DNA of 64,000 bases from Clostridia bacterium (GTDB lineage Bacteria; Bacillota; Clostridia; Christensenellales; Borkfalkiaceae). Below, one piece after another: positions 1-64,000 of the stretch. The stretch's first letter is position 1, and each line of letters opens with the position of its first letter. The stretch covers positions 1 through 64,000 of the forward strand of contig JAGAIW010000116.1 of assembly GCA_017626305.1 (NCBI GenBank), given 5' to 3'. The notes beneath the pieces were generated by a model. It had not been told where the DNA came from. It saw nothing but the letters and a program-made list of their open reading frames with translations, and made no database searches. Made by a program: the position numbers and the translations under genes.

Positions 1-1054
1 GTTCTTCTTTATACCAGTGTCTATAATTAGAAGTATATAGCTTATGCTCCTGTTTGCCTTTTCTAGCGATAACTATGTTTAACTTTTGATGAACCCCTTG
101 GAACAAGCAGTCAGGTCTATCGGCAAAATTCAATATAAATTGTGTATTTGTGTTTTCAATTACATAATTGCGAATATTTGCCATTCTAGACGTTGAAATG
201 TACGACAAGGGTATGATAAACCCAAACGTACCGCCTGCTTTCAAGGACAATATACTATTTTTTATAACGTCGGCATAAATATTTCCGTAATTATTTTTTA
301 AACTATCCTTGTTTTCAAACTTACCGTATTCCACATAAGGGGGGTTGCCAACAATACAGTCGAACGTACTATTAAATTGACCGTTGTAAACTACATAATC
401 TATATTGCTAAACTGCGCATTCAACGCTTTTGCTATTAAATTGTAATATTGCGAACTCTTGACATATTGACAAAGCTCGAAGAACAAACGTATTTTACTT
501 ATATCTGTAGAATTCGTATCAATATCATTACCGTTTAGCGTTTTACTTATATAGAAGACATCTGAATCGGTATATGAAATCCCATTGTTTAGAAGTATGT
601 CTAGTTTTGCTTTTAATACGTGCAATAAGAATTCACCAGTTCCACATGTGGGGTCGAAGAAAGTTTTTTTAACGAGCAACGATTGAATGATTTCTTGTGG
701 GTATTGTAATACCTTGTCAATTGCGTCTTTTTCTTTATATGTGCGATGATTATCCGAATCCAACATCATTATTATTGAATTCCAAACTATATATTTGCAG
801 ACATCTTCAGGGGTATAATAAACACCGTTGTTTTTTCTAATTTCAGACTTTTCGTTGATTTTTGACAAACTTATTTGGAGTTCCGCGTTAGTTTTTGAAT
901 CGACTGATTCTATAAAACTGTATTTTTCTGCATTGTTTCCTAATAAGGTTATAAGGGCATTGCGAATGACCCCATGAACCTTTTGTTCCATGGAGCTTAT
1001 GTGCGCTGACACAATTTCGCTAATTTGGTTGTAGATATTTGTTGTTTTTTTCAT
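1..1054 (-). CDS. N6-adenine DNA methyltransferase, partial (C-terminus beyond window)
   Basis: Class I SAM-dependent DNA methyltransferase of the N6-adenine type, expected to methylate adenine within a specific DNA site, either as part of a restriction-modification or defence system or as an orphan. I translated it from the reverse strand: it starts at the ATG complementary to 1052-1054 and stays open to base 1, giving about 351 residues. Motif I reads DPTCGTGEFLLHVL near residue 135 and the catalytic motif IV reads NPPYVEY near residue 230. A helical N-terminal region precedes them, as in type I HsdM and type IIG enzymes. No nuclease or specificity domain can be seen in the visible part. 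It lies downstream of, and on the same strand as, a small XRE regulator inside a mobile element. The exact subtype is undetermined. Confidence 0.85.
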   Translation of the reverse strand, partial: MKKTTNIYNQISEIVSAHISSMEQKVHGVIRNALITLLGNNAEKYSFIESVDSKTNAELQISLSKINEKSEIRKNNGVYYTPEDVCKYIVWNSIIMMLDSDNHRTYKEKDAIDKVLQYPQEIIQSLLVKKTFFDPTCGTGEFLLHVLKAKLDILLNNGISYTDSDVFYISKTLNGNDIDTNSTDISKIRLFFELCQYVKSSQYYNLIAKALNAQFSNIDYVVYNGQFNSTFDCIVGNPPYVEYGKFENKDSLKNNYGNIYADVIKNSILSLKAGGTFGFIIPLSYISTSRMANIRNYVIENTNTQFILNFADRPDCLFQGVHQKLNIVIARKGKQEHKLYTSNYRHWYKEE

Positions 1055-1073
1055 GATGATACCCTTGTTTGGT

Positions 1074-1101
1074 TTTGATGTGTTAAGTATAACACATCAA
1101 A
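1074..1101. promoter_or_regulatory. 12-bp perfect palindrome, probable operator of the methyltransferase gene
   Basis: The half-sites TTTGATGTGTTA and TAACACATCAAA are perfect inverted repeats around the spacer AGTA. The palindrome sits 20 bases upstream of the methyltransferase start and just after the end of the XRE gene. Read on the minus strand it contains a TATACT that could serve as a -10. Such a palindrome next to a small HTH gene and a methyltransferase resembles controller-protein operators of restriction-modification systems. Binding by the neighbouring XRE protein is inferred. Confidence 0.5.
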
Positions 1102-1120
1102 TATGACAACTGTCTGTCAT
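1099..1120. promoter_or_regulatory. ATGACA/TGTCAT inverted repeat, possible shared operator (copy 1)
   Basis: AAATATGACAA is followed by ACTGTC-type spacing and TGTCAT, giving the inverted halves ATGACA (1103-1108) and TGTCAT (1115-1120). The same 11 bases AAATATGACAA followed by TGTCA recur at 6267-6286 at the other end of the replication block. This suggests one regulator acting on both promoters of the element. Confidence 0.35.
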
Positions 1121-1124
1121 GTTT

Positions 1125-1334
1125 TTAAATTTCTTCCTCTGTAGCGTCCATTATATCGCCGATATTACATTGTAATACCTTGCAAATACGGAGCATTACG
1201 TCCATTGATACGGTTTCGTTTTTGCTCATCTTTGCCATAGTGGAAGAAGACATCTCAGCCTGCACGCGTAGCGCGTTCTTTGTCATCTTTTTATCTATAA
1301 GTTTTTTCCACAATTTGTCGTAACTTACTGCCAT
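1125..1334 (-). CDS. small XRE-family HTH regulator (controller-like)
   Basis: A 69-residue Cro/CI-type helix-turn-helix protein with no effector domain. The HTH covers roughly residues 15-60, with a first helix in MTKNALRVQAEMSSS and a recognition helix near STMAKMSKNETVS. The C-terminal LCKV-like segment (MLRICKVLQCNIGDI) is typical of the Firmicutes single-domain YvaO/Cro group. It is transcribed towards the DNA methyltransferase gene, with a perfect 12-bp palindrome between the two. It may therefore be a controller protein of the modification gene, or the repressor of the integrated element. The upstream ribosome site is a modest AAGGGGAA. Confidence 0.75.
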   Translation of the reverse strand: MAVSYDKLWKKLIDKKMTKNALRVQAEMSSSTMAKMSKNETVSMDVMLRICKVLQCNIGDIMDATEEEI

Positions 1335-1442
1335 AAAAATTCCCCTTAAACGGTATTTTTATCATTATACCACAAATAAAAAATTTAATCAAGTAGGTTC
1401 TTCGCATATCTAAAGAATTTCTTTAGAAAAAGGACAATAAAA

Positions 1443-1473
1443 AATGACCCCAACAGCATATGTTAGGGTCATT
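1443..1473 (-). terminator. terminator of the integrase operon
   Basis: Inverted repeat AATGACCC / GGGTCATT with an inner AACA/TGTT helix. Read on the minus strand it is followed by a run of T (complement of 1435-1442). It lies just after the integrase stop codon. Confidence 0.8.
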
Positions 1474-1477
1474 ATGT

Positions 1478-2872
1478 TCAGTTGAATATCTCTTCCAGTT
1501 TTTGGGCGGCGGAACGGTCGGCTGTTTTTAGGAAGTGGCTGTATATGTCGGTGGTCGTGCTGGTTCGCGCATGACCCGCTCGACCTGCGACCGTTACGAT
1601 GGGAACTCCTGCGGCGATTTGCATAGTGATGTTTGTATGTCGTAGGCTGTGGACGGTTCGCTCTTCAAGTCCTGCCGTCTGGCATATTCGTTTCATCCAC
1701 ATATTTATCGTGCCGGGGTAAATGTTTCCGCCGTATTCGCCTATAAATAGGCGGTTGCTATTTTCCCACTTATCGCCGTGCATCTCTCGGTATTCTTCGT
1801 ACCAAGCCTTGTATTCGGTCAGGACGGTTATCAGTTTATCCGATATGGCGATTACGCGCTTACTGCTTTCGGTCTTCGGGTCTTTTAATACTAACCCAAC
1901 CCTGCGGACGGCGGTGAGCGACCGTGCTATGGTTATCGTAGCGTTATCGAAATCGATATCCGACCATTCCAGTCCGCACAGTTCGCCACGGCGCATGCCT
2001 GTTAGAAGAAGGATAAGCATAGCCGTCTTGTATCGAATGTCTGGGAACTCGTCCGCCGCCTTGTAGAACCTTTTGGCGTCTTCGTCGTCCATATAGTCAA
2101 TATCGCGTGGTGGTCGTTTGGGAAAGGTTATGTAGTCGGCGCTAGCGTAGTTATCGGCTATCAGTCGTTGTTTTTTTGCCGTAGCGAGAACCGCTCGTAT
2201 CGTGCGCTTAATTTTGCTTATCGTTTCGTAAGCGTATTTTTGCGTTGTATGCGTGACATTGAAAAGGTTTTCCGTTTTCTCGCCTAGCGTTTCGGCTAGC
2301 CGTTTGGCGTACTCGTAACTAATTTGCTTGCCTGCCAGCGCGTTGGAAAGGGAGCAACTACTGAAATTCTTTTCGTATCGAAGTTTCATATAGCTGATAC
2401 CTGTTTGGTTCATTCGCTCCCGAAGAGCAGGCTTTGCCGTGACAACCGTCACAGTCTTTTCCATACGGTCTAGTTTGTCGTAGTATTGCTGTATGATATT
2501 CGGTGTAAGTTCTTTTAGTTTATAACCGCCGATATGCTTGTTGGTCAGTTCTATGGCGCTTTCACAGTTGACGAAGTAACTTGCTGCGACTTCGTTCTTT
2601 CGCCTTTTTAGCCACCAGAGCGCGTAGTCTGAGAAAGTGGTTTCAGCCGATTGCGTCGGCTCTCCTGATGCCGTTTCTAAGGCTTTAATCGCGTTCTCAT
2701 ATTCGCTTGCAAATATCACAACTTCTCGTTCCATTTGCTTGAGTGTAAGTCCGACGGGCGGTTTCCAGGTAGTAGAGTGAACTTTAATTTCTCCGCTACC
2801 TTTGTCCTTGATTTTGACCTGTATTCGGTAGGTCATACCGCTTTTACTAGGTCGTTTGCTTATACTTGCCAT
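1478..2872 (-). CDS. int: tyrosine recombinase / integrase with an embedded HTH
   Basis: Site-specific tyrosine recombinase that integrates and excises the element, 464 residues. The catalytic residues can be read: Arg294 in TGMRRGEL, His408 and Arg411 in HSLRHT, His434 in GRAGHA and the nucleophile Tyr444 in TDIYSHF. The N-terminus (1-60) looks like an AP2-like arm-binding region. The SAM-like core-binding domain starts near residue 80. An extra segment of about 50 residues (155-205), with sequence like a small XRE helix-turn-helix, interrupts the core-binding domain. The start follows GGAGG at good spacing. It is the last gene of a leftward block after the excisionase and replication genes. 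The tRNA-Arg fragment at 8251-8295 is the likely product of its activity. Confidence 0.95.
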   Translation of the reverse strand: MASISKRPSKSGMTYRIQVKIKDKGSGEIKVHSTTWKPPVGLTLKQMEREVVIFASEYENAIKALETASGEPTQSAETTFSDYALWWLKRRKNEVAASYFVNCESAIELTNKHIGGYKLKELTPNIIQQYYDKLDRMEKTVTVVTAKPALRERMNQTGISYMKLRYEKNFSSCSLSNALAGKQISYEYAKRLAETLGEKTENLFNVTHTTQKYAYETISKIKRTIRAVLATAKKQRLIADNYASADYITFPKRPPRDIDYMDDEDAKRFYKAADEFPDIRYKTAMLILLLTGMRRGELCGLEWSDIDFDNATITIARSLTAVRRVGLVLKDPKTESSKRVIAISDKLITVLTEYKAWYEEYREMHGDKWENSNRLFIGEYGGNIYPGTINMWMKRICQTAGLEERTVHSLRHTNITMQIAAGVPIVTVAGRAGHARTSTTTDIYSHFLKTADRSAAQKLEEIFN

Positions 2873-2961
2873 TTAATTACCTCCTACGGTGTTTTCGTTA
2901 AGGGGACATAGCAATCCCCTTAACAAAAGAAAGCCGTAAAAATTTAGAAAAGTCTAGCGAT

Positions 2962-3156
2962 TTAGCCTTGCGAACCGCTAAAATATTTGAATAAATCGTC
3001 TAAATCCACGAGAAGTTTCTTTCCCGTGAATACACACCGTATTTTACCACTTTTGCAAAGGGTTCTAATACAGTTAGGGGTTACCGCCGTCATGGGGTCA
3101 ATTGCTTTAATTTCGGCGATGGTTTCGGTTATCGTTCTCATTCTAGGTATAGTCAT
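2962..3156 (-). CDS. excisionase-like helix-turn-helix protein
   Basis: A 64-residue small DNA-binding protein with the layout of excisionases: an N-terminal helix, a winged-helix turn around TPNCIRTLCKSGKIRC, and the wing VFTGKKLLVDLDDLFKYF. This matches the HTH_17/Xis pattern in which residues 25-60 form the MerR-like wing. It lies 90 bases upstream of the integrase gene on the same strand, the usual xis-int order, and starts after GGAGCATTAG. Its role would be to bend DNA at the attachment site and favour excision. That function is inferred from family and position. Confidence 0.8.
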   Translation of the reverse strand: MTIPRMRTITETIAEIKAIDPMTAVTPNCIRTLCKSGKIRCVFTGKKLLVDLDDLFKYFSGSQG

Positions 3157-3166
3157 CTAATGCTCC

Positions 3167-3550
3167 TTAATACTCATAAATTTTTCTCCTTTTCTTTGAA
3201 TCTTTGTTTCTTTGAATCTTCGTTGCGTCGTTGCATTGTTGCGTCGTTGCATTGTTGCGTCGTTCTTTGTATCTTCGTATCTTTGAAATCTTTGAATTTT
3301 TGAATAAATTTTGATTTTCGTTTGAATTAAAATCAAAAATCAAAACCAAACGGAGTGGCGTATTTTTAGCATTTTTCAACGGTTTTGCCATAAAAATTGC
3401 CGTTTTCGCCACTTCGAACGAATTTTGAAAAGCAATTTTGATTTTGCGCTTTGATTTTTGATTACGCGAAAACTTGCGTATGACTGCCGCCCCGCTTATA
3501 GGTCGATTCGCGTAGAGATTTGACCTCCCCCTGGGGGTGTACGCACGCAT
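3167..3550 (-). CDS. doubtful hypothetical ORF over a repeat-rich spacer
   Basis: An open frame of about 127 codons running through a low-complexity region. Its C-terminal part is rich in Arg, Asn and Lys because it reads through 16-bp tandem repeats and purine-rich DNA. No clear ribosome site precedes the ATG at 3550 and no domain is recognised. The first half is basic and lacks an obvious fold. It fills the space between the 130-residue unknown gene and the excisionase gene. It could be a real element-specific protein, but a non-coding spacer, perhaps regulatory or replicative, is at least as likely. Confidence 0.25.
   Translation of the reverse strand: MRAYTPRGRSNLYANRPISGAAVIRKFSRNQKSKRKIKIAFQNSFEVAKTAIFMAKPLKNAKNTPLRLVLIFDFNSNENQNLFKNSKISKIRRYKERRNNATTQQCNDATKIQRNKDSKKRRKIYEY
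3225..3264. repeat. 16-bp tandem repeat, 2.5 copies
   Basis: The unit GCGTCGTTGCATTGTT occurs twice in tandem, followed by the partial copy GCGTCGTT. Flanking DNA (3190-3224 and 3265-3300) repeats TTTGAATCTT-like words. The unit length is not a multiple of three, so it does not encode a repeating peptide. Confidence 0.9.
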
Positions 3551-3552
3551 AA

Positions 3553-3945
3553 TCAGCAAAGGCAGTTACCAACCAGTAGACTGGCGTCGCCTTGTTCTTC
3601 ATAGGCGCGCAGCTTGTCAAGGTCTTCACGAATTCGTGTAAGAGCCTCTTCGCTTAAGCAAGTAAAAAGTCCGTACGCGTCCGCCTCAATACTTTCGGAA
3701 TAGGGAAAACCTTCTATGCTGGGCCAGTAATCGAACTGATGCAGGCAATAGTTAATTTTACTATATTCGTTCACAAGCGAAAGCACCTCGTCAAGAGGCT
3801 TGTCCTTACACTCACGTAGTTGTTTGTAAAGGCTGCCGTTCTTTTCCATAAGCCAGTTTAATGGATAGCATGCATAGGGTTTAAGGCATTTCAAGTACGG
3901 GTGCTTTTTAAGCGTCTCGTTTACTAAAGTTTTGTGATGTTTCAT
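3553..3945 (-). CDS. hypothetical element protein
   Basis: A 130-residue soluble protein that I do not recognise. It has an aromatic and cysteine-containing N-terminal half (KHPYLKCLKPYACYPLNWLM) and a helical acidic C-terminal half (EEALTRIREDLDKLRAYEEQ). There is no signal peptide or membrane segment. The ribosome site GGAGG lies inside the last codons of the upstream helicase-loader gene, so the two are very likely translationally coupled. Its place directly after the loader suggests an accessory role in element replication or maintenance, which is only an inference. Confidence 0.7.
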   Translation of the reverse strand: MKHHKTLVNETLKKHPYLKCLKPYACYPLNWLMEKNGSLYKQLRECKDKPLDEVLSLVNEYSKINYCLHQFDYWPSIEGFPYSESIEADAYGLFTCLSEEALTRIREDLDKLRAYEEQGDASLLVGNCLC

Positions 3946-3946
3946 A

Positions 3947-4765
3947 TCAAATTCCTCCGTTGATAAATTTTAATAGTTTTTCCTCGTTTTGTTTGCGTAC
4001 GAGGTCACGCATGTTTTCGCAGTCTAACTGCTGTTCGAATAGGCACGAGCCTTTAATTCGGTGCGCCGTTCGTTCTTCGTAGTTACAATTTACCATAAGG
4101 GCGCTGATGCGGTAGTTGCTGGAATAGATTGTCGGCTTTTTAGCGTTAATGCGAGTGTTGATAAGGTCAAACGCTATCGTTTGTAGCCAACCCGTACCAG
4201 CCTTGATGTTTTCCGTACCGATATCGTCTAGGAATAGAAAGTCAACCGTTTCGGCTCTACGGAGTACGGCGGACTGCGCCGAGTTATTTCCAAAGCCTTC
4301 TTTCAGTTTGCTTTCAATCTCCACAAAACTGGTAAATAGCACGGTGTACAGTTTGTTTGCCAGGGCGTTGCCCATACAAGCGGTAAGGTGGGTTTTTCCC
4401 ACGCCGGGGACGCCGTAAAGATAAGCGCCGACCCCCGCATCATACATCTTATCCGCGTGCGTGCAATAGTTCTGACACATCTGGTAGACGGCTTTATTGC
4501 TGGGTATAATCGTAGCCGTTTCAAAAGTGCAGTTCCTAAAATGCTTTCCCAGCGCGCTGTTACGGCGGTATTCTTCAGCCTTGGCTTTCCGCTCCTGTAG
4601 TTTGCGCTCTCGTTCGGCTTTTTCATAAGCCTCCTGACGGCATTTACAAGGAATGTGAAAGAAGTTGTCTTCATAACGGTACACGCGTGGAGTGTGGCAG
4701 TTTTTGCAATAGACAAGACCGTCTTCGCCCAAGTATTCGTCTGGTTGTAATTCAATCGTTTTCAT
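3947..4765 (-). CDS. DnaC-like helicase loader (AAA+ ATPase)
   Basis: AAA+ ATPase of the DnaC/IstB/DnaI group, which delivers the replicative helicase to an opened origin. The chosen ATG at 4765 gives 272 residues and sits behind AGGAGG; a frame start six codons earlier lacks such a site. The N-terminal region holds a likely zinc-binding cluster (CKNCHTPR and CKCRQE). Walker A is GVPGVGKTHL near residue 117 and Walker B is FLFLDDIGTE near residue 180. The arginine-bearing C-terminal part includes NYEERTAHRIKGSC. The gene begins a few bases after the stop of the replication-initiator gene, an order matching phage O-P or DnaD/DnaC-type replication modules. It should act on the host helicase. 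Confidence 0.9.
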   Translation of the reverse strand: MKTIELQPDEYLGEDGLVYCKNCHTPRVYRYEDNFFHIPCKCRQEAYEKAERERKLQERKAKAEEYRRNSALGKHFRNCTFETATIIPSNKAVYQMCQNYCTHADKMYDAGVGAYLYGVPGVGKTHLTACMGNALANKLYTVLFTSFVEIESKLKEGFGNNSAQSAVLRRAETVDFLFLDDIGTENIKAGTGWLQTIAFDLINTRINAKKPTIYSSNYRISALMVNCNYEERTAHRIKGSCLFEQQLDCENMRDLVRKQNEEKLLKFINGGI

Positions 4766-4773
4766 TTTTCCTC

Positions 4774-5184
4774 CTAATCCCATTTGATGCCAAATTTGCT
4801 TTCGTAAGAAATATCATTTTTCTTATTCCTTTTTATATTATGGTAGACAGGTTTGTCTGGGGTTGGCAGACAATCTTGTCTGGGTATAGTAGACAAATTT
4901 GGCGAGTTAGAAATTAAAAAAATAAGGCGTCCACGTCTACCGTTTTTGTGTTGTCCCCATTTGGAAGAAATAAGGTTTAATTTTTTCAATTCCGTAATCG
5001 TTCTCGTAACCGTCCGCTCACTTACGCGTAATTTCTTCATAAAGAAAGTATTTGTGGCAAAACAATAGCCGTTTTGCTGTGATAGGGAAACGATATACCC
5101 GTATAGTAATTTCGCCCGTGGGGATAAGTTTGGTATTTCTACCAGGCTGCTGTTAAGTTTTAAGTAATGTTCGTTTTGAGCCAT
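4774..5184 (-). CDS. helix-turn-helix replication initiator-like protein
   Basis: A 136-residue protein with one winged helix-turn-helix of the HTH_36 type (residues 20-90, including SPRAKLLYGYIVSLSQ and RVSERTVTRTITELKKLN). This fold is used by phage and mobile-element initiators and by DnaD-like proteins. The C-terminal part is proline-rich and is encoded by three 23-bp DNA repeats that look like iterons. The helicase loader gene starts directly downstream. By analogy with lambda O, the protein would bind the repeats inside its own gene and recruit the loader. A ribosome site AGGAGG precedes the start. A purely regulatory function cannot be excluded. Confidence 0.75.
   Translation of the reverse strand: MAQNEHYLKLNSSLVEIPNLSPRAKLLYGYIVSLSQQNGYCFATNTFFMKKLRVSERTVTRTITELKKLNLISSKWGQHKNGRRGRLIFLISNSPNLSTIPRQDCLPTPDKPVYHNIKRNKKNDISYESKFGIKWD
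4844..4912. other. putative replication origin: three 23-bp iterons plus AT-rich flank
   Basis: The words AGACAGGTTTGTCT (4845), AGACAATCTTGTCT (4868) and AGACAAATTTGGCG (4891) are spaced exactly 23 bases apart. The first two are near-perfect inverted repeats, and the third is degenerate on its right half. AT-rich stretches flank the array on both sides (4806-4842 and 4908-4925). The period is not a multiple of three, so the same DNA word is read in different frames (RQDCLP versus PDKPV), which points to selection on the DNA itself. Origin function is inferred from the position inside an initiator gene. Confidence 0.6.
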
Positions 5185-5328
5185 TCGTACCTCCTGTGAT
5201 TTTTAATGTTTTCATGAAAAAGAAAAGAACACCTGCGCTCTAGCAAGTGTTCCTGCTAGCGACGTTATTGTATAACACCGCTATTTTTTATTCCATTTTA
5301 TTCCAAAATACGCGCGCACGCGTAGGAC

Positions 5329-6156
5329 TTAGTTTTCTTTTCTAAATTTGGTTACGTATTCGTACAATTGATTATAGGCATTTTTCATGGCCTCGAAATA
5401 ATCAATCAAGCCGTTGTCAACGTTAAGTAGTGCCTCGCCAACAATTTCTCTTTCCATAAAATAGAAGTCTGCACCGTTGATACCTTTTTCGTCTTGAATT
5501 CCTTGGTAATAATTCATACTGGACATGTCTTTGGCGTAACATTTTCCAAGCGCATTGATAAACGACATCTTTTTATTATGCGCCCATTTTATAAGGTATT
5601 GTCTGTTTTTAGTGGTGGGATTTTTGAGCCTACCATATTCTTCTAAAGTTAAACCCTTCATAATAAGTTCTTCAAAAACGGTTTTGTGCTTTTTAAGGTC
5701 GCTGTTTAGCATTTCCATTATATACTTATAGTCTTTGGCAATATCACGATACTCTTGTTTGGTAAGCCGAAATTCATATTTTATCCCACGCGCTTTTACG
5801 TCAACGCCACGTTTTATATTATAATCTCTACAAGCGCGGTATCTCTCAACGTCAGACTTAATTCTTGATAGTATATAATTAGCCTTGGATATAGGTTCAA
5901 TGGGAACGTTTCTAGTGTTTTCTTCTGCCGTTCTCATCGCCAAATTCTCTTCATCAATTTCGTCATAAATTGCTTGCCCTAAAGCGACGTCAATAAGAAA
6001 GTTTACTTGTTTTACAACTTCTTTATATTCCGCAAGTTGTTCGCTTTTTGTTAAGCCTTGATTAATTATTTCTTCGTTAACGTAATCAATTGTCCATGCC
6101 TTTATATCGTTAAAAGCCTGCAAATGCCTTTTTATTATATCCTTTTGCGTTGCCAT
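5329..6156 (-). CDS. hypothetical element protein, helical
   Basis: A 275-residue protein, mostly helical, charged and soluble, that I cannot assign to a family. Recognisable stretches include a charged helical N-terminus (QAFNDIKAWTIDYVNEEIIN), a basic central part (ECRYRACRDYNIKRG-like region near residue 110) and the aromatic segment NYYQGIQDEKG near 218. There are no obvious catalytic motifs, cysteine clusters or membrane segments. The ribosome site GGAGAAA is clear. It is the first leftward gene of the replication block, separated by about 140 bases from the initiator gene, and a TGACA/TGTCA inverted repeat lies upstream of it. Confidence 0.7.
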   Translation of the reverse strand: MATQKDIIKRHLQAFNDIKAWTIDYVNEEIINQGLTKSEQLAEYKEVVKQVNFLIDVALGQAIYDEIDEENLAMRTAEENTRNVPIEPISKANYILSRIKSDVERYRACRDYNIKRGVDVKARGIKYEFRLTKQEYRDIAKDYKYIMEMLNSDLKKHKTVFEELIMKGLTLEEYGRLKNPTTKNRQYLIKWAHNKKMSFINALGKCYAKDMSSMNYYQGIQDEKGINGADFYFMEREIVGEALLNVDNGLIDYFEAMKNAYNQLYEYVTKFRKEN

Positions 6157-6266
6157 AATTTTTCTCCAAAAAATTCAGTCGGTTCTAGTATATCATATTT
6201 GTAAGGTTTATCCTGTGCAAAAATACGGACACCCCTACAATCATTGTAAGGGTATTGTATCAAACT

Positions 6267-6286
6267 AAATATGACAATATATGTCA
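6267..6286. promoter_or_regulatory. ATGACA/TGTCA inverted repeat, possible shared operator (copy 2)
   Basis: AAATATGACAA, then TATA, then TGTCA. It shares 11 contiguous bases plus the inverted half with the site at 1099-1120, and lies about 110 bases upstream of the 275-residue gene on the minus strand. Confidence 0.35.
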
Positions 6287-6310
6287 CCTTTATAAAAATT
6301 GTAATAAAAA

Positions 6311-6336
6311 ACCGCCAAGGCTGTATCCGTGGCGGT
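6311..6336 (-). terminator. terminator of the 157-residue hypothetical gene
   Basis: Inverted repeat ACCGCCA / TGGCGGT with a 12-base loop. On the minus strand it is followed by six T. It lies 7 bases past the stop of the gene at 6343. Confidence 0.85.
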
Positions 6337-6342
6337 AAACAT

Positions 6343-6813
6343 TTATTCTATTATAAAGTCTTTTTCGGAGCGGTATAATTTTAGTTCCGTAATATCTGTG
6401 CGATTGCTCATTTTTTGCGCGGTGTCTTCGTTACACATCATGCTGTAGGAGAAGAGAGTGTTTGCCTCGGTATACGTGACAAGACAGGAGTAGCCTTTTT
6501 TGACGGCTTTTTTGTATTCCTTTTCGTCATCCATCAGTTGCAGGATTTCTGCTATAAATAAATCTTCGTCGCCGTCTAACTCTCCGTATTCGGTGATTAT
6601 CGGTCGTTCCTTGAAGTAGCGCTTTATCGTTTCTTCCAGGATAGGAGCGTAGGAGTTATCGTAGTAGACGATATCGCACGAACCGCCGTTTCCGCTGTCG
6701 TTATACCAAGCAACTTTTTTGCCTTTATACCACAGGTCGCCTTGGTTTCCTTGCCAGTCGAGCCCTTGAAAGGTTTTTATGTTCTTTAATGTAAATCCGT
6801 ATATACTTGCCAT
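6343..6813 (-). CDS. hypothetical conserved mobile-element protein
   Basis: A 157-residue protein starting at the ATG at 6813. GGAGG lies eight bases before this ATG and overlaps an alternative in-frame ATG four codons upstream. The opening MASIYGFTLKNIKTFQGLDW and a glycine/asparagine-rich segment (YNDSGNGGSCDI) recall proteins often seen in integrative elements of gut Firmicutes, but I know no established function. The middle is acidic (ELDGDEDLFIAEILQLMDDE). There is no signal peptide or membrane segment. It has its own strong terminator, so it is probably a single-gene unit, divergent from the 7102 gene. Confidence 0.7.
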   Translation of the reverse strand: MASIYGFTLKNIKTFQGLDWQGNQGDLWYKGKKVAWYNDSGNGGSCDIVYYDNSYAPILEETIKRYFKERPIITEYGELDGDEDLFIAEILQLMDDEKEYKKAVKKGYSCLVTYTEANTLFSYSMMCNEDTAQKMSNRTDITELKLYRSEKDFIIE

Positions 6814-6906
6814 TTTTGCCTCCATATATTATTGTTAAGCAAAGTATACCGTAAAGGTTTTCAAGAGCCCAGCGAAAACGGGTTAAATTTTACAAACAAA
6901 AAGTGT

Positions 6907-6964
6907 TAATATATGAGCAATTTCGTATTGTTTTTGGCCTAAACTGCTAATATGTGAGCGATTT
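6907..6964. repeat. 17-bp direct repeats 41 bp apart between divergent genes
   Basis: TAATATATGAGCAATTT (6907-6923) and TAATATGTGAGCGATTT (6948-6964) match at 15 of 17 positions. They lie in the 288-base spacer between the leftward 6343 gene and the rightward 7102 gene. They could be operator sites or integrase arm sites. Nothing else was found in this spacer apart from the promoter at 7004-7032. Confidence 0.6.
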
Positions 6965-7003
6965 TAATTTTATCACGCTTTTTCTTATATGGCTTGTTTA
7001 TGG

Positions 7004-7032
7004 TTGATTTTTTTGCTAGGGAGTGTTATAAT
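7004..7032 (+). promoter_or_regulatory. sigma-A promoter of the 325-residue cargo gene
   Basis: -35 TTGATT (7004-7009), 17-base spacer, -10 TATAAT (7027-7032). The gene start is 70 bases downstream, behind AAGGAG. Confidence 0.75.
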
Positions 7033-7101
7033 ATTAATGTTAGGTTATCTAACGGGGTTTTACTCTATTATAAAGGATTATAATAACAAGGAGTAAAAAT
7101 C

Positions 7102-8079
7102 ATGAAACAAACAAAACAATTTGACTACTCAAAATTTTCAAAAGAACAGTCGTGGTATAATCCCGAACAAAAAGACCCTGCTTGCTGGGGACTGCACGAA
7201 ATTGACGGTAAATTACATATTGACATTGCTCGCTATAAGAAGGTTTGCAACGAAATAGGTATTACTGACTTTATCCCTAAGGAATGGGAAGATGTAAACG
7301 AAGGTTGTTTTATTCCAGCGAAAAAAACGAAGTATGACTACAAAGTCAATATGTTTAGGGACTTGATTTTTGAGTTTAAGGGTGACTGGTTTCAAGAATA
7401 TAAACCTATTTTTGAATTTATACGCACTCCTGCCCAAGTTCGTGAAAACGCAAGGCTTAACGGATTATCTATGATTTCTTCATCTGAGGATATTGATTCA
7501 GTTGAAGAAGACGCTATGTTTGCAATGGTGCGTCGTTACAAGAAATACAATAGCGTTATTCAATCGTTATATTGTTCTTTCATCTCAAAATTGGCGACTG
7601 AAATTGACCGTTATACGCTTATCGTGATGTGTGAACTTGGTTATAAAGGTAAGGATTATAGTTTTGATTCATTCCGTAAATTTTCCGATGGCTTACAAAA
7701 TGACAAAGCAGGTAAAAAAATTAGTCATTTGAAAAAATATGATGCGTATAACTTGTTGCATAAAATCAACAATTTCTTAAAGCATAATACCATTGAGGCT
7801 TATAATAGGCTGAAAAAGTTTTATCCCAAAAATGTTTGTAGCGTAGAAAACGGCACAGCAAAACATGAATACGAAAACGGCATGTTTGCTGGCAACTGGA
7901 TTATTCTTGAAGAAAACTACATTGACGCGCTCTTGGACAAGTTAGTGAAATTCTTCGACGATTATTGTGTTCATTTCTTAAAAGAAAACATTGACGAGGC
8001 TGACTGGAATTACGCTGATTACTTCTATAACGCTATTCAAGAAATGCGCTATCCTCACGAATACTTCGGATTACCATAA
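7102..8079 (+). CDS. unknown cargo protein with HEPN-like motif
   Basis: A 325-residue soluble protein of unknown family, starting behind AAGGAG. The N-terminal 110 residues are mixed, with many Trp and Tyr; the rest is helical. Near residue 230 the segment LLHKINNFLKHNTIEAY resembles the N-x3-H-N core of HEPN domains, although the usual arginine is replaced by asparagine. Long helices lie on either side, as in that fold. The gene stands alone at the right end of the mobile element, opposite in direction to the replication and integration genes, with its own promoter and a perfect palindromic terminator. This is the typical arrangement of a cargo or defence gene. A role in phage defence is only a hypothesis. 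Confidence 0.7.
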   Translation: MKQTKQFDYSKFSKEQSWYNPEQKDPACWGLHEIDGKLHIDIARYKKVCNEIGITDFIPKEWEDVNEGCFIPAKKTKYDYKVNMFRDLIFEFKGDWFQEYKPIFEFIRTPAQVRENARLNGLSMISSSEDIDSVEEDAMFAMVRRYKKYNSVIQSLYCSFISKLATEIDRYTLIVMCELGYKGKDYSFDSFRKFSDGLQNDKAGKKISHLKKYDAYNLLHKINNFLKHNTIEAYNRLKKFYPKNVCSVENGTAKHEYENGMFAGNWIILEENYIDALLDKLVKFFDDYCVHFLKENIDEADWNYADYFYNAIQEMRYPHEYFGLP

Positions 8080-8085
8080 AAAACT

Positions 8086-8111
8086 AGGTCACCAAATTTG
8101 GTGACCTTTTT
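8086..8111 (+). terminator. terminator of the cargo gene
   Basis: The palindrome GGTCACCAAATTTGGTGACC, extended by A/T on both sides, is followed by TTTTT. It lies 6 bases past the stop codon. Confidence 0.9.
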
Positions 8112-8226
8112 GGTTGCCTTGGTTTTTTGAACGCTATAAAAGATATCAAACGGCGTGAAAATTACGCAAAATACGGCGAGTAAACGGCGAAAATCGTGCA
8201 AAATATGCATTTTAGGTATTTTGCAA

Positions 8227-8241
8227 ACCCTACATTAGGGT
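8227..8241. repeat. short inverted repeat beside the attachment site
   Basis: ACCCTA-CAT-TAGGGT, ten bases before the tRNA fragment. It may be a recombinase or excisionase binding site at the element end. Upstream (8112-8226) no gene is seen, only short repeated words such as GCAAAATA and CGGCGA. Confidence 0.4.
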
Positions 8242-8250
8242 CAGATATAT

Positions 8251-8295
8251 CCTCCTAAGGGCTAGTTGTGGGTTCGATTCCCGCAGGGAGTACCA
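8251..8295 (+). other. attachment site: 3' half of tRNA-Arg(CCU), right end of the element
   Basis: The sequence runs from the anticodon loop CTCCTAA through the 3' anticodon strand GGGCT, variable loop, T arm GTGGGTTCGATTCCCGC and acceptor strand AGGGAGT to the discriminator and CCA. The bases upstream do not pair as a tRNA 5' half: neither an acceptor partner ACTCCCT nor an AGCCC strand is found. The piece is therefore a 45-base remnant, as left by integration into the 3' half of a tRNA gene. The intact or rebuilt tRNA-Arg(CCU) should lie at the other element end, outside this window. Confidence 0.8.
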
Positions 8296-8299
8296 AAAA

Positions 8300-8334
8300 A
8301 TCGACAAGTTTAGAGAAGGAACTTGTCGATTTTT
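8300..8334 (+). terminator. terminator behind the tRNA-Arg remnant
   Basis: ATCGACAAGTT and AACTTGTCGAT form an 11-bp stem with a nine-base loop, followed by TTTTA. This is the original terminator of the tRNA gene, now on chromosomal DNA right of the attachment site. The next 90 bases (8335-8426) show no gene. Confidence 0.85.
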
Positions 8335-8426
8335 ATTCAAGTAGTGAAACTTTTCGTGTAAGCACGGCTTGGCGTGTATGTCGTGCTATGGGCACACGTC
8401 GTTTTCGGCTATGTTAATTGTTGCGT

Positions 8427-9224
8427 TTACGCTTGCGGACGGTCGCTCATAGGCGATTTTCCCAAAACGCGTTTGTAGGCTTTAAAAAAGGTGGAATAAT
8501 CCTTAAAAGATAATTGCAACGCAACGGACGTAGGCGAAACGCCTTGGCGAATGAGCATTTGCGCATAGATAATCTTTTTACTTGTGATATAATGTTGTAA
8601 AGGAAAGTGCATAATAGACGAGAAACTATGTGCTAAGGAAGACGGGGACTTGAAAAACGTTTGTGATAATGTTTCTACGTTAATCGGTTGCGTGATGTTT
8701 TCGTCTATGTAATTCAACACGTTGTTGATGAGTTCGTTGGATTCAATGGGCGCAATATCCGTTTCGTCCTGCAAATATTTCAAATGCGTCAAAATCACTC
8801 CTAAATGCTGTTGAATAAGATAAACGATATCCGATTCCGAGTAGCCGTTGTTATATTCAGCGTCTAAAAGCATAGAAAAAATGTTGTCGATAGCTGAGTA
8901 TTTATGAATATGATAGACCGATTTTAACGTTTCAATATCTTTTTGAAACGCCTTTGGAACAATCGACGGGGAAAAATGAATACAAATTCTTTCGTATGGA
9001 GAAGAATTGTTAGGGATTAAATGATGATATTCCCCAGGGTGAATGAGAAGAAAATCCCGTTTTTTCATGGGATAAACGGACGCGTTAATGGCGTAGTCGG
9101 CATTACCGTCGAGAAAGTACAAAAACTCATATCCGCTATGAATATGGTCTAAAATCGTCATAGAAGACGGATCTTCCGTTTTTGAGTGTAAATAATTAAA
9201 ATCGGTTGTTTGATATGTTTTCAT
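8427..9224 (-). CDS. AraC-family transcriptional regulator
   Basis: AraC/XylS-type regulator, 265 residues from the ATG at 9224. The N-terminal cupin-like sensor (residues 1-140) contains HIHSGYEFLYFLDG and the metal/ligand-type histidine cluster IHPGEYHHLIP. The C-terminal double HTH (about 165-262) has INVETLSQTFFKSPSSLAHSF and the conserved second HTH SFKDYSTFFKAYKRVLGKSP. An open frame extends 70 codons upstream, but it overlaps the promoter, so the shorter start is used. The -10 lies only six bases before the ATG and no ribosome site is present, which indicates a leaderless mRNA. It diverges from the sugar isomerase/epimerase gene and probably controls it. Confidence 0.9.
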   Translation of the reverse strand: MKTYQTTDFNYLHSKTEDPSSMTILDHIHSGYEFLYFLDGNADYAINASVYPMKKRDFLLIHPGEYHHLIPNNSSPYERICIHFSPSIVPKAFQKDIETLKSVYHIHKYSAIDNIFSMLLDAEYNNGYSESDIVYLIQQHLGVILTHLKYLQDETDIAPIESNELINNVLNYIDENITQPINVETLSQTFFKSPSSLAHSFSSIMHFPLQHYITSKKIIYAQMLIRQGVSPTSVALQLSFKDYSTFFKAYKRVLGKSPMSDRPQA

Positions 9225-9230
9225 AATAAC

Positions 9231-9259
9231 AGTATAGCGCATAATTGCAGGAAAGTCAA
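9231..9259 (-). promoter_or_regulatory. sigma-A promoter giving a leaderless araC-type mRNA
   Basis: On the minus strand: -35 TTGACT (complement of 9254-9259), 17-base spacer, -10 TATACT (complement of 9231-9236). Six bases separate the -10 from the ATG at 9224, so the predicted start of transcription falls on or next to the first codon. Confidence 0.8.
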
Positions 9260-9354
9260 TCATAAAAGCGAAAAAATCCATTGTATATGATTTTTTTAGT
9301 AACATTTTTATGATATAATAATGATAACCTTCAAAAAAGCATAAGGAGAAAGCC

Positions 9355-10206
9355 ATGATTACATTAAGCGCATTTTCAGACGAAGCCGCAAGTGATTTAA
9401 GCGGACAAATCACAGCGTTGAAAAGAAATCGCATTTCTTATACGGAACTTCGCAGCGTCGCAGGGAAAAACGTAAAAGATTTTACGCTTACGCAGGCAAA
9501 AGAAATACGATTGCAGCTTGCGGATAACGGCATAGACGTATGGTCTATCGGTTCGCCGCTTGGCAAAGTGGATATCGGCGTGGACTTTTCTAAGTATCTT
9601 GACGAAGTTAAGCACGTTTGCGAGCTTGCCAACGTATTCCATACGGACAAAATCCGTATGTTCAGCTTTTTCAACGCCTACGATAAACGCGGTTTGGTGA
9701 TGGAATACTTATCCAAAATGGTAGAAACGGCAAAGGCGTTTGGCGTTTTGCTTTGTCATGAAAACGAAAAGGAAATATACGGCGACACGGCGGAGCGCGT
9801 GCAGGATTTGATGCAAAACGTGCAGGGCTTACGCTTTGTGTACGATCCCGCTAACTATATTCAAGTGGGCGAAAAGGCGGAAAAAACGTTGGGGGTATTC
9901 CACGAAAAGACGGAATATTTCCATATTAAAGACGTGATTGCAAAGACGGGAGAACTTGTGCCTGCTGGGTATGGCGACGGGGACATTTTAGGTCTTATCC
10001 AAAAAATAAAGGGCGATAAAGTGCTGACGTTAGAGCCGCACTTGGCGGTTTTTGAAGGTTACGCGGCGATTGATAATACCCAAATGAAAAACAAGTTCAC
10101 TTTTGCAAACAACAACCAAGCGTTTGACTTTGCGGTAAACGCAGTAAAGGGGCTTTTAAAGCAGGCGGGTTATCAAGAGAAAGGAAGGGGCTACGAAAAG
10201 CAATAA
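9355..10206 (+). CDS. sugar phosphate isomerase/epimerase (TIM barrel)
   Basis: Xylose-isomerase-like TIM-barrel protein of the AP_endonuc_2 family, 283 residues, close to family length. Barrel motifs include the acidic LCHENEKEIYGD near residue 135, FVYDPANYIQ near 160, YFHIKD near 190 and LEPHL near 227, which together supply the usual divalent metal ligands (Glu, Asp, His, Glu). It starts behind AAGGAGA. Expected activity is isomerisation or epimerisation of a keto sugar or sugar phosphate in the cytoplasm; the substrate is unknown. The gene is single, diverges from the AraC gene and ends with a strong terminator. TATAAT at 9314-9319 lacks a good -35, which fits activator-dependent transcription. 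Confidence 0.85.
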   Translation: MITLSAFSDEAASDLSGQITALKRNRISYTELRSVAGKNVKDFTLTQAKEIRLQLADNGIDVWSIGSPLGKVDIGVDFSKYLDEVKHVCELANVFHTDKIRMFSFFNAYDKRGLVMEYLSKMVETAKAFGVLLCHENEKEIYGDTAERVQDLMQNVQGLRFVYDPANYIQVGEKAEKTLGVFHEKTEYFHIKDVIAKTGELVPAGYGDGDILGLIQKIKGDKVLTLEPHLAVFEGYAAIDNTQMKNKFTFANNNQAFDFAVNAVKGLLKQAGYQEKGRGYEKQ

Positions 10207-10250
10207 GGAATTAAAAAACACTCAAAGGCTTGGCGCTTGTGAACATGGAA

Positions 10251-10285
10251 ACAGACGGCTATATGCAAATAGCCGCCTGTATTTA
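10251..10285 (+). terminator. terminator of the isomerase gene
   Basis: ACAGACGGCTAT and ATAGCCGCCTGT form a 12-bp stem with one mismatch around ATGCAA, followed by ATTTATTTT. Confidence 0.8.
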
Positions 10286-10334
10286 TTTTGCTGTGATTTT
10301 CCTGTAAAAGGTCAAATATGTCCATTTTATTCTA

Positions 10335-10364
10335 TTGACAAACGGGCGCGCGCGGTGATATAAT
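10335..10364 (+). promoter_or_regulatory. sigma-A promoter of the GH94-PHP operon
   Basis: -35 TTGACA (10335-10340), 18-base GC-rich spacer (GCGCGCGCGG), -10 TATAAT (10359-10364). The GH94 start follows 32 bases later behind AAGGTGG. Confidence 0.85.
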
Positions 10365-10396
10365 GAAAGTATCAATTTGAAAGGTGGAAACGCGGT

Positions 10397-12907
10397 ATGC
10401 AAACGACAATCAAAGCACTTATGCAAAAGGTGCAATCGGTAAAAAAAGGCAAGCAAAACGCTCTTGCAAGCAACGCATATTTTCTTAACGCAGACGAAAT
10501 CGTCTGCTTTCCCCGTCGCTTTGGCGACGCAAGATATCCTTATTCCAACGACGGTTTTACTCTTTGGGCGTTTGCAAGCGGAAACGTTAAAATAGAAGAA
10601 AGCCTATTTAATATCATTCTTCCCTATACGGGCGGAAAAGAACCCAACCTGTGTTTTTACGTTGGTGTAAAACAGGGCGACGGGTATTTTCCCGTTTCCG
10701 TTACGGGCGCAGGAAAGCTACCCTTTGAAAAGAACGTTTCGCGCTATACGGTGTATTCCCCCGACGCAGCGTATTATTTTGCCGAAACGCCCGAGTTCGT
10801 CGCTTGTGTGAGAATGTTTGTGGACGCGGACAAAAACGCGCGTTTCACTTTATACGTAGAAAATAAAACGGATAAAGCGTTGGAATGTTATCTTTCGTCC
10901 TATTTCAACTGCATGATTTCGCACGGCATAGTGGAGAATATCGAAACCAAATGGTATAGAAGCTCGGAAAGCTTGCCCGACGGGTATAAAATTCATTATA
11001 CGGAATATATGGATAGAACGACCTGTTTGAATCATTATTGTCATATCGTAAGAGATTGCAAGGCTACGGTATATTCGACGACGTCGCGCACCGATTATTG
11101 CGGCGGCATGGAAAATCAAATTTGCTGTTCCACGTCGTTGCAGGAAGGGAAATTTCAAGAAAATAAAGGGTATACCGAGTTTACCGATTTGGCAATTGCA
11201 GGGGATATCATTCCCTTAACGATAGACGCAAACGCGAATTACACGGTAAGCTATACCCTGTCGGTATCCGACGACGAAGAAAACGCAAGACGTCGCGCGT
11301 ATAAAAATCCGACGACGGCGGAAATGGACGCCATGCTTGCTAAGCCTAAGGCAAAGGACGACGTTGGACAACAAATTCCGCAAATGCAATTTACGGGCAA
11401 GTGGAAAGACGTCGACCCCAACGTACTCGATTATTTCTTGAAAAACGTATTCCGTCAAGCGGAATTTTGCGCGCGTGCAAAAAACTACGCAGGCCCGTTT
11501 ATCGGCGTGCGCGATATTTTCCAACAGTTAGAAGCGGCGCAAATGTGGATACCCAAGTATTGCCGTAAAAAAATCGTGGAAGCGTTGAATTTTATCGGTC
11601 AGGACGGTAGAGCGCCCCGTCAATACTCCTATCCGCCCGCGGAAAACGTACTGCCGAAAATGGATCTCCGTCCGTACGTCGACCAAGGCGTTTGGGTGAT
11701 TTCCACGGTATATCATTATTTGGCGTATTCGGGTGATTTTTCTGTTTTGGACGAAGTATGCGGATACTACAAATTTAACGGTAACGCAATTGATTTTAGT
11801 ACAGATAGAGATACCGTTTTAGACCACCTTATCCGTATCACCGATTTCTTGGTGAGAAACTTAGACGAAGAAACGGGTTGTTTGCACGCGTTATACGGCG
11901 ACTGGAACGACGCTTTGGACGGGCTTGGTAAAACGGAAGATAAAGACAAGGAATACGGCACGGGCGTTTCCGTTATGGCAACCTTGCAGCTGTATAGAAA
12001 CCTTTGTGAAATGTCGGAAATTTTGACAAGGCTGAATAAAAAAGAACAGGCGGAAAGCTATACGCTTATTGCAAATCGCGTGAAAGCAGGCTTGCAAAAA
12101 TACGCAATCGTTGAAAATGAAAAGGGTGAACGCAAGATATTGCACGGCTGGGGGGATAAACGCTCGTACAACGTGGCAAGCTTTTGTGATAACGACGGCG
12201 AAAACCGCGACGGGCTTACGTCCAACGCCTTTTGGATTATTGACCGCGCTATCGACTGGGACGACAGCTTAAAGGCGGATATTCTCGCTGCGTATAATCG
12301 CTTGGATTCCAAGTACGGTATTAAGACGTTTGAGCCGTACTTCCCCTTGGAAAACGATAAGGTAGGCAGAATCACCCGCTTGCCCAAAGGTACGGCGGAA
12401 AACGGCGCGGTGTATATTCATGCGACGCTGTTTGCCATTTGGTCGTTGTTTGAAGTGGGCGAAGCGGAGCTCGCTTGGGAACAGCTGTATAAGATATTGC
12501 CTATCACGCATTCCATGATATCCACAACGCCTTTCGTTATGCCCAACTCGTACGTGGAAAACGCTGAAAAGGGCTTTGACGGCGAATCTATGAGCGACTG
12601 GTTTACGGGCAGCGGCTGCGTGCTTGTCAAAATGCTGATATGGTATGTCTTCGGCGTTCGCGCCGATTTGGACGGAGTGACCGTTTCGCCGTGCTCATAT
12701 TTACCGTTTGAGCGTATGCAAACGACGTTAAACGTCAAGGGCGCAAACGTTACAATCGAGTACAAAAAGACGGGTGTAAGCGAACGCACGTTCTTTGTAG
12801 ACGGCGTGGAAATGCAAAGCGTATATAACGGAAAAACGGCGGCGAAGGAATTGCGCTTTACCCAAGACGAATGGAAAGACGGCATGCACGTTGTAATCGT
12901 GGAATAA
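10397..12907 (+). CDS. GH94-family carbohydrate phosphorylase
   Basis: Glycoside phosphorylase related to cellobiose and chitobiose phosphorylases, 836 residues. It would cleave a beta-linked disaccharide with phosphate to give a sugar 1-phosphate in the cytoplasm. The N-terminal beta-sandwich occupies about 1-310 and the (alpha/alpha)6 barrel about 340-740. The general-acid Asp lies in GDWNDALDGLG near 496, and the phosphate-site region PKGTAENGAVYIHA lies near 665. A short beta domain ends the protein. No signal peptide is present. The operon partner is a PHP-domain phosphoesterase. The substrate cannot be read from sequence; a plant-derived or host-glycan disaccharide is plausible given the pectin-type genes nearby. 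Confidence 0.85.
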   Translation: MQTTIKALMQKVQSVKKGKQNALASNAYFLNADEIVCFPRRFGDARYPYSNDGFTLWAFASGNVKIEESLFNIILPYTGGKEPNLCFYVGVKQGDGYFPVSVTGAGKLPFEKNVSRYTVYSPDAAYYFAETPEFVACVRMFVDADKNARFTLYVENKTDKALECYLSSYFNCMISHGIVENIETKWYRSSESLPDGYKIHYTEYMDRTTCLNHYCHIVRDCKATVYSTTSRTDYCGGMENQICCSTSLQEGKFQENKGYTEFTDLAIAGDIIPLTIDANANYTVSYTLSVSDDEENARRRAYKNPTTAEMDAMLAKPKAKDDVGQQIPQMQFTGKWKDVDPNVLDYFLKNVFRQAEFCARAKNYAGPFIGVRDIFQQLEAAQMWIPKYCRKKIVEALNFIGQDGRAPRQYSYPPAENVLPKMDLRPYVDQGVWVISTVYHYLAYSGDFSVLDEVCGYYKFNGNAIDFSTDRDTVLDHLIRITDFLVRNLDEETGCLHALYGDWNDALDGLGKTEDKDKEYGTGVSVMATLQLYRNLCEMSEILTRLNKKEQAESYTLIANRVKAGLQKYAIVENEKGERKILHGWGDKRSYNVASFCDNDGENRDGLTSNAFWIIDRAIDWDDSLKADILAAYNRLDSKYGIKTFEPYFPLENDKVGRITRLPKGTAENGAVYIHATLFAIWSLFEVGEAELAWEQLYKILPITHSMISTTPFVMPNSYVENAEKGFDGESMSDWFTGSGCVLVKMLIWYVFGVRADLDGVTVSPCSYLPFERMQTTLNVKGANVTIEYKKTGVSERTFFVDGVEMQSVYNGKTAAKELRFTQDEWKDGMHVVIVE

Positions 12908-12928
12908 TATTCGGAGTTGGGGACACGA

Positions 12929-13861
12929 ATGAAACAGTATGCGAATTTACATAATCACACTACCCATTCCGACGGCGTATATTCACCGACGGAAATCGTA
13001 CGTATCGCCAAAAAAGAAGGCTACGGTGCGTTCGCCGTAACCGACCACGACGTCGCTAGCGCTTACGAAGAAACGCTTGCGGCGTGTAAAGCCTGCGGTA
13101 TAGAATGTATGCTTGGCGCGGAGTTTAGCTCTTCGGCGAGTATGGGCGCGGCGTTCCATATCGTTGGGTTGGGGTTTGATCCTAACCAACCCGACATGAG
13201 AGATTATCTGCAAAAATTAAGCTATGAAGAAACGCACCAAACGCAGGTGCTGTTCGAGCGCGGCGTAAAAGAAGGCTTGATTGTAGGGATTACTTGGGAA
13301 GAAGTGCTCGAATATAACAAGGGTATCACTTGGCTTTGTAACGAACACGTCTTCCGCGCTATGAAAGCCAAGGGCTTGAAAAAGGATATCGATTATCGCG
13401 ACTTCTTTTTTTCCGTATACGGCGATAGACGTGGCGAAGTGCCGCGTACGCACCCGTTTTTATCTCCCGATAAGCTGATTGCGCTTATTCACGCGGCGGG
13501 CGGCTTGGCGATTTTTGCACACCCGGGACGGGAATTTGCGTATGTGGATAAGCTGATAGAATTTGGAATAGACGGTTTAGAAGTTTGGTATAACAGCAGC
13601 CGTAACGACAACGCGTTAAAGCGTAAACAGTTGCAAACGGCATATAAGCACGGCTTATTCGTTTCGGGGGGAAGCGACCATTCGGGTCTGTGCGGCGGTC
13701 AGTACGAGCGCTATGAAAATCCTGAGCTTTCCGCGCATTACGCGCCGCCTTGTTCGCTGGGTACAACGGAAATTTTCTTCCGTGAAATGCAAACGCGCAA
13801 GCTTTCAAACGAGCGTGAAAAGCATATTGACGAACTCGTAGAATATTATAAAGACGGATAA
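12929..13861 (+). CDS. PHP-domain phosphoesterase
   Basis: Polymerase-and-histidinol-phosphatase fold protein, 310 residues, a predicted metal-dependent phosphoesterase. The motifs are in order: NLHNHTTHSDG at the N-terminus, VTDHD near residue 42, a Glu in LGAEFSS near 70, AHPGRE near 198 and GGSDHSG near 253, supplying the usual His/Asp/Glu metal ligands. The ATG at 12929 is preferred to an in-frame TTG four codons earlier because GGGGA lies five bases before it. It follows the GH94 gene in the same operon. Hydrolysis of a phosphorylated sugar made from the phosphorylase product is conceivable but unproven. Similar to the YciV/TrpH group, so RNase or AMP activity is also possible. Confidence 0.85.
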   Translation: MKQYANLHNHTTHSDGVYSPTEIVRIAKKEGYGAFAVTDHDVASAYEETLAACKACGIECMLGAEFSSSASMGAAFHIVGLGFDPNQPDMRDYLQKLSYEETHQTQVLFERGVKEGLIVGITWEEVLEYNKGITWLCNEHVFRAMKAKGLKKDIDYRDFFFSVYGDRRGEVPRTHPFLSPDKLIALIHAAGGLAIFAHPGREFAYVDKLIEFGIDGLEVWYNSSRNDNALKRKQLQTAYKHGLFVSGGSDHSGLCGGQYERYENPELSAHYAPPCSLGTTEIFFREMQTRKLSNEREKHIDELVEYYKDG

Positions 13862-13864
13862 AAA

Positions 13865-13900
13865 ACCCGCGGCGCGTATTTTTACGCACCGCGGGTTTTT
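13865..13900. terminator. bidirectional terminator between PHP and AraC genes
   Basis: ACCCGCGG / CCGCGGGT with an inner GCGT/ACGC helix, preceded by a run of A and followed by a run of T. It serves both convergent genes. Confidence 0.9.
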
Positions 13901-13901
13901 A

Positions 13902-14693
13902 TTAACTTTTCGTTTGTTGGTATTTTCGGTAGTTGGCAGGGGATAGCCCTTCCTTTTGTTTGAAAATCAAGCCGAAGTAATTAGAAGAAGAAAAGCCGCA
14001 TAGCTCGGCAATTTCACCGATACTTTTTTTGGAACTTAGCAGTAATTCTTTGGCTTTCGTCAAACGCACGTTCACTAAAAAATCGATAGGAGAACAGTTG
14101 GTGTATTTTTTAAAATTATACAAAAGCGTGGGCTTGGCGACGAAAAACTCTTCGGCGATATCTTCCAGCGTAAGCTTTTCCGTATAGTTCCGATTGAGAT
14201 AATCAATGGCTTTTAATACCCAAGACGGCACTTCCTTTGCCGTAGCTGTGGGGACAAGCTTTTTTTGCTTTTCCGAATGGAGTAAAAACACCGTATACGA
14301 AAAGAGCGTTCTAAATACTTCGTCGCCGTATTTTTGTCGGCGGTCAAGCTTGCAAAGCTCGCTTAAAAGCTCTTCCATTTTCGTCGCCGTTTGCGCGTCG
14401 GGCTTTAATACCTGTAACGATTTCCTATCGAGTACGTCCTTTTGAAAGGAAGTGAGATAGTCTGGGGAAACGTCGATATTAAAACGTTGAAACGAACCGC
14501 CTTCCGTCTTATGCATCACGTGCGGCGGAATGACGATAACAACGGGCGCTTCTACTTTGTAAAAGGCGTTGGATAAGAAAAACGAACGACTACCCTTGCA
14601 TAAAAAATAAATTTCATAATGCGGATGGGAGTGCAGGGCGTGCATAGACCAAGCGTTTTCTTTGACGGATTTTTCTATTTCAATAAACGGCAT
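13902..14693 (-). CDS. AraC-family regulator, likely of the uxa genes
   Basis: AraC-type activator or repressor, 263 residues from the ATG at 14693 behind AAAGAGAG. A longer open frame overlaps the promoter. The cupin sensor includes HALHSHPHYEIYFLCKG near residue 20 and VIPPHVMHKTEGG near 60. The C-terminal double HTH includes LTLEDIAEEFFVAKPTLLYN and the second-HTH signature IGEIAELCGFSSSNYFGLIF, then SPANYRKYQ. It diverges from uxaB, and the two promoters share their -35 region, so it very probably regulates galacturonate catabolism. The effector would be a uronate or a pathway intermediate (inferred). Confidence 0.9.
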   Translation of the reverse strand: MPFIEIEKSVKENAWSMHALHSHPHYEIYFLCKGSRSFFLSNAFYKVEAPVVIVIPPHVMHKTEGGSFQRFNIDVSPDYLTSFQKDVLDRKSLQVLKPDAQTATKMEELLSELCKLDRRQKYGDEVFRTLFSYTVFLLHSEKQKKLVPTATAKEVPSWVLKAIDYLNRNYTEKLTLEDIAEEFFVAKPTLLYNFKKYTNCSPIDFLVNVRLTKAKELLLSSKKSIGEIAELCGFSSSNYFGLIFKQKEGLSPANYRKYQQTKS

Positions 14694-14733
14694 TTTTATA
14701 GCTCTCTTTATTCGATATATGTAATTTAATAAA

Positions 14734-14780
14734 ATGTTATCACTTTTTATATTGAAAGTCAAGTGATTTTAAGATATAAT
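14734..14780. promoter_or_regulatory. back-to-back promoters of araC and uxaB with overlapping -35 boxes
   Basis: Plus strand: TTGAAA (14752-14757), 17 bases, TATAAT (14775-14780) for uxaB. Minus strand: TTGACT (complement of 14757-14762), 17 bases, TAACAT (complement of 14734-14739) for the regulator. The -35 boxes meet in the 11-base word TTGAAAGTCAA and share base 14757, so polymerase cannot occupy both promoters at once. Confidence 0.85.
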
Positions 14781-14815
14781 AATAAGCGAAACTATAATTT
14801 AAGGAGAAAAACAAT

Positions 14816-16189
14816 ATGGTTAAAATCATGCAATACGGCGAAGGCAATTTCTTGCGTACGTTCGTCGACGCGTATTTCCATACGCTCAATCAAGAAGGGG
14901 GCGATTACGGCGTGTATATCGTCAAGCCCATTACCTTTGGGTCTTTGGAGAAATTTAAGCAACAAAACAACGAATATCATATCGTTTTGCGCGGCGTAGA
15001 AAAGGGTGCGGCGGTAGAAAAGGTATATCAAATCCGCTCCGTACAGGCAGCGATCGACCCGTTTGCCGACCCCGAAAGCTATTACGCTTTGGCGAAGGAC
15101 GACGAACTCAAAATTATCGTTTCCAACACAACCGAAGCGGGTATTTGCTACAACGAAAAGGACAGCCTTGACGGTTTTGAAACTATCACCTATCCCGCAA
15201 AGCTTACCAAATTCTTGTACGAAAGATATCAGGCAGGGCTTGACGGCGTATATCTTATGCCCGTCGAGCTCATCGACAACAACGCCGACGCTTTATCTGC
15301 TTGCGTAGAAAAATATATCGCGCTTTGGAATTTACCCGAAGACTTTGCAAAATGGAATAAAGAGAAAAACTTCTATTGCAATACGCTAGTGGACCGTATC
15401 GTTTCGGGCTATCCCCGCGACGAACAAACCAAGACGCACGTAACCCAGCTTATCGGCAAAGAAGACGTGCTGATGTCTATCGGCGAACCGTTCGGTCTTT
15501 GGGCGGTAGAGAAAAAAGGGAATATTGCCGACTATATTAAAGAAGGTATGCACAATATTGAAGTGGTGCTTACCGACAATATCGGCTATTATAAAAAGAG
15601 AAAGGTGCGCGTGTTGAACGGCAGCCACACCAACCTTGTCGCCACGGGACTTATGCTTGGCGCGCAAACGGTAGCCGATTGCATGAACGACAAAAAGCTT
15701 TCCGCGTTCTTACGCAGAGCGTTAGATACGGAAATTATCCCGTACGTATCCGACGATATCGCGGCGACGACAGCGTTTGCCGACAGCGTTACCGAACGTT
15801 TTGAAAACCCGTATTTAAATCATCAGCTCGTCAGCATTTCGCTCAACTCCATTTCCAAATGGCGTGCGCGCGTTTTGCCCAGCTTTAAAGATTATTACGC
15901 GCAACACGGTCAAATCGCGCCCAACCTTTCGGTAGGTTTTGCGTATCTTATAGCTATGTATTCGCTTGTGGAAAAGAGAGAAAACGGATATTTCGTGCGA
16001 GTTCCCAACCGTGAAATTGAAATCAAGGACGACCTTCCGTATTTGGAATACTTTGCGGCGAAGAAACCGATAGGCGCGTTTATGTCGGACGAAAGCGTTT
16101 GGGGAGAAGACCTTACCAAATACGCAGGGTTTTACGACAGCGTTATCGCTAACGTGGAAAAAATCAAAAAAGGCGTTTGCTTGATATGA
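14816..16189 (+). CDS. uxaB: tagaturonate reductase (altronate oxidoreductase)
   Basis: NADH-dependent reductase converting D-tagaturonate to D-altronate, the second step of galacturonate breakdown. It has 457 residues and belongs to the polyol-specific long-chain dehydrogenase (mannitol dehydrogenase) family. The N-terminal Rossmann part contains YGEGNFLRTFVD, and the C-terminal domain carries the family signature RKVRVLNGSHTNLVATG near residue 262 with its Lys/Asn/His catalytic set. The start is behind AAGGAG. It is the first gene of the uxaB-uxaA-propeller operon, and its stop overlaps the uxaA start (ATGA). No mannonate oxidoreductase copy is seen, so this one serves the altronate branch. 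Confidence 0.93.
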   Translation: MVKIMQYGEGNFLRTFVDAYFHTLNQEGGDYGVYIVKPITFGSLEKFKQQNNEYHIVLRGVEKGAAVEKVYQIRSVQAAIDPFADPESYYALAKDDELKIIVSNTTEAGICYNEKDSLDGFETITYPAKLTKFLYERYQAGLDGVYLMPVELIDNNADALSACVEKYIALWNLPEDFAKWNKEKNFYCNTLVDRIVSGYPRDEQTKTHVTQLIGKEDVLMSIGEPFGLWAVEKKGNIADYIKEGMHNIEVVLTDNIGYYKKRKVRVLNGSHTNLVATGLMLGAQTVADCMNDKKLSAFLRRALDTEIIPYVSDDIAATTAFADSVTERFENPYLNHQLVSISLNSISKWRARVLPSFKDYYAQHGQIAPNLSVGFAYLIAMYSLVEKRENGYFVRVPNREIEIKDDLPYLEYFAAKKPIGAFMSDESVWGEDLTKYAGFYDSVIANVEKIKKGVCLI

Positions 16190-17589
16190 GAAAACAAATA
16201 GTCATCAACGAAAAAGATAACGTAGGCGTATGCTTAGAAACTTGCGGGGAGATCCCTGCGGGACATAAATACGCCTTGAAAGATATCGCTTGCGGCGATT
16301 ACGTCGTCAAATACGGCGAAATTATCGGTAGAGCCAAGCAAAATATTCAAAAGGGCGAATGGGTGCATACCCATAACGTCCGTTCGCACTTAGACGAAAA
16401 CGCCGCGTACACGTACGATTTTTATGCGGAAACGCCTGCCAAGACGACGCATACGTTTATGGGTTATAAGCGTAAGCAGGGCAGGGCGGGTATCCGTAAC
16501 GAAATTTATATCATTCCCACGGTAGGCTGCGTGAATAACGTATGTATCCGTTTGGCAAACGCCGCGCAAAAGCTGATGAAGGGGAGCGTTGACGGCGTGT
16601 TTGCGCTCACCCATCAATTCGGTTGCAGTCAGCTTGGCGACGATAACGAGAATATCAAAAAGCTGCTTTGCGCGATTGCGCTCAATCCCAACGCGAGTTT
16701 CGTTTTGTTCGTGGGCTTAGGCTGTGAAAATAACGGCATGGACGGTATCAAGGAATACCTTGCGCCCTACGGGCGGGATAATATCGCCTATTTCAACTGT
16801 CAAGACGTGGAAGACGAACACGCTTACGGTATGGAGATTTTAAACGGCTTTATCGATAAGGCGGCAAAGTACGTTCGCGAAGAAGTGGATTTTTCGCAGC
16901 TTTGTATCGGCTTAAAATGCGGCGGCAGCGACGGTTATTCGGGCTTGACGGCAAACCCGCTCGTCGGAAAAATCTCCGATAAAACGGTGGCGGCTGGGGG
17001 GAGCACTATCCTTACCGAAGTCCCCGAAATGTTCGGCGCGGAACAACTGCTTATGAACAAATGCGCAAGCGTAGAAGTCTTTGAAAAATACAAAAAAATG
17101 ATTGAAAACTTCAAGGCGTATTATACGAATCAGGGTTTTCCCGTATACGAAAACCCCAGCCCCGGCAATAAGAAGGGGGGCATTACAACCTTGGAAGAAA
17201 AATCGCTTGGCTGTATCAAAAAAGCAGGTTCAAGCCAAATCGTCGACGTGTTGGACTATGGCGAGCTCGTCAAGGAAACGGGCGTTTCGGCATTGAACGC
17301 CCCGGGCAACGATTTGATTGCGGCAACGGCTTTGGCGGCAAGCGGCTGTCAAATGGTGTTGTTTACCACGGGTAGGGGTACGCCATTTTCCACGTTCGTG
17401 CCGACGCTGAAAATTGCGTCAAACACGCCCCTTTCCGATAAGAAAAAGGGTTGGATTGACTTCGACGCGTATACCATGGACGAAGACGGACTGTTTAATT
17501 TGGTGGTGGCGACGGCAAACGGAACGTACACGGCAAAGAGCGAAGACGTTAGAGAAATCGCCTTTTATAAAACGGGCGTAACTCTGTAA
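16186..17589 (+). CDS. uxaA: altronate dehydratase
   Basis: Iron-dependent dehydratase converting D-altronate to 2-keto-3-deoxygluconate (KDG). The chosen ATG at 16186 overlaps the uxaB stop codon, giving 467 residues and translational coupling. The N-terminal SAF domain (1-85) includes the His-rich WVHTHNVRSH. The large C-terminal domain has GCVNNVCIRLAN, THQFGCSQLGDDN near 145 and the cysteines GLKCGGSDGYSG near 245. TTGRGTPFSTFVPTLKIA near 400 is typical of UxaA/GarD. The product feeds KdgK and Eda encoded further downstream. Confidence 0.95.
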   Translation: MRKQIVINEKDNVGVCLETCGEIPAGHKYALKDIACGDYVVKYGEIIGRAKQNIQKGEWVHTHNVRSHLDENAAYTYDFYAETPAKTTHTFMGYKRKQGRAGIRNEIYIIPTVGCVNNVCIRLANAAQKLMKGSVDGVFALTHQFGCSQLGDDNENIKKLLCAIALNPNASFVLFVGLGCENNGMDGIKEYLAPYGRDNIAYFNCQDVEDEHAYGMEILNGFIDKAAKYVREEVDFSQLCIGLKCGGSDGYSGLTANPLVGKISDKTVAAGGSTILTEVPEMFGAEQLLMNKCASVEVFEKYKKMIENFKAYYTNQGFPVYENPSPGNKKGGITTLEEKSLGCIKKAGSSQIVDVLDYGELVKETGVSALNAPGNDLIAATALAASGCQMVLFTTGRGTPFSTFVPTLKIASNTPLSDKKKGWIDFDAYTMDEDGLFNLVVATANGTYTAKSEDVREIAFYKTGVTL

Positions 17590-17600
17590 GGAGATAATAG

Positions 17601-18770
17601 ATGGAACGGTTTATTAGTGAATACATAGATAAAAAGGCTTTGCAGATTATTACGCCTGACGATAATTATCATTATTTTTTCGCCTATTACGACATGCGCG
17701 CAACGGGAAAAACTGGTTATCACCTTGCGCACCGAGTTAAATTTATGGATAGGATTCCCACAAAAGACGACATTGCAGAGCTCGGTTATTTGAAGGACGG
17801 CAAATTTGTTAAATTTGCCGAAAGCACCGCTTGGAATTTTCAACAGGGGGCTATGCTTCAATATCACCCGTTTTTGGAAAATACGGTATTTTACAATGTC
17901 TGCGAAAACGGAAAATTCATGACGGTTACGCATAATTTCGTAACGGGTGAAAAACGGTATGCGGAAATGGCGACGGCTTGCATATCACCCGACGGAAAAT
18001 GGGGGCTTGGCATCAATTTTGGCAGGGTTTACGCTTTCCGCGCGGGGTATGGCTATGCAGGCTTTGTAGATAAAAACGCGCAAATAAACGCACCTGAAAA
18101 CGACGGTGTGTTTCTCGTGGATATGCAAACGGGAAAGGCGCGGCTTCTAATTTCTTGCGCCGATATGCTACCGCTTACGGGCTTCGATAAGGATGATAAA
18201 ATCGTCGTTAATCACGTGACGTTTAATCCCACGTCTAAGCAATTCAATATACTCGTTCGGCGTTTTATCACGCCTACGCGCAAGGGGGCAACGTCCGTGC
18301 TTATCGGTAATTTGGCAGGCAAGTGCTATAGCATTTTACAGGCGGGCTACTTTTCTCATTACTGGTGGGCGGGAGAAAACGAGCTGTTGGCGCACACCTC
18401 CATGGACGGCGGTAAAACGACGGATTTGTATTTAATCAATACGATTGACGGGAAATTTAAATCAATTGCCTTGCCTGAATATCACGGAGATATCCATTGC
18501 AGCATGCATAGAAAAGACGGTTATATTATCGGGGACGGTTACGACGACGAGCAAGGGTATAGAAGTCTTATGCTTCGCAACGCAAAAACCGGGGCGGAGA
18601 CTACGGTTTTCAAGGCGTATTCGCCCTCGGCAGCTAACGTTGACGTTCGTTGTGACTTGCACGCCCGTTTTGTTTGGGAAGATAATTATATAAGCTTCGA
18701 TACTACGCAAAACGGCAAAAGGCAAATCGCAGTATTTCCCGTTTCTCTTATTAAAGAGAAGCTGTTGTAA
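17601..18770 (+). CDS. oligogalacturonate lyase-like beta-propeller protein (PL22-like)
   Basis: A 389-residue predicted seven-bladed beta-propeller without a signal peptide, so cytoplasmic. Repeated blade motifs include CISPDGKWGLGINF, FSHYWWAGENELLAHT, DIHCSMHRKDGYIIGDGY and DLHARFVWEDNYISFD. The spaced His residues and the overall pattern resemble cytoplasmic oligogalacturonate lyases of family PL22, which cut unsaturated digalacturonate. Membership is probable rather than certain; a non-catalytic TolB-like propeller is the alternative. It follows uxaA by 11 bases with AAGGAG upstream, in the same operon. That context supports processing of pectin fragments to monomers that the uxa enzymes then degrade. 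Confidence 0.65.
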   Translation: MERFISEYIDKKALQIITPDDNYHYFFAYYDMRATGKTGYHLAHRVKFMDRIPTKDDIAELGYLKDGKFVKFAESTAWNFQQGAMLQYHPFLENTVFYNVCENGKFMTVTHNFVTGEKRYAEMATACISPDGKWGLGINFGRVYAFRAGYGYAGFVDKNAQINAPENDGVFLVDMQTGKARLLISCADMLPLTGFDKDDKIVVNHVTFNPTSKQFNILVRRFITPTRKGATSVLIGNLAGKCYSILQAGYFSHYWWAGENELLAHTSMDGGKTTDLYLINTIDGKFKSIALPEYHGDIHCSMHRKDGYIIGDGYDDEQGYRSLMLRNAKTGAETTVFKAYSPSAANVDVRCDLHARFVWEDNYISFDTTQNGKRQIAVFPVSLIKEKLL

Positions 18771-18823
18771 AGTTTTTGCATACGTTTGTATAGAAAAATT
18801 ACGATAAAAATTCCCCGTAGGGC

Positions 18824-18852
18824 TTGACAATCTATATAAAAAGTCGTACAAT
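18824..18852 (+). promoter_or_regulatory. sigma-A promoter of uxaC
   Basis: -35 TTGACA (18824-18829), 17-base spacer, -10 TACAAT (18847-18852); 31 bases to the uxaC start with GGGAG in between. Confidence 0.85.
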
Positions 18853-18883
18853 ATAGGGGAAAGATATCATTTGGGAGAATAAC

Positions 18884-20266
18884 ATGAGTTATTTGAGAGA
18901 AGATTTTTTATTGACCAACAAAACGGCGGTTCGCTTGTATGAAAATTACGCGAAGGACATGCCTATTTTCGATTATCATTGTCATTTGCCCGAAAAGCAA
19001 ATTTTGGAAAATAAACCGTTTAACGACGTGTTTGAAATTTGGCTTAGCGGAGATCATTATAAATGGCGTTTAATGCGTAACTACGGGGTGAACGAAGAGT
19101 ACATTACGGGCAATACTACGACGAACAAAGAAAAATTCGTCACCTATTGCCGCGTGCTTGGCACGGCGTTTGGCAATCCCTTGTATCATTGGTCGCAGTT
19201 GGAGCTTAAAGCGTTCTTTAATTGCGAGCTGGAAATCAACGAAGAAAACGCCGAGCTCATTTGGGACTGGTGTAACGAATATATCCGTTTGAACGACATC
19301 ACGCCGCAAAAGCTGATTGAAGGTTCTAACGTTTCGCATATTTTCACCACCAACGAAGTATTCGACGATTTGACGACGTTTGAAAAAATTGCGCAAAAGG
19401 GGTATAAATTCAAGGTTATCCCTGCTTTCCGTGCGGATAAGATTATGAATATCGACGCCAAAGCGTACAACGAATTCGTGGCAAAGCTCGGGCAAGTAGA
19501 CGACCTTGCGGCTTTGGAAGAAAAATTAGAAGAACGTTTGCAGGCGTTTATCAAAGTCGGCACGACGGCAAGCGATATTGCTTTGGAAAGCGTATATCCC
19601 GTATCGGATAGAGCGGACGCGGAAAAAGTGTTTGCAAAACGCAGAGCGGGTAAGGACGTTACCGAAGAAGAAACCAAGGTGTTTAAGGGCTATTTGACCT
19701 ACTATCTTTTCAAGCTGTACGCAAAATACGGTATTGCCACCGAATTGCACGTAGGCGCTATGCGTAATAATAACGCCGTTATGTTGGAAAAGCTGGGTTT
19801 GGATACGGGCTTTGACAGTATCGCCGAAGACAACAGTATCAAGTATATGTCCCGTCTTTTCGATAAGCTCAACAGCGAAAAGGCGTTGCCTAAAACGATT
19901 GTGTTCAACTTGAACCCCAAAATGAACACGGAAATTATGACGCTTATCGGCTCGTTCCAAAGCGACGAAGCAAGGGGTAAAATGCAATACGGTCCTGCTT
20001 GGTGGTTCTTGGATAATAAAGTGGGTATGGAAAAGCATTTGGAAGACTTGACGGCAACGGGTCATCTCGGCGCGTTTGTGGGTATGCTTACCGATAGCCG
20101 TTCGTTCTTGTCCTATCCCCGTCATCACTATTTCCGCCGTATCCTTTGCAACTACTTGGGTACAATGATGGAAAAGGGTGAAATGACCAAAGACGAAGCG
20201 TTCGTTGGAAAGGTCGTACAAGACGTTTGTTATGATAACGCCATTCGCTATTTGAACATGAAATAA
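18884..20266 (+). CDS. uxaC: glucuronate/galacturonate isomerase
   Basis: Uronate isomerase of the amidohydrolase superfamily, 460 residues. It converts D-galacturonate to D-tagaturonate and D-glucuronate to D-fructuronate. Visible motifs: FDYHCHLPEKQI (metal-binding His pair) near residue 28, ATELHVGAMRNNN near 285, and LTDSRSFLSYPRHHYFRRILC near 400, which is diagnostic of UxaC. Length matches the family. It has its own strong promoter just after the uxaBA operon. Together with UxaB, UxaA, KdgK and Eda it completes the Ashwell route to pyruvate and glyceraldehyde 3-phosphate. Confidence 0.96.
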   Translation: MSYLREDFLLTNKTAVRLYENYAKDMPIFDYHCHLPEKQILENKPFNDVFEIWLSGDHYKWRLMRNYGVNEEYITGNTTTNKEKFVTYCRVLGTAFGNPLYHWSQLELKAFFNCELEINEENAELIWDWCNEYIRLNDITPQKLIEGSNVSHIFTTNEVFDDLTTFEKIAQKGYKFKVIPAFRADKIMNIDAKAYNEFVAKLGQVDDLAALEEKLEERLQAFIKVGTTASDIALESVYPVSDRADAEKVFAKRRAGKDVTEEETKVFKGYLTYYLFKLYAKYGIATELHVGAMRNNNAVMLEKLGLDTGFDSIAEDNSIKYMSRLFDKLNSEKALPKTIVFNLNPKMNTEIMTLIGSFQSDEARGKMQYGPAWWFLDNKVGMEKHLEDLTATGHLGAFVGMLTDSRSFLSYPRHHYFRRILCNYLGTMMEKGEMTKDEAFVGKVVQDVCYDNAIRYLNMK

Positions 20267-20304
20267 ACAAAAGAGAGTATACCGTTTACGGAAAGTGTGG
20301 TATA

Positions 20305-21195
20305 ATGGAAGATACGCAGAAAAAAACTTCTACCGTTTGGCAATGGACCGTGGATATCTTAATCGCCATATGCGCAGGGATTATCGTTGGTTTTGCATAC
20401 TATTTCTTTCAAAACAGCAATGATTTTGCTCCTGGCGGCGTGGGCGGCTTGGCGACGATTACCTATTATCTTTGCGGGTATACCGTCAACTGGTCGGTTC
20501 TTATGGTAGCTTTTAACGTACCCATTTTCATTTTAGTGACGATTTTCGTCAACAAACGTTTGGGCGTTATTCTCATCATTTATATGGTAACGCAATCGTT
20601 TTCCGCGGAAGTGTTTGCTTGGCTGAATTGCTTGCCGTATTGTCAGGCAAATTACGGCACGGACTTTGAAGTTGTGTTTGCCTGTATCGCAACGGGCGTG
20701 ATTTCGGGCGTAGGGTTTTCTATCATGCTCCGTAAGTTTGGCGCAAGCGGCGGCACGTACGCCATATCGGCGCTCATAAAGCGGTTTAGGCCGGCGACGA
20801 ATATTGCTTACGTGTCCTTTTTAATGGACGCAAGCGTGGTGTTTATCGCCTTTTTCGTGTACGGCATGCGCATTACTCCCGTTATTTGTACGCTTTTAAA
20901 CTTGTTTATCGCCAACATAGTGGTGGATTATATGTTGCAAGGTCTTCGCAACGGCTATAAATTTGAAATCGTTACCGATAAACCGGAAGAGCTTTCCGCC
21001 GAGCTTTTGGCAAAGCTGGGTCACGGCGTTACGGAAATCCGCGTGACGGGTATGTATTCGCACAGCGAAAAATATATGTTGGTTTGCATCATCCGTAAAA
21101 AACAAATCGGCGCAATGATGAAAATTATACAAGCGTATAAAGGGTCGTTTGCAAGCTTTTCTAAGGTGAATGAAGTCTTCGGACGTTTTAAATAA
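20305..21195 (+). CDS. YitT/DUF2179-type membrane protein
   Basis: A 296-residue membrane protein of the YitT (DUF161) family. About five hydrophobic helices fill residues 12-190, including ILIAICAGIIVGFAYYFF and the glycine-rich FAPGGVGGLATI and GASGGTYAISALI. A cytoplasmic DUF2179 domain follows (205-290), with GVTEIRVTGMYSHSEKYMLV and a C-terminal FSKVNEVFGRFK. Family function is not established; transport or sensing roles have been suggested. The ATG overlaps a TATAAT-like word, and GGAAAG at 20290-20295 serves as ribosome site, so transcription probably comes through from uxaC. In this cluster it might handle uronates or their products, which is speculation. Confidence 0.85.
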   Translation: MEDTQKKTSTVWQWTVDILIAICAGIIVGFAYYFFQNSNDFAPGGVGGLATITYYLCGYTVNWSVLMVAFNVPIFILVTIFVNKRLGVILIIYMVTQSFSAEVFAWLNCLPYCQANYGTDFEVVFACIATGVISGVGFSIMLRKFGASGGTYAISALIKRFRPATNIAYVSFLMDASVVFIAFFVYGMRITPVICTLLNLFIANIVVDYMLQGLRNGYKFEIVTDKPEELSAELLAKLGHGVTEIRVTGMYSHSEKYMLVCIIRKKQIGAMMKIIQAYKGSFASFSKVNEVFGRFK

Positions 21196-21220
21196 TAAAT
21201 AATAAATCACAAGAGGTATT

Positions 21221-21778
21221 ATGATGGATAAATGTATTCCCGTAGTCGTCATTAAGGAATTATCCGAAACGGATAAAATCTTAACGGCGCTTCAAAACAA
21301 TGGCATCAATTGTGCGGAAATTACCTTCCGTACGGCGTGCGCGGCGGAAGCGATTGCATACGCCGTGAAGAACTATCCCGACATGAACGTCGGCGCAGGC
21401 ACGGTTATCAACGCTGAACAATGCGAACAGGCGTTAAAGGCAGGCGCGAAGTTTATCGTTTCGCCCGGGCTTTCCGTTCCCGTAGCCATGATGTGTAAGG
21501 AAAATAACGTGCCGTATTATCCCGGTTGCGTAACGCCCACCGAAATCATGCAGGCGTTAGAGCTGGGTATTACAATCGTGAAGTTCTTCCCTGCGCATAT
21601 CTACGGCGGCTTGAAAGCCATGAAGGCTTTGGCAGGGCCGTTCCCGCAAATCAAATTTATTCCTACGGGCGGGGTAGATAGAAACAATATCGACGAATTT
21701 TTGGCATGGGAAAAGATTTACGCCGTAGGCGGTAGCTTTTTCGTACAAGAATCTTTGGCAAAAATGGAGGAGAAATAA
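21221..21778 (+). CDS. eda: 2-dehydro-3-deoxy-phosphogluconate aldolase
   Basis: KDPG aldolase, class I Schiff-base TIM-barrel enzyme that splits KDPG into pyruvate and glyceraldehyde 3-phosphate. It has 185 residues, slightly shorter than the usual 200-215. The catalytic lysine is in VKFFPAH near residue 125 and the conserved Glu in CAEITFRT near 32. The phosphate-binding segments are VGAGTVI near 64 and IPTGGVDRNNI near 150. Two adjacent ATG codons are possible starts; AAGAGG spacing slightly favours the second. kdgK begins two bases after its stop, so the two are one unit. Confidence 0.94.
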   Translation: MMDKCIPVVVIKELSETDKILTALQNNGINCAEITFRTACAAEAIAYAVKNYPDMNVGAGTVINAEQCEQALKAGAKFIVSPGLSVPVAMMCKENNVPYYPGCVTPTEIMQALELGITIVKFFPAHIYGGLKAMKALAGPFPQIKFIPTGGVDRNNIDEFLAWEKIYAVGGSFFVQESLAKMEEK

Positions 21779-21779
21779 A

Positions 21780-22802
21780 ATGAAAAAAGTAGTAACCTTT
21801 GGCGAATTGATGTTAAGACTTGCCCCTGAAAACTATTTGAGATTTGTACAGACGGAAAAATACGAAGCGACGTTCGGCGGCGCAGAAGCAAACGTTTCGG
21901 TGTCCTTGGCAAATTACGGCGCGGACGTAGCGTTCGTTACGAAATTGCCCGCTCATGAAATCGGACAGGCGGCGGTAAACAGCTTGCGTAAGTACGGCGT
22001 AGACACTTCCAAAATCGTCCGCGGCGGCGAAAGAGTGGGTATTTATTACTGCGAAAAGGGCGCAAGCCAAAGACCTTCTAAGGTCATTTACGACAGAGCG
22101 TATTCCGCTATTGCTATGGCGAAGAAGGAAGACTTTGACTGGGATAAAATTTTCGACGGTGTAGAGTGGTTTCATTTTACGGGCATTACGCCCGCTTTAA
22201 GCGACGAAGTTGCGGAAATTTGTATCCAAGCTTGTAAAGCGGCAAAGGCGAAGAATATCACCATTTCCTGCGATTTGAACTTCCGCAAAAAATTGTGGAC
22301 GAAAGAAAAAGCAGGGCAGGTAATGGGCAAGCTTTGTCAGTATATTGATTACTGTATCGCCAACGAAGAAGACGCGAAGGACGTATTCGGTATCGAAGCG
22401 GATAACACCGATATTTACGGCGGTAAGCTCAATCGCGAAGGATATATCTCCGTTGCGAAAAAGCTCACGGACGCCTTTAACTTTAAGGGTGTGGCAATTA
22501 CGCTCCGTGAAAGCAAATCGGCAAACGACAACGACTGGTCGGGTATGCTGTATACGGGCGGCGAAGCGTATTTTAGCAAGAAATATTCCATGCATATTGT
22601 TGACCGCGTAGGCGGCGGCGACAGCTTTGGCGGCGGTTTAATCTATTCGCTCTTAAACGGCGTTGCTCCCCAACAGGCAATCGAATTTGCCGTAGCGGCA
22701 AGCTGTTTGAAACACTCAATCGAAGGGGACTATAACTTGGTGTCCGTTGCCGAAGTCAACAACTTAGCGGGCGGCGACGCAAGCGGTCGAGTACAAAGAT
22801 AA
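21780..22802 (+). CDS. kdgK: 2-keto-3-deoxygluconate kinase (PfkB family)
   Basis: Ribokinase-family sugar kinase, 340 residues, phosphorylating KDG to KDPG with ATP. The N-terminal motif FGGAEANVSVSLANYG near residue 38 and the C-terminal ATP/anion-hole motif VDRVGGGDSFGGGLIYSLL near 275 are clear; the Asp in GGGDSF is the catalytic base. The start ATG follows the eda stop by one base and uses GGAGG within the end of eda. It supplies the substrate for the aldolase encoded immediately upstream. Confidence 0.93.
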   Translation: MKKVVTFGELMLRLAPENYLRFVQTEKYEATFGGAEANVSVSLANYGADVAFVTKLPAHEIGQAAVNSLRKYGVDTSKIVRGGERVGIYYCEKGASQRPSKVIYDRAYSAIAMAKKEDFDWDKIFDGVEWFHFTGITPALSDEVAEICIQACKAAKAKNITISCDLNFRKKLWTKEKAGQVMGKLCQYIDYCIANEEDAKDVFGIEADNTDIYGGKLNREGYISVAKKLTDAFNFKGVAITLRESKSANDNDWSGMLYTGGEAYFSKKYSMHIVDRVGGGDSFGGGLIYSLLNGVAPQQAIEFAVAASCLKHSIEGDYNLVSVAEVNNLAGGDASGRVQR

Positions 22803-22819
22803 AATCTTTTAGACGATAC

Positions 22820-22857
22820 GAAAGAGCGGTGTTTTGTAGGCAAAATATCGCTCTTTC
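22820..22857 (+). other. intercistronic hairpin between kdgK and the ROK gene
   Basis: GAAAGAGCG and CGCTCTTTC form a perfect 9-bp stem enclosing an inner GTTTTG/CAAAAT helix. No T run follows, so it is not a typical terminator; it may be an mRNA-stabilising or processing element, or a weak terminator. Confidence 0.6.
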
Positions 22858-22875
22858 CGTATAATGGGGTGGAGT

Positions 22876-23835
22876 ATGAATAAATATATCGTAGGCATTG
22901 ACCTTGGCGGTATGAGCGCAAAAGCAGGACTGTTTTCCTTATCGGGGGAATTGTTGCATTGTGCGCGCGCGAAAACGGATAAAAAAGACGGCTTTGAAGG
23001 CACGCTAGACGTGCTTGGCGCGCTTGCAAAACAAGTGGCGAAAGAAGGCGGCGCAGATATTACGGACGTACAGGCGATAGGCGTGGGCTCTCCCGGAGTA
23101 GTCGACAGCCGTACGGGAACGGTTCTTCGTTGGAGTAATTTTGAATGGACGGACGTTCCGTTTGCAAAAACGCTCTCTAAAAAAACGAACTGCCCCGTAT
23201 TCGTAGCCAACGACGCCAACGTGGCGGCTTTGGGCGAAGCAAAATTTGGCGCTACGGCGCAGTACCAAAGCAGTATTTTGTTGACCATAGGCACGGGTGT
23301 GGGCGGCGGTATCGTCTTTGACGGAAAACTCATTGAAGGATATAAAAGCGCCGGCGCAGAGCTTGGGCATATCACCATTCGTGAAGGGGGAATTCCCTGC
23401 GCTTGCGGAAGATGCGGTTGTTATGAAAAATACGCGTCCGCGTCGGCGTTAATTTTACAAACCCGCCGTGCTATGGTAGAAGATTTGGATAGTTCTATGT
23501 GGCAGCTCGTCGACGGAAAAATTGAAAACGTAGACGGAAAAACGGCGTTTGCAGCGGCTCGTCAAGGGGATAGAACGGCGAAAAAAGTCATTGAACAGTT
23601 CGTGGGATATCTCTCGGAAGGAATAGCCGATTTCGTCAATATTTTACGTCCCGAAGCGATTGTGCTCGGCGGTGGAATTGCCAACGAAGGGGAAGACTTG
23701 TTCGTGCCTTTACGCAAAGCGGTAGACAAAAGAACGTACGTGGCTATGGATATCGTGCCTTTGAAAATCGTTGGGGCAAAGCTTGGGAATACGGCGGGTA
23801 TGTACGGAGCGTACTGCTTGACGCAACAAAAATGA
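22876..23835 (+). CDS. ROK-family sugar kinase (glucokinase-like)
   Basis: ROK-family kinase without a DNA-binding domain, 319 residues from the ATG at 22876, which follows GGTGGAG. A start four codons upstream is less well spaced. The ATP-binding phosphate-1 loop is GIDLGGMSAKAG. The sugar-binding/catalytic part is VANDANVAALGEA with GTGVGGGIV near 140. The zinc motif CACGRCGCYEKYAS near residue 175 fits the glucokinase/N-acetylmannosamine-kinase branch. Substrate is probably a hexose such as glucose. It is last in the eda-kdgK run and is followed by a strong terminator. Confidence 0.88.
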   Translation: MNKYIVGIDLGGMSAKAGLFSLSGELLHCARAKTDKKDGFEGTLDVLGALAKQVAKEGGADITDVQAIGVGSPGVVDSRTGTVLRWSNFEWTDVPFAKTLSKKTNCPVFVANDANVAALGEAKFGATAQYQSSILLTIGTGVGGGIVFDGKLIEGYKSAGAELGHITIREGGIPCACGRCGCYEKYASASALILQTRRAMVEDLDSSMWQLVDGKIENVDGKTAFAAARQGDRTAKKVIEQFVGYLSEGIADFVNILRPEAIVLGGGIANEGEDLFVPLRKAVDKRTYVAMDIVPLKIVGAKLGNTAGMYGAYCLTQQK

Positions 23836-23845
23836 AAACACGTGA

Positions 23846-23871
23846 AAAACCACGCTTGAAAGCGTGGTTTT
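23846..23871 (+). terminator. terminator behind the ROK gene
   Basis: AAAACCACGC and GCGTGGTTTT enclose TTGAAA; the right arm provides the T run. Confidence 0.88.
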
Positions 23872-23915
23872 CAAATTTGTCCATGAATATGTCAAAAAAA
23901 TCGGGGATATCCCGT

Positions 23916-23944
23916 TTGACTTCCGTGTAAAAAAACAGTATAAT
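23916..23944 (+). promoter_or_regulatory. sigma-A promoter of the MFS transporter gene
   Basis: -35 TTGACT (23916-23921), 17-base spacer, -10 TATAAT (23939-23944). Confidence 0.82.
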
Positions 23945-23972
23945 AAATACGATATTGTTTTACGGTGAAACT

Positions 23973-25175
23973 ATGAAACCTACTTATAAAACGACGATAT
24001 TCGCGTGCTTTGTTGCTTACGTCGTACAGGCAATCGTCAACAACTTTGCGCCGCTGCTGTTCGTTACCTTTCAAAAAACGTATTCCATACCGCTCTCGCA
24101 AATCACGCTTTTGGTTACTATTAACTTTGCCGTGCAACTTTGCGTTGACCTGTTGGCGACCAAACTCGTCGATAAAATCGGCTACCGTCCCTGTATTATT
24201 ACGTCACAAGCCGTTTCGGCAATCGGACTGGTACTGCTCATGCTTTTGCCCGAGCTTATCGATCCGTTTACGGGAATTTTAATTGCCGTTATCGTTTATG
24301 CCGTCGGCGGGGGCTTGATGGAAGTGCTCGTCAGTCCGATTGTGGAAAGCTGCCCAACGGATAATAAGGAAAAGGCAATGAGCCTTTTGCACTCCTTTTA
24401 TTGTTGGGGAACGGTGGGTGTGGTGCTCCTTTCCACGTTGTTTTTCTGGGCGTTCGGTATACAAAACTGGCGTATTTTAACGTGCGTTTGGGCGGCGATT
24501 CCCGTCGTAAATAGCTTTTTGTTTGCCAAAGCGCCTATCGCGCCGCTCCTGTCCGAAGACGAAAAGGGTATGACGGTAAGGCAGCTGTTTGCGAACGCCA
24601 CCTTTTGGCTGTTCGTCGGTATGATGTTCTTCACGGGCGCAAGCGAACAATCGGTCAGTCAATGGGCGTCGGTATTTGCCGAACAGGGCTTGGGCATTAG
24701 TAAGACGGCGGGGGATCTTGCAGGGCCTATGACGTTTGCCGTTTGTATGGGTATCGCGCGTACCTTCTACGGCAAGAAGGGGGATAAAATCAATTTAGAC
24801 GTGTTTATGCTAGTCAGCGGCGTGCTGTGTATTTTTTCCTATTTGCTTGCCAGCGTTACGCCTTGGGCATGGTTAAATCTTGTCGGCTGTGCGCTGTGCG
24901 GCTTTTCTACGGCAATCATGTGGCCCGGTTCGTTTAGTAAATCGACGGTGGCGTTAAAAACGGGCGGAACGGCTATGTTTGCGTTGCTTGCGCTTGCAGG
25001 GGATTTGGGTTGTTCGCTTGGACCGACGCTCGTTGGGTTTGTGTCCGACGCGTTGGGTGGCGACATGAAAATGGGGATATTTGCGGCTACCGTTTTCCCT
25101 GTGCTGCTCACCGTTACGCTGGTTATCGATTTCTTCCGTAAAAGAAACAAAGCAAAATCTATCAAAGAAGAATAG
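23973..25175 (+). CDS. MFS transporter, FucP-like
   Basis: Major facilitator superfamily permease, 400 residues from the ATG at 23973 (GGTGA upstream), with about twelve hydrophobic helices. The first reads TIFACFVAYVVQAIVNNF. The loop between helices 2 and 3 has LATKLVDKIGYRP, a variant of the MFS loop signature. EQSVSQWASVFAEQGLG near residue 225 resembles the fucose-permease/YbjJ branch. The C-terminus is basic. A sugar or uronate substrate is suggested by the surrounding galacturonate genes, but family members also carry other solutes. It is a single-gene unit with its own promoter and UUCG-loop terminator. Confidence 0.82.
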   Translation: MKPTYKTTIFACFVAYVVQAIVNNFAPLLFVTFQKTYSIPLSQITLLVTINFAVQLCVDLLATKLVDKIGYRPCIITSQAVSAIGLVLLMLLPELIDPFTGILIAVIVYAVGGGLMEVLVSPIVESCPTDNKEKAMSLLHSFYCWGTVGVVLLSTLFFWAFGIQNWRILTCVWAAIPVVNSFLFAKAPIAPLLSEDEKGMTVRQLFANATFWLFVGMMFFTGASEQSVSQWASVFAEQGLGISKTAGDLAGPMTFAVCMGIARTFYGKKGDKINLDVFMLVSGVLCIFSYLLASVTPWAWLNLVGCALCGFSTAIMWPGSFSKSTVALKTGGTAMFALLALAGDLGCSLGPTLVGFVSDALGGDMKMGIFAATVFPVLLTVTLVIDFFRKRNKAKSIKEE

Positions 25176-25184
25176 GGCGGTAAA

Positions 25185-25210
25185 AGGTTGTCTTCGGGCG
25201 ACCTTTTTTG
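25185..25210 (+). terminator. terminator of the MFS gene (UUCG loop)
   Basis: AGGTTGTC-TTCG-GGCGACCT stem with two G-T pairs, followed by TTTTTT. Confidence 0.85.
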
Positions 25211-25269
25211 CTTTGTGACAAAGCCTATTTTTTTAAAACATAAAATTTTCGCAAACTTTTTTCAAACCG

Positions 25270-25298
25270 TTGACAAAATAAAAAACTTGTGATATAAT
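25270..25298 (+). promoter_or_regulatory. sigma-A promoter of the AEC transporter gene
   Basis: -35 TTGACA (25270-25275), 17-base spacer, -10 TATAAT (25293-25298). Confidence 0.85.
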
Positions 25299-25335
25299 CA
25301 AAAGCCTATGATTTTTTTAGCGAGGCTATAAAGCT

Positions 25336-26310
25336 ATGGAGTACTTTCTTCCTATCTTCAACCAAATGTTGGTGTTGTTTGCGTTAATCGTCATAGGCTT
25401 CGTATTATCACGGGGCAAATTTCTCCCCGATAGTGCGACGGCTGTTCTTTCCAAGCTCGAAAATATCGTGCTTGTTCCTGCGCTGGTGTTGGGGACGTTT
25501 ATCGAAAACTGTACGGTGTCTACCTTATCGCAGGTATGGCCTTTGCTGGTTATGAGCATTGTTATGGCGGTTATCTTTGCCGTGATTTCTTGGGTTTGTA
25601 CAAAATGCTATTATAAGGAAGGCTACGCGCAAAAGGTGGCGGCGTACTGTATGACCTTTTCCAACTTTGGATTTATGGGCAACGCTATTTTCTCGTCGCT
25701 CTTTGCGGATATCTTCTTTGAATACGTTTTATTCACCTTACCCCTTTGGGCTATGGCGTACGGTTGGGGTGTGCCTACGCTTTTAATCCCTGCCGAACAT
25801 AAAGAAAAGCCGACCTTGTATTCCCGCGTTAAACCGTTTATCAATCCCATGCTCGTTTGTATGCTTATCGGTATGGTGATCGGCTTGACGGGCTTAGGCG
25901 CGTATATGCCCAACCCGATTATGCAGGTGATTGATTCTTCCGCGGCGTGCATGTCGCCGATTGCTATGATTTTAACGGGGATTACCCTTGGACAGTTAGA
26001 TCTGCTTGCGCTTATCAAGCGTTGGACGCTGTACGTTGGGTCTATAATCAAAGTGCTTGTCTATCCTTTGATTATGCTGGGGATTATCGCGCTGTTGAAT
26101 TTGCTGCCGACAAGCCTATTTATCAACGACGTCTTTTTCAAATGCTCGCTGTGCGTGGCGACAATGCCCACGGGCTTGACGTCCGTATTCGTGCCTGCGG
26201 CGTACGGGAAGGACAGTTCGGAGGCGGCGGGACTTGCGCTGGTTTCACACGTCTTCTCCTTGGGGAGTATACCTTTGTTTTTCATGCTGTTGCAGCTGAT
26301 TATTGCCTAA
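25336..26310 (+). CDS. AEC-family (auxin efflux carrier/malate permease-like) transporter
   Basis: A 324-residue integral membrane protein of the AEC family. About ten helices are arranged as two five-helix repeats: residues 1-165 (e.g. MLVLFALIVIGFVLSRGKFL, TFSNFGFMGNAIFSSLF) and 180-324 (e.g. MLVCMLIGMVIGLTGLG, CVATMPTGLTSVFVPAAYG). The conserved FSNFGFMG and MPTG segments are typical crossing-helix motifs. Members transport organic anions such as malate. In this uronate cluster a carboxylate or sugar-acid substrate is reasonable but not proven. It has its own promoter and ends at a terminator shared with the convergent AraC gene. Confidence 0.85.
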   Translation: MEYFLPIFNQMLVLFALIVIGFVLSRGKFLPDSATAVLSKLENIVLVPALVLGTFIENCTVSTLSQVWPLLVMSIVMAVIFAVISWVCTKCYYKEGYAQKVAAYCMTFSNFGFMGNAIFSSLFADIFFEYVLFTLPLWAMAYGWGVPTLLIPAEHKEKPTLYSRVKPFINPMLVCMLIGMVIGLTGLGAYMPNPIMQVIDSSAACMSPIAMILTGITLGQLDLLALIKRWTLYVGSIIKVLVYPLIMLGIIALLNLLPTSLFINDVFFKCSLCVATMPTGLTSVFVPAAYGKDSSEAAGLALVSHVFSLGSIPLFFMLLQLIIA

Positions 26311-26312
26311 AT

Positions 26313-26340
26313 AAAACGCGACCTTAATCGGTCGCGTTTT
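26313..26340. terminator. bidirectional terminator between AEC and AraC genes
   Basis: AAAACGCGACC-TTAATC-GGTCGCGTTTT, flanked by A and T runs. The AraC stop codon lies inside its arm. Confidence 0.9.
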
Positions 26341-27196
26341 TTCTATCCGTAGCAGGGGATATTCCGTATTTTTTCTTGTACGCTTTACTAAACGCATACA
26401 CGGACGAGTAATTCAAAAGCTCGGAAATTTCTCCGATTTTTAATTTCTTTTCGTGGATCATACAACGGGCGGTTTTTAACTTACTTTCTTGATAGTATTC
26501 CAGCATGGTTCTTCCCGTCGTTTTTTTGAAAAGAGTGGATAAATAACTATAATTATAGTTGGTAAAACGGGAAAGCTCGGTCAAATTTTTCAAGGCAAAA
26601 ATATGCGTATCGATATAGTGCATAACTTGATAACACAAAATTTCCGCGGCGTTCACGCCCGAATAAACGTAAGAACCTTTCTTGTTTTGAAAATCCCGTA
26701 TCAAATAAATGATGGTTTGGTTTAAGATATCGACAAGCATTTCTTGGGAATATCCGTCCTGCTCCCCGCAAAATTCCGCAATCGCGTTGGAAACGAGCAT
26801 TTTAATCTTTTCGTCTGAAAACAGCCTATCGTGCGGAGAACGGAAGGTAGTCATCAGTTCTTCTATTTTACGCAATTTTTGTTCGTCGTTCGGATAAAAG
26901 GAAATATAATCGTAACGCAAGGGTTTGTCCTTGGACGAAATAATCATGTGTTTATCCGCGGGAAAAGAGATATGGATATCCCCGCTCTTAACAGGGAGTT
27001 CCACGTCGTTGGTAAATACGAGCCCTTCGCCGTCCGTGACGATTGTCAGCTCTATCCATTCCCTATGTACGTGCGGAGCGATAACCGTTTCTTCTCGACA
27101 GTATGCTCTGCCGATTTGAAAAAGTCGTACGTTGCCCATTTGTAACGGGTTGGGTAGGTAGGTTTTATCCAAATGATAGTATCTTTCCGGTTGCAT
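26324..27196 (-). CDS. AraC-family regulator
   Basis: AraC-type regulator of 290 residues, starting at the ATG at 27196. A longer open frame reads through the promoter and is rejected. The N-terminal cupin part has APHVHREWIELTIVTDGEG near residue 40 and the SGDIHISFPADKHMI segment near 70. The C-terminal double HTH has LTELSRFTNYNYSYLSTLFK and IGEISELLNYSSVYAFSKAY followed by GISPATDR. It diverges from the Gfo/Idh/MocA operon with a 150-base spacer, and probably controls that operon and perhaps the AEC transporter convergent to it. Ribosome site is weak (TAGGCG). Confidence 0.9.
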   Translation of the reverse strand: MQPERYYHLDKTYLPNPLQMGNVRLFQIGRAYCREETVIAPHVHREWIELTIVTDGEGLVFTNDVELPVKSGDIHISFPADKHMIISSKDKPLRYDYISFYPNDEQKLRKIEELMTTFRSPHDRLFSDEKIKMLVSNAIAEFCGEQDGYSQEMLVDILNQTIIYLIRDFQNKKGSYVYSGVNAAEILCYQVMHYIDTHIFALKNLTELSRFTNYNYSYLSTLFKKTTGRTMLEYYQESKLKTARCMIHEKKLKIGEISELLNYSSVYAFSKAYKKKYGISPATDRKNATD

Positions 27197-27229
27197 AATA
27201 CGCCTAAAAAGTGATGGTTTATTATTTTC

Positions 27230-27258
27230 ATTATACACGCTTTTTTTACATAAGTCAA
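27230..27258 (-). promoter_or_regulatory. sigma-A promoter of the third araC-type gene
   Basis: On the minus strand: -35 TTGACT (complement of 27253-27258), 17-base spacer, -10 TATAAT (complement of 27230-27235); 33 bases to the start codon. Confidence 0.82.
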
Positions 27259-27342
27259 TGGTAAGGATAAAGAAAAATCGCCTAAAAAGCCTTAAAATCA
27301 AAAAAATATGAAAAAATGACAACTATTTAGTAAACAACGGAT

Positions 27343-27372
27343 ATTTACATTTTGAAAAGTGCGTGGTATAAT
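27343..27372 (+). promoter_or_regulatory. promoter of the Gfo/Idh/MocA operon
   Basis: -35 TTTACA (27343-27348), 18-base spacer, -10 TATAAT (27367-27372), 30 bases before the start. Confidence 0.75.
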
Positions 27373-27402
27373 AAGACTACCAAAATAAAAGGAAGTACTT
27401 TT

Positions 27403-28413
27403 ATGAAAAAATTAAGAGTGGGTATTATCGGTTGCGGACGGATTAGCGTGATGCACCTTGTTCCCGCGCAGAAGTTGGAACAATCCCAGCTCGTAGCCTG
27501 TTGCGATATCCGTAAAGAGCTTGCGGAAGAAACCGCTGATAAATACGGAATTACACCGTATACCGATTATACGGAAATGCTGGAAAAGGAAAACCTGGAC
27601 GCGGTGCATATTTGTTTGCCCCATTATTTGCACGTGCCCGTAGCTATGGACGCCATGAAACGGGGCGTACACGTCTTGTCCGAAAAACCTATGTCTATCG
27701 ACTATGCCAGCGCGGAAGCCGCCGTAAAATGTGCGGAAGAAAATAACGTGCTGTACGGCGTTATTTTTCAATGCCGTTATAACAACGCAACGCGGCTTGT
27801 CAAAAACGCGGTGGCAAGCGGTAAGCTTGGCAAAATCATTTCCGCCCGTTCGACGCTGACGTGGAAACGTTCTGACGATTATTATAACGACAGCGACTGG
27901 AAGGGGACTTGGGATAAAGAAGGCGGCGGCGTCGTAATCGATCAAGCAATTCATTCGATTGATTTGGTGACGTGGATTGTGGACAGCGAAGTGGAAAGCA
28001 TCTCGGGCTCTATGGCAAACCGCGGTCATAAAATCATGATCGTCGAAGACAGCGCGGAAGGCTTGATTACCTTCAAAAACGGCGTACGCTACGGCTACTA
28101 TTGCATGAACAACTACGGCTGTGACGAGCCTATCGAAATCCGTTTGTATTGCGAAAACGGTAAAGCGGTGTTTAGCTATGACGACGCGTATATCACTTAT
28201 AACGACGGAACGACGGAAGAAGCGCATCAACGGGAAAACACCGAAGTATACGAAGGCGGGAAGGATTACTGGGGCTTTCAGCACATTCTGCAAATCGAAC
28301 AGTTTTATAAGGCGTGCCTAGGGTTAGAACCGTTGGAAATCAGCGGCAAGGACGCTTTGAGAACGCATAAAATCATTTGTGAAATTTACGACCAAGGGGG
28401 TATGAGAAAATGA
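27403..28413 (+). CDS. Gfo/Idh/MocA-family oxidoreductase
   Basis: NAD(P)-dependent sugar or inositol-type oxidoreductase, 336 residues from the ATG at 27403 behind AAAGGAAG. The Rossmann motif GIIGCGRISVMHL lies at the N-terminus, and the family signature LSEKPMS lies near residue 93. The catalytic-domain segment GGGVVIDQAIHSIDLVTWIV near 180 contains the conserved Asp and His. Substrate is unknown; relatives oxidise or reduce myo-inositol, glucose derivatives and uronates. The gene overlaps the next isomerase gene by ATGA. Pairing of these two families commonly makes a two-step oxidation/isomerisation route for unusual sugars. Confidence 0.9.
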   Translation: MKKLRVGIIGCGRISVMHLVPAQKLEQSQLVACCDIRKELAEETADKYGITPYTDYTEMLEKENLDAVHICLPHYLHVPVAMDAMKRGVHVLSEKPMSIDYASAEAAVKCAEENNVLYGVIFQCRYNNATRLVKNAVASGKLGKIISARSTLTWKRSDDYYNDSDWKGTWDKEGGGVVIDQAIHSIDLVTWIVDSEVESISGSMANRGHKIMIVEDSAEGLITFKNGVRYGYYCMNNYGCDEPIEIRLYCENGKAVFSYDDAYITYNDGTTEEAHQRENTEVYEGGKDYWGFQHILQIEQFYKACLGLEPLEISGKDALRTHKIICEIYDQGGMRK

Positions 28414-29255
28414 AAATAGGCGTGATTACCGATTGTTTCCAAAAATCGCATTTTGAAGGCATTGAAAAGGCGGCGGAAATGGGCTTGGACGGCGTACAAA
28501 TTTACGCCACGACAGGGGCGTTTAGCCCCGAAACGCTGACGGCGGAAGAAAAAAACGCGTACAAAAAGCTCTTGAAAGAAAAGGGACTTGTCGTCAGCGC
28601 GCTTTGCGGGGATATGGGCGGCTACGGCTTTGAAATTGAAGAAGATAACGCCGAGCGTATCCAAAAGACCAACCGTATCGTAGATCTGGCGGTGGAGTTT
28701 GGCGCAAAAGTGGTTACCACGCATATCGGCGTTATTCCCGAAGATAAAACCAACCCCCGTTACGGCGTTATGCTTGCCGCGCTTACGGAGTGCGGCTTGT
28801 ATGCGAAATCAAAGGGCGTGACGCTCGCCATTGAAACAGGTCCTGAAAAGGCGAAAACTTTGCTTGCGTTTTTGCAGGATACCAAGGGGGGCGTAGGGGT
28901 CAATCTCGACCCTGCAAACTTTACGATGGTAACGGGTCAAGACGCTGTGGAAGCGGTGTATATGCTCAAAGACTATATCGTGCATACCCACGCCAAAGAC
29001 GGCGTAATGTTGGATAAAAACCAAGACCCCACGGACGTATATCACGCGTTTGCCGTAGGCGGTGTGGACGCCTTGAACGCCTGCGAAGGGTTTAAGGAAT
29101 TGCCGCTTGGCGAAGGGGACGTGGACTGGAACGGATATTTGAACGCTTTGCGTGAAATCGGGTTCGACGGATTTTTGACGATTGAACGGGAAACGGGCGC
29201 TGATCCTGCGGCGGATATTCAAAAAGCCGTTACGTTTTTAAAAGAAAGACTGTAA
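28410..29255 (+). CDS. sugar phosphate isomerase/epimerase (TIM barrel)
   Basis: Xylose-isomerase-like TIM-barrel protein, 281 residues. Metal-ligand motifs: LAIETGPEKA (Glu) near residue 138, NLDPANFTM (Asp) near 172, VHTHAKD (His) near 195 and LTIERETG (Glu) near 260. It starts inside the stop codon of the oxidoreductase gene and ends the operon at a terminator. It resembles the isomerase at 9355 in family but differs strongly in sequence, so the two probably act on different substrates. Expected role is isomerisation or epimerisation of the keto product made by the oxidoreductase (inferred). Confidence 0.88.
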   Translation: MKIGVITDCFQKSHFEGIEKAAEMGLDGVQIYATTGAFSPETLTAEEKNAYKKLLKEKGLVVSALCGDMGGYGFEIEEDNAERIQKTNRIVDLAVEFGAKVVTTHIGVIPEDKTNPRYGVMLAALTECGLYAKSKGVTLAIETGPEKAKTLLAFLQDTKGGVGVNLDPANFTMVTGQDAVEAVYMLKDYIVHTHAKDGVMLDKNQDPTDVYHAFAVGGVDALNACEGFKELPLGEGDVDWNGYLNALREIGFDGFLTIERETGADPAADIQKAVTFLKERL

Positions 29256-29270
29256 AAAATGAAAAACAAA

Positions 29271-29308
29271 AAATCTCTTTTCAAAAAAGGAAAGGGATTT
29301 TTTTTGTT
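29271..29308 (+). terminator. terminator of the oxidoreductase-isomerase operon
   Basis: AAATCTCTTT and AAAGGGATTT form a 10-bp stem with one G-T pair, followed by eight or more T. Confidence 0.85.
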
Positions 29309-29336
29309 TATGCCGCGTAAATGTAAGAAAAAAACC

Positions 29337-29365
29337 TTGACAAAAATCGGAAATAGGTATACAAT
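29337..29365 (+). promoter_or_regulatory. sigma-A promoter of the zinc-ribbon gene
   Basis: -35 TTGACA (29337-29342), 17-base spacer, -10 TACAAT (29360-29365); AGGTAGGG serves as ribosome site before 29401. Confidence 0.8.
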
Positions 29366-29400
29366 AATAGTATGATAAAATAAAAAGGTAGGGAAACGAC

Positions 29401-29919
29401 ATGAAAGCTCAAAAACCCGAAACGCCCGCAACGGCAACGCAACCTACGCAACCACCCAAAAACTGGGCGGTCAACTGTCCGAAATGCGGCGCAACGCTCA
29501 ATTTAAAGGAAGGGGGGTATGCGTTCCTTTGTCCCGTTTGTAATTCTATTTTGAAAATCAGAACGGACGAAAGACCGGTAACCGAACAAAAGGAAGAAAA
29601 ATATTTACAGGTACGCTTGACGGAAAAGACGACGGAGCTTTTAAAACGGAGCGAAATGGAAATGGCAAACTCCAAAAAAGCGCAAAAGGCGGCGAAGGTG
29701 CTTTGGAAAGAACGCGCCATTCACGCGCTTACGTATGAAATTATGAACGGCGCTACGCCCGTTTCTAAACGTAAGGCGAAAAAGAAAGCGAAAAAGCTTG
29801 TCAAGAAAGCGGAAAGCACCGCGGTAAAGGACACCTTGGAAACGTTGCTTGCGCATAGCGCGAACGCCGAAGAACCGCTTACCGTAGCGTTCAGCGAAAA
29901 GGGCTTTACACTCGTATAA
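29401..29919 (+). CDS. zinc-ribbon protein with basic C-terminus, unknown function
   Basis: A 172-residue soluble protein. A Pro/Thr-rich start (KPETPATATQPTQPPK) is followed by a four-cysteine zinc ribbon (NCPKCGATL and LCPVCNSIL, residues 24-48). A helical stretch and a very basic lysine/alanine segment (SKRKAKKKAKKLVKKAE) near residue 123 follow. The basic part suggests nucleic-acid or ribosome contact. I do not recognise the family. The ribbon resembles the one at the C-terminus of the membrane protein at 34567. It is a single gene between two terminators. Confidence 0.75.
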   Translation: MKAQKPETPATATQPTQPPKNWAVNCPKCGATLNLKEGGYAFLCPVCNSILKIRTDERPVTEQKEEKYLQVRLTEKTTELLKRSEMEMANSKKAQKAAKVLWKERAIHALTYEIMNGATPVSKRKAKKKAKKLVKKAESTAVKDTLETLLAHSANAEEPLTVAFSEKGFTLV

Positions 29920-29926
29920 AAAAGAA

Positions 29927-29955
29927 CTCCCAAGCCAAACGGCTTGGGAGCTTTT
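29927..29955. terminator. bidirectional terminator between the zinc-ribbon gene and nagB
   Basis: CTCCCAAGCC-AAAC-GGCTTGGGAG, perfect 10-bp stem, with A-rich sequence before and CTTTTG after. Confidence 0.9.
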
Positions 29956-29970
29956 GTTTGTCAAAAGGAA

Positions 29971-30693
29971 TTAAAGAAGGCTTGCAGCGTCCTTATCGCA
30001 CACGATCGTAACGAAGGGATGCAGTTGTAAAACGGACGCGGGGAGCTCGGGGGTGACAGGGCCTTGGACCATGCCTTTTACGGCAGCGGCTTTGTTCTTA
30101 CCCGAAACGACCATAAGAATGGATTTTGCCTGCATGATATTTTTGATGCCCATAGACAATGCTTGACGGGGTACTTCGTCAATGGAATTGAAAAGACGGG
30201 AATTGTCTTTAATGGTGTTTTCCGTCAAGTCCACAAGGTGCGTAACCGATTCCAACGGCGTACCCGGTTCGTTAAAACCGATATGTCCGTTCGAGCCCAA
30301 ACCCAAAACCTGAACGTCTTGCTGCATGGTTTCCAAAAGCGCGTTGTAGCGGTCACATTCCTTTTGGGAATCGGGCGCGCTACCGCAGGGCAGGTTGGTG
30401 TTTTTCAAATCGATATCGATATTGTCAAAAAGATTTTTGCGCATAAAGTACGCATAGCTTTGGTCATGGTCGGCGGTAAGACCAACGTATTCGTCCAAGT
30501 TAACAGACTTCACGTTTTTGTAGGAAGTACCGTTTTCTTTGCAGTCTTTTGCCATGTTTTCGTACATGCCGATAGGGCTAGAACCGGTTGCAAGACCAAG
30601 CACCGCGTTGGGGTTGTTTTTGACAACGTCAATGATAATTTCCGCTGCTTTTTTGCTCATTTCTTCGTAGTTTTCGGTGATAATAACTTTCAT
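29971..30693 (-). CDS. nagB: glucosamine-6-phosphate deaminase
   Basis: Converts glucosamine 6-phosphate to fructose 6-phosphate and ammonia in the cytoplasm. It has 240 residues from the ATG at 30693 (GGAGAAAG ribosome site); an upstream in-frame extension covers the promoter and is rejected. Motifs: LGLATGSSPIGMYENM near residue 37, SVNLDEYVGL near 67 with the catalytic Asp, and LGLGSNGHIGFNEPG near 130 with the catalytic His. Length and motifs are those of the short bacterial NagB. It stands alone, without nagA, and links amino-sugar use to glycolysis. Confidence 0.96.
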   Translation of the reverse strand: MKVIITENYEEMSKKAAEIIIDVVKNNPNAVLGLATGSSPIGMYENMAKDCKENGTSYKNVKSVNLDEYVGLTADHDQSYAYFMRKNLFDNIDIDLKNTNLPCGSAPDSQKECDRYNALLETMQQDVQVLGLGSNGHIGFNEPGTPLESVTHLVDLTENTIKDNSRLFNSIDEVPRQALSMGIKNIMQAKSILMVVSGKNKAAAVKGMVQGPVTPELPASVLQLHPFVTIVCDKDAASLL

Positions 30694-30735
30694 TTGCTTT
30701 CTCCATGAAGGTATTTTTTGTTTTTCAACGTATTC

Positions 30736-30764
30736 ATTATAAACCTTTTCACGGCGAAGGTCAA
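30736..30764 (-). promoter_or_regulatory. sigma-A promoter of nagB
   Basis: On the minus strand: -35 TTGACC (complement of 30759-30764), 17-base spacer, -10 TATAAT (complement of 30736-30741). Confidence 0.82.
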
Positions 30765-30816
30765 GTGTTTGGGGAAATTTTTTACAAAAGATTTTTGTTT
30801 TTTGCGGTAAAAAGCT

Positions 30817-30845
30817 TTGACAATGCAAAAAAAATATGATATAGT
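30817..30845 (+). promoter_or_regulatory. promoter of tRNA-Ser(GCU)
   Basis: -35 TTGACA (30817-30822), 17-base spacer, -10 TATAGT (30840-30845). Confidence 0.78.
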
Positions 30846-30886
30846 ATTATAGCTTTGTGAAAAGCGCCAATCTATTATTGAGCCAT

Positions 30887-30977
30887 GCAGAAGTACCCAA
30901 GAGGCTCAAGGGGCTCCCCTGCTAAGGGAGTAGCATCAGTAATGGTGGCACGAGTTCAAATCTCGTCTTCTGCGCCA
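30887..30977 (+). tRNA. tRNA-Ser(GCU)
   Basis: The acceptor strands GCAGAAG and CTTCTGC pair, with discriminator G and encoded CCA. The anticodon arm CTCCC-CTGCTAA-GGGAG gives anticodon GCU. The long variable arm (TAGCATCAGTAATGGTGGC region) and the T arm CGAGTTCAAATCTCG fit a class II serine tRNA. It has its own promoter and terminator. Its last 12-13 bases recur in direct orientation at 31135-31147 and, within a longer match, in inverted orientation at 32583-32605. Confidence 0.95.
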
Positions 30978-31013
30978 AAAAAGACACGGCTACAAAGCCG
31001 TGTCTTTTTTGGC
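30977..31013 (+). terminator. terminator of tRNA-Ser(GCU)
   Basis: GACACGGC-TACAAA-GCCGTGTC followed by TTTTTT. The palindrome extends outwards through the A and T runs to CGCC/GGCG, so the tRNA 3' end itself is part of an 18-bp inverted repeat. Confidence 0.9.
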
Positions 31014-31020
31014 GTACGGG

Positions 31021-31130
31021 GCTCGTTTGAACCCGTGGATTACCACGAGTTCACGCGAGCTGCGGAAACAACGCTACGTGGAAGATTTACGGAAGTAAAT
31101 CGAGCGGCGACGCTCCGCCCGAACGGGCGG
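31021..31130. repeat. hairpin-rich element behind tRNA-Ser, bounded by tRNA 3'-end copies
   Basis: Three hairpins follow each other. In 31021-31060, GCTCG/CGAGC outside and GAACCCGTGG/CCACGAGTTC inside close on the loop ATTA. In 31084-31101, GATTTAC/GTAAATC form a stem. In 31115-31130, CCGCCC-GAAC-GGGCGG is perfect. The direct repeat TCGTCTTCTGCGC, identical to the tRNA 3' end, bounds the segment on both sides (30963-30975 and 31135-31147). No credible coding frame is present. This explains most of the 328 bases between the tRNA and the lipoprotein gene; bases 31148-31305 hold only AT-rich promoter-like DNA. Confidence 0.6.
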
Positions 31131-31134
31131 TATG

Positions 31135-31147
31135 TCGTCTTCTGCGC
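31135..31147 (+). repeat. direct copy of the tRNA-Ser 3' end
   Basis: TCGTCTTCTGCGC, identical to 30963-30975, 172 bases downstream. It is followed by TTTTTT instead of CCA. It marks a sharp change from mid-GC to AT-rich DNA. Confidence 0.85.
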
Positions 31148-31305
31148 TTTTTTATAAATTTACTTTGGAACTATATTGTTGATCGATTGACTTTTTAATA
31201 AAATTAACGTATAATGATTTTGATACTGATACTTTGAATAATTGATAAATGATAAGATAATCTTCATTGTGTTAATAAACTCTAACTAAGAAAAGGAAAA
31301 AAATT

Positions 31306-31767
31306 ATGAAAAAATTTATTACATTTTTATGTGGTATATTATTGTTGTTTTGTATTACGAGTTGCAAGAATGTAAATTATGAAGAATTGATTGATTTTCC
31401 TGCACGAACGGAAGATAATACATGTTCTATTAATGTGTCATATTTTGTGTATTATCCCACGGAAAATGCAAATGCTTTATATGCAGATGTGGAAATTGAA
31501 AAATTTAGTTATACTTTTCAACCAAATAAGGACTTTTTGAATATTGATTTTTATTTTGAATGCCATATTTTAGATATGTATGAAGGGGCGGAATATTTTG
31601 CTTTTGAAATTGTCGCATATAATAAAGCGGGTATTAGAATAGAAACACTACATGTTTATGGTGAAGGTGATACTAATGAAACGGTAAGAGTAGAAACCAC
31701 ACTTGTTTTAGCAATGAGGGATGTTGAAAAAGGTATAACAATAGATTTTTCTAATTATGAACGTTAA
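31306..31767 (+). CDS. small putative lipoprotein
   Basis: A 153-residue protein with a type II signal peptide: Lys at positions 2-3, a hydrophobic stretch (FITFLCGILLLFCITS) and a lipobox ITSC with the lipidated Cys at residue 20. It is therefore predicted to be anchored on the outer face of the membrane. The mature part looks beta-rich and acidic, and I do not recognise the family. AAAGGAAA precedes the start. Codon use and base composition are far more AT-rich than the flanking genes, suggesting horizontal acquisition together with the next two genes. Confidence 0.75.
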   Translation: MKKFITFLCGILLLFCITSCKNVNYEELIDFPARTEDNTCSINVSYFVYYPTENANALYADVEIEKFSYTFQPNKDFLNIDFYFECHILDMYEGAEYFAFEIVAYNKAGIRIETLHVYGEGDTNETVRVETTLVLAMRDVEKGITIDFSNYER

Positions 31768-31827
31768 AATATAAAAAATAAGTTTTTAGTTTTATAATAC
31801 GATAATAAATATTAGGGGATAAAAATA

Positions 31828-32049
31828 ATGCAAATGTGTCCATGGTGTGGTAAATTATATGATGAATCGGAATACTGTTACTGTCCATATTGTTCTGGGG
31901 AAATAGGAGACGATAAGAGTGAAAAATATTTTAAAAATTGCCCGAACTGTGGCGGTATTATGTATTGGGATGGTTGTTGGGAATGCACAGATTGTGGGGA
32001 AGAAATTGATTCTGACGAAAATGACCATGATGGCGTGATAGAATATTAA
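31828..32049 (+). CDS. small double zinc-ribbon protein
   Basis: A 73-residue acidic protein with eight or more cysteines in C-x2-C pairs: MCPWCG, CYCPYCS, NCPNCG and ECTDCG. These are arranged as two zinc ribbons, with an Asp/Glu-rich tail. There are no other domains. A ribosome site AGGGGAT lies upstream. The function is unknown; small zinc-ribbon proteins often bind nucleic acids or other proteins. It belongs to the AT-rich island and is probably expressed with the lipoprotein gene. Confidence 0.7.
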   Translation: MQMCPWCGKLYDESEYCYCPYCSGEIGDDKSEKYFKNCPNCGGIMYWDGCWECTDCGEEIDSDENDHDGVIEY

Positions 32050-32142
32050 TTGTAAATTCTGGTTATCGTTAAAATTTAAACTATGTCAAAAAGCACTTAT
32101 CCTAAAAGACAGGAGAGAAAAAGATATCAATGGAAGTAAAGC

Positions 32143-32517
32143 ATGCAAGAGAAAAAGCAGAGTGTAAATAAAAATTATTCAATTGGTGCATTTTTGAATA
32201 AACATAAAAAAGAAGTTATTATCGTGTCAAGCATAATAGGGATAATAGGTATTACTGTTTTGGCAGGGGTTGGTATCAGATATAAATCTTTAAAAAAGTG
32301 GTTAAAAAAAGCGACGGTAGAAGATTTAAAAGAAGTAAGAAATAATGCGCACTCTGAATGGAAGCAACATACAATAAATGATGAATATCGTGGTAAGTTA
32401 TGGGGTTTAATACAATATCTAGATAGAAAGATAAATGAGAGTGAGTGGGCGGGTAAAACTCCAAAAGCTCCTGTGTATCCACGTGAGCATGGACATAATT
32501 TATATAAGAGAGATTAA
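32143..32517 (+). CDS. single-pass membrane protein, unknown function
   Basis: A 124-residue protein. A basic start of about 26 residues precedes one membrane helix (VIIVSSIIGIIGITVLAGVG, residues 27-46). A cytoplasmic or extracellular charged helical domain follows (KATVEDLKEVRNNAHSEW, then LWGLIQYLDRKI), ending in a proline/histidine-rich tail. The start is not certain: AGGAGAG lies 25 bases upstream and an out-of-frame ATG is closer to it. It is the third gene of the AT-rich island, and no family is recognised. Confidence 0.6.
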   Translation: MQEKKQSVNKNYSIGAFLNKHKKEVIIVSSIIGIIGITVLAGVGIRYKSLKKWLKKATVEDLKEVRNNAHSEWKQHTINDEYRGKLWGLIQYLDRKINESEWAGKTPKAPVYPREHGHNLYKRD

Positions 32518-32561
32518 ATTTCAATCAGTATTTCAATGAGAGAAATGCTCGTTGTTCACAA

Positions 32562-32596
32562 AAAAGACATGGTTTCATAACCGTGTCTTTTTTGGC
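32562..32596 (+). terminator. terminator at the right end of the AT-rich island
   Basis: GACATGGTT-TCAT-AACCGTGTC with one G-T pair, then TTTTTT. It is a near copy of the tRNA-Ser terminator at 30977-31013. Confidence 0.85.
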
Positions 32597-32605
32597 GCAG
32601 AAGAC
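32583..32605 (-). repeat. inverted copy of the tRNA-Ser 3' end and its spacer
   Basis: On the minus strand these 23 bases equal 30965-30987: the last bases of tRNA-Ser(GCU) through CC and the A run to GACAC. Together with 31135-31147 it marks the AT-rich island as bounded by tRNA-derived sequence on both sides. Confidence 0.85.
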
Positions 32606-32649
32606 ATATTCCGCATTCTTCTTTGCTATTTTCGGCGTGTATAAAATTC

Positions 32650-32678
32650 TTGCAATTTTCATAAAAATATGCTATAAT
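32650..32678 (+). promoter_or_regulatory. sigma-A promoter of ppa
   Basis: -35 TTGCAA (32650-32655), 17-base spacer, -10 TATAAT (32673-32678), followed by AAAGGAGAG. Confidence 0.82.
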
Positions 32679-32700
32679 AAACAAAAGGAGAGAAGTAATT

Positions 32701-33231
32701 ATGAACATTTGGCACGATATTGACCCGAAACGCATTTCCGCAAAACATTTTGAAGTGTTTATTGAAATTCCCAAGGGCTGTAAAGCAAAATACGAATTAG
32801 ACAAAGAAACGGGCTTACTCCGTTTGGATAGAGTATTATACACGTCCACGGTATATCCTGCAAATTACGGTTTTATTCCGCGCACGTACGCGGACGACGG
32901 CGATCCGTTAGACGTTCTCGTTTTATGCGGCGAAACCATTTATCCGTCCACGTTGGTTACCTGCTATCCTATCGGCGTTATTAAAATGATCGACGGGGGC
33001 TCGTTAGACGAAAAAATCATAGCCGTACCCATACAAGACCCTACGTATAAGGACTACTACGATATCAAAGAATTGCCCAAGCACGTTTTTGACGAAATGA
33101 TGCACTTTTTTGAAGTGTATAAATCACTCGAACACAAGCATACGGCGGTAAAAGAAATATGCCATCGCGACGAAGCGATGGACGTTATCAATAAATGTAT
33201 CGACGCTTATAAACGGGAGTTTGAAAAATAA
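32701..33231 (+). CDS. ppa: inorganic pyrophosphatase, family I
   Basis: Soluble Mg-dependent pyrophosphatase that hydrolyses pyrophosphate to phosphate and pulls biosynthetic reactions forward. It has 176 residues, typical of the bacterial family I enzyme. Active-site signatures: IPKGCKAKYELDKETG near residue 20, YPANYGFIPRTYADDGDPLD near 52 (the diagnostic DGDPLD aspartates) and IDGGSLDEKIIAVP near 95. The C-terminus has the helical FFEVYKSLEHK. Start is behind AAGGAGAG. It is a single-gene unit on the chromosomal side of the AT-rich island. Confidence 0.97.
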   Translation: MNIWHDIDPKRISAKHFEVFIEIPKGCKAKYELDKETGLLRLDRVLYTSTVYPANYGFIPRTYADDGDPLDVLVLCGETIYPSTLVTCYPIGVIKMIDGGSLDEKIIAVPIQDPTYKDYYDIKELPKHVFDEMMHFFEVYKSLEHKHTAVKEICHRDEAMDVINKCIDAYKREFEK

Positions 33232-33296
33232 AGCGGAAAATTGCCGAAAGTTCTCAAAAAAATTTGCGTAATTGAGAAATTTAACGGGAAAGAATA

Positions 33297-33325
33297 TTGA
33301 CAATATTGTAAAAAAGCGGTATAAT
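33297..33325 (+). promoter_or_regulatory. sigma-A promoter of the paralogous membrane protein pair
   Basis: -35 TTGACA (33297-33302), 17-base spacer, -10 TATAAT (33320-33325). Confidence 0.83.
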
Positions 33326-33387
33326 GAAATAGGAGTAAAACTCATATTTGAGAAAAATCCAAAAAAAGCATGCAAGGAGAGCAAGTT

Positions 33388-34518
33388 ATGAAGCGCAGAC
33401 CCTTGAACAATACGTACTTAAAAAAACGTATAAACACGGTACATAGTCGGGCGAAATTTGCTGGGGTATTCTATATGTTGGGTACGCTGGCGTTGGCTGC
33501 CGTACTCGTACTGACGACGTTGGTGGATAATACCTGTTTAGGTACGGCGGCATTCCCTGCGTTTGCCATGCCCGTACTTACGTTCTATCAGCCGTTTATG
33601 ACGTTATTTGCGAATTTGCAAAGCCTTTCGATGGAAATCTTAATCGACGCAACAGTAGCGGCGTTATACGCTATTTTGTTGCTCGTTTTGCTTTGCAATA
33701 TTCTCGGTAGCTTTGCAAAGCTCCGTTGGCTGTTTAAACGTCGCGCAAGTTACGTTCACGGCTTTAACCGTAATATGTACGCTATGGACGCAATGGGCAA
33801 ACGCTTTGCATCGTCGTTTGCGGCGGCTATCATTTTGTATTTGCAAATTTATCTGTTGACGGACGGCGCGGCGTTGAATACCTTCTCGTATGCCTTTTTA
33901 GCCGTCGGCGGATTTTTCCATATTCTTTGCGGACTTGTCGGCGGCAACGCAACCCTGTTCAGCAAAGGGGAAACCACGCAGGAAGAACCGCGTGAGTTCG
34001 GCGTATTCGTGTTCTTTATCCGCAACCTTATTCAAATTGCGGCGGTAGGGGGAATTCTCTACTTCCTTATTCCCCAAAGCGCAATCGTCCCCGCTTTACT
34101 TGACGTCGTGCAAAAAGTCGCGATTGAACAAAACGTGGAATGGCTGACGGCAAACCTTATGACGCTCGTTCCTGCTATGGCGGAGCTTGTGGCTTGGCTT
34201 TGTATTCTCGTGCTTATCAAACACGCAACCGCGCCCACGGAATATAACCGCGACGGCATGGACGGAGCGGGTATGAATAATTTTGCCGTATTTTCTTTCT
34301 TGACGGCGGCGTGCTTGGCGGCAATCGCTATCCTGCCCATGGTGCAAATCACACCTGCTTTATCGCAAGAAGCTTTGACGGCGTTTATACTTTCTGCCGT
34401 TATCGCGTTCGTTGCGTTCTTGCTGGACCTTATCGTTCGTCCCCGTCATCACGACGACCCCGACGACGACCCCGATATGGAAGCGTATTTGCAGGGCAAT
34501 AACCAAACGATCGTATAA
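33388..34518 (+). CDS. multi-pass membrane protein, paralogue 1
   Basis: A 376-residue integral membrane protein from the ATG at 33388 behind AAGGAG. It has about eight hydrophobic helices, for example FYMLGTLALAAVLVLTTLV, AALYAILLLVLLCNILGSF and FAVFSFLTAACLAAIAIL. Between helices 2 and 3 lies the basic segment NRNMYAMDAMGKRFASSF, conserved in the next protein. The tail is acidic (DDPDDDPDMEAYLQGN). There is no recognised family, signal peptide or enzymatic motif. It is followed after 48 bases by a clear paralogue, so the two probably act together, perhaps as a heteromeric membrane complex (inferred). Confidence 0.8.
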   Translation: MKRRPLNNTYLKKRINTVHSRAKFAGVFYMLGTLALAAVLVLTTLVDNTCLGTAAFPAFAMPVLTFYQPFMTLFANLQSLSMEILIDATVAALYAILLLVLLCNILGSFAKLRWLFKRRASYVHGFNRNMYAMDAMGKRFASSFAAAIILYLQIYLLTDGAALNTFSYAFLAVGGFFHILCGLVGGNATLFSKGETTQEEPREFGVFVFFIRNLIQIAAVGGILYFLIPQSAIVPALLDVVQKVAIEQNVEWLTANLMTLVPAMAELVAWLCILVLIKHATAPTEYNRDGMDGAGMNNFAVFSFLTAACLAAIAILPMVQITPALSQEALTAFILSAVIAFVAFLLDLIVRPRHHDDPDDDPDMEAYLQGNNQTIV

Positions 34519-34566
34519 TTAGCGGCATAAGCTGCAAAACATAAACAAAGCGAAGGAGATTTTTCG

Positions 34567-36156
34567 ATGAAAGGGTATCAATCGAGAAGAACAAACTCTA
34601 TCGGCAGACGGGTTCGAGTCGTGCACCGCAAGGCAAAATTTGTCGGCAGCCTGTATTTGATTGCAACGCTTGCGCTGGTGGCGTTGGCGTATTTGTTCCC
34701 CGTGCTCGTCGTAAACGGTCAGCCGTTGGATATCACCAACTTCTACCTGCCGTTTACAACGGTGATGAGCGGTGAACTCAACTGGCTTGCGCTGGTTACG
34801 TCTGCGTCGTACGCGCTGATTTTGCTGGTAGGTGCAATCAACGTACTTAAAAGCCTGTCCCTTTTGGGAAGACTTTTGAAAGAAACGTCCCGTTACAATC
34901 GCAATATGCGCGCCATGGACGGTTTGGGTAAGGCGTACTCGTCGACGTTCGCCGTAATCCTGTCGCTGTATTTGCAAATGTATTTGCTCCAACCCGTAGC
35001 AACGGCGGCAATTTTATGGGTAAACGGCGCAATCATTCTCGGCGTAGCCGTATTTTTCCACTTCCTTTGCGGAATATGGTCGGCAAAGGTTAGCCGTTTC
35101 TATATCGACGAGAATAAAACCGTTGCCGAAGAAACGCGTGAATGTGGCGTATTTACCTATTTCTTCCGCAATTTGATGCAAATTGCCGCAATCGGCGGTA
35201 TTGCTTATTACATGGCGGAAACGAACGAACTGTACCGCATTATCGCTATCGTGGAAGGCTTGCTTGCAGGCATGTTCGACTTGAACGTCGTTATCGTCGT
35301 CGGTTTGCAGCTGTTGATGCTCCTTTGCATGTTCGTCATGATTAAGCACGCTACGGCGGCTACCGAATACAACCTGTACGGTATCGAAGGCAAGGGAATG
35401 AAAAACTATCGCGTGTTCTCGTTCCTTGTGTTTGCCGCGGCGGCAGGACTGTTCGTTTGGACGTATTTACAAACGCAAATTATCGCCTTGGGTTATGCGA
35501 TTATCGCAGGGGTTGCACTTGTCGTATTCTTGCTTGATTGCTTTGTCAAGACGCGTCAAAAGAAGGTGGAAAAGGACGAAAACGACCTTCCCGTTAAGAA
35601 TAAAGCGCAACGCAACGACGCAGTAGCTCCTATGAACGCACCTGCTCCCGTAGTAGCGCCTGCGCCTATGGCGTCAATGCCTACGCAACAGCAACCTATT
35701 TACATACAAGGCGCAACGCAACCCGTGTACGTTCCTATCTACTATCCGTACCCGCAACAGCCCGCGGCGGTAGCGTATCCCTATCCCGTAGCGTATTCTG
35801 CTCCTGCTGCACAGGAACAGCCTGCGGCGGTGGCTTTGCCCGTTCCTGAATACAAAAAACCCGAACCTGCGCCTGCTCCCGCGCACATTCAACCCACCCC
35901 TTCGCCCATAGCGGCAAGGGAAGAAGCGGAAGAAAAGGCGAAACAGGCGGAAAAGCAGGAAGAAAAGCCTATGCATTACGACGGCGAAGTGAAGGAAATG
36001 CCCGCTACGCTTGATCCTACCAAGAAATATACGGTAAGATGTCCTAACTGTGGCACGAAAGTACAAGTAACGCAAGCTACGCCCTTCCACCGTTGCCCTG
36101 TATGCGACAAGGTATTCACTTTGCGCACTTTTGAAGCGTATACGAAAAAGAACTAA
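34567..36156 (+). CDS. multi-pass membrane protein with C-terminal zinc ribbon, paralogue 2
   Basis: A 529-residue paralogue of the preceding protein. The membrane domain (1-330) shares the order of helices and the segment NRNMRAMDGLGKAYSSTF near residue 115. A Pro/Ala/Gln-rich linker follows (about 345-465, with repeated PAPAP and YPYP words), then a charged helix, and a C-terminal four-cysteine zinc ribbon (RCPNCGTKV and RCPVCDKVF, 491-515). The ribbon is presumably cytoplasmic and resembles the one in the 29401 protein. AAGGAG lies upstream. Family is not recognised. A membrane-tethered zinc ribbon suggests a signalling or scaffold role, but this is open. Confidence 0.8.
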   Translation: MKGYQSRRTNSIGRRVRVVHRKAKFVGSLYLIATLALVALAYLFPVLVVNGQPLDITNFYLPFTTVMSGELNWLALVTSASYALILLVGAINVLKSLSLLGRLLKETSRYNRNMRAMDGLGKAYSSTFAVILSLYLQMYLLQPVATAAILWVNGAIILGVAVFFHFLCGIWSAKVSRFYIDENKTVAEETRECGVFTYFFRNLMQIAAIGGIAYYMAETNELYRIIAIVEGLLAGMFDLNVVIVVGLQLLMLLCMFVMIKHATAATEYNLYGIEGKGMKNYRVFSFLVFAAAAGLFVWTYLQTQIIALGYAIIAGVALVVFLLDCFVKTRQKKVEKDENDLPVKNKAQRNDAVAPMNAPAPVVAPAPMASMPTQQQPIYIQGATQPVYVPIYYPYPQQPAAVAYPYPVAYSAPAAQEQPAAVALPVPEYKKPEPAPAPAHIQPTPSPIAAREEAEEKAKQAEKQEEKPMHYDGEVKEMPATLDPTKKYTVRCPNCGTKVQVTQATPFHRCPVCDKVFTLRTFEAYTKKN

Positions 36157-36171
36157 GCACGAAGAAAATTG

Positions 36172-36203
36172 ACCGCCCTTTGGGACGAGTTCCAAGGGGC
36201 GGT
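36172..36203 (+). other. hairpin between the membrane protein pair and proS
   Basis: ACCGCCCTTTGGGA and TTCCAAGGGGCGGT form a long stem around CGAG. Only TTTC follows, so termination would be weak; proS may be partly transcribed from upstream. No T-box motif is present before proS. Confidence 0.6.
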
Positions 36204-36229
36204 TTCAAAGTATAAGGAGTTAGAGAAAC

Positions 36230-37660
36230 ATGGCAAAAGAAACGCAATTTGTCGAACAAATCGCAGATATCAATCAAGATTTTCCGAAATGGTACACCGA
36301 CGTGGTTCTGAAAACTAAGCTCGTAGACTACGGCCCTGTCAAAGGCACAATGGTCATTCGCCCGTACGGCTACGCCATTTGGGAAAACATTCAAAACGAA
36401 ATGAACAAGCGCTTTAAAACGCGCGGCGTAGAAAACGCATATTTTCCTTTGCTCATTCCCATGAGCTACTTCACCAAAGAGGCGGAACACGTAGAAGGTT
36501 TTGCACCCGAAATTGCCGTCGTGACGGTGGCGGGTGGGGAAGAGCTTGCCGAGCCTTTGGCAATCCGTCCCACGTCTGAAACGATTATCGGTACAATGTG
36601 TTCTAAGTGGGTGCAATCCTATCGCGATTTGCCCTTAAAAGTCAATCAATGGTGTAACGTTATGCGTTGGGAAAAGACGACCCGTCCGTTCCTTCGTACC
36701 AGCGAATTTTTATGGCAGGAAGGGCATACCGTTCACGCCACCGAGCAGGAAGCGGAAGAAGAAACGCAAGCTATGCTTGAAATTTATAAGGAATTTGCCG
36801 AAAACTGCTTGGCTATCCCCGTTTTAACGGGTAGAAAGACGGAAAAAGAGAAATTTGCGGGCGCTGTGGCTACGTACACTATGGAAGCTATGATGCGCGA
36901 CGGCAAAAGCTTGCAGGCAGGTACTTCCCACTATTTAGGGCAAAACTTCGCTACGGCGTTTGATATCAAGTATTTGGGGAATGAAGGCTCGTTGCAAACG
37001 GCGTACACGACGTCTTGGGGCGTTTCTACCCGTCTAATCGGCGCGATTATCATGACGCACGGGGATGAACGCGGCTTGGCGATTCCGCCCGTCGTTGCGC
37101 CCGTACAATGCGTTATCGTGCCTATTGCCGCAAGAAAAGGCGGCGTCGTGGAAGCGTGCGAAACTTTGAAAGAAAAGCTGGAAAACGCAGGTATCCGCGT
37201 GACGTTTGATAATACCGATAATAGCCCCGGTTGGAAGTTTAACGAATGGGAAATGAAAGGCGTTCCCGTGCGTATCGAGCTTGGCCCGCGCGATATCGAA
37301 ACAGGTAAAATGATTTGCGCGCGCCGTGATACGTTGGAAAAATCGGAAGCGTCTTTGGAAAATGCGGTGGAAGAAGTCAAGGCTTTGCTTGCCGACGTGC
37401 AAAAGAATATGTTAGAGCGTGCGCGTAACCGCCGCGACGAACGCATTATCTATGCAGACGATATCGACGGTATTTTGGCTGGCGTAGAACAAGGTAATTT
37501 CGTTAAGGCGGGTTGGTGCGGCTGCCGTGAATGTGAAGACAAAATCAAAGAAGAAACGGGCGCTACGGCGCGTGTATTCGCTGAAAACGAAACCGCTAAG
37601 GAATGTGCAGTATGTAAAAAACCTGCAAAACACGTGATTATCTACGCAAGAGCATATTAA
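36230..37660 (+). CDS. proS: prolyl-tRNA synthetase, short archaeal/eukaryote-type
   Basis: Charges tRNA-Pro with proline; class II synthetase of 476 residues, without the editing insertion of the long bacterial type. Motif 1 region: YGYAIWENIQNEMNKRFK. Motif 2: VMRWEKTTRPFLRTSEFLWQ near residue 145. Motif 3: THGDERGLAIPPVVAP near 270. The C-terminal zinc-binding domain has GWCGCRECEDKI and ECAVCKKP and ends in the aromatic Tyr typical of this type. AAGGAG precedes the start, and a strong terminator follows. The archaeal-type form is common in clostridia and mycoplasmas. Confidence 0.96.
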   Translation: MAKETQFVEQIADINQDFPKWYTDVVLKTKLVDYGPVKGTMVIRPYGYAIWENIQNEMNKRFKTRGVENAYFPLLIPMSYFTKEAEHVEGFAPEIAVVTVAGGEELAEPLAIRPTSETIIGTMCSKWVQSYRDLPLKVNQWCNVMRWEKTTRPFLRTSEFLWQEGHTVHATEQEAEEETQAMLEIYKEFAENCLAIPVLTGRKTEKEKFAGAVATYTMEAMMRDGKSLQAGTSHYLGQNFATAFDIKYLGNEGSLQTAYTTSWGVSTRLIGAIIMTHGDERGLAIPPVVAPVQCVIVPIAARKGGVVEACETLKEKLENAGIRVTFDNTDNSPGWKFNEWEMKGVPVRIELGPRDIETGKMICARRDTLEKSEASLENAVEEVKALLADVQKNMLERARNRRDERIIYADDIDGILAGVEQGNFVKAGWCGCRECEDKIKEETGATARVFAENETAKECAVCKKPAKHVIIYARAY

Positions 37661-37673
37661 AGAAAATACAACC

Positions 37674-37701
37674 AAAAGACCCGATTTTTCGGGTCTTTTT
37701 T
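37674..37701 (+). terminator. terminator of proS
   Basis: AAAAGACCCGA-TTTT-TCGGGTC followed by TTTTTT. Confidence 0.9.
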
Positions 37702-37840
37702 GCGTTCAACGCATACATGGGTGGCAGATTTTGCGTTTTTCGGGTAAAAAATCGCTAAAAACCTGTGAAAGCAAGCGTGTTTTTTTACGTAAAAAAGCCG
37801 TGAAAGCCTTATAAAATAAGCGAAAAAGCGCGTTACGCAC

Positions 37841-37869
37841 TTGACGAACGACTAAAAAAATGGTATTAT
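37841..37869 (+). promoter_or_regulatory. promoter giving a leaderless mRNA for the XRE membrane regulator
   Basis: -35 TTGACG (37841-37846), 17-base spacer, -10 TATTAT (37864-37869). Only six bases separate the -10 from the ATG at 37876 and no ribosome site is present. Confidence 0.7.
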
Positions 37870-37875
37870 AATGTT

Positions 37876-38565
37876 ATGGAAAACGTAAATGAAATCAATC
37901 GTAAAATCGGAAAAAACCTTGCGTGCTACCGCAAAGCGGTAGGATTGACGCAAGCAGAGCTTGCCGAGAAGATCAATTACTCGGATAAATCCGTTTCAAA
38001 ATGGGAGTCGGGCAACGGCGTCCCTGACGTGTATATTCTCATGCAGCTTGCTAAGCTGTACGGCGTTACCGTCAACGATTTACTTGCCGACGACGCGGAA
38101 GAAAAGGCGGAAATCTTAACGGCGGCGCAGCCGATTAACCGCAAAAAGAAAATCGGGTTACATATTCTCATTATGCTGCTTTCTTGCGGAATCGTATGGT
38201 TGACGGCGACTTGTTTGTTCGTGGGACTTTGGCTGTGGCAGCCGCAAGGGTACGCATGGCTGACGTTTATCTACGCCATTCCCGTTAACGCCATTCTTAT
38301 GATTGTGTATGCAGGCGTTTGGAAATATCGACTGGTCAACTTTCTTTCGGTGTCCACGCTCATTTGGACGGCGCTAACGGCGTTGTATTTAACCATTCGC
38401 GCGGTTTTTATTACCATAGGTTGGGCATACGGTGCGCTTTGGTGCTTGTTTTTAATCGGTATTCCGTTGCAAATTTTAGAAGTGCTTTGGGTGTTCTTCC
38501 GTACGCTGTTTAAAAGAACGGAAAAGAAATCGCAACAAGAAAATAAATCGGAACAAGAAGAATAA
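37876..38565 (+). CDS. XRE-family regulator with membrane domain
   Basis: A 229-residue protein with an N-terminal Cro/CI helix-turn-helix (residues 8-65; LTQAELAEKINYSDKSVSKW, then VPDVYILMQLAKLYGVTVND). Four hydrophobic helices follow (about 92-210, e.g. IGLHILIMLLSCGIVWLTAT), and the tail is charged Glu/Lys-rich. This layout is frequent in clostridia and suggests a membrane-bound repressor that senses envelope state. The start has no ribosome site and appears leaderless. The mcsA gene begins 21 bases after its stop, so it probably forms the first gene of the mcsA-mcsB-clpC transcript, where other Firmicutes have ctsR. Confidence 0.88.
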   Translation: MENVNEINRKIGKNLACYRKAVGLTQAELAEKINYSDKSVSKWESGNGVPDVYILMQLAKLYGVTVNDLLADDAEEKAEILTAAQPINRKKKIGLHILIMLLSCGIVWLTATCLFVGLWLWQPQGYAWLTFIYAIPVNAILMIVYAGVWKYRLVNFLSVSTLIWTALTALYLTIRAVFITIGWAYGALWCLFLIGIPLQILEVLWVFFRTLFKRTEKKSQQENKSEQEE

Positions 38566-38586
38566 AAATCAATTTGGGGAAAGAAC

Positions 38587-39063
38587 ATGCTTTGCGGCAA
38601 CTGTAAAAAAAATCAAGCGACGAAAACGTATAAGCAAATCAAACAGGGCAGAACGGAAACGTCGTACTACTGTTTGGATTGCTATCATAAGCTTTTCGTA
38701 TACGTAGACGATACGCACGGGGAAGAACGCACCGTTTGCCCGTATTGTGCTGCGACGGTGGCGGAAATCAAAAAACGCAAGCTCGTCGGCTGCGCGTATT
38801 GTTATAAAACGCTACAAACCGCCGTTTTGCCCATGGTAGAAAGAATGCAGGGCAGTCAAGCCCATCAAGGCAAAGCGCCGTATGAAACGGAGTCCGAACG
38901 CATCATTCGCCGCCGCAACGAATTGCGTTGTATTGCCCAAAAATACAAAGACGAAAAAGATTACGAAGGCGTTCGCGCGTGTGAAACGGCGTTGACGCAG
39001 CTGGAAGAAGAAGGAAAGGAGACGTTCGTATGGCAACAGCCCCCGCTTTTATCCAAACCATAG
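38587..39063 (+). CDS. mcsA: McsA-like activator of protein arginine kinase
   Basis: A 158-residue protein with two pairs of zinc-binding CxxC motifs (MLCGNCKKN; YCLDCYHK; VCPYCAAT; GCAYCYKT) and a C-terminal UVR-type helix pair (RRNELRCIAQKYKDEKDYEG near residue 108). This is the McsA layout. McsA activates the arginine kinase McsB and links it to ClpC in protein quality control. GGGGAAAG precedes the start. The gene overlaps mcsB by 34 bases. Confidence 0.92.
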   Translation: MLCGNCKKNQATKTYKQIKQGRTETSYYCLDCYHKLFVYVDDTHGEERTVCPYCAATVAEIKKRKLVGCAYCYKTLQTAVLPMVERMQGSQAHQGKAPYETESERIIRRRNELRCIAQKYKDEKDYEGVRACETALTQLEEEGKETFVWQQPPLLSKP

Positions 39064-40061
39064 TCACGTCTACCCGTATTCGCCTTGCCCGCAATCTTGC
39101 GGCGTATCCCTTCCCCCAAAAGCTTACCGAGCGTTTGGCGGCGGAAGTGGTATGTCTTGTGGAGAACGCGCTTGGACGCTTGGACGAGTTCACGAAAAAC
39201 GACCTTTCCGTCATGGACGAGCAACGGGCGCTTTTGCTGCAAGAACAGCACCTAGTCAGTCCTGCGCTCATTCGTCAAAAGGGAACGGTGTTTCTCTCCG
39301 CCGATAAATCGGTGGAGCAGTCCATTTCTATTATGGTCAACGAAGAAGACCATCTTCGTCAGCAGTATATTTGCAAGGGTTTTGATTTATTCAAAGCCTA
39401 CGAAGGCATTAGCGGTATTGACGAAGGCTTGGCGACGTCCTTGCAGTTCGCTTACGATAATAAGCTTGGCTATCTCACCGCTTGTCCGAGCAACGTCGGC
39501 ACGGGTATGCGCGCGTCCGTTATGATGTTTTTACCGGGGCTTGCCTTGCGGAAAGAGTTAGAAGGGTATATTCCCCAGCTCAAAGCCGAAGGGCTCACCG
39601 TTCGCGGCGTGTTTGGAGAAGGTACGGCGGCGGAAGGATATAGTTATCAGGTAAGTAACGAACGTACTATGGGCAAATCGGAAGGCGAGCTGTTAGAAGA
39701 AATGGTTCGTACGACCATGAATCTTTGCGATAAAGAAATTCGGGCAAGAGAGAAGTTACTCAAAGAGAAAAAACTGCCCCTTCGCGACGCGTGCTTGCGT
39801 GCGTACGGACTGCTCACCAACTGCGCTACGCTTTCGCAAAACGAGCTCACGGACGGTATGGTGAAATTAAAACTGGGTATGGCGCTTGGATTTTTCAAGG
39901 CGAGAGATATCCATGCGTTTAACGATTTTCTTGCGGATATGCGCCCTGCGTCCTTCCGCTTGGAAAACAATCTTCGCGGCGCAACCGAACGGGAATGTAG
40001 TATCGCCCGTGCGGAAATCGTAGGACAGGTATTACCGGAGCTGATGCTCCGTATTGATTAG
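39030..40061 (+). CDS. mcsB: protein arginine kinase McsB
   Basis: ATP:guanido phosphotransferase-family kinase that phosphorylates arginines in client proteins, marking them for ClpCP. It has 343 residues. The signature CPSNVGTGMRASVMMFLPG lies near residue 150, with the catalytic cysteine. The N-terminal VTSTRIRLARNLAAYPFP and IMVNEEDHLR near 104 are conserved nucleotide and substrate elements. It starts inside mcsA behind GGAAAGGAG. The pathway needs McsA (upstream) and ClpC (downstream), both present. A hairpin lies at its stop codon. Confidence 0.96.
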   Translation: MATAPAFIQTIVTSTRIRLARNLAAYPFPQKLTERLAAEVVCLVENALGRLDEFTKNDLSVMDEQRALLLQEQHLVSPALIRQKGTVFLSADKSVEQSISIMVNEEDHLRQQYICKGFDLFKAYEGISGIDEGLATSLQFAYDNKLGYLTACPSNVGTGMRASVMMFLPGLALRKELEGYIPQLKAEGLTVRGVFGEGTAAEGYSYQVSNERTMGKSEGELLEEMVRTTMNLCDKEIRAREKLLKEKKLPLRDACLRAYGLLTNCATLSQNELTDGMVKLKLGMALGFFKARDIHAFNDFLADMRPASFRLENNLRGATERECSIARAEIVGQVLPELMLRID

Positions 40062-40079
40062 CCATTCCGTAATGGCTAA
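40058..40079 (+). other. intercistronic hairpin between mcsB and clpC
   Basis: TTAGCCATT-CCGT-AATGGCTAA, perfect 9-bp stem overlapping the mcsB stop codon. No T run follows. It may mark mRNA processing or translation control rather than termination. Confidence 0.7.
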
Positions 40080-40107
40080 CGGATAAAAAAGAAAGGGAAG
40101 GAAAAGT

Positions 40108-42687
40108 ATGTATCCTTTGTCGCGTTCTTCGGACAATTTTAGAAAAGCGTTGGAAATCGCCAACGAAATCACCTTGCAGCGCGGTGCGCGGTACGTAGGC
40201 AGCGAACACTTCGTGTATGCCTTTTTATGCTTGCCCGAAAGCGGCGCATACGGCGTTTTGGCAAGCGAAGGCGTTACCAAAAACGAATACGAAGTTTTGT
40301 TTTTCAAAAATATCAACGTAAGCTACGCCCACGACGGACTTACCCGCCGTACGCAACAAATGTACGATACCGCAGGTACGCTTTCCGAAGAAACGAAAAC
40401 GCCCGTGGGTACGCTGCATATGCTGTATAGCATTTTACAAACGTCCGATTGCGTAGCCGTCAAAATCTTACGTAAGCTTGCGGATATCGACGTGCTTTTG
40501 GAAAAGACCCGTCAAGCGTTGACGGCGCTCAAAAATAAAAGCGCGTTTGGCGAAATGCAGCCCGTGCATACCGACCACGACCCCTTAACGCAGGAATATA
40601 AAGCGACGGCGTCGTCGGAAACGTTGCAAGCAAAACCCCGTCAAGCCACTATGGAAAAGGGCGAGATGCTCTCAAATCCTAAGCGTAGCGCGGCGGTGGA
40701 AAAGCTTTCCGCTTACGGTACGGACATGACGGAACGCGCCCGTCGCGGCAAAATGGACCCTGTTATCGGCAGAAGTCAAGAAATTGAAAAAATGGTGCAG
40801 GTGCTTTCGCGTCGAATGAAAAATAACCCCGTGCTTATCGGCGAACCGGGGGTAGGGAAAAGCGCAATCGTCGAAGGCTTATCCCAACTTATCGTACGAA
40901 ATAACGTACCGCAGCAGCTTTTGAATAAGACGGTGTTTTCCGTCGATCTTCCGGGTATGCTTGCAGGCGCGCGCTATCGCGGTGATTTTGAAGAACGCTT
41001 AAAGGACGTATTAGACACCGTCATGCAGGACGGCGACGTCGTGCTTTTTATTGACGAAATCCACACGTTGGTGGGGGCAGGCGCGTCGTCGGATAACGGC
41101 ATGGACGCGGCGAATATCTTAAAACCGTTGCTTGCCCGCGGCGATTTACAGGTAATCGGCGCAACGACGATAGAAGAATACCGCAAATATATCGAAAAAG
41201 ACAGCGCGTTAGAACGCCGTTTTACCCCCGTTATGGTAGAAGAACCCACGCAAGAAAACGCGATTGCCATTTTGAAAGGCTTGCGCGGAAAATACGAACA
41301 GCACCACGGTATCGTTATCACCGACGAAGCCATAGAAGCGGCAGTCAAGCTTTCGTCGAGATATATCACCGACCGTTTCCTGCCCGATAAGGCGATTGAT
41401 TTAATCGACGAAGCGGCGGCGCGCGTGCGTATTTTACAGGACGGCGGTTCGGAAATGAAAGAACTGGAAAACGAGATTATCTGCTTGGAAGAAGAACGCC
41501 TTTTGCACGAACGCCGTGGGGAATTCCCGTTGGCGACGGCGGCGTTTAACGCCTTGCGTAGCGCAAAGGAAAAGCTGGCGGCGTTAAAGCAAGCGCAAGC
41601 GCCCAAGCTGCTTGCCGACGGCAGGGAAGCAATCGGCAGAGAACAGGTGGCGGCAATCGTCAGCGCGCGTATGCGTATACCCTTGATGAAAATCACGCAG
41701 GAAGAAGGGGAAAAGCTCATGCGCTTAGAAGACGATTTGCACCGTCGCATTATCGGTCAAAACGAAGCGGTATCGGCTGTTGCAAAAGCCATTCGGCGCG
41801 CAAGAGCGGGCTTAAAAGACCCGTCCCGTCCTATCGGTTCGTTTATCTTCGTCGGACCTACGGGCGTTGGGAAAACCGACCTTTGCAAAGCTTTGGCGGA
41901 AACCATGTTCGGTTCGGAAGAACAAATGATTCGCTTGGATATGAGCGAATATATGGAAAAACAATCGGTATCCAAGCTTATAGGCGCGCCCCCGGGATAT
42001 GCTGGTTACGACGATATGCAAACGGGACAGCTCACCGATAAAGTACGCACGAAACCCTATTGCGTCGTGCTCTTTGACGAAATCGAAAAGGCGCACCCCG
42101 ACGTGTTCAATTTGTTATTGCAAATTTTGGACGACGGTAGATTGACGGACAGCAAGGGCAGGACGGTCAGCTTTAAAAACGCCGTTATTATTCTCACGTC
42201 CAACACGGGCGCGGCGGAAACGCAAACTCAGCGTACGGGCTTGTACGGCTTTGGCAACGAAACGGAAAACGGCAGATCCGGCAACGCCGTAGACGAACGG
42301 CAGTACGAAAGCATGAAGGAGCGCATCACGGCGGCGCTCAAAGAAAAATTCCGTCCCGAATTTTTAAACCGTATGGACGACGTTATCGTGTTCCATCGTT
42401 TATCGCAGGAAGACTGCAAGCGTATCGGCGGTAAAATCGTCGAAGGGCTCGCCAAACGGCTTTTAGAACAGCGCGGCATTACGCTGACGGTCACCGAAAG
42501 CGCGCTTGCCGCTTTGGTGGAAGAAGGGTACGACCCGCAATATGGCGCAAGACCGCTTAAACGAGTGGTACGTAAACGCATTGAAGATAGGCTTTCCGAA
42601 GAAGTATTACTTGGAAAAATCCGCAACGGCGAGAAGGTAATAATCGATTACGCGCAAGGAGAATACGTTTTCACGGCAAGGGACTAA
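40108..42687 (+). CDS. clpC: ClpC, AAA+ unfoldase of the Clp protease
   Basis: Hsp100 unfoldase that feeds proteins, including arginine-phosphorylated ones, to ClpP. It has 859 residues. Two Clp-N repeats occupy the first 150. D1 has Walker A GEPGVGKSAIVEG near residue 247 and Walker B VLFIDEIHTLVGAG near 313. A middle coiled-coil region follows (EEERLLHERRGEFPLATAAF near 455). D2 has GPTGVGKTDLCKALA near 585 and VVLFDEIEKAHPDVFN near 655, followed by a D2-small domain ending in GARPLKRVVRKRIED. Length and middle domain fit ClpC rather than ClpB. It is the last gene of the mcs operon; chorismate synthase starts 15 bases later, so the transcript may continue. Confidence 0.96.
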   Translation: MYPLSRSSDNFRKALEIANEITLQRGARYVGSEHFVYAFLCLPESGAYGVLASEGVTKNEYEVLFFKNINVSYAHDGLTRRTQQMYDTAGTLSEETKTPVGTLHMLYSILQTSDCVAVKILRKLADIDVLLEKTRQALTALKNKSAFGEMQPVHTDHDPLTQEYKATASSETLQAKPRQATMEKGEMLSNPKRSAAVEKLSAYGTDMTERARRGKMDPVIGRSQEIEKMVQVLSRRMKNNPVLIGEPGVGKSAIVEGLSQLIVRNNVPQQLLNKTVFSVDLPGMLAGARYRGDFEERLKDVLDTVMQDGDVVLFIDEIHTLVGAGASSDNGMDAANILKPLLARGDLQVIGATTIEEYRKYIEKDSALERRFTPVMVEEPTQENAIAILKGLRGKYEQHHGIVITDEAIEAAVKLSSRYITDRFLPDKAIDLIDEAAARVRILQDGGSEMKELENEIICLEEERLLHERRGEFPLATAAFNALRSAKEKLAALKQAQAPKLLADGREAIGREQVAAIVSARMRIPLMKITQEEGEKLMRLEDDLHRRIIGQNEAVSAVAKAIRRARAGLKDPSRPIGSFIFVGPTGVGKTDLCKALAETMFGSEEQMIRLDMSEYMEKQSVSKLIGAPPGYAGYDDMQTGQLTDKVRTKPYCVVLFDEIEKAHPDVFNLLLQILDDGRLTDSKGRTVSFKNAVIILTSNTGAAETQTQRTGLYGFGNETENGRSGNAVDERQYESMKERITAALKEKFRPEFLNRMDDVIVFHRLSQEDCKRIGGKIVEGLAKRLLEQRGITLTVTESALAALVEEGYDPQYGARPLKRVVRKRIEDRLSEEVLLGKIRNGEKVIIDYAQGEYVFTARD

Positions 42688-42702
42688 AAAGGGAGAAATA
42701 CT

Positions 42703-43842
42703 ATGAAATTGACAACGGCAGGAGAATCGCACGGAAAGGCTTTGGTGGCAATCGTCGAAGGCTTGCCTGCGCATTTGCGTATAGACGAAGAACAAATAAA
42801 TACGGAGCTTGCGTTGCGCCAAAGCGGCTACGGCCGCGGCGGTCGCCAAAAGATAGAACGCGATAAAGCGGAAATCTTAACGGGGGTTCGCAACGGCGAA
42901 ACGCTGGGAAGTCCCGTCACGCTTTGTATTTATAATAAGGATTTTGCAAACTGGGAAAGCTGTATGGGCAGCGGCGTTTGCGACGAAGGGGTTATGGCGC
43001 AAAAACGCCTGACCAAGGTTCGCCCCGGACACGCTGATTTGACGGGCGTTTTGAAGTTTGACCAAATAGACGCACGAAACGTTTTAGAACGCGCTTCGGC
43101 ACGGGAAACGGCAATCCGTGTGGCGGCGGGCAGCTTGTATAAGCAATATCTTGCGCAGCTTGGCGTGGAAATCGGCGGTTACGTCAAAGAAATTTGTGGT
43201 ATCGTCGACGAAAACACGTATACGTTTGAACAAATTCGATTATCCAAAACCACGCAAACGGGGATGCTCGATAGCCAAACGGAAACGCGCGCTATCGAAA
43301 AAATCTCCGCGTTAAAGACGGAAGGCGATACGGCAGGCGGCGTGGTGGAAATTCGCGTAAAGGGCTTAAAGAGCGGCTTTGGCAGCGTCATGACGTACGC
43401 GGAAAAGCTGGACGCACAGCTTGCGCAAGGCTTAATGAGTATCCAAGCGGTGAAGGGTGTTAGCGTCGGGGCAGGCTTTGCCGTCGGCAAAAAGAGCGGT
43501 AAAGATATCCACGACGAAATTTTTTACGACGAAAAGAAAGGGTATTACCGTACCACCAACCGCGCAGGCGGTATCGAAGGCGGTATGAGTAACGGCGAAG
43601 AGATTATTTTATCGGTGGCTATGAAACCCATTCCCACGCTCATGAAAGGGTTGCAAACGGTTGATTATACGACGAAACAACAGACGGTTGCAGCGGCGGA
43701 GCGTAGCGACGTTTGCGCTGTTTTCGCTTTGGAAATTATCGCCGAAGCGGTGGTCGCGCAGGTGCTTGCGTCCGCGGTAAAAGCGCGGCTGGGCGGCGAT
43801 ACGATAGAGCAGGTACAAGCCCGTTATAACGAGCTGCCGTAA
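42703..43842 (+). CDS. aroC: chorismate synthase
   Basis: Last step of the shikimate pathway: 5-enolpyruvyl-shikimate 3-phosphate to chorismate, using reduced FMN. It has 379 residues. Signatures: GESHGKALVAIVEGLPAHL at the start, RQSGYGRGGRQKIERD near residue 42, RPGHADLTGVLKFDQIDARN near 108 with RASARETA, and TNRAGGIEGGMSNGEEI near 287. GGGAGAAA serves as ribosome site. It opens an eight-gene aro operon in which every gene lies within 25 bases of the next. Confidence 0.97.
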   Translation: MKLTTAGESHGKALVAIVEGLPAHLRIDEEQINTELALRQSGYGRGGRQKIERDKAEILTGVRNGETLGSPVTLCIYNKDFANWESCMGSGVCDEGVMAQKRLTKVRPGHADLTGVLKFDQIDARNVLERASARETAIRVAAGSLYKQYLAQLGVEIGGYVKEICGIVDENTYTFEQIRLSKTTQTGMLDSQTETRAIEKISALKTEGDTAGGVVEIRVKGLKSGFGSVMTYAEKLDAQLAQGLMSIQAVKGVSVGAGFAVGKKSGKDIHDEIFYDEKKGYYRTTNRAGGIEGGMSNGEEIILSVAMKPIPTLMKGLQTVDYTTKQQTVAAAERSDVCAVFALEIIAEAVVAQVLASAVKARLGGDTIEQVQARYNELP

Positions 43843-43853
43843 AGGAGCGGTTT

Positions 43854-44921
43854 ATGCAAACAGTTACGTTAAACACACCGTCCATGCAAGGTGTTATCAC
43901 GGTTGGTCAAGGGAGCGTAAACGCTCGTTTGCCAAAGCTTTTACAAGGACAAAAAAACTTTGCGCTTGTGGACGAAAACGTTTTAGAAAATCACGCCGAC
44001 CTTCTCACAGCCTATTTTTCGGGAGAAGAGCTCTTTGTTTTGCCGTCGGGTGAGAAGAATAAAAGCTTTTCCAAGCTTGGTAAAATTTTAAACGCCATGA
44101 GCGAGCGCGGCTTGCACAGAAGTTCGCGCCTGTTCGCTATCGGCGGCGGCGTCGTGGGGGATATCGGCGGTTTGGCGGCGGCGCTGTATATGCGCGGAAT
44201 TTCCTGCGTGCAAATTCCTACCACTCTGCTTGCGCAAGTGGATAGTAGCGTGGGCGGAAAAACGGCGGTGAATATGCGCGGCATGAAAAATATCGTCGGG
44301 GCGTTTTATCAGCCCTGCGAAGTGCTTGTCGACCCGTTGTTTTTGCGCACCTTGCCCGAGCGGGAAATGAAATGCGGTTTAGGCGAAATCGTCAAATACG
44401 CGGCGTTAAACGAAAAAATTTTCCATACTTTGTATGGAAAGGCTGCCCGTGAAATGATAGACCCCGATTTTCTCAATACGCTCGTTTTGCCTTGTATTCA
44501 GCATAAAGCGCGCGTCGTTGCGGCGGACGAACGGGAGAATGGAGAACGTAAGTCGCTCAACGTCGGACATACGACGGGACACGCGGTAGAGCTTTCGTCC
44601 AAGCTTTCGCACGGGGAAAGCGTGCTTTATGGCATGCTGATGGAAACAAAGCTTGCCATAGCCGAAGGCGTATGTGAAAAAACGTACGGAGAAAAGCTGC
44701 TTTCTATCGTTGAAAACGCGCTTGCCGTTCAGCCGTTGCAGCCGTTTGATTATTCGCGTATCGGCGCGCTTGCCGGCAAGGCAAAATCGGATAAAAAGAA
44801 CGGGGATGATGGCAATATCGTGTTGTCGTTGCCCGTAACTTTGGGAAAATGGACGGCGTATTCTATGCCGTTTGCAGAGTATAAACACGCGCTTACACAA
44901 GCGGTAAAAAATTTACTTTAA
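43854..44921 (+). CDS. aroB: 3-dehydroquinate synthase
   Basis: NAD- and metal-dependent cyclisation of DAHP to 3-dehydroquinate, second step of the shikimate pathway. It has 355 residues. Signatures: FAIGGGVVGDIGGLAAALYM near residue 87, IPTTLLAQVDSSVGGKTAVN near 120 and LNVGHTTGHAVELSSKLSHG near 240 with metal-binding His. It follows aroC by 11 bases with AAGGAG. DAHP synthase, the first step, is not in the window. Confidence 0.96.
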   Translation: MQTVTLNTPSMQGVITVGQGSVNARLPKLLQGQKNFALVDENVLENHADLLTAYFSGEELFVLPSGEKNKSFSKLGKILNAMSERGLHRSSRLFAIGGGVVGDIGGLAAALYMRGISCVQIPTTLLAQVDSSVGGKTAVNMRGMKNIVGAFYQPCEVLVDPLFLRTLPEREMKCGLGEIVKYAALNEKIFHTLYGKAAREMIDPDFLNTLVLPCIQHKARVVAADERENGERKSLNVGHTTGHAVELSSKLSHGESVLYGMLMETKLAIAEGVCEKTYGEKLLSIVENALAVQPLQPFDYSRIGALAGKAKSDKKNGDDGNIVLSLPVTLGKWTAYSMPFAEYKHALTQAVKNLL

Positions 44922-44933
44922 AGGAATAGGTAT

Positions 44934-45764
44934 ATGAAAATCACGTATTTAGGGACGGCGGCGTCCGAAGGCTTTCCCGCAGTATTTTGTAACTGCAAAT
45001 ATTGTAACGAAGCGCGAAAATTAAAGGGTAAAAATATCCGTACCCGTTCGCAAGCGCTTATCGACGACGACTTGCTTTTGGATTTTCCGCAGGATAGCTA
45101 TATGCACTTTTTGCAAAACGATATTCAAGCGGATAAAATCAAATATTTGCTGATTACACATTCGCATATGGATCATTTTTATATCGAAGATTTGGCGGCG
45201 CGCGGTAGCGCGTTTGCGCACGATATGCGCGCGGAAACGTTAGACGCGTATTGCGGTAAGGGTACGTATGAAAAGGCTGTGGCGTATATGAGCGGTGAAA
45301 GCCGTTTTCAATTCCGTATCCACAATACGGGGCTCTTCCAACCCTTTAAGGTGGGCGATTACGAAGTGACTGCGCTCCCTGCTAAGCATATGCCGGGGGA
45401 CGACGCTCGTATTTATATCGTGTCTAAACAGGGCAAAACGTTACTTTATTGCAACGATACGGGCTATTGCTTTGAAGAAGTGTTCGACTATATCCAAAGA
45501 AAGAAAATCGTTTTCGATATGGTCAGCTTAGATTGCACCAACGTAAATATTCCTATCGACGACGAACACGGTCATCACATGGGCTTTCCGAATATTCAAA
45601 GATTGTTACAGCGCTTGAAAGATATCGGCGCGATAACCAAGGACACCGTCAAATACGTTACGCATTTTTCACATAACGGCAACCCGATACAATCGTATTT
45701 GGAAGAATGTGCAACGCCCCTTGGTTGTAAAGTAGCCTACGACGGCTTGCAAGTGGAATTTTAA
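44934..45764 (+). CDS. PhnP-like metallo-beta-lactamase-fold phosphodiesterase
   Basis: A 276-residue MBL-fold hydrolase similar to PhnP, which opens cyclic phosphodiesters. The zinc-type motif THSHMDHFY lies near residue 77. Further metal ligands are expected in LPAKHMPGDD near 153, CNDTGYC near 182 and DDEHGHHMG near 213. A cysteine pair at the N-terminus (FCNCKYCNEARK) is conserved in PhnP for an extra zinc. It lies inside the aro operon (12 bases after aroB, 3 before aroA) although no MBL enzyme belongs to the known pathway. No phn genes are nearby. A housekeeping repair role for damaged phosphorylated intermediates is a guess. Confidence 0.88.
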   Translation: MKITYLGTAASEGFPAVFCNCKYCNEARKLKGKNIRTRSQALIDDDLLLDFPQDSYMHFLQNDIQADKIKYLLITHSHMDHFYIEDLAARGSAFAHDMRAETLDAYCGKGTYEKAVAYMSGESRFQFRIHNTGLFQPFKVGDYEVTALPAKHMPGDDARIYIVSKQGKTLLYCNDTGYCFEEVFDYIQRKKIVFDMVSLDCTNVNIPIDDEHGHHMGFPNIQRLLQRLKDIGAITKDTVKYVTHFSHNGNPIQSYLEECATPLGCKVAYDGLQVEF

Positions 45765-45767
45765 TTT

Positions 45768-47015
45768 ATGCGTTTTATTTCATCAAGAACACAATTTGAA
45801 GGGGAGTTTTTTCTCCCCGGGGATAAATCGATTACGCACCGCGCCGTTATGCTGAACGCAGGCGCGGACGGCGAAGCGGTGGTTACCAATGCGCTTATGG
45901 GGGAAGATTGTATTTCCACCTGTCGCGCTATGCAAGCGCTTGGCGCGGACGTGCAAACGGACGGTACGACGATTCAAGTAAAGGGCACGCCTTGTTTTCA
46001 AACGGGAAAACGGCTCGATTGCGGTAATTCGGGTACGACTATGCGTCTTTTGACGGGCTTTGTCGCTGGGAAAGGGATACAAGCTACGCTCTATGGCGAC
46101 GCGTCCTTGTCTTCCCGCCCCATGAACCGTATAGCCAAGCCCCTTTCTTTGCTTGGGGCAAAGGTTACGACGACGGACGGGCATGCGCCTATTTTGGTTG
46201 AACCAAGCACGCTTTGCGGCGCGGATATTTCGTTGGAAGTAGCGTCGGCGCAGGTGAAAAGCGCGGTGCTTTTGGCAGGGATTTCCGCCGAAGGTAAGAC
46301 GAGCGTCACCGAACCCGTTCTTTCACGCGACCATACCGAGCGCATGCTCAAAGCCATGGGCGCGGATATTGCGGTGGACGGAAAAAAGACGACGGTAAGC
46401 AAAAGCGCGCTCCGCGCGGTGGACGTTTGCGTGCCTTCGGATATTTCTTCGGCGGCGTATTTTATGGCGCTTGGCGCGTTGAAGGGGTACACCGTTTGCA
46501 AAAACGTAGGGGTAAATCCCACGCGCACGGGTATTCTGCGCGCGTTTGATAAGCTCGGCGTACAATACACATTGAATAACCGCCGCGTTTCAGGCGGTGA
46601 AGAAACGGCGGATATCGCCGTAAAACGCTCGACTTTAAAAGCGATTACGCTCACGGCGGAAGATGTCCCTGCTATGATTGACGAATTGCCCTTGATTGCT
46701 TTGCTTTGCGCGTTTGCAGACGGAGAAAGCATCATTTCGGGCGCAAAGGAACTGCGCGTGAAAGAAAGCGACCGTATTGCGACGACGGCAGAGCTTATTA
46801 ACCGCATGGGCGGGGAATGTTATGCGAGAGAAGACGGGTTTATCATTCGCGGTAAGAAAAAGCTTATCGGCGGCGACGTGGACAGCTATCTTGACCACCG
46901 TATCGCTATGACGGCGGCGGTGGGGCTGATTGCCAGCGAAAAGGGCGGCAATATCGCAAGGGAAGAATGTTGCGCGATATCCTTCCCCGATTTCTTTGAT
47001 AAACTGGACGTTTGA
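45768..47015 (+). CDS. aroA: 3-phosphoshikimate 1-carboxyvinyltransferase (EPSP synthase)
   Basis: Transfers enolpyruvate from PEP to shikimate 3-phosphate. It has 415 residues in the two-domain inside-out barrel fold. Signatures: LPGDKSITHRAVMLNAGADG near residue 17, LDCGNSGTTMRLLTGFVAG near 85 and KELRVKESDRIATTAELINR near 326. It follows the MBL gene after three bases, so translation is probably coupled. The NSGT/RLLTG pattern is of the standard bacterial type. Confidence 0.97.
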   Translation: MRFISSRTQFEGEFFLPGDKSITHRAVMLNAGADGEAVVTNALMGEDCISTCRAMQALGADVQTDGTTIQVKGTPCFQTGKRLDCGNSGTTMRLLTGFVAGKGIQATLYGDASLSSRPMNRIAKPLSLLGAKVTTTDGHAPILVEPSTLCGADISLEVASAQVKSAVLLAGISAEGKTSVTEPVLSRDHTERMLKAMGADIAVDGKKTTVSKSALRAVDVCVPSDISSAAYFMALGALKGYTVCKNVGVNPTRTGILRAFDKLGVQYTLNNRRVSGGEETADIAVKRSTLKAITLTAEDVPAMIDELPLIALLCAFADGESIISGAKELRVKESDRIATTAELINRMGGECYAREDGFIIRGKKKLIGGDVDSYLDHRIAMTAAVGLIASEKGGNIAREECCAISFPDFFDKLDV

Positions 47016-47042
47016 TAGAAAAACGAAGGGGGTATGTATGAC

Positions 47043-47855
47043 ATGAATGAAAAAACCGTGCGTTTAGGGCTTGTGGGCAAAGACGTTTCAAAATCGGACA
47101 GCCGAAGGATACACACCTTTATTTTGCGGGAATGGGGATACGATTGCGCTTATGAAAATTTCTCGGTATCCGCCGACGGCTTTGACGCGGCAATCCGTAC
47201 GCTCATGGGCGATTTTGACGGCTTTAACGTCACCATACCGTATAAAAGAGACGTCTTTTGTTACTTGGACGAAATCGTGGGCGACGCCTTTGCCTGCGGC
47301 GCGGTAAACACCGTCGTTACGGCAACGGGGACGGGGTATAACACCGACGGCGTGGGTTTTGTGCTCATGCTCAAAGGCGCAAACGTCCAAGTGTTTGAAA
47401 AGAAAATTCTCATTCTCGGCGCGGGCGGCGCGGGTAGAAGCGCGGCGGCGGCTTTGAAAAAAGCAGGAGCAAGCGTGTATATGTATCGAAGAAACCGTCA
47501 AGAACTGCAAGAAACTTGCGAGCAGCTGGGCGTTACGCCCACGGATAATCCCGAAACGGGCGGCTATGATATCGTCATCAATACGACGGGGGTAGGCATG
47601 CACGATACGGAAGGCGTTTCTCCCGTTTCCGATAAAGCGTTTGACGGCGCAAGCGTTGCAGTCGATTTGATTTATAAGCCCAAACGCTCCGCGTTTTTAT
47701 GTCAAGCGGAAAAACTCGGGCTTTATACGGTAAACGGAGCGGCTATGCTGTTCTATCAAGCGTATTTTGCCGATTGTCTGTACGTAAACCGTAGTCCCGA
47801 TACGGCGGAAGCGACGGCGTTATATAAAAAATATCTTACTATTTACGGCGAATAA
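47043..47855 (+). CDS. aroE: shikimate dehydrogenase
   Basis: NADP-dependent reduction of 3-dehydroshikimate to shikimate. It has 270 residues from the ATG at 47043, ten bases after AAGGGGGG; an in-frame ATG three codons earlier sits too close to that site. Motifs: GLVGKDVSKSDSRRIHTFIL at the substrate site, VTIPYKRDVF near residue 63 with the catalytic Lys, YNTDGVGF near 99 with the catalytic Asp, and the Rossmann loop ILGAGGAGRSAAAAL near 122. The usual SxSP of the first motif appears as SKSD, a mild deviation. Confidence 0.94.
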   Translation: MNEKTVRLGLVGKDVSKSDSRRIHTFILREWGYDCAYENFSVSADGFDAAIRTLMGDFDGFNVTIPYKRDVFCYLDEIVGDAFACGAVNTVVTATGTGYNTDGVGFVLMLKGANVQVFEKKILILGAGGAGRSAAAALKKAGASVYMYRRNRQELQETCEQLGVTPTDNPETGGYDIVINTTGVGMHDTEGVSPVSDKAFDGASVAVDLIYKPKRSAFLCQAEKLGLYTVNGAAMLFYQAYFADCLYVNRSPDTAEATALYKKYLTIYGE

Positions 47856-47877
47856 ATGTAAAAAAGGAGTAATCGTC

Positions 47878-48306
47878 ATGAAATTTTTGGTACTCAACGG
47901 AGTCAATCTCAATCTTACGGGCTTGCGCGAAAAAAGCGTGTACGGCACGAAAACGTTAGACGAAATCAACGCGGAGCTTACGGCGTTTTGCAAAGCAAAC
48001 GGCGACGAAGTGACCTTTTACCAAAGCAATATCGAAGGGGAGCTCGTCAATAAATTGCACGAAGTATTCTTGCAAAAATCTTGCGACGCGGTTATTTTTA
48101 ACGCAGGCGCGTTTACCCATTACAGTTACGCCCTTCGCGACGCGATTGCGGCAATCGATATTCCCGTTGTTGAAGTGCATATGTCCAACGTTCACGCAAG
48201 GGAAGAATTCCGCCACATTAGTGTACTTTCTTCCGTTTGTAAGGGAGTGATTTGCGGTTTTGGCGCAAACAGCTATAAAGCGGCGATTTTCGCGGTAAAG
48301 GCGTAA
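47878..48306 (+). CDS. aroQ: 3-dehydroquinate dehydratase, type II
   Basis: Dodecameric type II dehydroquinase, 142 residues, producing 3-dehydroshikimate. Motifs: LNGVNLNLTGLREKSVYG at the N-terminus with the catalytic Tyr, YQSNIEGELVNKLHEV near 48, IFNAGAFTHYSYALRDAI near 75 and EVHMSNVHAREEFRHISV near 100 with the catalytic His. AAGGAG is present. It lies between aroE and aroK in the operon. Confidence 0.97.
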   Translation: MKFLVLNGVNLNLTGLREKSVYGTKTLDEINAELTAFCKANGDEVTFYQSNIEGELVNKLHEVFLQKSCDAVIFNAGAFTHYSYALRDAIAAIDIPVVEVHMSNVHAREEFRHISVLSSVCKGVICGFGANSYKAAIFAVKA

Positions 48307-48318
48307 AAGGGAAAGGGT

Positions 48319-48825
48319 ATGAATATCATTTTATGCGGCATGATGGGGGCGGGAAAAACCACTATCGGAATAAAAATAGCCGAGCTTACGGGGCGTAGAT
48401 GGTACGACACCGACGGTCTTATCGTGGATAAATACGGTAAGATTGCGGATATTTTCGAGTATTACGGAGAACCGTATTTTCGTAAACTGGAAACGGAAAT
48501 TACGAGAGAGCTTGCGACAAAAGACGGGCTTGTTATCTCCACGGGCGGCGGGCTCGTTTTAAAAAATGAAAACAACGCCTTGTTGCAAACGAACGGCAAA
48601 ATCGTGTTCTTGCGGGCGTCGCTCAATACGCTTGCCAAACGTTTAAAGGTGGACGGCACACGTCCGCTGTTGCAAACGTCGACGGAAAGTATTCGCGATA
48701 GGCTGGCGCGGTTATTAAAGGAACGTGCGCCTATTTACGAGCACGTTTCCGATTTCGTCGTAGACGTGGACGATAAAACGCCCGAACAAATCGCCGAAGA
48801 AATTATAAGGCTTGTAAAAGAATAA
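48319..48825 (+). CDS. aroK: shikimate kinase
   Basis: Phosphorylates shikimate at O3 with ATP, in a P-loop NMP-kinase-like fold. It has 168 residues. Walker A GMMGAGKTTIG lies at residues 6-16, the substrate region is WYDTDGLIVDKYG near 31 with the conserved Asp, and STGGGLVLKNENN lies near 74. The lid is DGTRPLLQ near 112. It follows aroQ after 12 bases and precedes the SDR gene after 11 bases. Confidence 0.95.
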   Translation: MNIILCGMMGAGKTTIGIKIAELTGRRWYDTDGLIVDKYGKIADIFEYYGEPYFRKLETEITRELATKDGLVISTGGGLVLKNENNALLQTNGKIVFLRASLNTLAKRLKVDGTRPLLQTSTESIRDRLARLLKERAPIYEHVSDFVVDVDDKTPEQIAEEIIRLVKE

Positions 48826-48836
48826 AGGATACGGAT

Positions 48837-49535
48837 ATGAAAACGGTAGTCATTACGGGCGGCGTTCGCGGAATCGGTCTTGCGATAGCCAAAGCCTTTT
48901 TACAAAAGGGCGCAAGGGTTTGCGTGACTTATTCCAAGGACGATAGCTCGGCGGAGCAGGCGGCGGCGCTTGGTTTGGAAACGTATAAATCGGACGTTGC
49001 CAAAGAAGAAGACGTCGTGGCTTTGTTTGCAAAAATCGGCAAAGTGGACGTGCTTGTCAACAACGCGGGCGTATGCTTTTTTAAACAAATACAAGACGTT
49101 ACGTACGACGAATGGCAACGGGTGTTTGCCGTCAATACGGGCGGCGCGTTTTTGTGCAGCCGCGAAGCGGCAAAGGGCATGATTTCGCGTGGAAAAGGTC
49201 ATATCGTCAACGTTGCGTCCGTTTGGGGCGAAGTGGGCGGTAGTTGCGAAAGCGTATATTCCGCGTCCAAAGCCGCGTTAATCGGCTTTACCAAAGCGCT
49301 CGCCAAAGAGCTTGGCTATGCAGGCGTTCGCGTCAACGCAGTATCGCCCGGGGTAATCGACACGACAATGAACGCCCGTTTTACCAAAGAAGAAAAAGAC
49401 GCGCTTTGTCAAGATATTCCCATGGGGCGCATGGGCGCAGCGGAAGAAGTGGCGTCGGCGGTGCTGTTTTTGGACGAAAACGAATACGTTACGGGCATTG
49501 ATTTACCCGTCAACGGTGGATTTTCTATCGTATAA
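48837..49535 (+). CDS. short-chain dehydrogenase/reductase (FabG-like)
   Basis: A 232-residue SDR oxidoreductase of the classical type. The cofactor motif is TGGVRGIGLAIAKAF near residue 6. NNAG lies at about residue 75, and the catalytic Ser/Tyr/Lys occur in NVASVWGE and YSASKAALIGFTKAL near 139. The sequence resembles 3-oxoacyl-ACP reductase FabG, but there are no other fatty-acid genes here. As last gene of the aro operon it may have a different substrate, for example a cyclic keto acid of quinate/shikimate metabolism, which is inference only. It is followed by a bidirectional terminator. Confidence 0.9.
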   Translation: MKTVVITGGVRGIGLAIAKAFLQKGARVCVTYSKDDSSAEQAAALGLETYKSDVAKEEDVVALFAKIGKVDVLVNNAGVCFFKQIQDVTYDEWQRVFAVNTGGAFLCSREAAKGMISRGKGHIVNVASVWGEVGGSCESVYSASKAALIGFTKALAKELGYAGVRVNAVSPGVIDTTMNARFTKEEKDALCQDIPMGRMGAAEEVASAVLFLDENEYVTGIDLPVNGGFSIV

Positions 49536-49562
49536 AAAAAGTAGGCAAACGCCTACTTTTTC
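49536..49562. terminator. bidirectional terminator at the end of the aro operon
   Basis: AAAAGTAGGC-AAAC-GCCTACTTTT, perfect stem, with A run before and T run after. It overlaps the end of the convergent small gene. Confidence 0.9.
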
Positions 49563-49858
49563 GTTAAATAGCTATCTAAAATTTGTTGAATAAACTCGTC
49601 GGCGATCCCGTTTGTCGGGCTTGCCGATTGTTTTTCTTCTGGTTCTTGCGGCGGTTCTTTTTGAGGGGGTTCTTTTTGCGGGGGTTCGCCCTTTTTGGCT
49701 TGGAAAGCGGTAAACGTTTGTGAAAATTTAGATAAATCGTTCAAAAAAGAAAGCATTTGCTCGGAATTTTTCAACTGTCCCATTAAAGGTTTGACGCTTT
49801 CGTGAAAATCGGGGTTTTGCGAAAGGTAGTACAAAAGTACCAACATTAAAATTTCCAT
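49553..49858 (-). CDS. small hypothetical protein with Pro/Glu-rich repeats
   Basis: A 101-residue protein from the ATG at 49858. The N-terminus is hydrophobic (MEILMLVLLYYLSQNPDF). A helical middle follows, then a repeat of KEPPQ/GEPPQ units (near residues 55-70) and a polar tail ending LDSYLTKK. No ribosome site precedes the ATG. A TATATT five bases upstream could give a leaderless mRNA, but its -35 is poor. I recognise no family; it may be anchored in the membrane by its first helix. It diverges from the 49933 gene with a 74-base spacer. Confidence 0.6.
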   Translation of the reverse strand: MEILMLVLLYYLSQNPDFHESVKPLMGQLKNSEQMLSFLNDLSKFSQTFTAFQAKKGEPPQKEPPQKEPPQEPEEKQSASPTNGIADEFIQQILDSYLTKK

Positions 49859-49932
49859 AGTACAATATATGCGTAAAGTCACGAAAAATGACCGACGGGC
49901 ATACGATATACAAAACACTTTTTGGGGGTAGT

Positions 49933-50208
49933 ATGAAAAGCTTTAAAGAGTATGCAAAACAGCCGAAAACGCAAGAAGAAACCACCATGGACGCGCAAAC
50001 GCTCACGCAAAAAATCGCGTCCGCGTACAACGGAAAAAGCAACGCGGATATGCTGAGAAATATTTTAACCGAAGCGGAAAAAAGCAAGCGCGCAGGAACG
50101 CTTTCTAACGAAGAGATTGAAAGCTTTTATCAGGCGTTTGCGCCCATGCTCGATAATGCGCAACGCAAAAAACTCCGCGCAATCGTCGATAAACTCAAAC
50201 AAATTTAA
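49933..50208 (+). CDS. small hypothetical helical protein
   Basis: A 91-residue soluble helical protein from the ATG at 49933 behind GGGGGT. It has MDAQTLTQKIASAYNGKSNA, then MLRNILTEAEKSKRAGTLSN and a C-terminal basic helix (RKKLRAIVDKLKQI). No known domain is seen. It ends four bases inside the 3' end of the convergent cysteine desulfurase gene. The opposite small gene at 49553 and this one may be a functional pair, as they share the spacer. Confidence 0.65.
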   Translation: MKSFKEYAKQPKTQEETTMDAQTLTQKIASAYNGKSNADMLRNILTEAEKSKRAGTLSNEEIESFYQAFAPMLDNAQRKKLRAIVDKLKQI

Positions 50209-51341
50209 TCGGTGTAAGAAAGCTCGTTTAAGGCAAGGAGCAGTTTGTCGATTTCCCAAGCGTTGTTAAAATGAGAAAAGGACACGCGCACAAGGCCGTC
50301 GTCCAACGTTTGCAATCCTTCGTGCATCAGCGGCGCACAATGCAAACCGCCGCGCACCGCTACGGCGTACGTTGAAGATAGCCGCTCGGCAATATATTCC
50401 GATTGTTTGCGCTTGTGTGCAAAGGCTACGATACCGCACGGGTTGGGTTTGGAATAGATTTTGTATTCGGAAAGGTTACGCAGTCCGTCAATGAGTTTGC
50501 GCGAAAAATCCGTCAACGTATATGCGATTTCCGTGCGGTGTAGCTGTAAAAACCGCACGCCTTCCAAAAGAGATACGATAGACGGAAAGGCGGCTGTGCC
50601 CGCTTCTAAGGCGTCGGGATAAAAATCAGGCATATCCAAGGAAATGCTCATAGATCCCGTTCCGCCGTAGAGTATAGGACGCGGTTGAACGCGCTCTGAA
50701 AATAGCAAAGCGCCGCTGCCTTGTATGCCGTATAAGCCCTTGTGCCCTGCCAAGGTCAGCATATCGATACCTATTTTCCGCATGGAAATAGGCAAGTGAC
50801 CACCGCCCTGCGCACCGTCGCATAAGAATAAAACGTCGGGCGGTAATACCTTTTTAATACGGGATAAAGGGGGCAGCATACCGTTGACGTTGGACGCCGT
50901 CGTGATTGCCACCAAACGGGTGTTGGGCTTTAATAAAGCGCGTACGTCTTCGGGGCGGATATTCGCGTTTGCGCCTTCTCCGTGTAACGGGCAAACGTCG
51001 TAAGTAATGACGCCCGTCTTTTTTAAATATTCCAAAGGACGGAGCACGGAATTGTGCTCGCTACAACCCACGACGACGTGGTCGCCGCGTTGTAAAACGC
51101 CGAAAAGAGCGATATTTAACCCTTCGGTGCAATTTTTGGTAAATATAACACGGTCAAAACCGTAGCCGTCGAAAAAGGCGGATAATTCGTTTCGGCAATC
51201 TTCCACGGTTTTGGCGCAGGCAAGGGCAAGCTTATGTCCGCCGCGACCGGGGTTGGCGCATACTTTAATTGCCGATTGCACGGCGGAAAGTACGGCGTCG
51301 GGTTTTCTGCCGCCCGTAGCGGCGTTATCGAAATAAATCAT
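50205..51341 (-). CDS. class V aminotransferase, cysteine desulfurase / selenocysteine lyase-like
   Basis: PLP-dependent enzyme removing sulfur (or selenium) from (seleno)cysteine, 378 residues. Signatures: IYFDNAATGGRKPDAV at the N-terminus, IFTKNCTEGLNIALFG near residue 66, LCDGAQGGGHLPI near 172, the PLP lysine in LTLAGHKGLYGIQGSGAL near 200, and the persulfide Cys in VRGGLHCAPLMHEG near 335. The HCAP loop fits the SufS/CsdA group. The scaffold and carrier genes sufBCD/sufU are absent here. A DUF3343 gene (possible S/Se carrier) diverges from it, which suggests that the pair acts together. AAGGAG precedes the start. Confidence 0.92.
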   Translation of the reverse strand: MIYFDNAATGGRKPDAVLSAVQSAIKVCANPGRGGHKLALACAKTVEDCRNELSAFFDGYGFDRVIFTKNCTEGLNIALFGVLQRGDHVVVGCSEHNSVLRPLEYLKKTGVITYDVCPLHGEGANANIRPEDVRALLKPNTRLVAITTASNVNGMLPPLSRIKKVLPPDVLFLCDGAQGGGHLPISMRKIGIDMLTLAGHKGLYGIQGSGALLFSERVQPRPILYGGTGSMSISLDMPDFYPDALEAGTAAFPSIVSLLEGVRFLQLHRTEIAYTLTDFSRKLIDGLRNLSEYKIYSKPNPCGIVAFAHKRKQSEYIAERLSSTYAVAVRGGLHCAPLMHEGLQTLDDGLVRVSFSHFNNAWEIDKLLLALNELSYTD

Positions 51342-51409
51342 TTCATAGCACTCCTTGTTTTACGAAATTCATATAATATAGTATTCCAAAAGATAGGAGC
51401 GTATGACTT

Positions 51410-51667
51410 ATGATGATATTAGCGGTATTCCGTTCCCGTGCGCACAGTATCGACTACGTGGGGCGGCTGAACGCATACGGCGTGCAGGCAACCACCGTGC
51501 CCACGCCAAAAGAAGCGAAAATCGGTTGCGGGCTTTGCGTGCGTTTTGACGGAAGATATCTCGTCCGCGCGCGGGCGATTATGAAAATAGGGCGGTACTC
51601 GTCCTTTAAAGGTTTTTATAAAACGGAGTTTCAAAACGGTAGAATGGTTGTTTTACCGTTGCAATAA
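51410..51667 (+). CDS. DUF3343 putative Se/S carrier-like protein
   Basis: An 85-residue protein of the DUF3343 type, with a ferredoxin-like beta-alpha pattern. It has an N-terminal strand (MMILAVFRSRAHSIDYVGRL) and a central cysteine pair IGCGLCVRFDG near residue 44. The C-terminus is basic. DUF3343 proteins are described as putative selenium/sulfur carriers near selenium-metabolism genes. It sits back to back with a cysteine desulfurase (69-base spacer), which supports a persulfide or selenide acceptor role. Ribosome site AGGAG. Confidence 0.8.
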   Translation: MMILAVFRSRAHSIDYVGRLNAYGVQATTVPTPKEAKIGCGLCVRFDGRYLVRARAIMKIGRYSSFKGFYKTEFQNGRMVVLPLQ

Positions 51668-51673
51668 AAACAC

Positions 51674-51702
51674 TTGCCAAACGTGCCGTAAGGTGGTATA
51701 AT
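51674..51702 (+). promoter_or_regulatory. promoter giving a leaderless nth mRNA
   Basis: -35 TTGCCA (51674-51679), 17-base spacer, -10 TATAAT (51697-51702). Six bases later comes the ATG at 51709, and no ribosome site is present. Confidence 0.8.
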
Positions 51703-51708
51703 ATAAGT

Positions 51709-52341
51709 ATGCATACGAATGATAAACAACGCGCCTTACAGCTTTTGTCGGCGCTGTATCCCGAAGCCAAACCCGCGCTTATTTACCGCAATCCGTACGA
51801 ATTGTTGGTGGCGGTCGTGCTTTCCGCACAATGCACGGACGAACGAGTGAATAAGGTGACGCGCGTACTTTTTGAGAAGTACGATACGCCCGAAAAAATG
51901 GTTACGCTTACGCAAGAAGAGCTGGAAAAATATATTTTTTCCTGTGGCTTTTACCGTATGAAGGCGGAGCATATTCTTTCGGCGTCAAAGGATATTTTAG
52001 AAAAGTTTAACGGCGAAGTCCCCGATACGGTAGAAAAATTGATGTCGCTTGCAGGCGTAGGTAAAAAAACGGCGAACGTCGTGTATTCGGTGGCGTTCGG
52101 CGGCGACGCTATCGCCGTGGATACGCACGTGTTCCGTGTGAGCAACCGCACGGGGCTTGCCAAGGGCAAAACGCCCTTGGAAGTAGAAAACCGCTTGCAA
52201 AAGTCCGTTCCGAAAAAGGACTGGTCGAAGGCACACCATTGGCTGATTTGGCACGGGCGTAAGGTATGTCATTCCCGAAAACCCGATTGCGAAAATTGTG
52301 CGTTGTCGCCCTTGTGCGATTACGTGAAAAAAAGAAAATAA
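51709..52341 (+). CDS. nth: endonuclease III
   Basis: Base-excision-repair DNA glycosylase/AP lyase for oxidised pyrimidines, 210 residues. The helix-hairpin-helix is LMSLAGVGKKTANVVYSVAF near residue 115, with the catalytic Lys in GKK. The catalytic Asp lies in AVDTHVFRVSNRTG near 140. The [4Fe-4S] cluster cysteines are CHSRKPDCENCALSPLC (pattern C-x6-C-x2-C-x5-C) near 190. The N-terminal LVAVVLSAQCTDERVN is typical. The message appears leaderless, with the -10 six bases before ATG. Confidence 0.97.
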   Translation: MHTNDKQRALQLLSALYPEAKPALIYRNPYELLVAVVLSAQCTDERVNKVTRVLFEKYDTPEKMVTLTQEELEKYIFSCGFYRMKAEHILSASKDILEKFNGEVPDTVEKLMSLAGVGKKTANVVYSVAFGGDAIAVDTHVFRVSNRTGLAKGKTPLEVENRLQKSVPKKDWSKAHHWLIWHGRKVCHSRKPDCENCALSPLCDYVKKRK

Positions 52342-52400
52342 AAAGGTATAACTCCTTCCCGCTTTTGCCATACTGCTAAAAACGGAAAGGAGATTTTTTT

Positions 52401-52619
52401 ATGCAAGACGCACGGGAAAAGGAAACGGCTACGCTGCAAAAACTAAGGAAGATGGAAGAGCTCGCACAAAAGAAGATAACTATTTTTTCACGCATACTCA
52501 TGGACGTTGCGCTCGCGCAGGATTTGGAAACGTTAGCCGCTCGGCACGACGAAAGAAAAAATACGCTTAGCGCGCTGCTTGGAGAAACGTCCGAAGATAA
52601 GCAGGGGGAAGAAGAATGA
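52401..52619 (+). CDS. small hypothetical helical protein (first of a pair)
   Basis: A 72-residue charged helical protein with a good ribosome site (AAAGGAG) and no recognised domain. It has a heptad-like helix (KLRKMEELAQKKITIFSRIL) and an acidic tail (ETSEDKQGEEE). Its stop overlaps the start of the following small gene by four bases (ATGA), so the two are co-translated. Position and style recall clostridial small spore- or coat-associated proteins, but nothing in the sequence proves that. Confidence 0.65.
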   Translation: MQDAREKETATLQKLRKMEELAQKKITIFSRILMDVALAQDLETLAARHDERKNTLSALLGETSEDKQGEEE

Positions 52620-52831
52620 AACTAGAAAAAAGAGAGATATCCTTAAACGAAACGGATAGTTTATTCGACGCGTTATGCACCGAAAATATGTTGCTTATAT
52701 CGTATGCGCAAGGGTTGCAATATTGTACGCGGAAACAATCGCGCGACGAAATTTTGCGGCTGATGCACGAAACGGGAAAAGACGTGACGTATATCAAGGA
52801 TTTGTTGTCGGATTTGCAAGACGGAGAGTGA
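52616..52831 (+). CDS. small hypothetical helical protein (second of a pair)
   Basis: A 71-residue protein overlapping the previous gene by ATGA. It appears all-helical, with SLFDALCTENMLLISYAQGL and HETGKDVTYIKDLLSDLQDG, similar in look to one half of a ferritin-like or CotF-like bundle. No metal motif can be made out. The terminator hairpin begins inside its last codons. Confidence 0.65.
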   Translation: MKLEKREISLNETDSLFDALCTENMLLISYAQGLQYCTRKQSRDEILRLMHETGKDVTYIKDLLSDLQDGE

Positions 52832-52848
52832 GCTCTCCGTTTTTTTTT
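52821..52848 (+). terminator. terminator of the small gene pair
   Basis: ACGGAGAG-TGAG-CTCTCCGT followed by eight T; the stop codon TGA is in the loop. Confidence 0.92.
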
Positions 52849-52859
52849 CGCTAAAAATC

Positions 52860-52888
52860 TTGACAAATGCCGCGGAAAGCTTTATAAT
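52860..52888 (+). promoter_or_regulatory. sigma-A promoter of mscL
   Basis: -35 TTGACA (52860-52865), 17-base spacer, -10 TATAAT (52883-52888). ATG is 18 bases after the -10, so the leader is only about ten bases and lacks a ribosome site. Confidence 0.85.
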
Positions 52889-52905
52889 AAATATATACGC
52901 TTTCT

Positions 52906-53559
52906 ATGGAAAAGAAAATAGGCAAAATCAAGCAATTTTTTGCGGAATTTAAAAAGTTTATCACACGCGGAAACGTACTCGACATGGCTGTCGGTGTTAT
53001 CGTCGGCGGCGCGTTTACGTCTATCGTCAACGGACTTTCTAACTTCATTTTAAAACCCATTATCAACTGGCTGATTGCGTTAATCCTTGGCAAAGAAGGT
53101 TTAAGCGGCGCAATCACCATGCTTTCGCCTGCATACACCGAAGTGACGGACGCGGCGGGCGTCGTTACCAAGCAGCTCGATTTGGCACATTCCATTTATA
53201 TCGACTGGGGCGCGTTTATCAGCGCAATCATCAATTTCTTAATTATTGCGTTCGTGCTGTTCTCTATCGTGAAAATTTTGAACGGTATTAACGAAGCGAG
53301 AGAAAAAGCCGAAGCGGCGGCAGATACCTATTCCAATGAAAAGAAAGAAATTCGCAAAATCCGTAAGGAATTGAAGGTGAACAAGGAAGAAGCGAAAGCC
53401 ATTTTAGCGCAACGCAAAGCGGAAGCGGCAGCAAAGGCGGCAGAAGAAAAACGCCTTGCGGACGAAAAAGCAGCGGCGGAAGCGAAACTTGCCGAAGAAA
53501 AAGCTATGGCGAATACGCTTTTGCTCACCGAAATCCGTGATTTGTTGAAAAACAAATAA
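52906..53559 (+). CDS. mscL: large-conductance mechanosensitive channel, extended C-terminus
   Basis: MscL channel opening under osmotic downshock. It has 217 residues, longer than the usual 120-150. The N-terminal helix FAEFKKFITRGNVLDMAVGV leads into helix 1 (GVIVGGAFTSIVNG). A periplasmic loop and helix 2 (FISAIINFLIIAFVLFSIVK, about 105-124) follow. Instead of ending soon, it has a long Ala/Glu/Lys coiled coil (about residues 130-200) before the typical C-terminal TLLLTEIRDLLKNK. The mRNA leader is very short and has no ribosome site. Confidence 0.95.
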   Translation: MEKKIGKIKQFFAEFKKFITRGNVLDMAVGVIVGGAFTSIVNGLSNFILKPIINWLIALILGKEGLSGAITMLSPAYTEVTDAAGVVTKQLDLAHSIYIDWGAFISAIINFLIIAFVLFSIVKILNGINEAREKAEAAADTYSNEKKEIRKIRKELKVNKEEAKAILAQRKAEAAAKAAEEKRLADEKAAAEAKLAEEKAMANTLLLTEIRDLLKNK

Positions 53560-53565
53560 AATCGT

Positions 53566-53594
53566 TTGACAATCCCTGAAAAAAAGTCTATAAT
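53566..53594 (+). promoter_or_regulatory. sigma-A promoter of the pheS T-box leader
   Basis: -35 TTGACA (53566-53571), 17-base spacer, -10 TATAAT (53589-53594). Confidence 0.88.
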
Positions 53595-53601
53595 ATAGAA
53601 A

Positions 53602-53857
53602 GTAAATATTATAAAAGCGAAGATCAAGTCGGCGTTTTTCCACTCGTCTTTTTGCAGAGAGCGTTACCCGTAGGCTGTAAGGTACGCAAAGACGGAAAAA
53701 TAGCCTTTCCCTTGGGAGCTACTCTTTTGAAAATAACAGTAGGAAGGGTCGTAATTGCGGCGTAACGGCAAACAATAAGGTACGGTTTTTCCGTACGAAA
53801 GCAGGTGGTACAGCGACGACGGTTCGCCCTGCGCGTGAAAACGCGCAGGGCGTTTTT
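53602..53857 (+). ncRNA. T-box riboswitch upstream of pheS
   Basis: Leader RNA that senses uncharged tRNA, presumably tRNA-Phe. A stem I-like helix pairs TTTTTCC with GGAAAAA (53636-53700). A stem III hairpin TACGG/CCGTA precedes the antiterminator. The antiterminator (53801-53832) is exact: GCAGG, seven-base bulge TGGTACA, GCGA, loop, TCGC, CCTGC. TGGT in the bulge pairs with the ACCA end of the tRNA, consistent with the A discriminator of tRNA-Phe. The competing terminator is at 53825-53857. The specifier codon was not located with certainty. This occupies the whole 341-base gap between mscL and pheS. Confidence 0.9.
53825..53857 (+). terminator. T-box terminator hairpin
   Basis: CGCCCTGCGCGT-GAAA-ACGCGCAGGGCG, 12-bp perfect stem, then TTTTT. 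Its left arm overlaps the antiterminator strand CCTGC. Confidence 0.93.
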
Positions 53858-53900
53858 ACGTAACCGATAGGATTATGGAAAATAAAAAAGGAGTGTTACT

Positions 53901-54914
53901 ATGCAACAAAAATTAGAAGCGTTGCGCGCGGAAATTGAATCGGCAATGCAGAAAACGGAAACGGGTAGGGCTTTGTATGAAGTCAAGGTCAAATTCCAAA
54001 CGGGCTTGAAAGGCGTCATGAGCGGCATGAAAGATTTGCCTAAGGAAGACCGTCCCGCATTTGGTAAAATCGTCAACGAATTCAAGCAAAACATGGAAGA
54101 AAAGTTTGCGGCAAGAGAAACGGTTGTCAAGAAAATGGAAATGGATAAAAAATACGCGGCGGAGCGTATCGATATCACCATGCCCGGTAAAGCGTATAAA
54201 GCAGGAGCTTTGCACCCGATTACGCTTGTAAAAAATCAGCTTATCGACATATTCGCAGGCATGGGCTTTAAGGTATTTGAAGGGCCGGAAATCGAAACGG
54301 ATTATTACAACTTCACCGCGCTCAATACACCCAAAGACCACCCCGCACGCGATATGCAGGATACCTTCTATCTTGCGGACAATTTGCTCCTTCGCACCCA
54401 GACGTCGGCAGGGCAAATTCGCGTGATGGAAAAGGAAACACCGCCCATTAAAATTCTTTCTCCCGGTAGAGTATTCCGTTCCGACGACGACGCTACGCAC
54501 TCGCCCATGTTCCATCAAATGGAAGGACTTGTCGTAGATAAGGGCATCACCCTTTGCGATTTGCAAGGTATGCTTGCGGAATTTGCGCGTAAAATGTTCA
54601 CTTCGTCGACAAAAGTGCGTTTGCGTCCGTCATATTTCCCGTTTACCGAACCCAGCGTAGAAGTGGATTTAAGCTGCTCGGAATGTGGCGGCAAGGGCTG
54701 TCGTCTTTGTAAGGGCACGGGTTGGATTGAAGTGCTCGGCGCAGGCATGGTGAATAGACACGTCCTTGAAAACTGCGGCGTAGACCCCGACGAGTATACG
54801 GGTTTTGCGTTCGGTATGGGTATTGAACGTATCGCTATGCTCAAATACGGTATCAACAACATTAAGACTTTGTTTGAAAATGATACGCGCTTTTTAACGC
54901 AGTTTGAAGAGTAA
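53901..54914 (+). CDS. pheS: phenylalanyl-tRNA synthetase alpha subunit
   Basis: Catalytic subunit of the (alpha-beta)2 enzyme charging tRNA-Phe, 337 residues. The N-terminal coiled-coil arm ([20 protein letters not shown]) is followed by the class II core. That core holds [20 protein letters not shown] near residue 120, [20 protein letters not shown] near 192 (motif 2) and [16 protein letters not shown] near 302 (motif 3). A cysteine-rich insert, [19 protein letters not shown] near 254, looks zinc-binding and is also known in some clostridial PheS. Under T-box control. GGAG precedes the start. Confidence 0.97.
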
Positions 54915-54929
54915 AACGAAGAATCTGCT

Positions 54930-55045
54930 GCGCAATGCGGCGTTGCGCTACGTTTTTCTCGCTCGTTTACGCTAAGTAAACGTCCCGTCGAAAAGTCTCG
55001 CGCGTCTTGCCTTGCTTGCAGCTTGCTCCGTTTTACAATGCGGAG
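54930..55045. repeat. hairpin-rich spacer between pheS and pheT
   Basis: Within 116 bases lie GCGCAA/TTGCGC (54930-54948), CGTTTAC-GCTAA-GTAAACG (54964-54982) and CTCCG/CGGAG (55026-55045). The word GCTACGT followed by a TTTAC/GTAAA stem is shared with the element at 31021-31130. pheS and pheT are usually adjacent, so a 155-base structured spacer is unusual and may be a dispersed palindromic repeat. Confidence 0.5.
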
Positions 55046-55069
55046 ATAGAATAAAAGGAGAAAATAAAA

Positions 55070-57508
55070 ATGAAAGCACCTTTCAGTTGGTTAAAAGATT
55101 ACGTAGATATAGACGTTTCCGCACAGGAACTTGCGCAAAAGCTGTTCTCTTGCGGTTTTGAAGTAGAAGGATTGTCCTATCTTGGCGAGAAAATTTCTCG
55201 CGTTGTCGTAGGACAGGTGAAATCGCTCACGCCCCACCCCGATAGCGACCATATGCAAATTTGCGTGGTCGATTGCGGCGAAGAATACGGTAGGGATTTA
55301 CAAATCGTTACGGGCGCGTCCAACGTATACGTAGGCATGAAAACGCCCTGCGCGCTGGACGGCTCGACGGTAGTGGAAAGCAATCCTGCGGTATTAGAAA
55401 AAAATCCCGACGCCGTCAAGAAAATTAAAAAAGGCAAGCTCCGCGGCGTAGAATCGTTTGGTATGCTTTGCTCGGGTGAAGAGCTGGGGATTAACGACGA
55501 TTATTATGCCGGCGCGGAAGTGGACGGACTTTTGGATTTGGACAAAGACGCGCCCGTGGGCGAAGATATCCGCAAAATCGTCGGCTTAGACGACTGGATT
55601 TTCGACATTTCCATTACGGCAAACCGTCCCGATTGTCAATGCATTTTGGGTATCGCGCGCGAAGTAGCGGCAGTACTGCAAAAGCCTTTGAAAGAACCCT
55701 GCTACGATTATACGGCGAAAAAGAGCAACGCAAAGGACGTAGAAGTGGAAGTACTCGCGCCCGATTTATGTCCGCGTTACGTAGGGCATTACGTAGAAAA
55801 CGTAACGGGCGGTCAAACGCCCGCATGGATGAGAAAACGTCTTGCGTTGTCGGGCTTGCGTTCCATTTCGCCTATCGTCGACATCACCAACTTCGTTCTT
55901 TTGGAAATGGGTCAACCCATGCACGCGTTTGACGCCGACGATTTAGGGGAAAGAAAAATCGTCGTCCGCAGAGCGGAACAAGGGGAAAAAATCGTTACGC
56001 TCGACGAAAAAGAATTTACGCTCAATCGTGAAAATCTCGTTATTTGCGACGGGGAAAAGCCCGTTGCTTTGGCAGGGATTATGGGCGGCTTGAACAGCGA
56101 AATTAAGGATACGACGAAAAACGTGTACTTTGAAGCGGCAAAATTTGCGCGTGATAGCGTGCGTAAAACTTCCCGAGCGCTTGGGCAATCTTCCGATTCG
56201 TCTTCGCGTTTTGAAAAGGGCGTAGCTGCTTACACCAACGCATACGGCATGGCTCGCGCACTGCATTTGATTGAAGAGCTCGGCTGCGGTACGGTAACGG
56301 ATATTCGCCGCGACGTTTGCGCGGAAGACCTTACGCCGCGCGTAATGAAAGCAAGTATTGCCAAAATCAACGCGCTCCTTGGCATCACCGTACCCAACGA
56401 CGAAATCGAGAATATCCTTACGCGTTTGCAGTTCAATCCCGTAATCGACGGGGATACGCTGACGGTAACCGTTCCCGGCTATCGCGACGACGTCGACGGC
56501 GCGCCCGATTTAGCGGAAGAAATTATCCGTATGTACGGTTACGAACACATTACCCCGACGTTCTTGGAAAAGGCAAGCGTGACGGGCGGCGGATTGACCG
56601 ACGAGCAAAAACGCGAAGCGCACTTGAAAAACGTATTGCGCGTACAAGGTTTTTCCGAAGCGTATAACTATTCTTTCTATTCTCCTAAGGATATCGACCT
56701 TATGAAGATTGCGGAAGACGGAGTAGAAAGAAACGCCGTTAAAATTCTCAATCCCATTAGCGAAGAGCTTTCGTTGATGCGCACCTTCTTAGCGCCGTCC
56801 ATGCTGGGTAACGCCGTAAGAAATATCCGTCGCGGCAACGACGAAGGCAGACAGTTTGAAGTGGCTAACGTGTATATCCCCAACGATACGGCGGCGGGGG
56901 AACAGCCCGACGAAAGAAAACACGTCGTGCTCGGTGTTTGGGGCGGTAATAACGACTTCTTTGATATGAAAGGCGCGGTGGAACGTTTGGCGGAAACCTT
57001 CCATTTGACCTTTACGTTCGAGCGCGCAGATAAGCCGTATTTACACCCCGGCGTATCGGCAAACGTACTCTTGGGCAAAGAAACCGTCGGTTGTTTGGGC
57101 GAGCTTGACCCTGCTATCGCACTTTCCTTGGGCTTGGATAAAAAGGTATACCTTGCCGAACTCGATTTGGCGGCGCTCACCGATAAGCTTGACGACGCTA
57201 TCCGCTATACCAATCTGCCCAAATTCCCTGCAATCAAGCGCGACCTTGCCTTGATTGCCGACGAAGCGCTTACCTGCGGAGAGATAGAAGAAGTCCTGCT
57301 CCATTCGTGTAAATACGTTACGGAAGCCAAGCTTTTCGACGTATATCGCGGTGGGCAAGTCCCCGAAGGCAAAAAGAGTATGGCGTTCACGCTCACCTTT
57401 ACGCCCGATAATACGGCGGAAAAGGCGTTCACGCCCGAAGTGCTTGACAACTTCGTTAAGAAAATCTTAGGTAATTTGAAATTTAAGCTCGGTATCGAGC
57501 TGCGTTAA
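55070..57508 (+). CDS. pheT: phenylalanyl-tRNA synthetase beta subunit
   Basis: Beta subunit, 812 residues, full length. Domains in order: the N-terminal B1 and EMAP-like tRNA-binding domain (about 40-150, with TPHPDSDHMQICVVDCG), B3/B4 editing domain (about 210-390, GLRSISPIVDITNFVLLEMG, and EKGVAAYTNAYGMARAL near 385), B5 (about 400-475), the catalytic-like core and the C-terminal FDX-ACB tRNA anticodon domain (YTNLPKFPAIKRDLALIADE near 715). It starts behind AAAAGGAG, after a structured spacer. It forms the active enzyme with PheS. Confidence 0.97.
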   Translation: MKAPFSWLKDYVDIDVSAQELAQKLFSCGFEVEGLSYLGEKISRVVVGQVKSLTPHPDSDHMQICVVDCGEEYGRDLQIVTGASNVYVGMKTPCALDGSTVVESNPAVLEKNPDAVKKIKKGKLRGVESFGMLCSGEELGINDDYYAGAEVDGLLDLDKDAPVGEDIRKIVGLDDWIFDISITANRPDCQCILGIAREVAAVLQKPLKEPCYDYTAKKSNAKDVEVEVLAPDLCPRYVGHYVENVTGGQTPAWMRKRLALSGLRSISPIVDITNFVLLEMGQPMHAFDADDLGERKIVVRRAEQGEKIVTLDEKEFTLNRENLVICDGEKPVALAGIMGGLNSEIKDTTKNVYFEAAKFARDSVRKTSRALGQSSDSSSRFEKGVAAYTNAYGMARALHLIEELGCGTVTDIRRDVCAEDLTPRVMKASIAKINALLGITVPNDEIENILTRLQFNPVIDGDTLTVTVPGYRDDVDGAPDLAEEIIRMYGYEHITPTFLEKASVTGGGLTDEQKREAHLKNVLRVQGFSEAYNYSFYSPKDIDLMKIAEDGVERNAVKILNPISEELSLMRTFLAPSMLGNAVRNIRRGNDEGRQFEVANVYIPNDTAAGEQPDERKHVVLGVWGGNNDFFDMKGAVERLAETFHLTFTFERADKPYLHPGVSANVLLGKETVGCLGELDPAIALSLGLDKKVYLAELDLAALTDKLDDAIRYTNLPKFPAIKRDLALIADEALTCGEIEEVLLHSCKYVTEAKLFDVYRGGQVPEGKKSMAFTLTFTPDNTAEKAFTPEVLDNFVKKILGNLKFKLGIELR

Positions 57509-57521
57509 ACGGAGAAGAAGA

Positions 57522-58400
57522 TTGAAACGGCAAGAAAAGCTGCTTTCGACGGGATTTTTCAACGTCGATAAACCGTCGGGACTCACGTCGTCGACGGTAG
57601 TCAACAAATGCAAATGGCTTTCAGGCGTACCCTGCGGACATATGGGTACGCTTGATCCGCTTGCCAGCGGCGTCCTGCCCGTAGGGGTGGGCAACGCCAC
57701 GCGTCTTTTCGACCACTTTTTAGAAAAGGAAAAAGTGTATTTGGCGCATTTCACGTTCGGCGTAAGCTCGGATACCTTGGATAGCACGGGCAAGCTCGTC
57801 TACGGCGGAGAAATCCCTACGCCGCAGCAAATTGAAAACGTCCTGCCCGCCTTTTTCGGGGATATTATGCAAGTACCGCCCAAATACAGCGCAAAAAACG
57901 TCAACGGTCGTAGGGGATACGAGCTTGCGCGTGCAGGCGTGGATTTTGAACTTGCGGCAAAAAAAGTGCATATTTTCGGTATGCGCTTAACCGAGCAAAT
58001 CGACGAAAAAACGTTCGGCATTGAAATTCGTTGCGGCGGCGGTACGTATATCCGCTCGCTTGCAAGGGATATCGCAACAGCTTTGCATACCAACGCCGTG
58101 ATGAGTGCGCTCCGCCGCACCAAAAGCGGTATTTTTGAAATCGGCAATAGTATTCCGTTTTCCTTTTTAGAAAACGATCCGCCCGTAAGCGAGCTTGAAA
58201 AATACCTTATTCCTACCGAAAGCGTATTGCCCTTCCCCGTTTTTCAAACGCAGGGCAAGGAAGAGCAAATGCTGTTTAACGGTATGACGGTATTTACCGA
58301 TTACGTCGACGGCACGTATAAAATTTATAAAGACGACGCCTTTTACGGACTGTTGGAAGTTACGAAAAAACGGGCGAAAATCAAGACGAAATTATGTTAA
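57522..58400 (+). CDS. truB: tRNA pseudouridine(55) synthase
   Basis: Makes pseudouridine 55 in the T loop of tRNAs. It has 292 residues from a TTG start with GGAG eight bases before it; no ATG is suitably placed. Motifs: FFNVDKPSGLTSSTVVN near residue 10, the catalytic Asp in GHMGTLDPLASGVLPVG near 40, KVYLAHFTFGVSSDT near 70, PPKYSAKNVNGRRGYELARAG near 118 and GGGTYIRSLARDIA near 175. It overlaps ribF by seven bases. truB-ribF is a widespread pairing. Confidence 0.95.
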   Translation: MKRQEKLLSTGFFNVDKPSGLTSSTVVNKCKWLSGVPCGHMGTLDPLASGVLPVGVGNATRLFDHFLEKEKVYLAHFTFGVSSDTLDSTGKLVYGGEIPTPQQIENVLPAFFGDIMQVPPKYSAKNVNGRRGYELARAGVDFELAAKKVHIFGMRLTEQIDEKTFGIEIRCGGGTYIRSLARDIATALHTNAVMSALRRTKSGIFEIGNSIPFSFLENDPPVSELEKYLIPTESVLPFPVFQTQGKEEQMLFNGMTVFTDYVDGTYKIYKDDAFYGLLEVTKKRAKIKTKLC

Positions 58401-59260
58401 AGACGGTAGATTTGACAACCAAACGCCATGAAAATAAGCATACCGTTATGTTGCTTGGCGGGTTTGACGGCTTGCATATCGGGCATAGGACGTTGCTTAC
58501 CTGCGCGCAAAAATACGGCTTGCCCGTAGGAGTAATGAGTATCGTTGGCGGTAAGGACGAGAAGAGCCTGTTTACCTTTGCCGAACGGGAAGATGTCTTT
58601 TTACGTGCAGGCGCGGATTTTGTTTTCGAGCTCCCGTTTTGCAAAATCAAAGACCTTTCTCCCGAAAGCTTTATTTCCTTGCTGGAAAAGGAATTTTTCC
58701 CTAAGGTATTCGTTTGCGGGGAAGATTTTCGCTTTGGTAGCGGCGCAAGCGGTAACGTTGAAACGTTAAAAAGTATGGGGCATGTATGCGTTGAAGTTTG
58801 TCCACAGGTCAAAATCGGCGAGAAAAAGATTAGTTCTACCATGATAAAAGAATATTTATCAAAAGGCGACGTTTGTATGGCGAAAAAGCTTTTAGGGGAA
58901 GAGTTTTTCCTGCTTGGCGAAGTTTTTCGCGACCGCGGCGTTGGCAAAACGCTGGGCTTTCCGACGGCAAACGTGCGCTATGCAAAAGAGAAATTCCCCT
59001 TAAAAATAGGGGTGTATGAAACACGCGTTACCGTGGACGGCAAGACGTATAAGGGTATAACCAACTACGGCGCAAGACCAACTTTTGATAATACCGACGT
59101 GTTGACGGAAACGTATTTGGACGGCTTTTCGGGGGATTTGTACGGAAAAACCATAAAAATCTCCTTCGTTCGTTTTATGCGCGAAATACAAAAATTTGAA
59201 AGCAAAGATAAGCTTATAGAGCAATTACAATCGGATATAAGGAGTGTGAGAAAAGCATGA
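58394..59260 (+). CDS. ribF: bifunctional riboflavin kinase / FAD synthetase
   Basis: Makes FMN and FAD from riboflavin, 288 residues, a little short. The nucleotidyltransferase half has MLLGGFDGLHIGHRTLL near residue 18 (HIGH-type motif), CGEDFRFGSGASGN near 110 and ISSTMIKEYLSKGDV near 147 (ISSTxIR/K motif). The flavokinase half has GVGKTLGFPTANV near 182 and ITNYGARPTFDNTD near 215. It overlaps truB upstream and nfo downstream (ATGA), showing a tightly coupled operon. Confidence 0.92.
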   Translation: MLKTVDLTTKRHENKHTVMLLGGFDGLHIGHRTLLTCAQKYGLPVGVMSIVGGKDEKSLFTFAEREDVFLRAGADFVFELPFCKIKDLSPESFISLLEKEFFPKVFVCGEDFRFGSGASGNVETLKSMGHVCVEVCPQVKIGEKKISSTMIKEYLSKGDVCMAKKLLGEEFFLLGEVFRDRGVGKTLGFPTANVRYAKEKFPLKIGVYETRVTVDGKTYKGITNYGARPTFDNTDVLTETYLDGFSGDLYGKTIKISFVRFMREIQKFESKDKLIEQLQSDIRSVRKA

Positions 59261-60102
59261 TTAAATTTGGACCGAGCGGGAATAGTGAAAGTTTTTATGC
59301 GGCGGGCTATAAGCACACGGAAGACGCGGCGGCGTTTGTCAAAGAACGCGGCTTAGATTGCTTTGAATATTCCTTTGGGCGCGGTGTGCGCATGACGGAA
59401 GAAAAGGCGATCTCTATCGGCGAAGCCTTTCAAAAGGCGGGCGTTGAGATTTCCGTTCACGCGCCGTACTTTATCAATTTTGCTAACCCTGACGACGAAA
59501 TGGCGGCAAAGTCCTACGGCTACGTGCTTGACAGCGCGAAAATGTGTAAGCTTATGGGCGGAAAGCGTATCGTGTTCCACCCCGCCGCGCAGGGGAAAGC
59601 CACGCGCGAAGACGCCGTTGCGCTCACCGAAGAACGTTTAAAAGTGCTTAGGGATTACATATATTGTAACGACTTGCAGGATATGATATTTTGTCCCGAA
59701 ACCATGGGCAAGCACGCGCAAATCGGTACGGTAGAAGAAATCGTTCGTTTTTGTAAGGTCGACCCCGTCTATACCCCGTGCGTCGATTTTGGACATATCA
59801 ATGCAAGGGAAGGCGGTTCTTTGAAAACCGCAGGGGACTATGAAGACAGGCTTTCGTATATGATTAGCGAGCTTGGCTACGAGCGTATGAAACATTTTCA
59901 CGTGCATTTTTCCAAAATCATGTACGGAGCGAAAGGCGAAGTCAAGCATCTTACCTTTGCCGACGAAGTCTACGGGCCTGAATTTTCAACGCTTGCGGGA
60001 GTGTTGAAAAAGCTGAATCTTTATCCGTATATCGTCAGCGAGTCGGACGGAACGCAGGTGGAAGACGCAAGCGATATGAAAAAAACGTACGAGAACGCAT
60101 AA
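59257..60102 (+). CDS. nfo: endonuclease IV / deoxyribonuclease IV
   Basis: AP endonuclease of the xylose-isomerase-like TIM-barrel family that repairs abasic sites, 281 residues. Zn ligands occur in EISVHAPYFINFAN near residue 65, RIVFHPAAQGKA near 107, ICPE-like FCPETMGKHAQIG near 145, CVDFGHINAREGG near 172, MKHFHVHFSKIMYG near 210 (family HxHxN-like region appears as HVHFSK) and SESDG near 268. It overlaps ribF (ATGA) and ends the operon. Confidence 0.92.
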   Translation: MIKFGPSGNSESFYAAGYKHTEDAAAFVKERGLDCFEYSFGRGVRMTEEKAISIGEAFQKAGVEISVHAPYFINFANPDDEMAAKSYGYVLDSAKMCKLMGGKRIVFHPAAQGKATREDAVALTEERLKVLRDYIYCNDLQDMIFCPETMGKHAQIGTVEEIVRFCKVDPVYTPCVDFGHINAREGGSLKTAGDYEDRLSYMISELGYERMKHFHVHFSKIMYGAKGEVKHLTFADEVYGPEFSTLAGVLKKLNLYPYIVSESDGTQVEDASDMKKTYENA

Positions 60103-60128
60103 AAATTCATTTATTATTTGTCGTATAC

Positions 60129-60157
60129 TTGACGAATGAGAAAATATTTGGTAAAAT
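60129..60157 (+). promoter_or_regulatory. promoter of the Xaa-Pro peptidase-efp unit
   Basis: -35 TTGACG (60129-60134), 17-base spacer, -10 TAAAAT (60152-60157), followed by a short leader with ACAGG. Confidence 0.75.
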
Positions 60158-60178
60158 AGTAAAGAAGACAGGTTTTTT

Positions 60179-61234
60179 ATGTTAGTCACCAACGGAAAGA
60201 AATTATTACAATCGTCTAAAACGGACGCTATATACGTTTCCTGTGAGTTTTTACTTCGCTACGTTACGGGGCTTGACCCCGAAAACGGTTGCGCTATCGT
60301 AGACGAAACGGGTACTACGCTGTATACCGATATGCGGTATATGGAAGCGGCGGAAAAGCTGTTCAAGGGTACGGACGTTACCCCTGTTTTGTATAAGCAA
60401 AGCGACGTGCAGTCCCGTCTTGCTGGCTATAACAGCGTGGGCGTTTCGTTTGACTGGACTTCACACGTGGAATACCTTGCTTTGGAAAAAGCAGGCGTGA
60501 AAATGCAAAACGTGGACGAAGGTTTCCGCGCCGCTATGGCGGTGAAAAACGAATGGGAGCTTGCGCAAATCCAAAAGGCTTGCGATATCGCGGAAGAGAG
60601 CTTTCTTGCGTTACTTCCCGAAATCAAGGAAGGCATGACGGAAACGGAAGTCGCGGCGCTGTTGGAATACAATATGCGTAAACGCGGCGCACAGGGCTTA
60701 GCGTTCCCGACGATTGTCGCATTCGGCGCGCACGCTGCCGTTCCCCATCATGAAACGGGGGAAACAAAGCTTAGCTTTGGCGACGAAATTTTGATTGATT
60801 TTGGTTGCCGCGTCAACGGTTACTGTTCGGATATTACCCGTACGTTTTTGTTTGGCGACGATAACAAGCACGAAGAATTTAAAAAGGCGTACCAAGCGGT
60901 ACTCACGGCGCATACCCTTGTCAAAGAACAGGCAAAAAGCGGCATGACGGGCGCGCAGGTAGACGCGATTGCGAGAACGTATTTGCAAGAGCAGGGCTAC
61001 GGTGAATTGTTTACCCATTCGCTTGGCCACGGTATCGGGCTCAACGTGCACGAATTCCCGTACGTAAGTAAGAATCGGGATTGCGTGCTTGAAGATAATA
61101 TGGTATTCTCGGACGAACCGGGGGTATATAAACAGGGAGAATACGGTATCCGTATCGAAGATACGATTACTTTGCAAAACGGAAAAGTGAAGAGCTTTAT
61201 GTCCAAAACGGATAGAAATCTCATTATTTTATAA
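60179..61234 (+). CDS. Xaa-Pro aminopeptidase (M24 family)
   Basis: M24 metallopeptidase with creatinase N-terminal domain, 351 residues, removing N-terminal residues before proline. The dimetal site is visible: [20 protein letters not shown] near residue 205 with two Asp, [18 protein letters not shown] near 280 with His, VFSDEPGVY near 312 with Glu, and YGIRIEDTI near 325 with Glu. An N-terminal domain (1-120) precedes. It is followed after 34 bases by efp. This pepQ/pepP-efp pairing is widespread in Firmicutes and fits a role linked to proline-rich translation. Confidence 0.95.
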
Positions 61235-61268
61235 AAAAGAAAAAAGCAATACAAGGAGAAAAAAAAGT

Positions 61269-61832
61269 ATGGCACAAATTTTGGCAGGCGACATTCGTAA
61301 AGGCGTAACCTTCGAATACAAGAGCGGTGTTTACACCGTTACCGACTTCCAGCACGTAAAACCCGGTAAGGGTGCGGCGTTCGTTCGCGCAACGTTGAAA
61401 AACGTCGTAACGGGACAAGTTCTTTCCAACGAAACGTTCAACCCCACGGCAAAGCTGGAAACGGCGCAGGTAGAAACGAAGAAGATGACGTATTCCTATT
61501 ACGACGGCGAATTCTACGTATTCATGGACGAAGAATACAATCAAGAAATGCTTTCCTTCGACCAAGTAGAAGAAGCGCTCAAATATATCAAGGAAAACGA
61601 TATGGTTACCGTGAAATTCCTTTACGGCAAAGCGTTCTCTGTTGAACCCGAAAACTTCGTTGAACTCAAAGTTATCGAAGCTGAACCGGGTGTTAAGGGC
61701 AACACCGCTACCAACGTTATGAAAAACGCGAAGGTAGAAACGGGCGCAACCATTCAAGTTCCCATGTTTGTAGAAGAAGGCGAAACCATTCGTATCGACA
61801 CGAGAACGGGCGAATACATGAGCCGCGTTTAA
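61269..61832 (+). CDS. efp: translation elongation factor P
   Basis: EF-P relieves ribosome stalling at polyproline. It has 187 residues and three beta-barrel domains. The modifiable lysine region in the first domain reads [16 protein letters not shown] near residue 30, with Lys at the tip. The C-terminal signature [20 protein letters not shown] near 150 and [17 protein letters not shown] complete it. No EpmA/EpmB-type genes are seen nearby. AAGGAG precedes the start. It follows the Xaa-Pro peptidase gene in the same transcript. Confidence 0.97.
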
Positions 61833-61862
61833 TTTTCATTTTGATTTGACAACGGACGAAAT

Positions 61863-61892
61863 GCAGGATTTTCACCGATCCTGCGTTTTGTT
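61863..61892 (+). terminator. terminator of the peptidase-efp unit
   Basis: GCAGGAT-TTTCACCG-ATCCTGC followed by GTTTTGTT; moderate T run. Confidence 0.7.
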
Positions 61893-61910
61893 GCGTTATC
61901 GGGGAGTATT

Positions 61911-62348
61911 ATGAAAGCAGTAGTGCAACGCGTAAAGCGTACCACGCTCGACGTGGACGGGCAACGCATATCCGAAATCCCATTCGGACTTACCGTCTTT
62001 TTAGGGATTAAGTGTGAAGACACCAAAGCGCAGGCGGAATACCTTGCGCGTAAAATTGCGAATCTTCGTATCTTTGAAGACGAAAACGGGAAAATGAATT
62101 TATCCGTGAAAGACGTGCAAGGAGAAGTACTCATGGTGTCGCAATTCACTTTATACGGCGACGCGTCGCACGGCAACCGTCCCAGCTTTACGCTTGCTCA
62201 GCGTCCTGAAAAGGCAGAGCCTTTATATGAATATGCGGTGGAGCAGCTATCTTCCTACGGTATCCCCGTCAAAAAGGGCGTATTTGGCGCAGATATGCAA
62301 ATATCCCAACACAACGACGGTCCCGTTACCATTTTGTTGGAAACGTAA
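61911..62348 (+). CDS. dtd: D-aminoacyl-tRNA deacylase
   Basis: Removes D-amino acids, and glycine mischarged on tRNA-Ala, as a proofreading step. It has 145 residues. Signatures: MKAVVQRVKRTTLDVDG at the N-terminus, FLGIKCEDTKAQAEYLARK near 28, the conserved SQFTLYGD near 78 and DGPVTILLET at the C-terminus (Gly-cisPro motif). GGGGAG is a good ribosome site. It precedes a glycosyltransferase gene but is separated from it by a strong hairpin. Confidence 0.96.
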   Translation: MKAVVQRVKRTTLDVDGQRISEIPFGLTVFLGIKCEDTKAQAEYLARKIANLRIFEDENGKMNLSVKDVQGEVLMVSQFTLYGDASHGNRPSFTLAQRPEKAEPLYEYAVEQLSSYGIPVKKGVFGADMQISQHNDGPVTILLET

Positions 62349-62370
62349 GGGCGAAAAAATACATAAAAAC

Positions 62371-62428
62371 ACAACTCTACTCGGGGTAGATATTAAAATC
62401 TACTTTGGGTAGAGTTGTTATTTTTATT
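62371..62428 (+). terminator. terminator of dtd with nested hairpin
   Basis: ACAACTCTAC pairs with GTAGAGTTGT (62409-62418) around an inner GTAGAT/ATCTAC stem. It is followed by TATTTTTATT. Confidence 0.85.
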
Positions 62429-62560
62429 GCGTAGAGTGTCATACTGTTTGAGTAGACGGAAAACACCCGTGAAAAGGTTGAATTTTTTATCGGAAAGGCA
62501 TACAATAACGTTGTTGAAATCGGGCAAGAAAAAAATCCCTTTTTCAAAGGAGTATATTTT

Positions 62561-63685
62561 ATGCAAGCGATAAAGACGAATAAGCAGAAGAAAATTATGC
62601 AAAAAATTGAAAAATTGCAAACGGAGCTGAAAAAGATAGAAATGCAACAACAGGAAATGCAAAATCGAAAAATGCGTAACCGCAAAACATTCCCCGTATT
62701 CTTTGCGGCGGACGATAATTATTTGCCGTATTTATCGGTGGCGTTACGTTCGTTAAAGGAAAACGCCGACCGCACGCACATTTACGAAATATACGTTTTG
62801 CACGCAGGCGTGGATAACGCTGCGTATGAAGCGCAAATTCTTACCTTTTCCGAACCCGATTTTTCGGTGTCTTTCGTAGACGTAGGCGAAAAGCTCAAAG
62901 AAATCAAACGCGCGTTACAGCTGCGCGATTATTATACGGGCGCAACCTATTACCGCATTTTTATAGCAGGCATGTTTCCTAACTTGGATAAGGCAATTTA
63001 TTTGGATAGCGATATCATTGTCCGCGGCGATATTTCCCGTTTATTTGACGTAAGCTTAGGCAATAATCTTGTTGCCGCCGTCCCCGATACCGCGGTGGCG
63101 TCGGTGAAGGAATTCCGCCGCTATACCCAAGAAGTGCTGGGGATAGAATATAGCCGCTACTTCAACGCGGGCGTGCTTGTCATGAACTTGAAAAAATTCC
63201 GTGAAGACCATTTTTACGATCGGTTTTGTGCACTCTTGCGCGAGTATAAATTCAGCGTTGCGCAAGATCAGGACTATCTCAACGTGCTTTGCAAAGACAA
63301 GGTTAAGTTGCTCTCCAAAACGTGGAATACCATGCCTATCGGCGGAGATAAAAATAAAACGCCCATGCTAGTGCATTACAATTTAACAGCCAAGCCTTGG
63401 CATTATGCGGATATTCCGTATGCCGAGCTTTTTTGGGCATACGCTAAATCCGATCCGTTTTATCCAACCCTGCAACAGCAGCTGTATACCTACGATAAAG
63501 CTTGTCGGGATAAGGACGCGACTACGGAAAAGGCGTTGATAGCCTTGGCGATACGCGAATGTGAGCGAGAAGATAATTATTTGAAGGTGCGTCAAAAGGC
63601 AGAAAAGCTGTACGCGGAATATTGCGCTGAGCAACAAACGGAAATATTAGAAGAAGAACAGGAGTTACAGCCCGTCGGCGTATAA
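62561..63685 (+). CDS. GT8-family glycosyltransferase
   Basis: A 374-residue glycosyltransferase of family 8 (GT-A fold). A basic, Gln-rich coiled-coil start (about 1-45, IEKLQTELKKIEMQQQEM) precedes the core. The core holds FFAADDNYLPYLSVALRSL near residue 48, the DxD motif IYLDSDIIVRGD near 146, YFNAGVLVMNLKKFRE near 200 and VAQDQDYLNVL near 235. It would add a sugar to a cell-envelope acceptor, as in lipopolysaccharide-like or capsule chemistry; donor and acceptor are unknown. A possible promoter is unclear. AAAGGAG precedes the start. It continues into the acyltransferase gene 12 bases later. Confidence 0.92.
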   Translation: MQAIKTNKQKKIMQKIEKLQTELKKIEMQQQEMQNRKMRNRKTFPVFFAADDNYLPYLSVALRSLKENADRTHIYEIYVLHAGVDNAAYEAQILTFSEPDFSVSFVDVGEKLKEIKRALQLRDYYTGATYYRIFIAGMFPNLDKAIYLDSDIIVRGDISRLFDVSLGNNLVAAVPDTAVASVKEFRRYTQEVLGIEYSRYFNAGVLVMNLKKFREDHFYDRFCALLREYKFSVAQDQDYLNVLCKDKVKLLSKTWNTMPIGGDKNKTPMLVHYNLTAKPWHYADIPYAELFWAYAKSDPFYPTLQQQLYTYDKACRDKDATTEKALIALAIRECEREDNYLKVRQKAEKLYAEYCAEQQTEILEEEQELQPVGV

Positions 63686-63696
63686 AGGATAGTACC

Positions 63697-64000
63697 ATGG
63701 ACGAAAACAAGCTTTCCGAAGATAGAAAAAGGATACTCGATAAAATTCAAGAATATGAAAAAAACGGCTGGTTTGACAAGGACGTGGAAGAAGATCCGCC
63801 CGCGCCTGAATTGCTCCCGGATAAGGTGGACTATTTAAGTAAAAAACTGTCGACGAAAATTTCCCGCCGTATTGCGAACTTCGTAGGGGATAGGTACTTT
63901 TTGGGTTTAATTAAAAAGGACGTTCTCGTGATTGACGGCGTGGAAGGGGAAGAACACCTTTCCGCGCTTAAAAACGGAGCTATCGTTACCTGTAACCATT
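63697..64000 (+). CDS. probable 1-acyl-glycerol-3-phosphate-type acyltransferase, partial
   Basis: Start of a gene running off the window, with 101 residues visible. The ATG at 63697 is behind AAGGAT. The sequence opens with a charged helical region (MDENKLSEDRKRILDKIQEY). It then has VDYLSKKLSTKISRRIANFV and ends in NGAIVTCNH. The final TCNH is the place where PlsC-type acyltransferases carry the NH-x4-D motif, so the call rests on that position and the helical lead. The catalytic Asp is beyond the window. Other members of the acyltransferase superfamily are possible. Confidence 0.55.
   Translation, partial: MDENKLSEDRKRILDKIQEYEKNGWFDKDVEEDPPAPELLPDKVDYLSKKLSTKISRRIANFVGDRYFLGLIKKDVLVIDGVEGEEHLSALKNGAIVTCNH

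Follow-up and report, generated by a model that had tools for sequence, protein, structure and literature searches.

We analyzed a window of 64,000 nt from a gut Clostridia bacterium (contig JAGAIW010000116.1, GCA_017626305.1), which begins with 8.3 kb of a small integrative element. Positions 4774–5184 of the minus strand encode a 136-aa protein that we identified as a replication initiator from its Pfam HTH_36 match, its matches to phage replication-initiation families and its structure model. The next gene encodes a DnaC-like helicase loader of 272 aa (3947–4765, minus strand; phrog_50, E 5e-53), whose reading frame is readable from 4783 and whose conserved start is the ATG at 4765. An AGGAGG overlaps the initiator stop codon (TAG), and the loader ATG lies eight bases further. 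A first-pass annotation of this DNA had correctly put a DnaC-like loader just behind the initiator stop, but at a distance of nine bases.

The HTH_36 match (PF13730) covers residues 19–72 of the initiator with an E-value of 2.8e-14 and 53.1 bits against a cut-off of 25. The protein is composed of a winged-helix HTH_36 domain (residues ~12–92), a repeat-encoded linker (~93–117) and a C-terminal tail (118–136). Its structure model is a winged helix, confident to residue 93; residues 94–136, which include the repeat-coded part, are predicted to be disordered. The best profile matches are phage replication-initiation families (E to 2e-13); the O-like family phrog_678 matches at only 6e-8 over the HTH, and other initiator families score better. 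Foldseek returned as best match 4pql (‘N-Terminal domain of DNA binding protein’), weakly (E 1.5e-3, TM ~0.5), and further down the list 4pt7, 4pta and the DnaD N-terminal domain 2v79, all weak; many other winged helices score like these four. We take 4pql, 4pt7 and 4pta to be RepA_N initiator domains. Membership in RepA_N (PF06970) was rejected on Pfam, with no PF06970 match at E 0.1; the fold similarity to these three is weak. The additional C-terminal region found in most phage HTH_36 initiators (220–290 aa) is absent from this protein, which stops at 136 aa. Such a region is no requirement for HTH_36 initiators, as the LE1 protein has 180 aa.

Three tandem 23-bp units at 4839–4907 are written over the last third of the initiator gene, and Tandem Repeats Finder reports 4839–4896 with a period of 23. 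The unit core is AGACA-N4-TGTCT, an exact dyad in two units and half-degenerate in the third (4891–4904). In gene order on the minus strand, unit 1 (4885–4907) carries the half-degenerate dyad CGCCAAATTTGTCT, unit 2 (4862–4884) the dyad AGACAAGATTGTCT at 4868–4881, and unit 3 (4839–4861) the dyad AGACAAACCTGTCT at 4845–4858. The first-pass annotation had described three 23-bp repeats in the 3′ part of a helix-turn-helix gene; this holds, with the array starting at 4839 instead of 4844 and with the remaining unit a half site. The best self-match of the gene is at a lag of 23 (P ~0.003 by synonymous-codon shuffles with the peptide fixed and local codon usage). Two like dyads 19–27 bp apart arose in 100 of 20,000 synonymous shuffles of the gene, and no second pair of this kind occurs anywhere in the 64-kb window. 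Across the units, TGTCT occupies codon positions 2, 1 and 3 and is thus read in all three frames, indicating that the DNA is repeated and not the peptide. A peptide repeat was set aside on this ground; the earlier argument from repeat length and frame was right and had slightly understated the case, counting two frames. The array is flanked by AT-rich DNA on both sides, as first annotated. On one side, a stretch of 78% AT (4797–4842, minus strand; top 2% by AT among 46-nt windows of the element) is a candidate DNA-unwinding element and also encodes the conserved tail; on the other, 4904–4930 has 74% AT.

With the loader as bait, we found three further elements: L019 (G709), L020 (G155) and L026/L031 (G731). 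Relative to the window element, the loader and integrase are 96% and 99% identical in L019, 87% and 91% in L020, and 43% and 81% in L026, the most distant. The initiators of all relatives have 135–143 aa and the same family and layout. We compared the four known alleles with their units aligned on a common anchor, 23 nt per row. Every allele has three units at 23-bp spacing in the same place (weakest in L026), the array lies 29–33 nt from a conserved ATATTTCT word in 4/4 alleles, and the 46 nt behind it have 78–80% AT in all four. The unit word is CAGACAAnnnTGTCT in the window allele, TGACAAATATGTCA and TTGACAAGGACGTCAA in L019, TCAAAAACGCG and TTAAATATGCG in L020, and CGGGACAAAACAGCG and CGGGACTCTCCCG in L026. 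The first-pass annotation had proposed a search for the same 23-bp words in homologous genes as a check, and the outcome is mixed: the words differ, but the geometry is conserved in unit number, spacing and distance to the AT-rich DNA. For lag 23 fixed beforehand, synonymous shuffles of the relatives gave P-values of 0.002, 0.01 and 0.07, the last being the weak case of L026, where another lag scores better. Once all lags were allowed, the L019 pattern was not significant (P 0.12). The initiator protein as query found nothing among viral and genome contigs because it is too diverged. Plasmid records held no relatives by loader or by DNA, and a class-wide loader search gave no element beyond those already found. 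An integrase search returned relatives of 41–56% identity, and the module was not seen in their fetched stretches. Two viral loader relatives (L032 and L033, 33–37% identical) were rejected as having other genes upstream.

The window element and L019 share ~96% identity in the loader gene and, once more, past a 160-aa gene, and 93% in the integrase stretch. Between them, 4848–6248 is replaced, comprising a cargo gene, the initiator domain and the iterons. For L019 as well as L020, similarity picks up again at ACCATAAT, immediately after unit 3. Identity to the window protein is 40% in the N-terminal domain versus 84% in the tail for L019, 42% versus 58% for L020, and 38% versus 50% for L026. 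The repeat words and the DNA-binding domain change together across the four alleles. From these identities and the resumption point, the DNA-binding domain travels with the sites, and the AT-rich part and the tail travel with the loader. The pattern fits exchange of an initiator-plus-iteron cassette between elements through putative recombination events.

We surveyed the wider family by testing phage and prophage HTH_36 initiators with synonymous shuffles and scanning them for dyads. Dyads within the gene, for example TGACAAAAATGTCA or CCGCAAAAATGCGG, were found in initiators including those of Cormatin, LLC-1, Funu2, SE-1, G128 and G122, and in a plasmid-borne initiator of Lactobacillus amylovorus; they are commonly 22–24 bp apart and mostly at codons ~100–125, the place where the window initiator has them. 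AT-rich Asn codons come after the dyads in the phage and prophage initiators. Shuffle P-values ranged from 0.003 to 0.17, and cases with a lag of 24 are less telling than those with a lag of 23 because the peptide repeats too. The pattern was absent in LE1, G057 and the 97-aa protein of phiLdb. The window initiator has the features of this kind of in-gene origin: HTH_36 near the N terminus, spaced dyads behind it and then AT-rich DNA. A 376-aa initiator-like protein (L011:967-2097, minus strand) has strong 24-bp in-gene repeats and, by eye, two tandem HTH_36-like domains.

The rest of the element includes a tyrosine integrase (1478–2872, minus strand; 81–99% identity with the integrases of L019, L020 and L026) and an excisionase-like small HTH protein (2962–3156, minus strand), upstream of whose gene lies an 8/16-bp repeat array at 3191–3305 (TCTTTGAA, GTTGCGTCGTTGCATT). 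A small Cro-type HTH protein at 1125–1334 matches the VanU family at E 5e-22, below the family cut-off, and in G731 and L020 proteins resembling it follow the integrase. A partial Eco57I-type N6 methyltransferase (2–1054, minus strand), restriction-modification cargo, is cut by the contig start. Cargo beside the integrase varies among this N6 methyltransferase, two cytosine methyltransferases and a SEFIR-domain protein (2–1054; L020:8630-10711; L031:11046-12014), and looks like an exchangeable defence slot. Behind the loader is a second variable slot, with a 130-aa gene of no assigned function (3553–3945, minus strand) in the window element and L020 and a 105-aa gene instead in L019 and G731 (L019:5839-6156, L031:8493-8810). 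The 160-aa protein (6343–6825, minus strand) is conserved in near sisters, and 46% identical relatives occur next to genes for terminase and portal in a pair of phage genomes (L027:5947-6501; L028:5764-6495); it is a link between the element and phages. The attachment site is the 3′ part of a tRNA gene, from the anticodon arm TCCTCCTAAGG to CCA (8246–8295, plus strand), judged by eye to be tRNA-Arg(CCU); the element is cut at the contig start, and no far attachment site turned up in the host assembly. No packaging or capsid-remodelling genes, as would mark a PICI/PLE-like phage satellite, were recognized in the 8.3 kb of the element in the window, and none by eye in L029–L031, so that the earlier remark on the lack of visible capsid genes stands for the part of the element within the contig and for the sister stretches read.

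The replication start site of the element very probably lies inside the gene of the protein that recognizes it. After excision, the HTH_36 protein would bind the three 23-bp-spaced dyad sites in its own gene, where a distance of about two helical turns would align the bound dimers roughly along one face of the helix. The AT-rich part beside unit 3 would then melt, the short C-terminal tail of the initiator would recruit the DnaC-like loader that the following gene encodes, and the loader would place the host replicative helicase. Contact between tail and loader is suggested by the conservation of only some 20 residues. The initiator domain and the iterons would form one specificity cassette exchanged as a unit, with the AT-rich part, the tail and the loader staying in place. 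To this explanation as a whole, an in-gene origin of a small integrative element with iteron binding, a tail-recruited loader and an exchangeable cassette, we assign a probability of roughly 85%.

The repeats could instead be operators through which the HTH protein represses its own operon from inside the gene, without a role in replication. The protein does adjoin the dyad sites, autorepression is common among initiators, and the two roles could coexist. However, the sites are some 280 bp downstream of the start codon, which is no promoter position; the closest protein families initiate replication, a helicase loader is encoded next, and in phage 80alpha an origin of this layout has been tested (PMC5499656). 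Repression alone is therefore improbable. We consider it still less probable that the dyads work as mRNA hairpins, for example coupling or limiting translation of the loader. The RNA folds better than shuffled sequence in three of the four alleles (z = −4.0, −4.3, −3.6 and −1.3), but inverted repeats yield such folding by construction, and the predicted hairpins change in position and pairing from allele to allele. What the alleles have in common is the 23-bp spacing, which is relevant to a protein on DNA, and no Rfam match was found. That the repeats arose by chance, or from codon-driven low complexity of a tail that is disordered, draws on the disorder of the modeled linker and the modest per-gene P-values and is the least credible, in view of the synonymous shuffles, the sole such dyad pair in 64 kb, the three frames and the same spacing and place in relatives.

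The four natural alleles have a common repeat geometry, and two sit on backbones that are nearly identical; in this compact set, the specificity of the initiator, the words of its sites and its contact with the loader become separable. On the preferred reading, in-gene origins of the HTH_36 kind extend to integrative elements of gut Clostridia that carry defence genes. There are hints that the origin type may be under diversifying selection in such elements, as proposed for Vibrio satellites. Perhaps, though this is speculative and we think it rather unlikely, the elements diversify the initiator-iteron cassette like interchangeable locks, for sharing a cell or for evading phage nucleases aimed at an origin type, the only other function of the minimal initiator being that of its short loader-docking tail.

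In lambda O-P, iterons lie in the initiator gene and the phage encodes its loader. The window element shares with lambda a loader gene directly behind the initiator, and the comparison with lambda O-P logic drawn in the first-pass annotation is well supported by the in-gene iterons, the AT-rich stretch and the adjoining loader, with 80alpha as the genetically tested case. SPP1 gp38-gp39 likewise combines iterons inside the gene of the initiator with a loader that the phage encodes (PMC5499656). Lambda and SPP1 differ in being phages with other initiator families, and the lambda loader is of another type. In Staphylococcus phage 80alpha the origin was genetically placed inside ORF20, beside the DnaC-like loader ORF21; the two genes suffice for autonomous replication, and an ORF20 mutant could not be complemented in trans (PMC5499656). 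The sequence record also annotates the origin within ORF20. As in our reading of the window element, the gene of an HTH initiator contains the origin, downstream of the part that encodes the HTH domain, with AT-rich DNA beside the repeats and a DnaC-like loader next, and the C-terminal end of ORF20, ...KYDESYWD, resembles ...GGKYSDWD of the L026 allele. The 80alpha initiator differs in having 256 aa, a Phg_2220_C domain and a sub-threshold HTH_36 match, and the system has 15/30-bp repeats and sits in a full phage.

For the exchange, a parallel is plasmid pPR9, in which ~500 bp of pSK41 rep is swapped for an HTH_36 domain, the same HTH family as in the window initiator, with its own origin and with nearly unchanged flanks (PMC5703833). 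Like the window element, these replicons, pSK41 and pPR9, with RepA_N and HTH_36 initiators, have Rep boxes inside rep and exchange domain and origin as a block with the C-terminal part conserved (PMC5703833); they differ in being plasmids with a large DnaD-like C-terminal domain contacting primase and with antisense-RNA control. In PLE satellites the DNA-binding domain of the initiator and the iterons covary and swap while the C-terminal part is conserved, and escape from an origin-directed nuclease is a proposed driver (PMC8263062); PLE is a Vibrio phage satellite with a RepA_N domain and an origin outside repA. In-gene origins with a phage-encoded loader (lambda, SPP1, 80alpha) and swaps of the initiator domain together with the origin while the flanks stay conserved (pPR9, PLE) are thus already known. 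What distinguishes the present case, and is somewhat unusual, is a minimal initiator without a further C-terminal region, on a defence-carrying element, in a series of swapped alleles.
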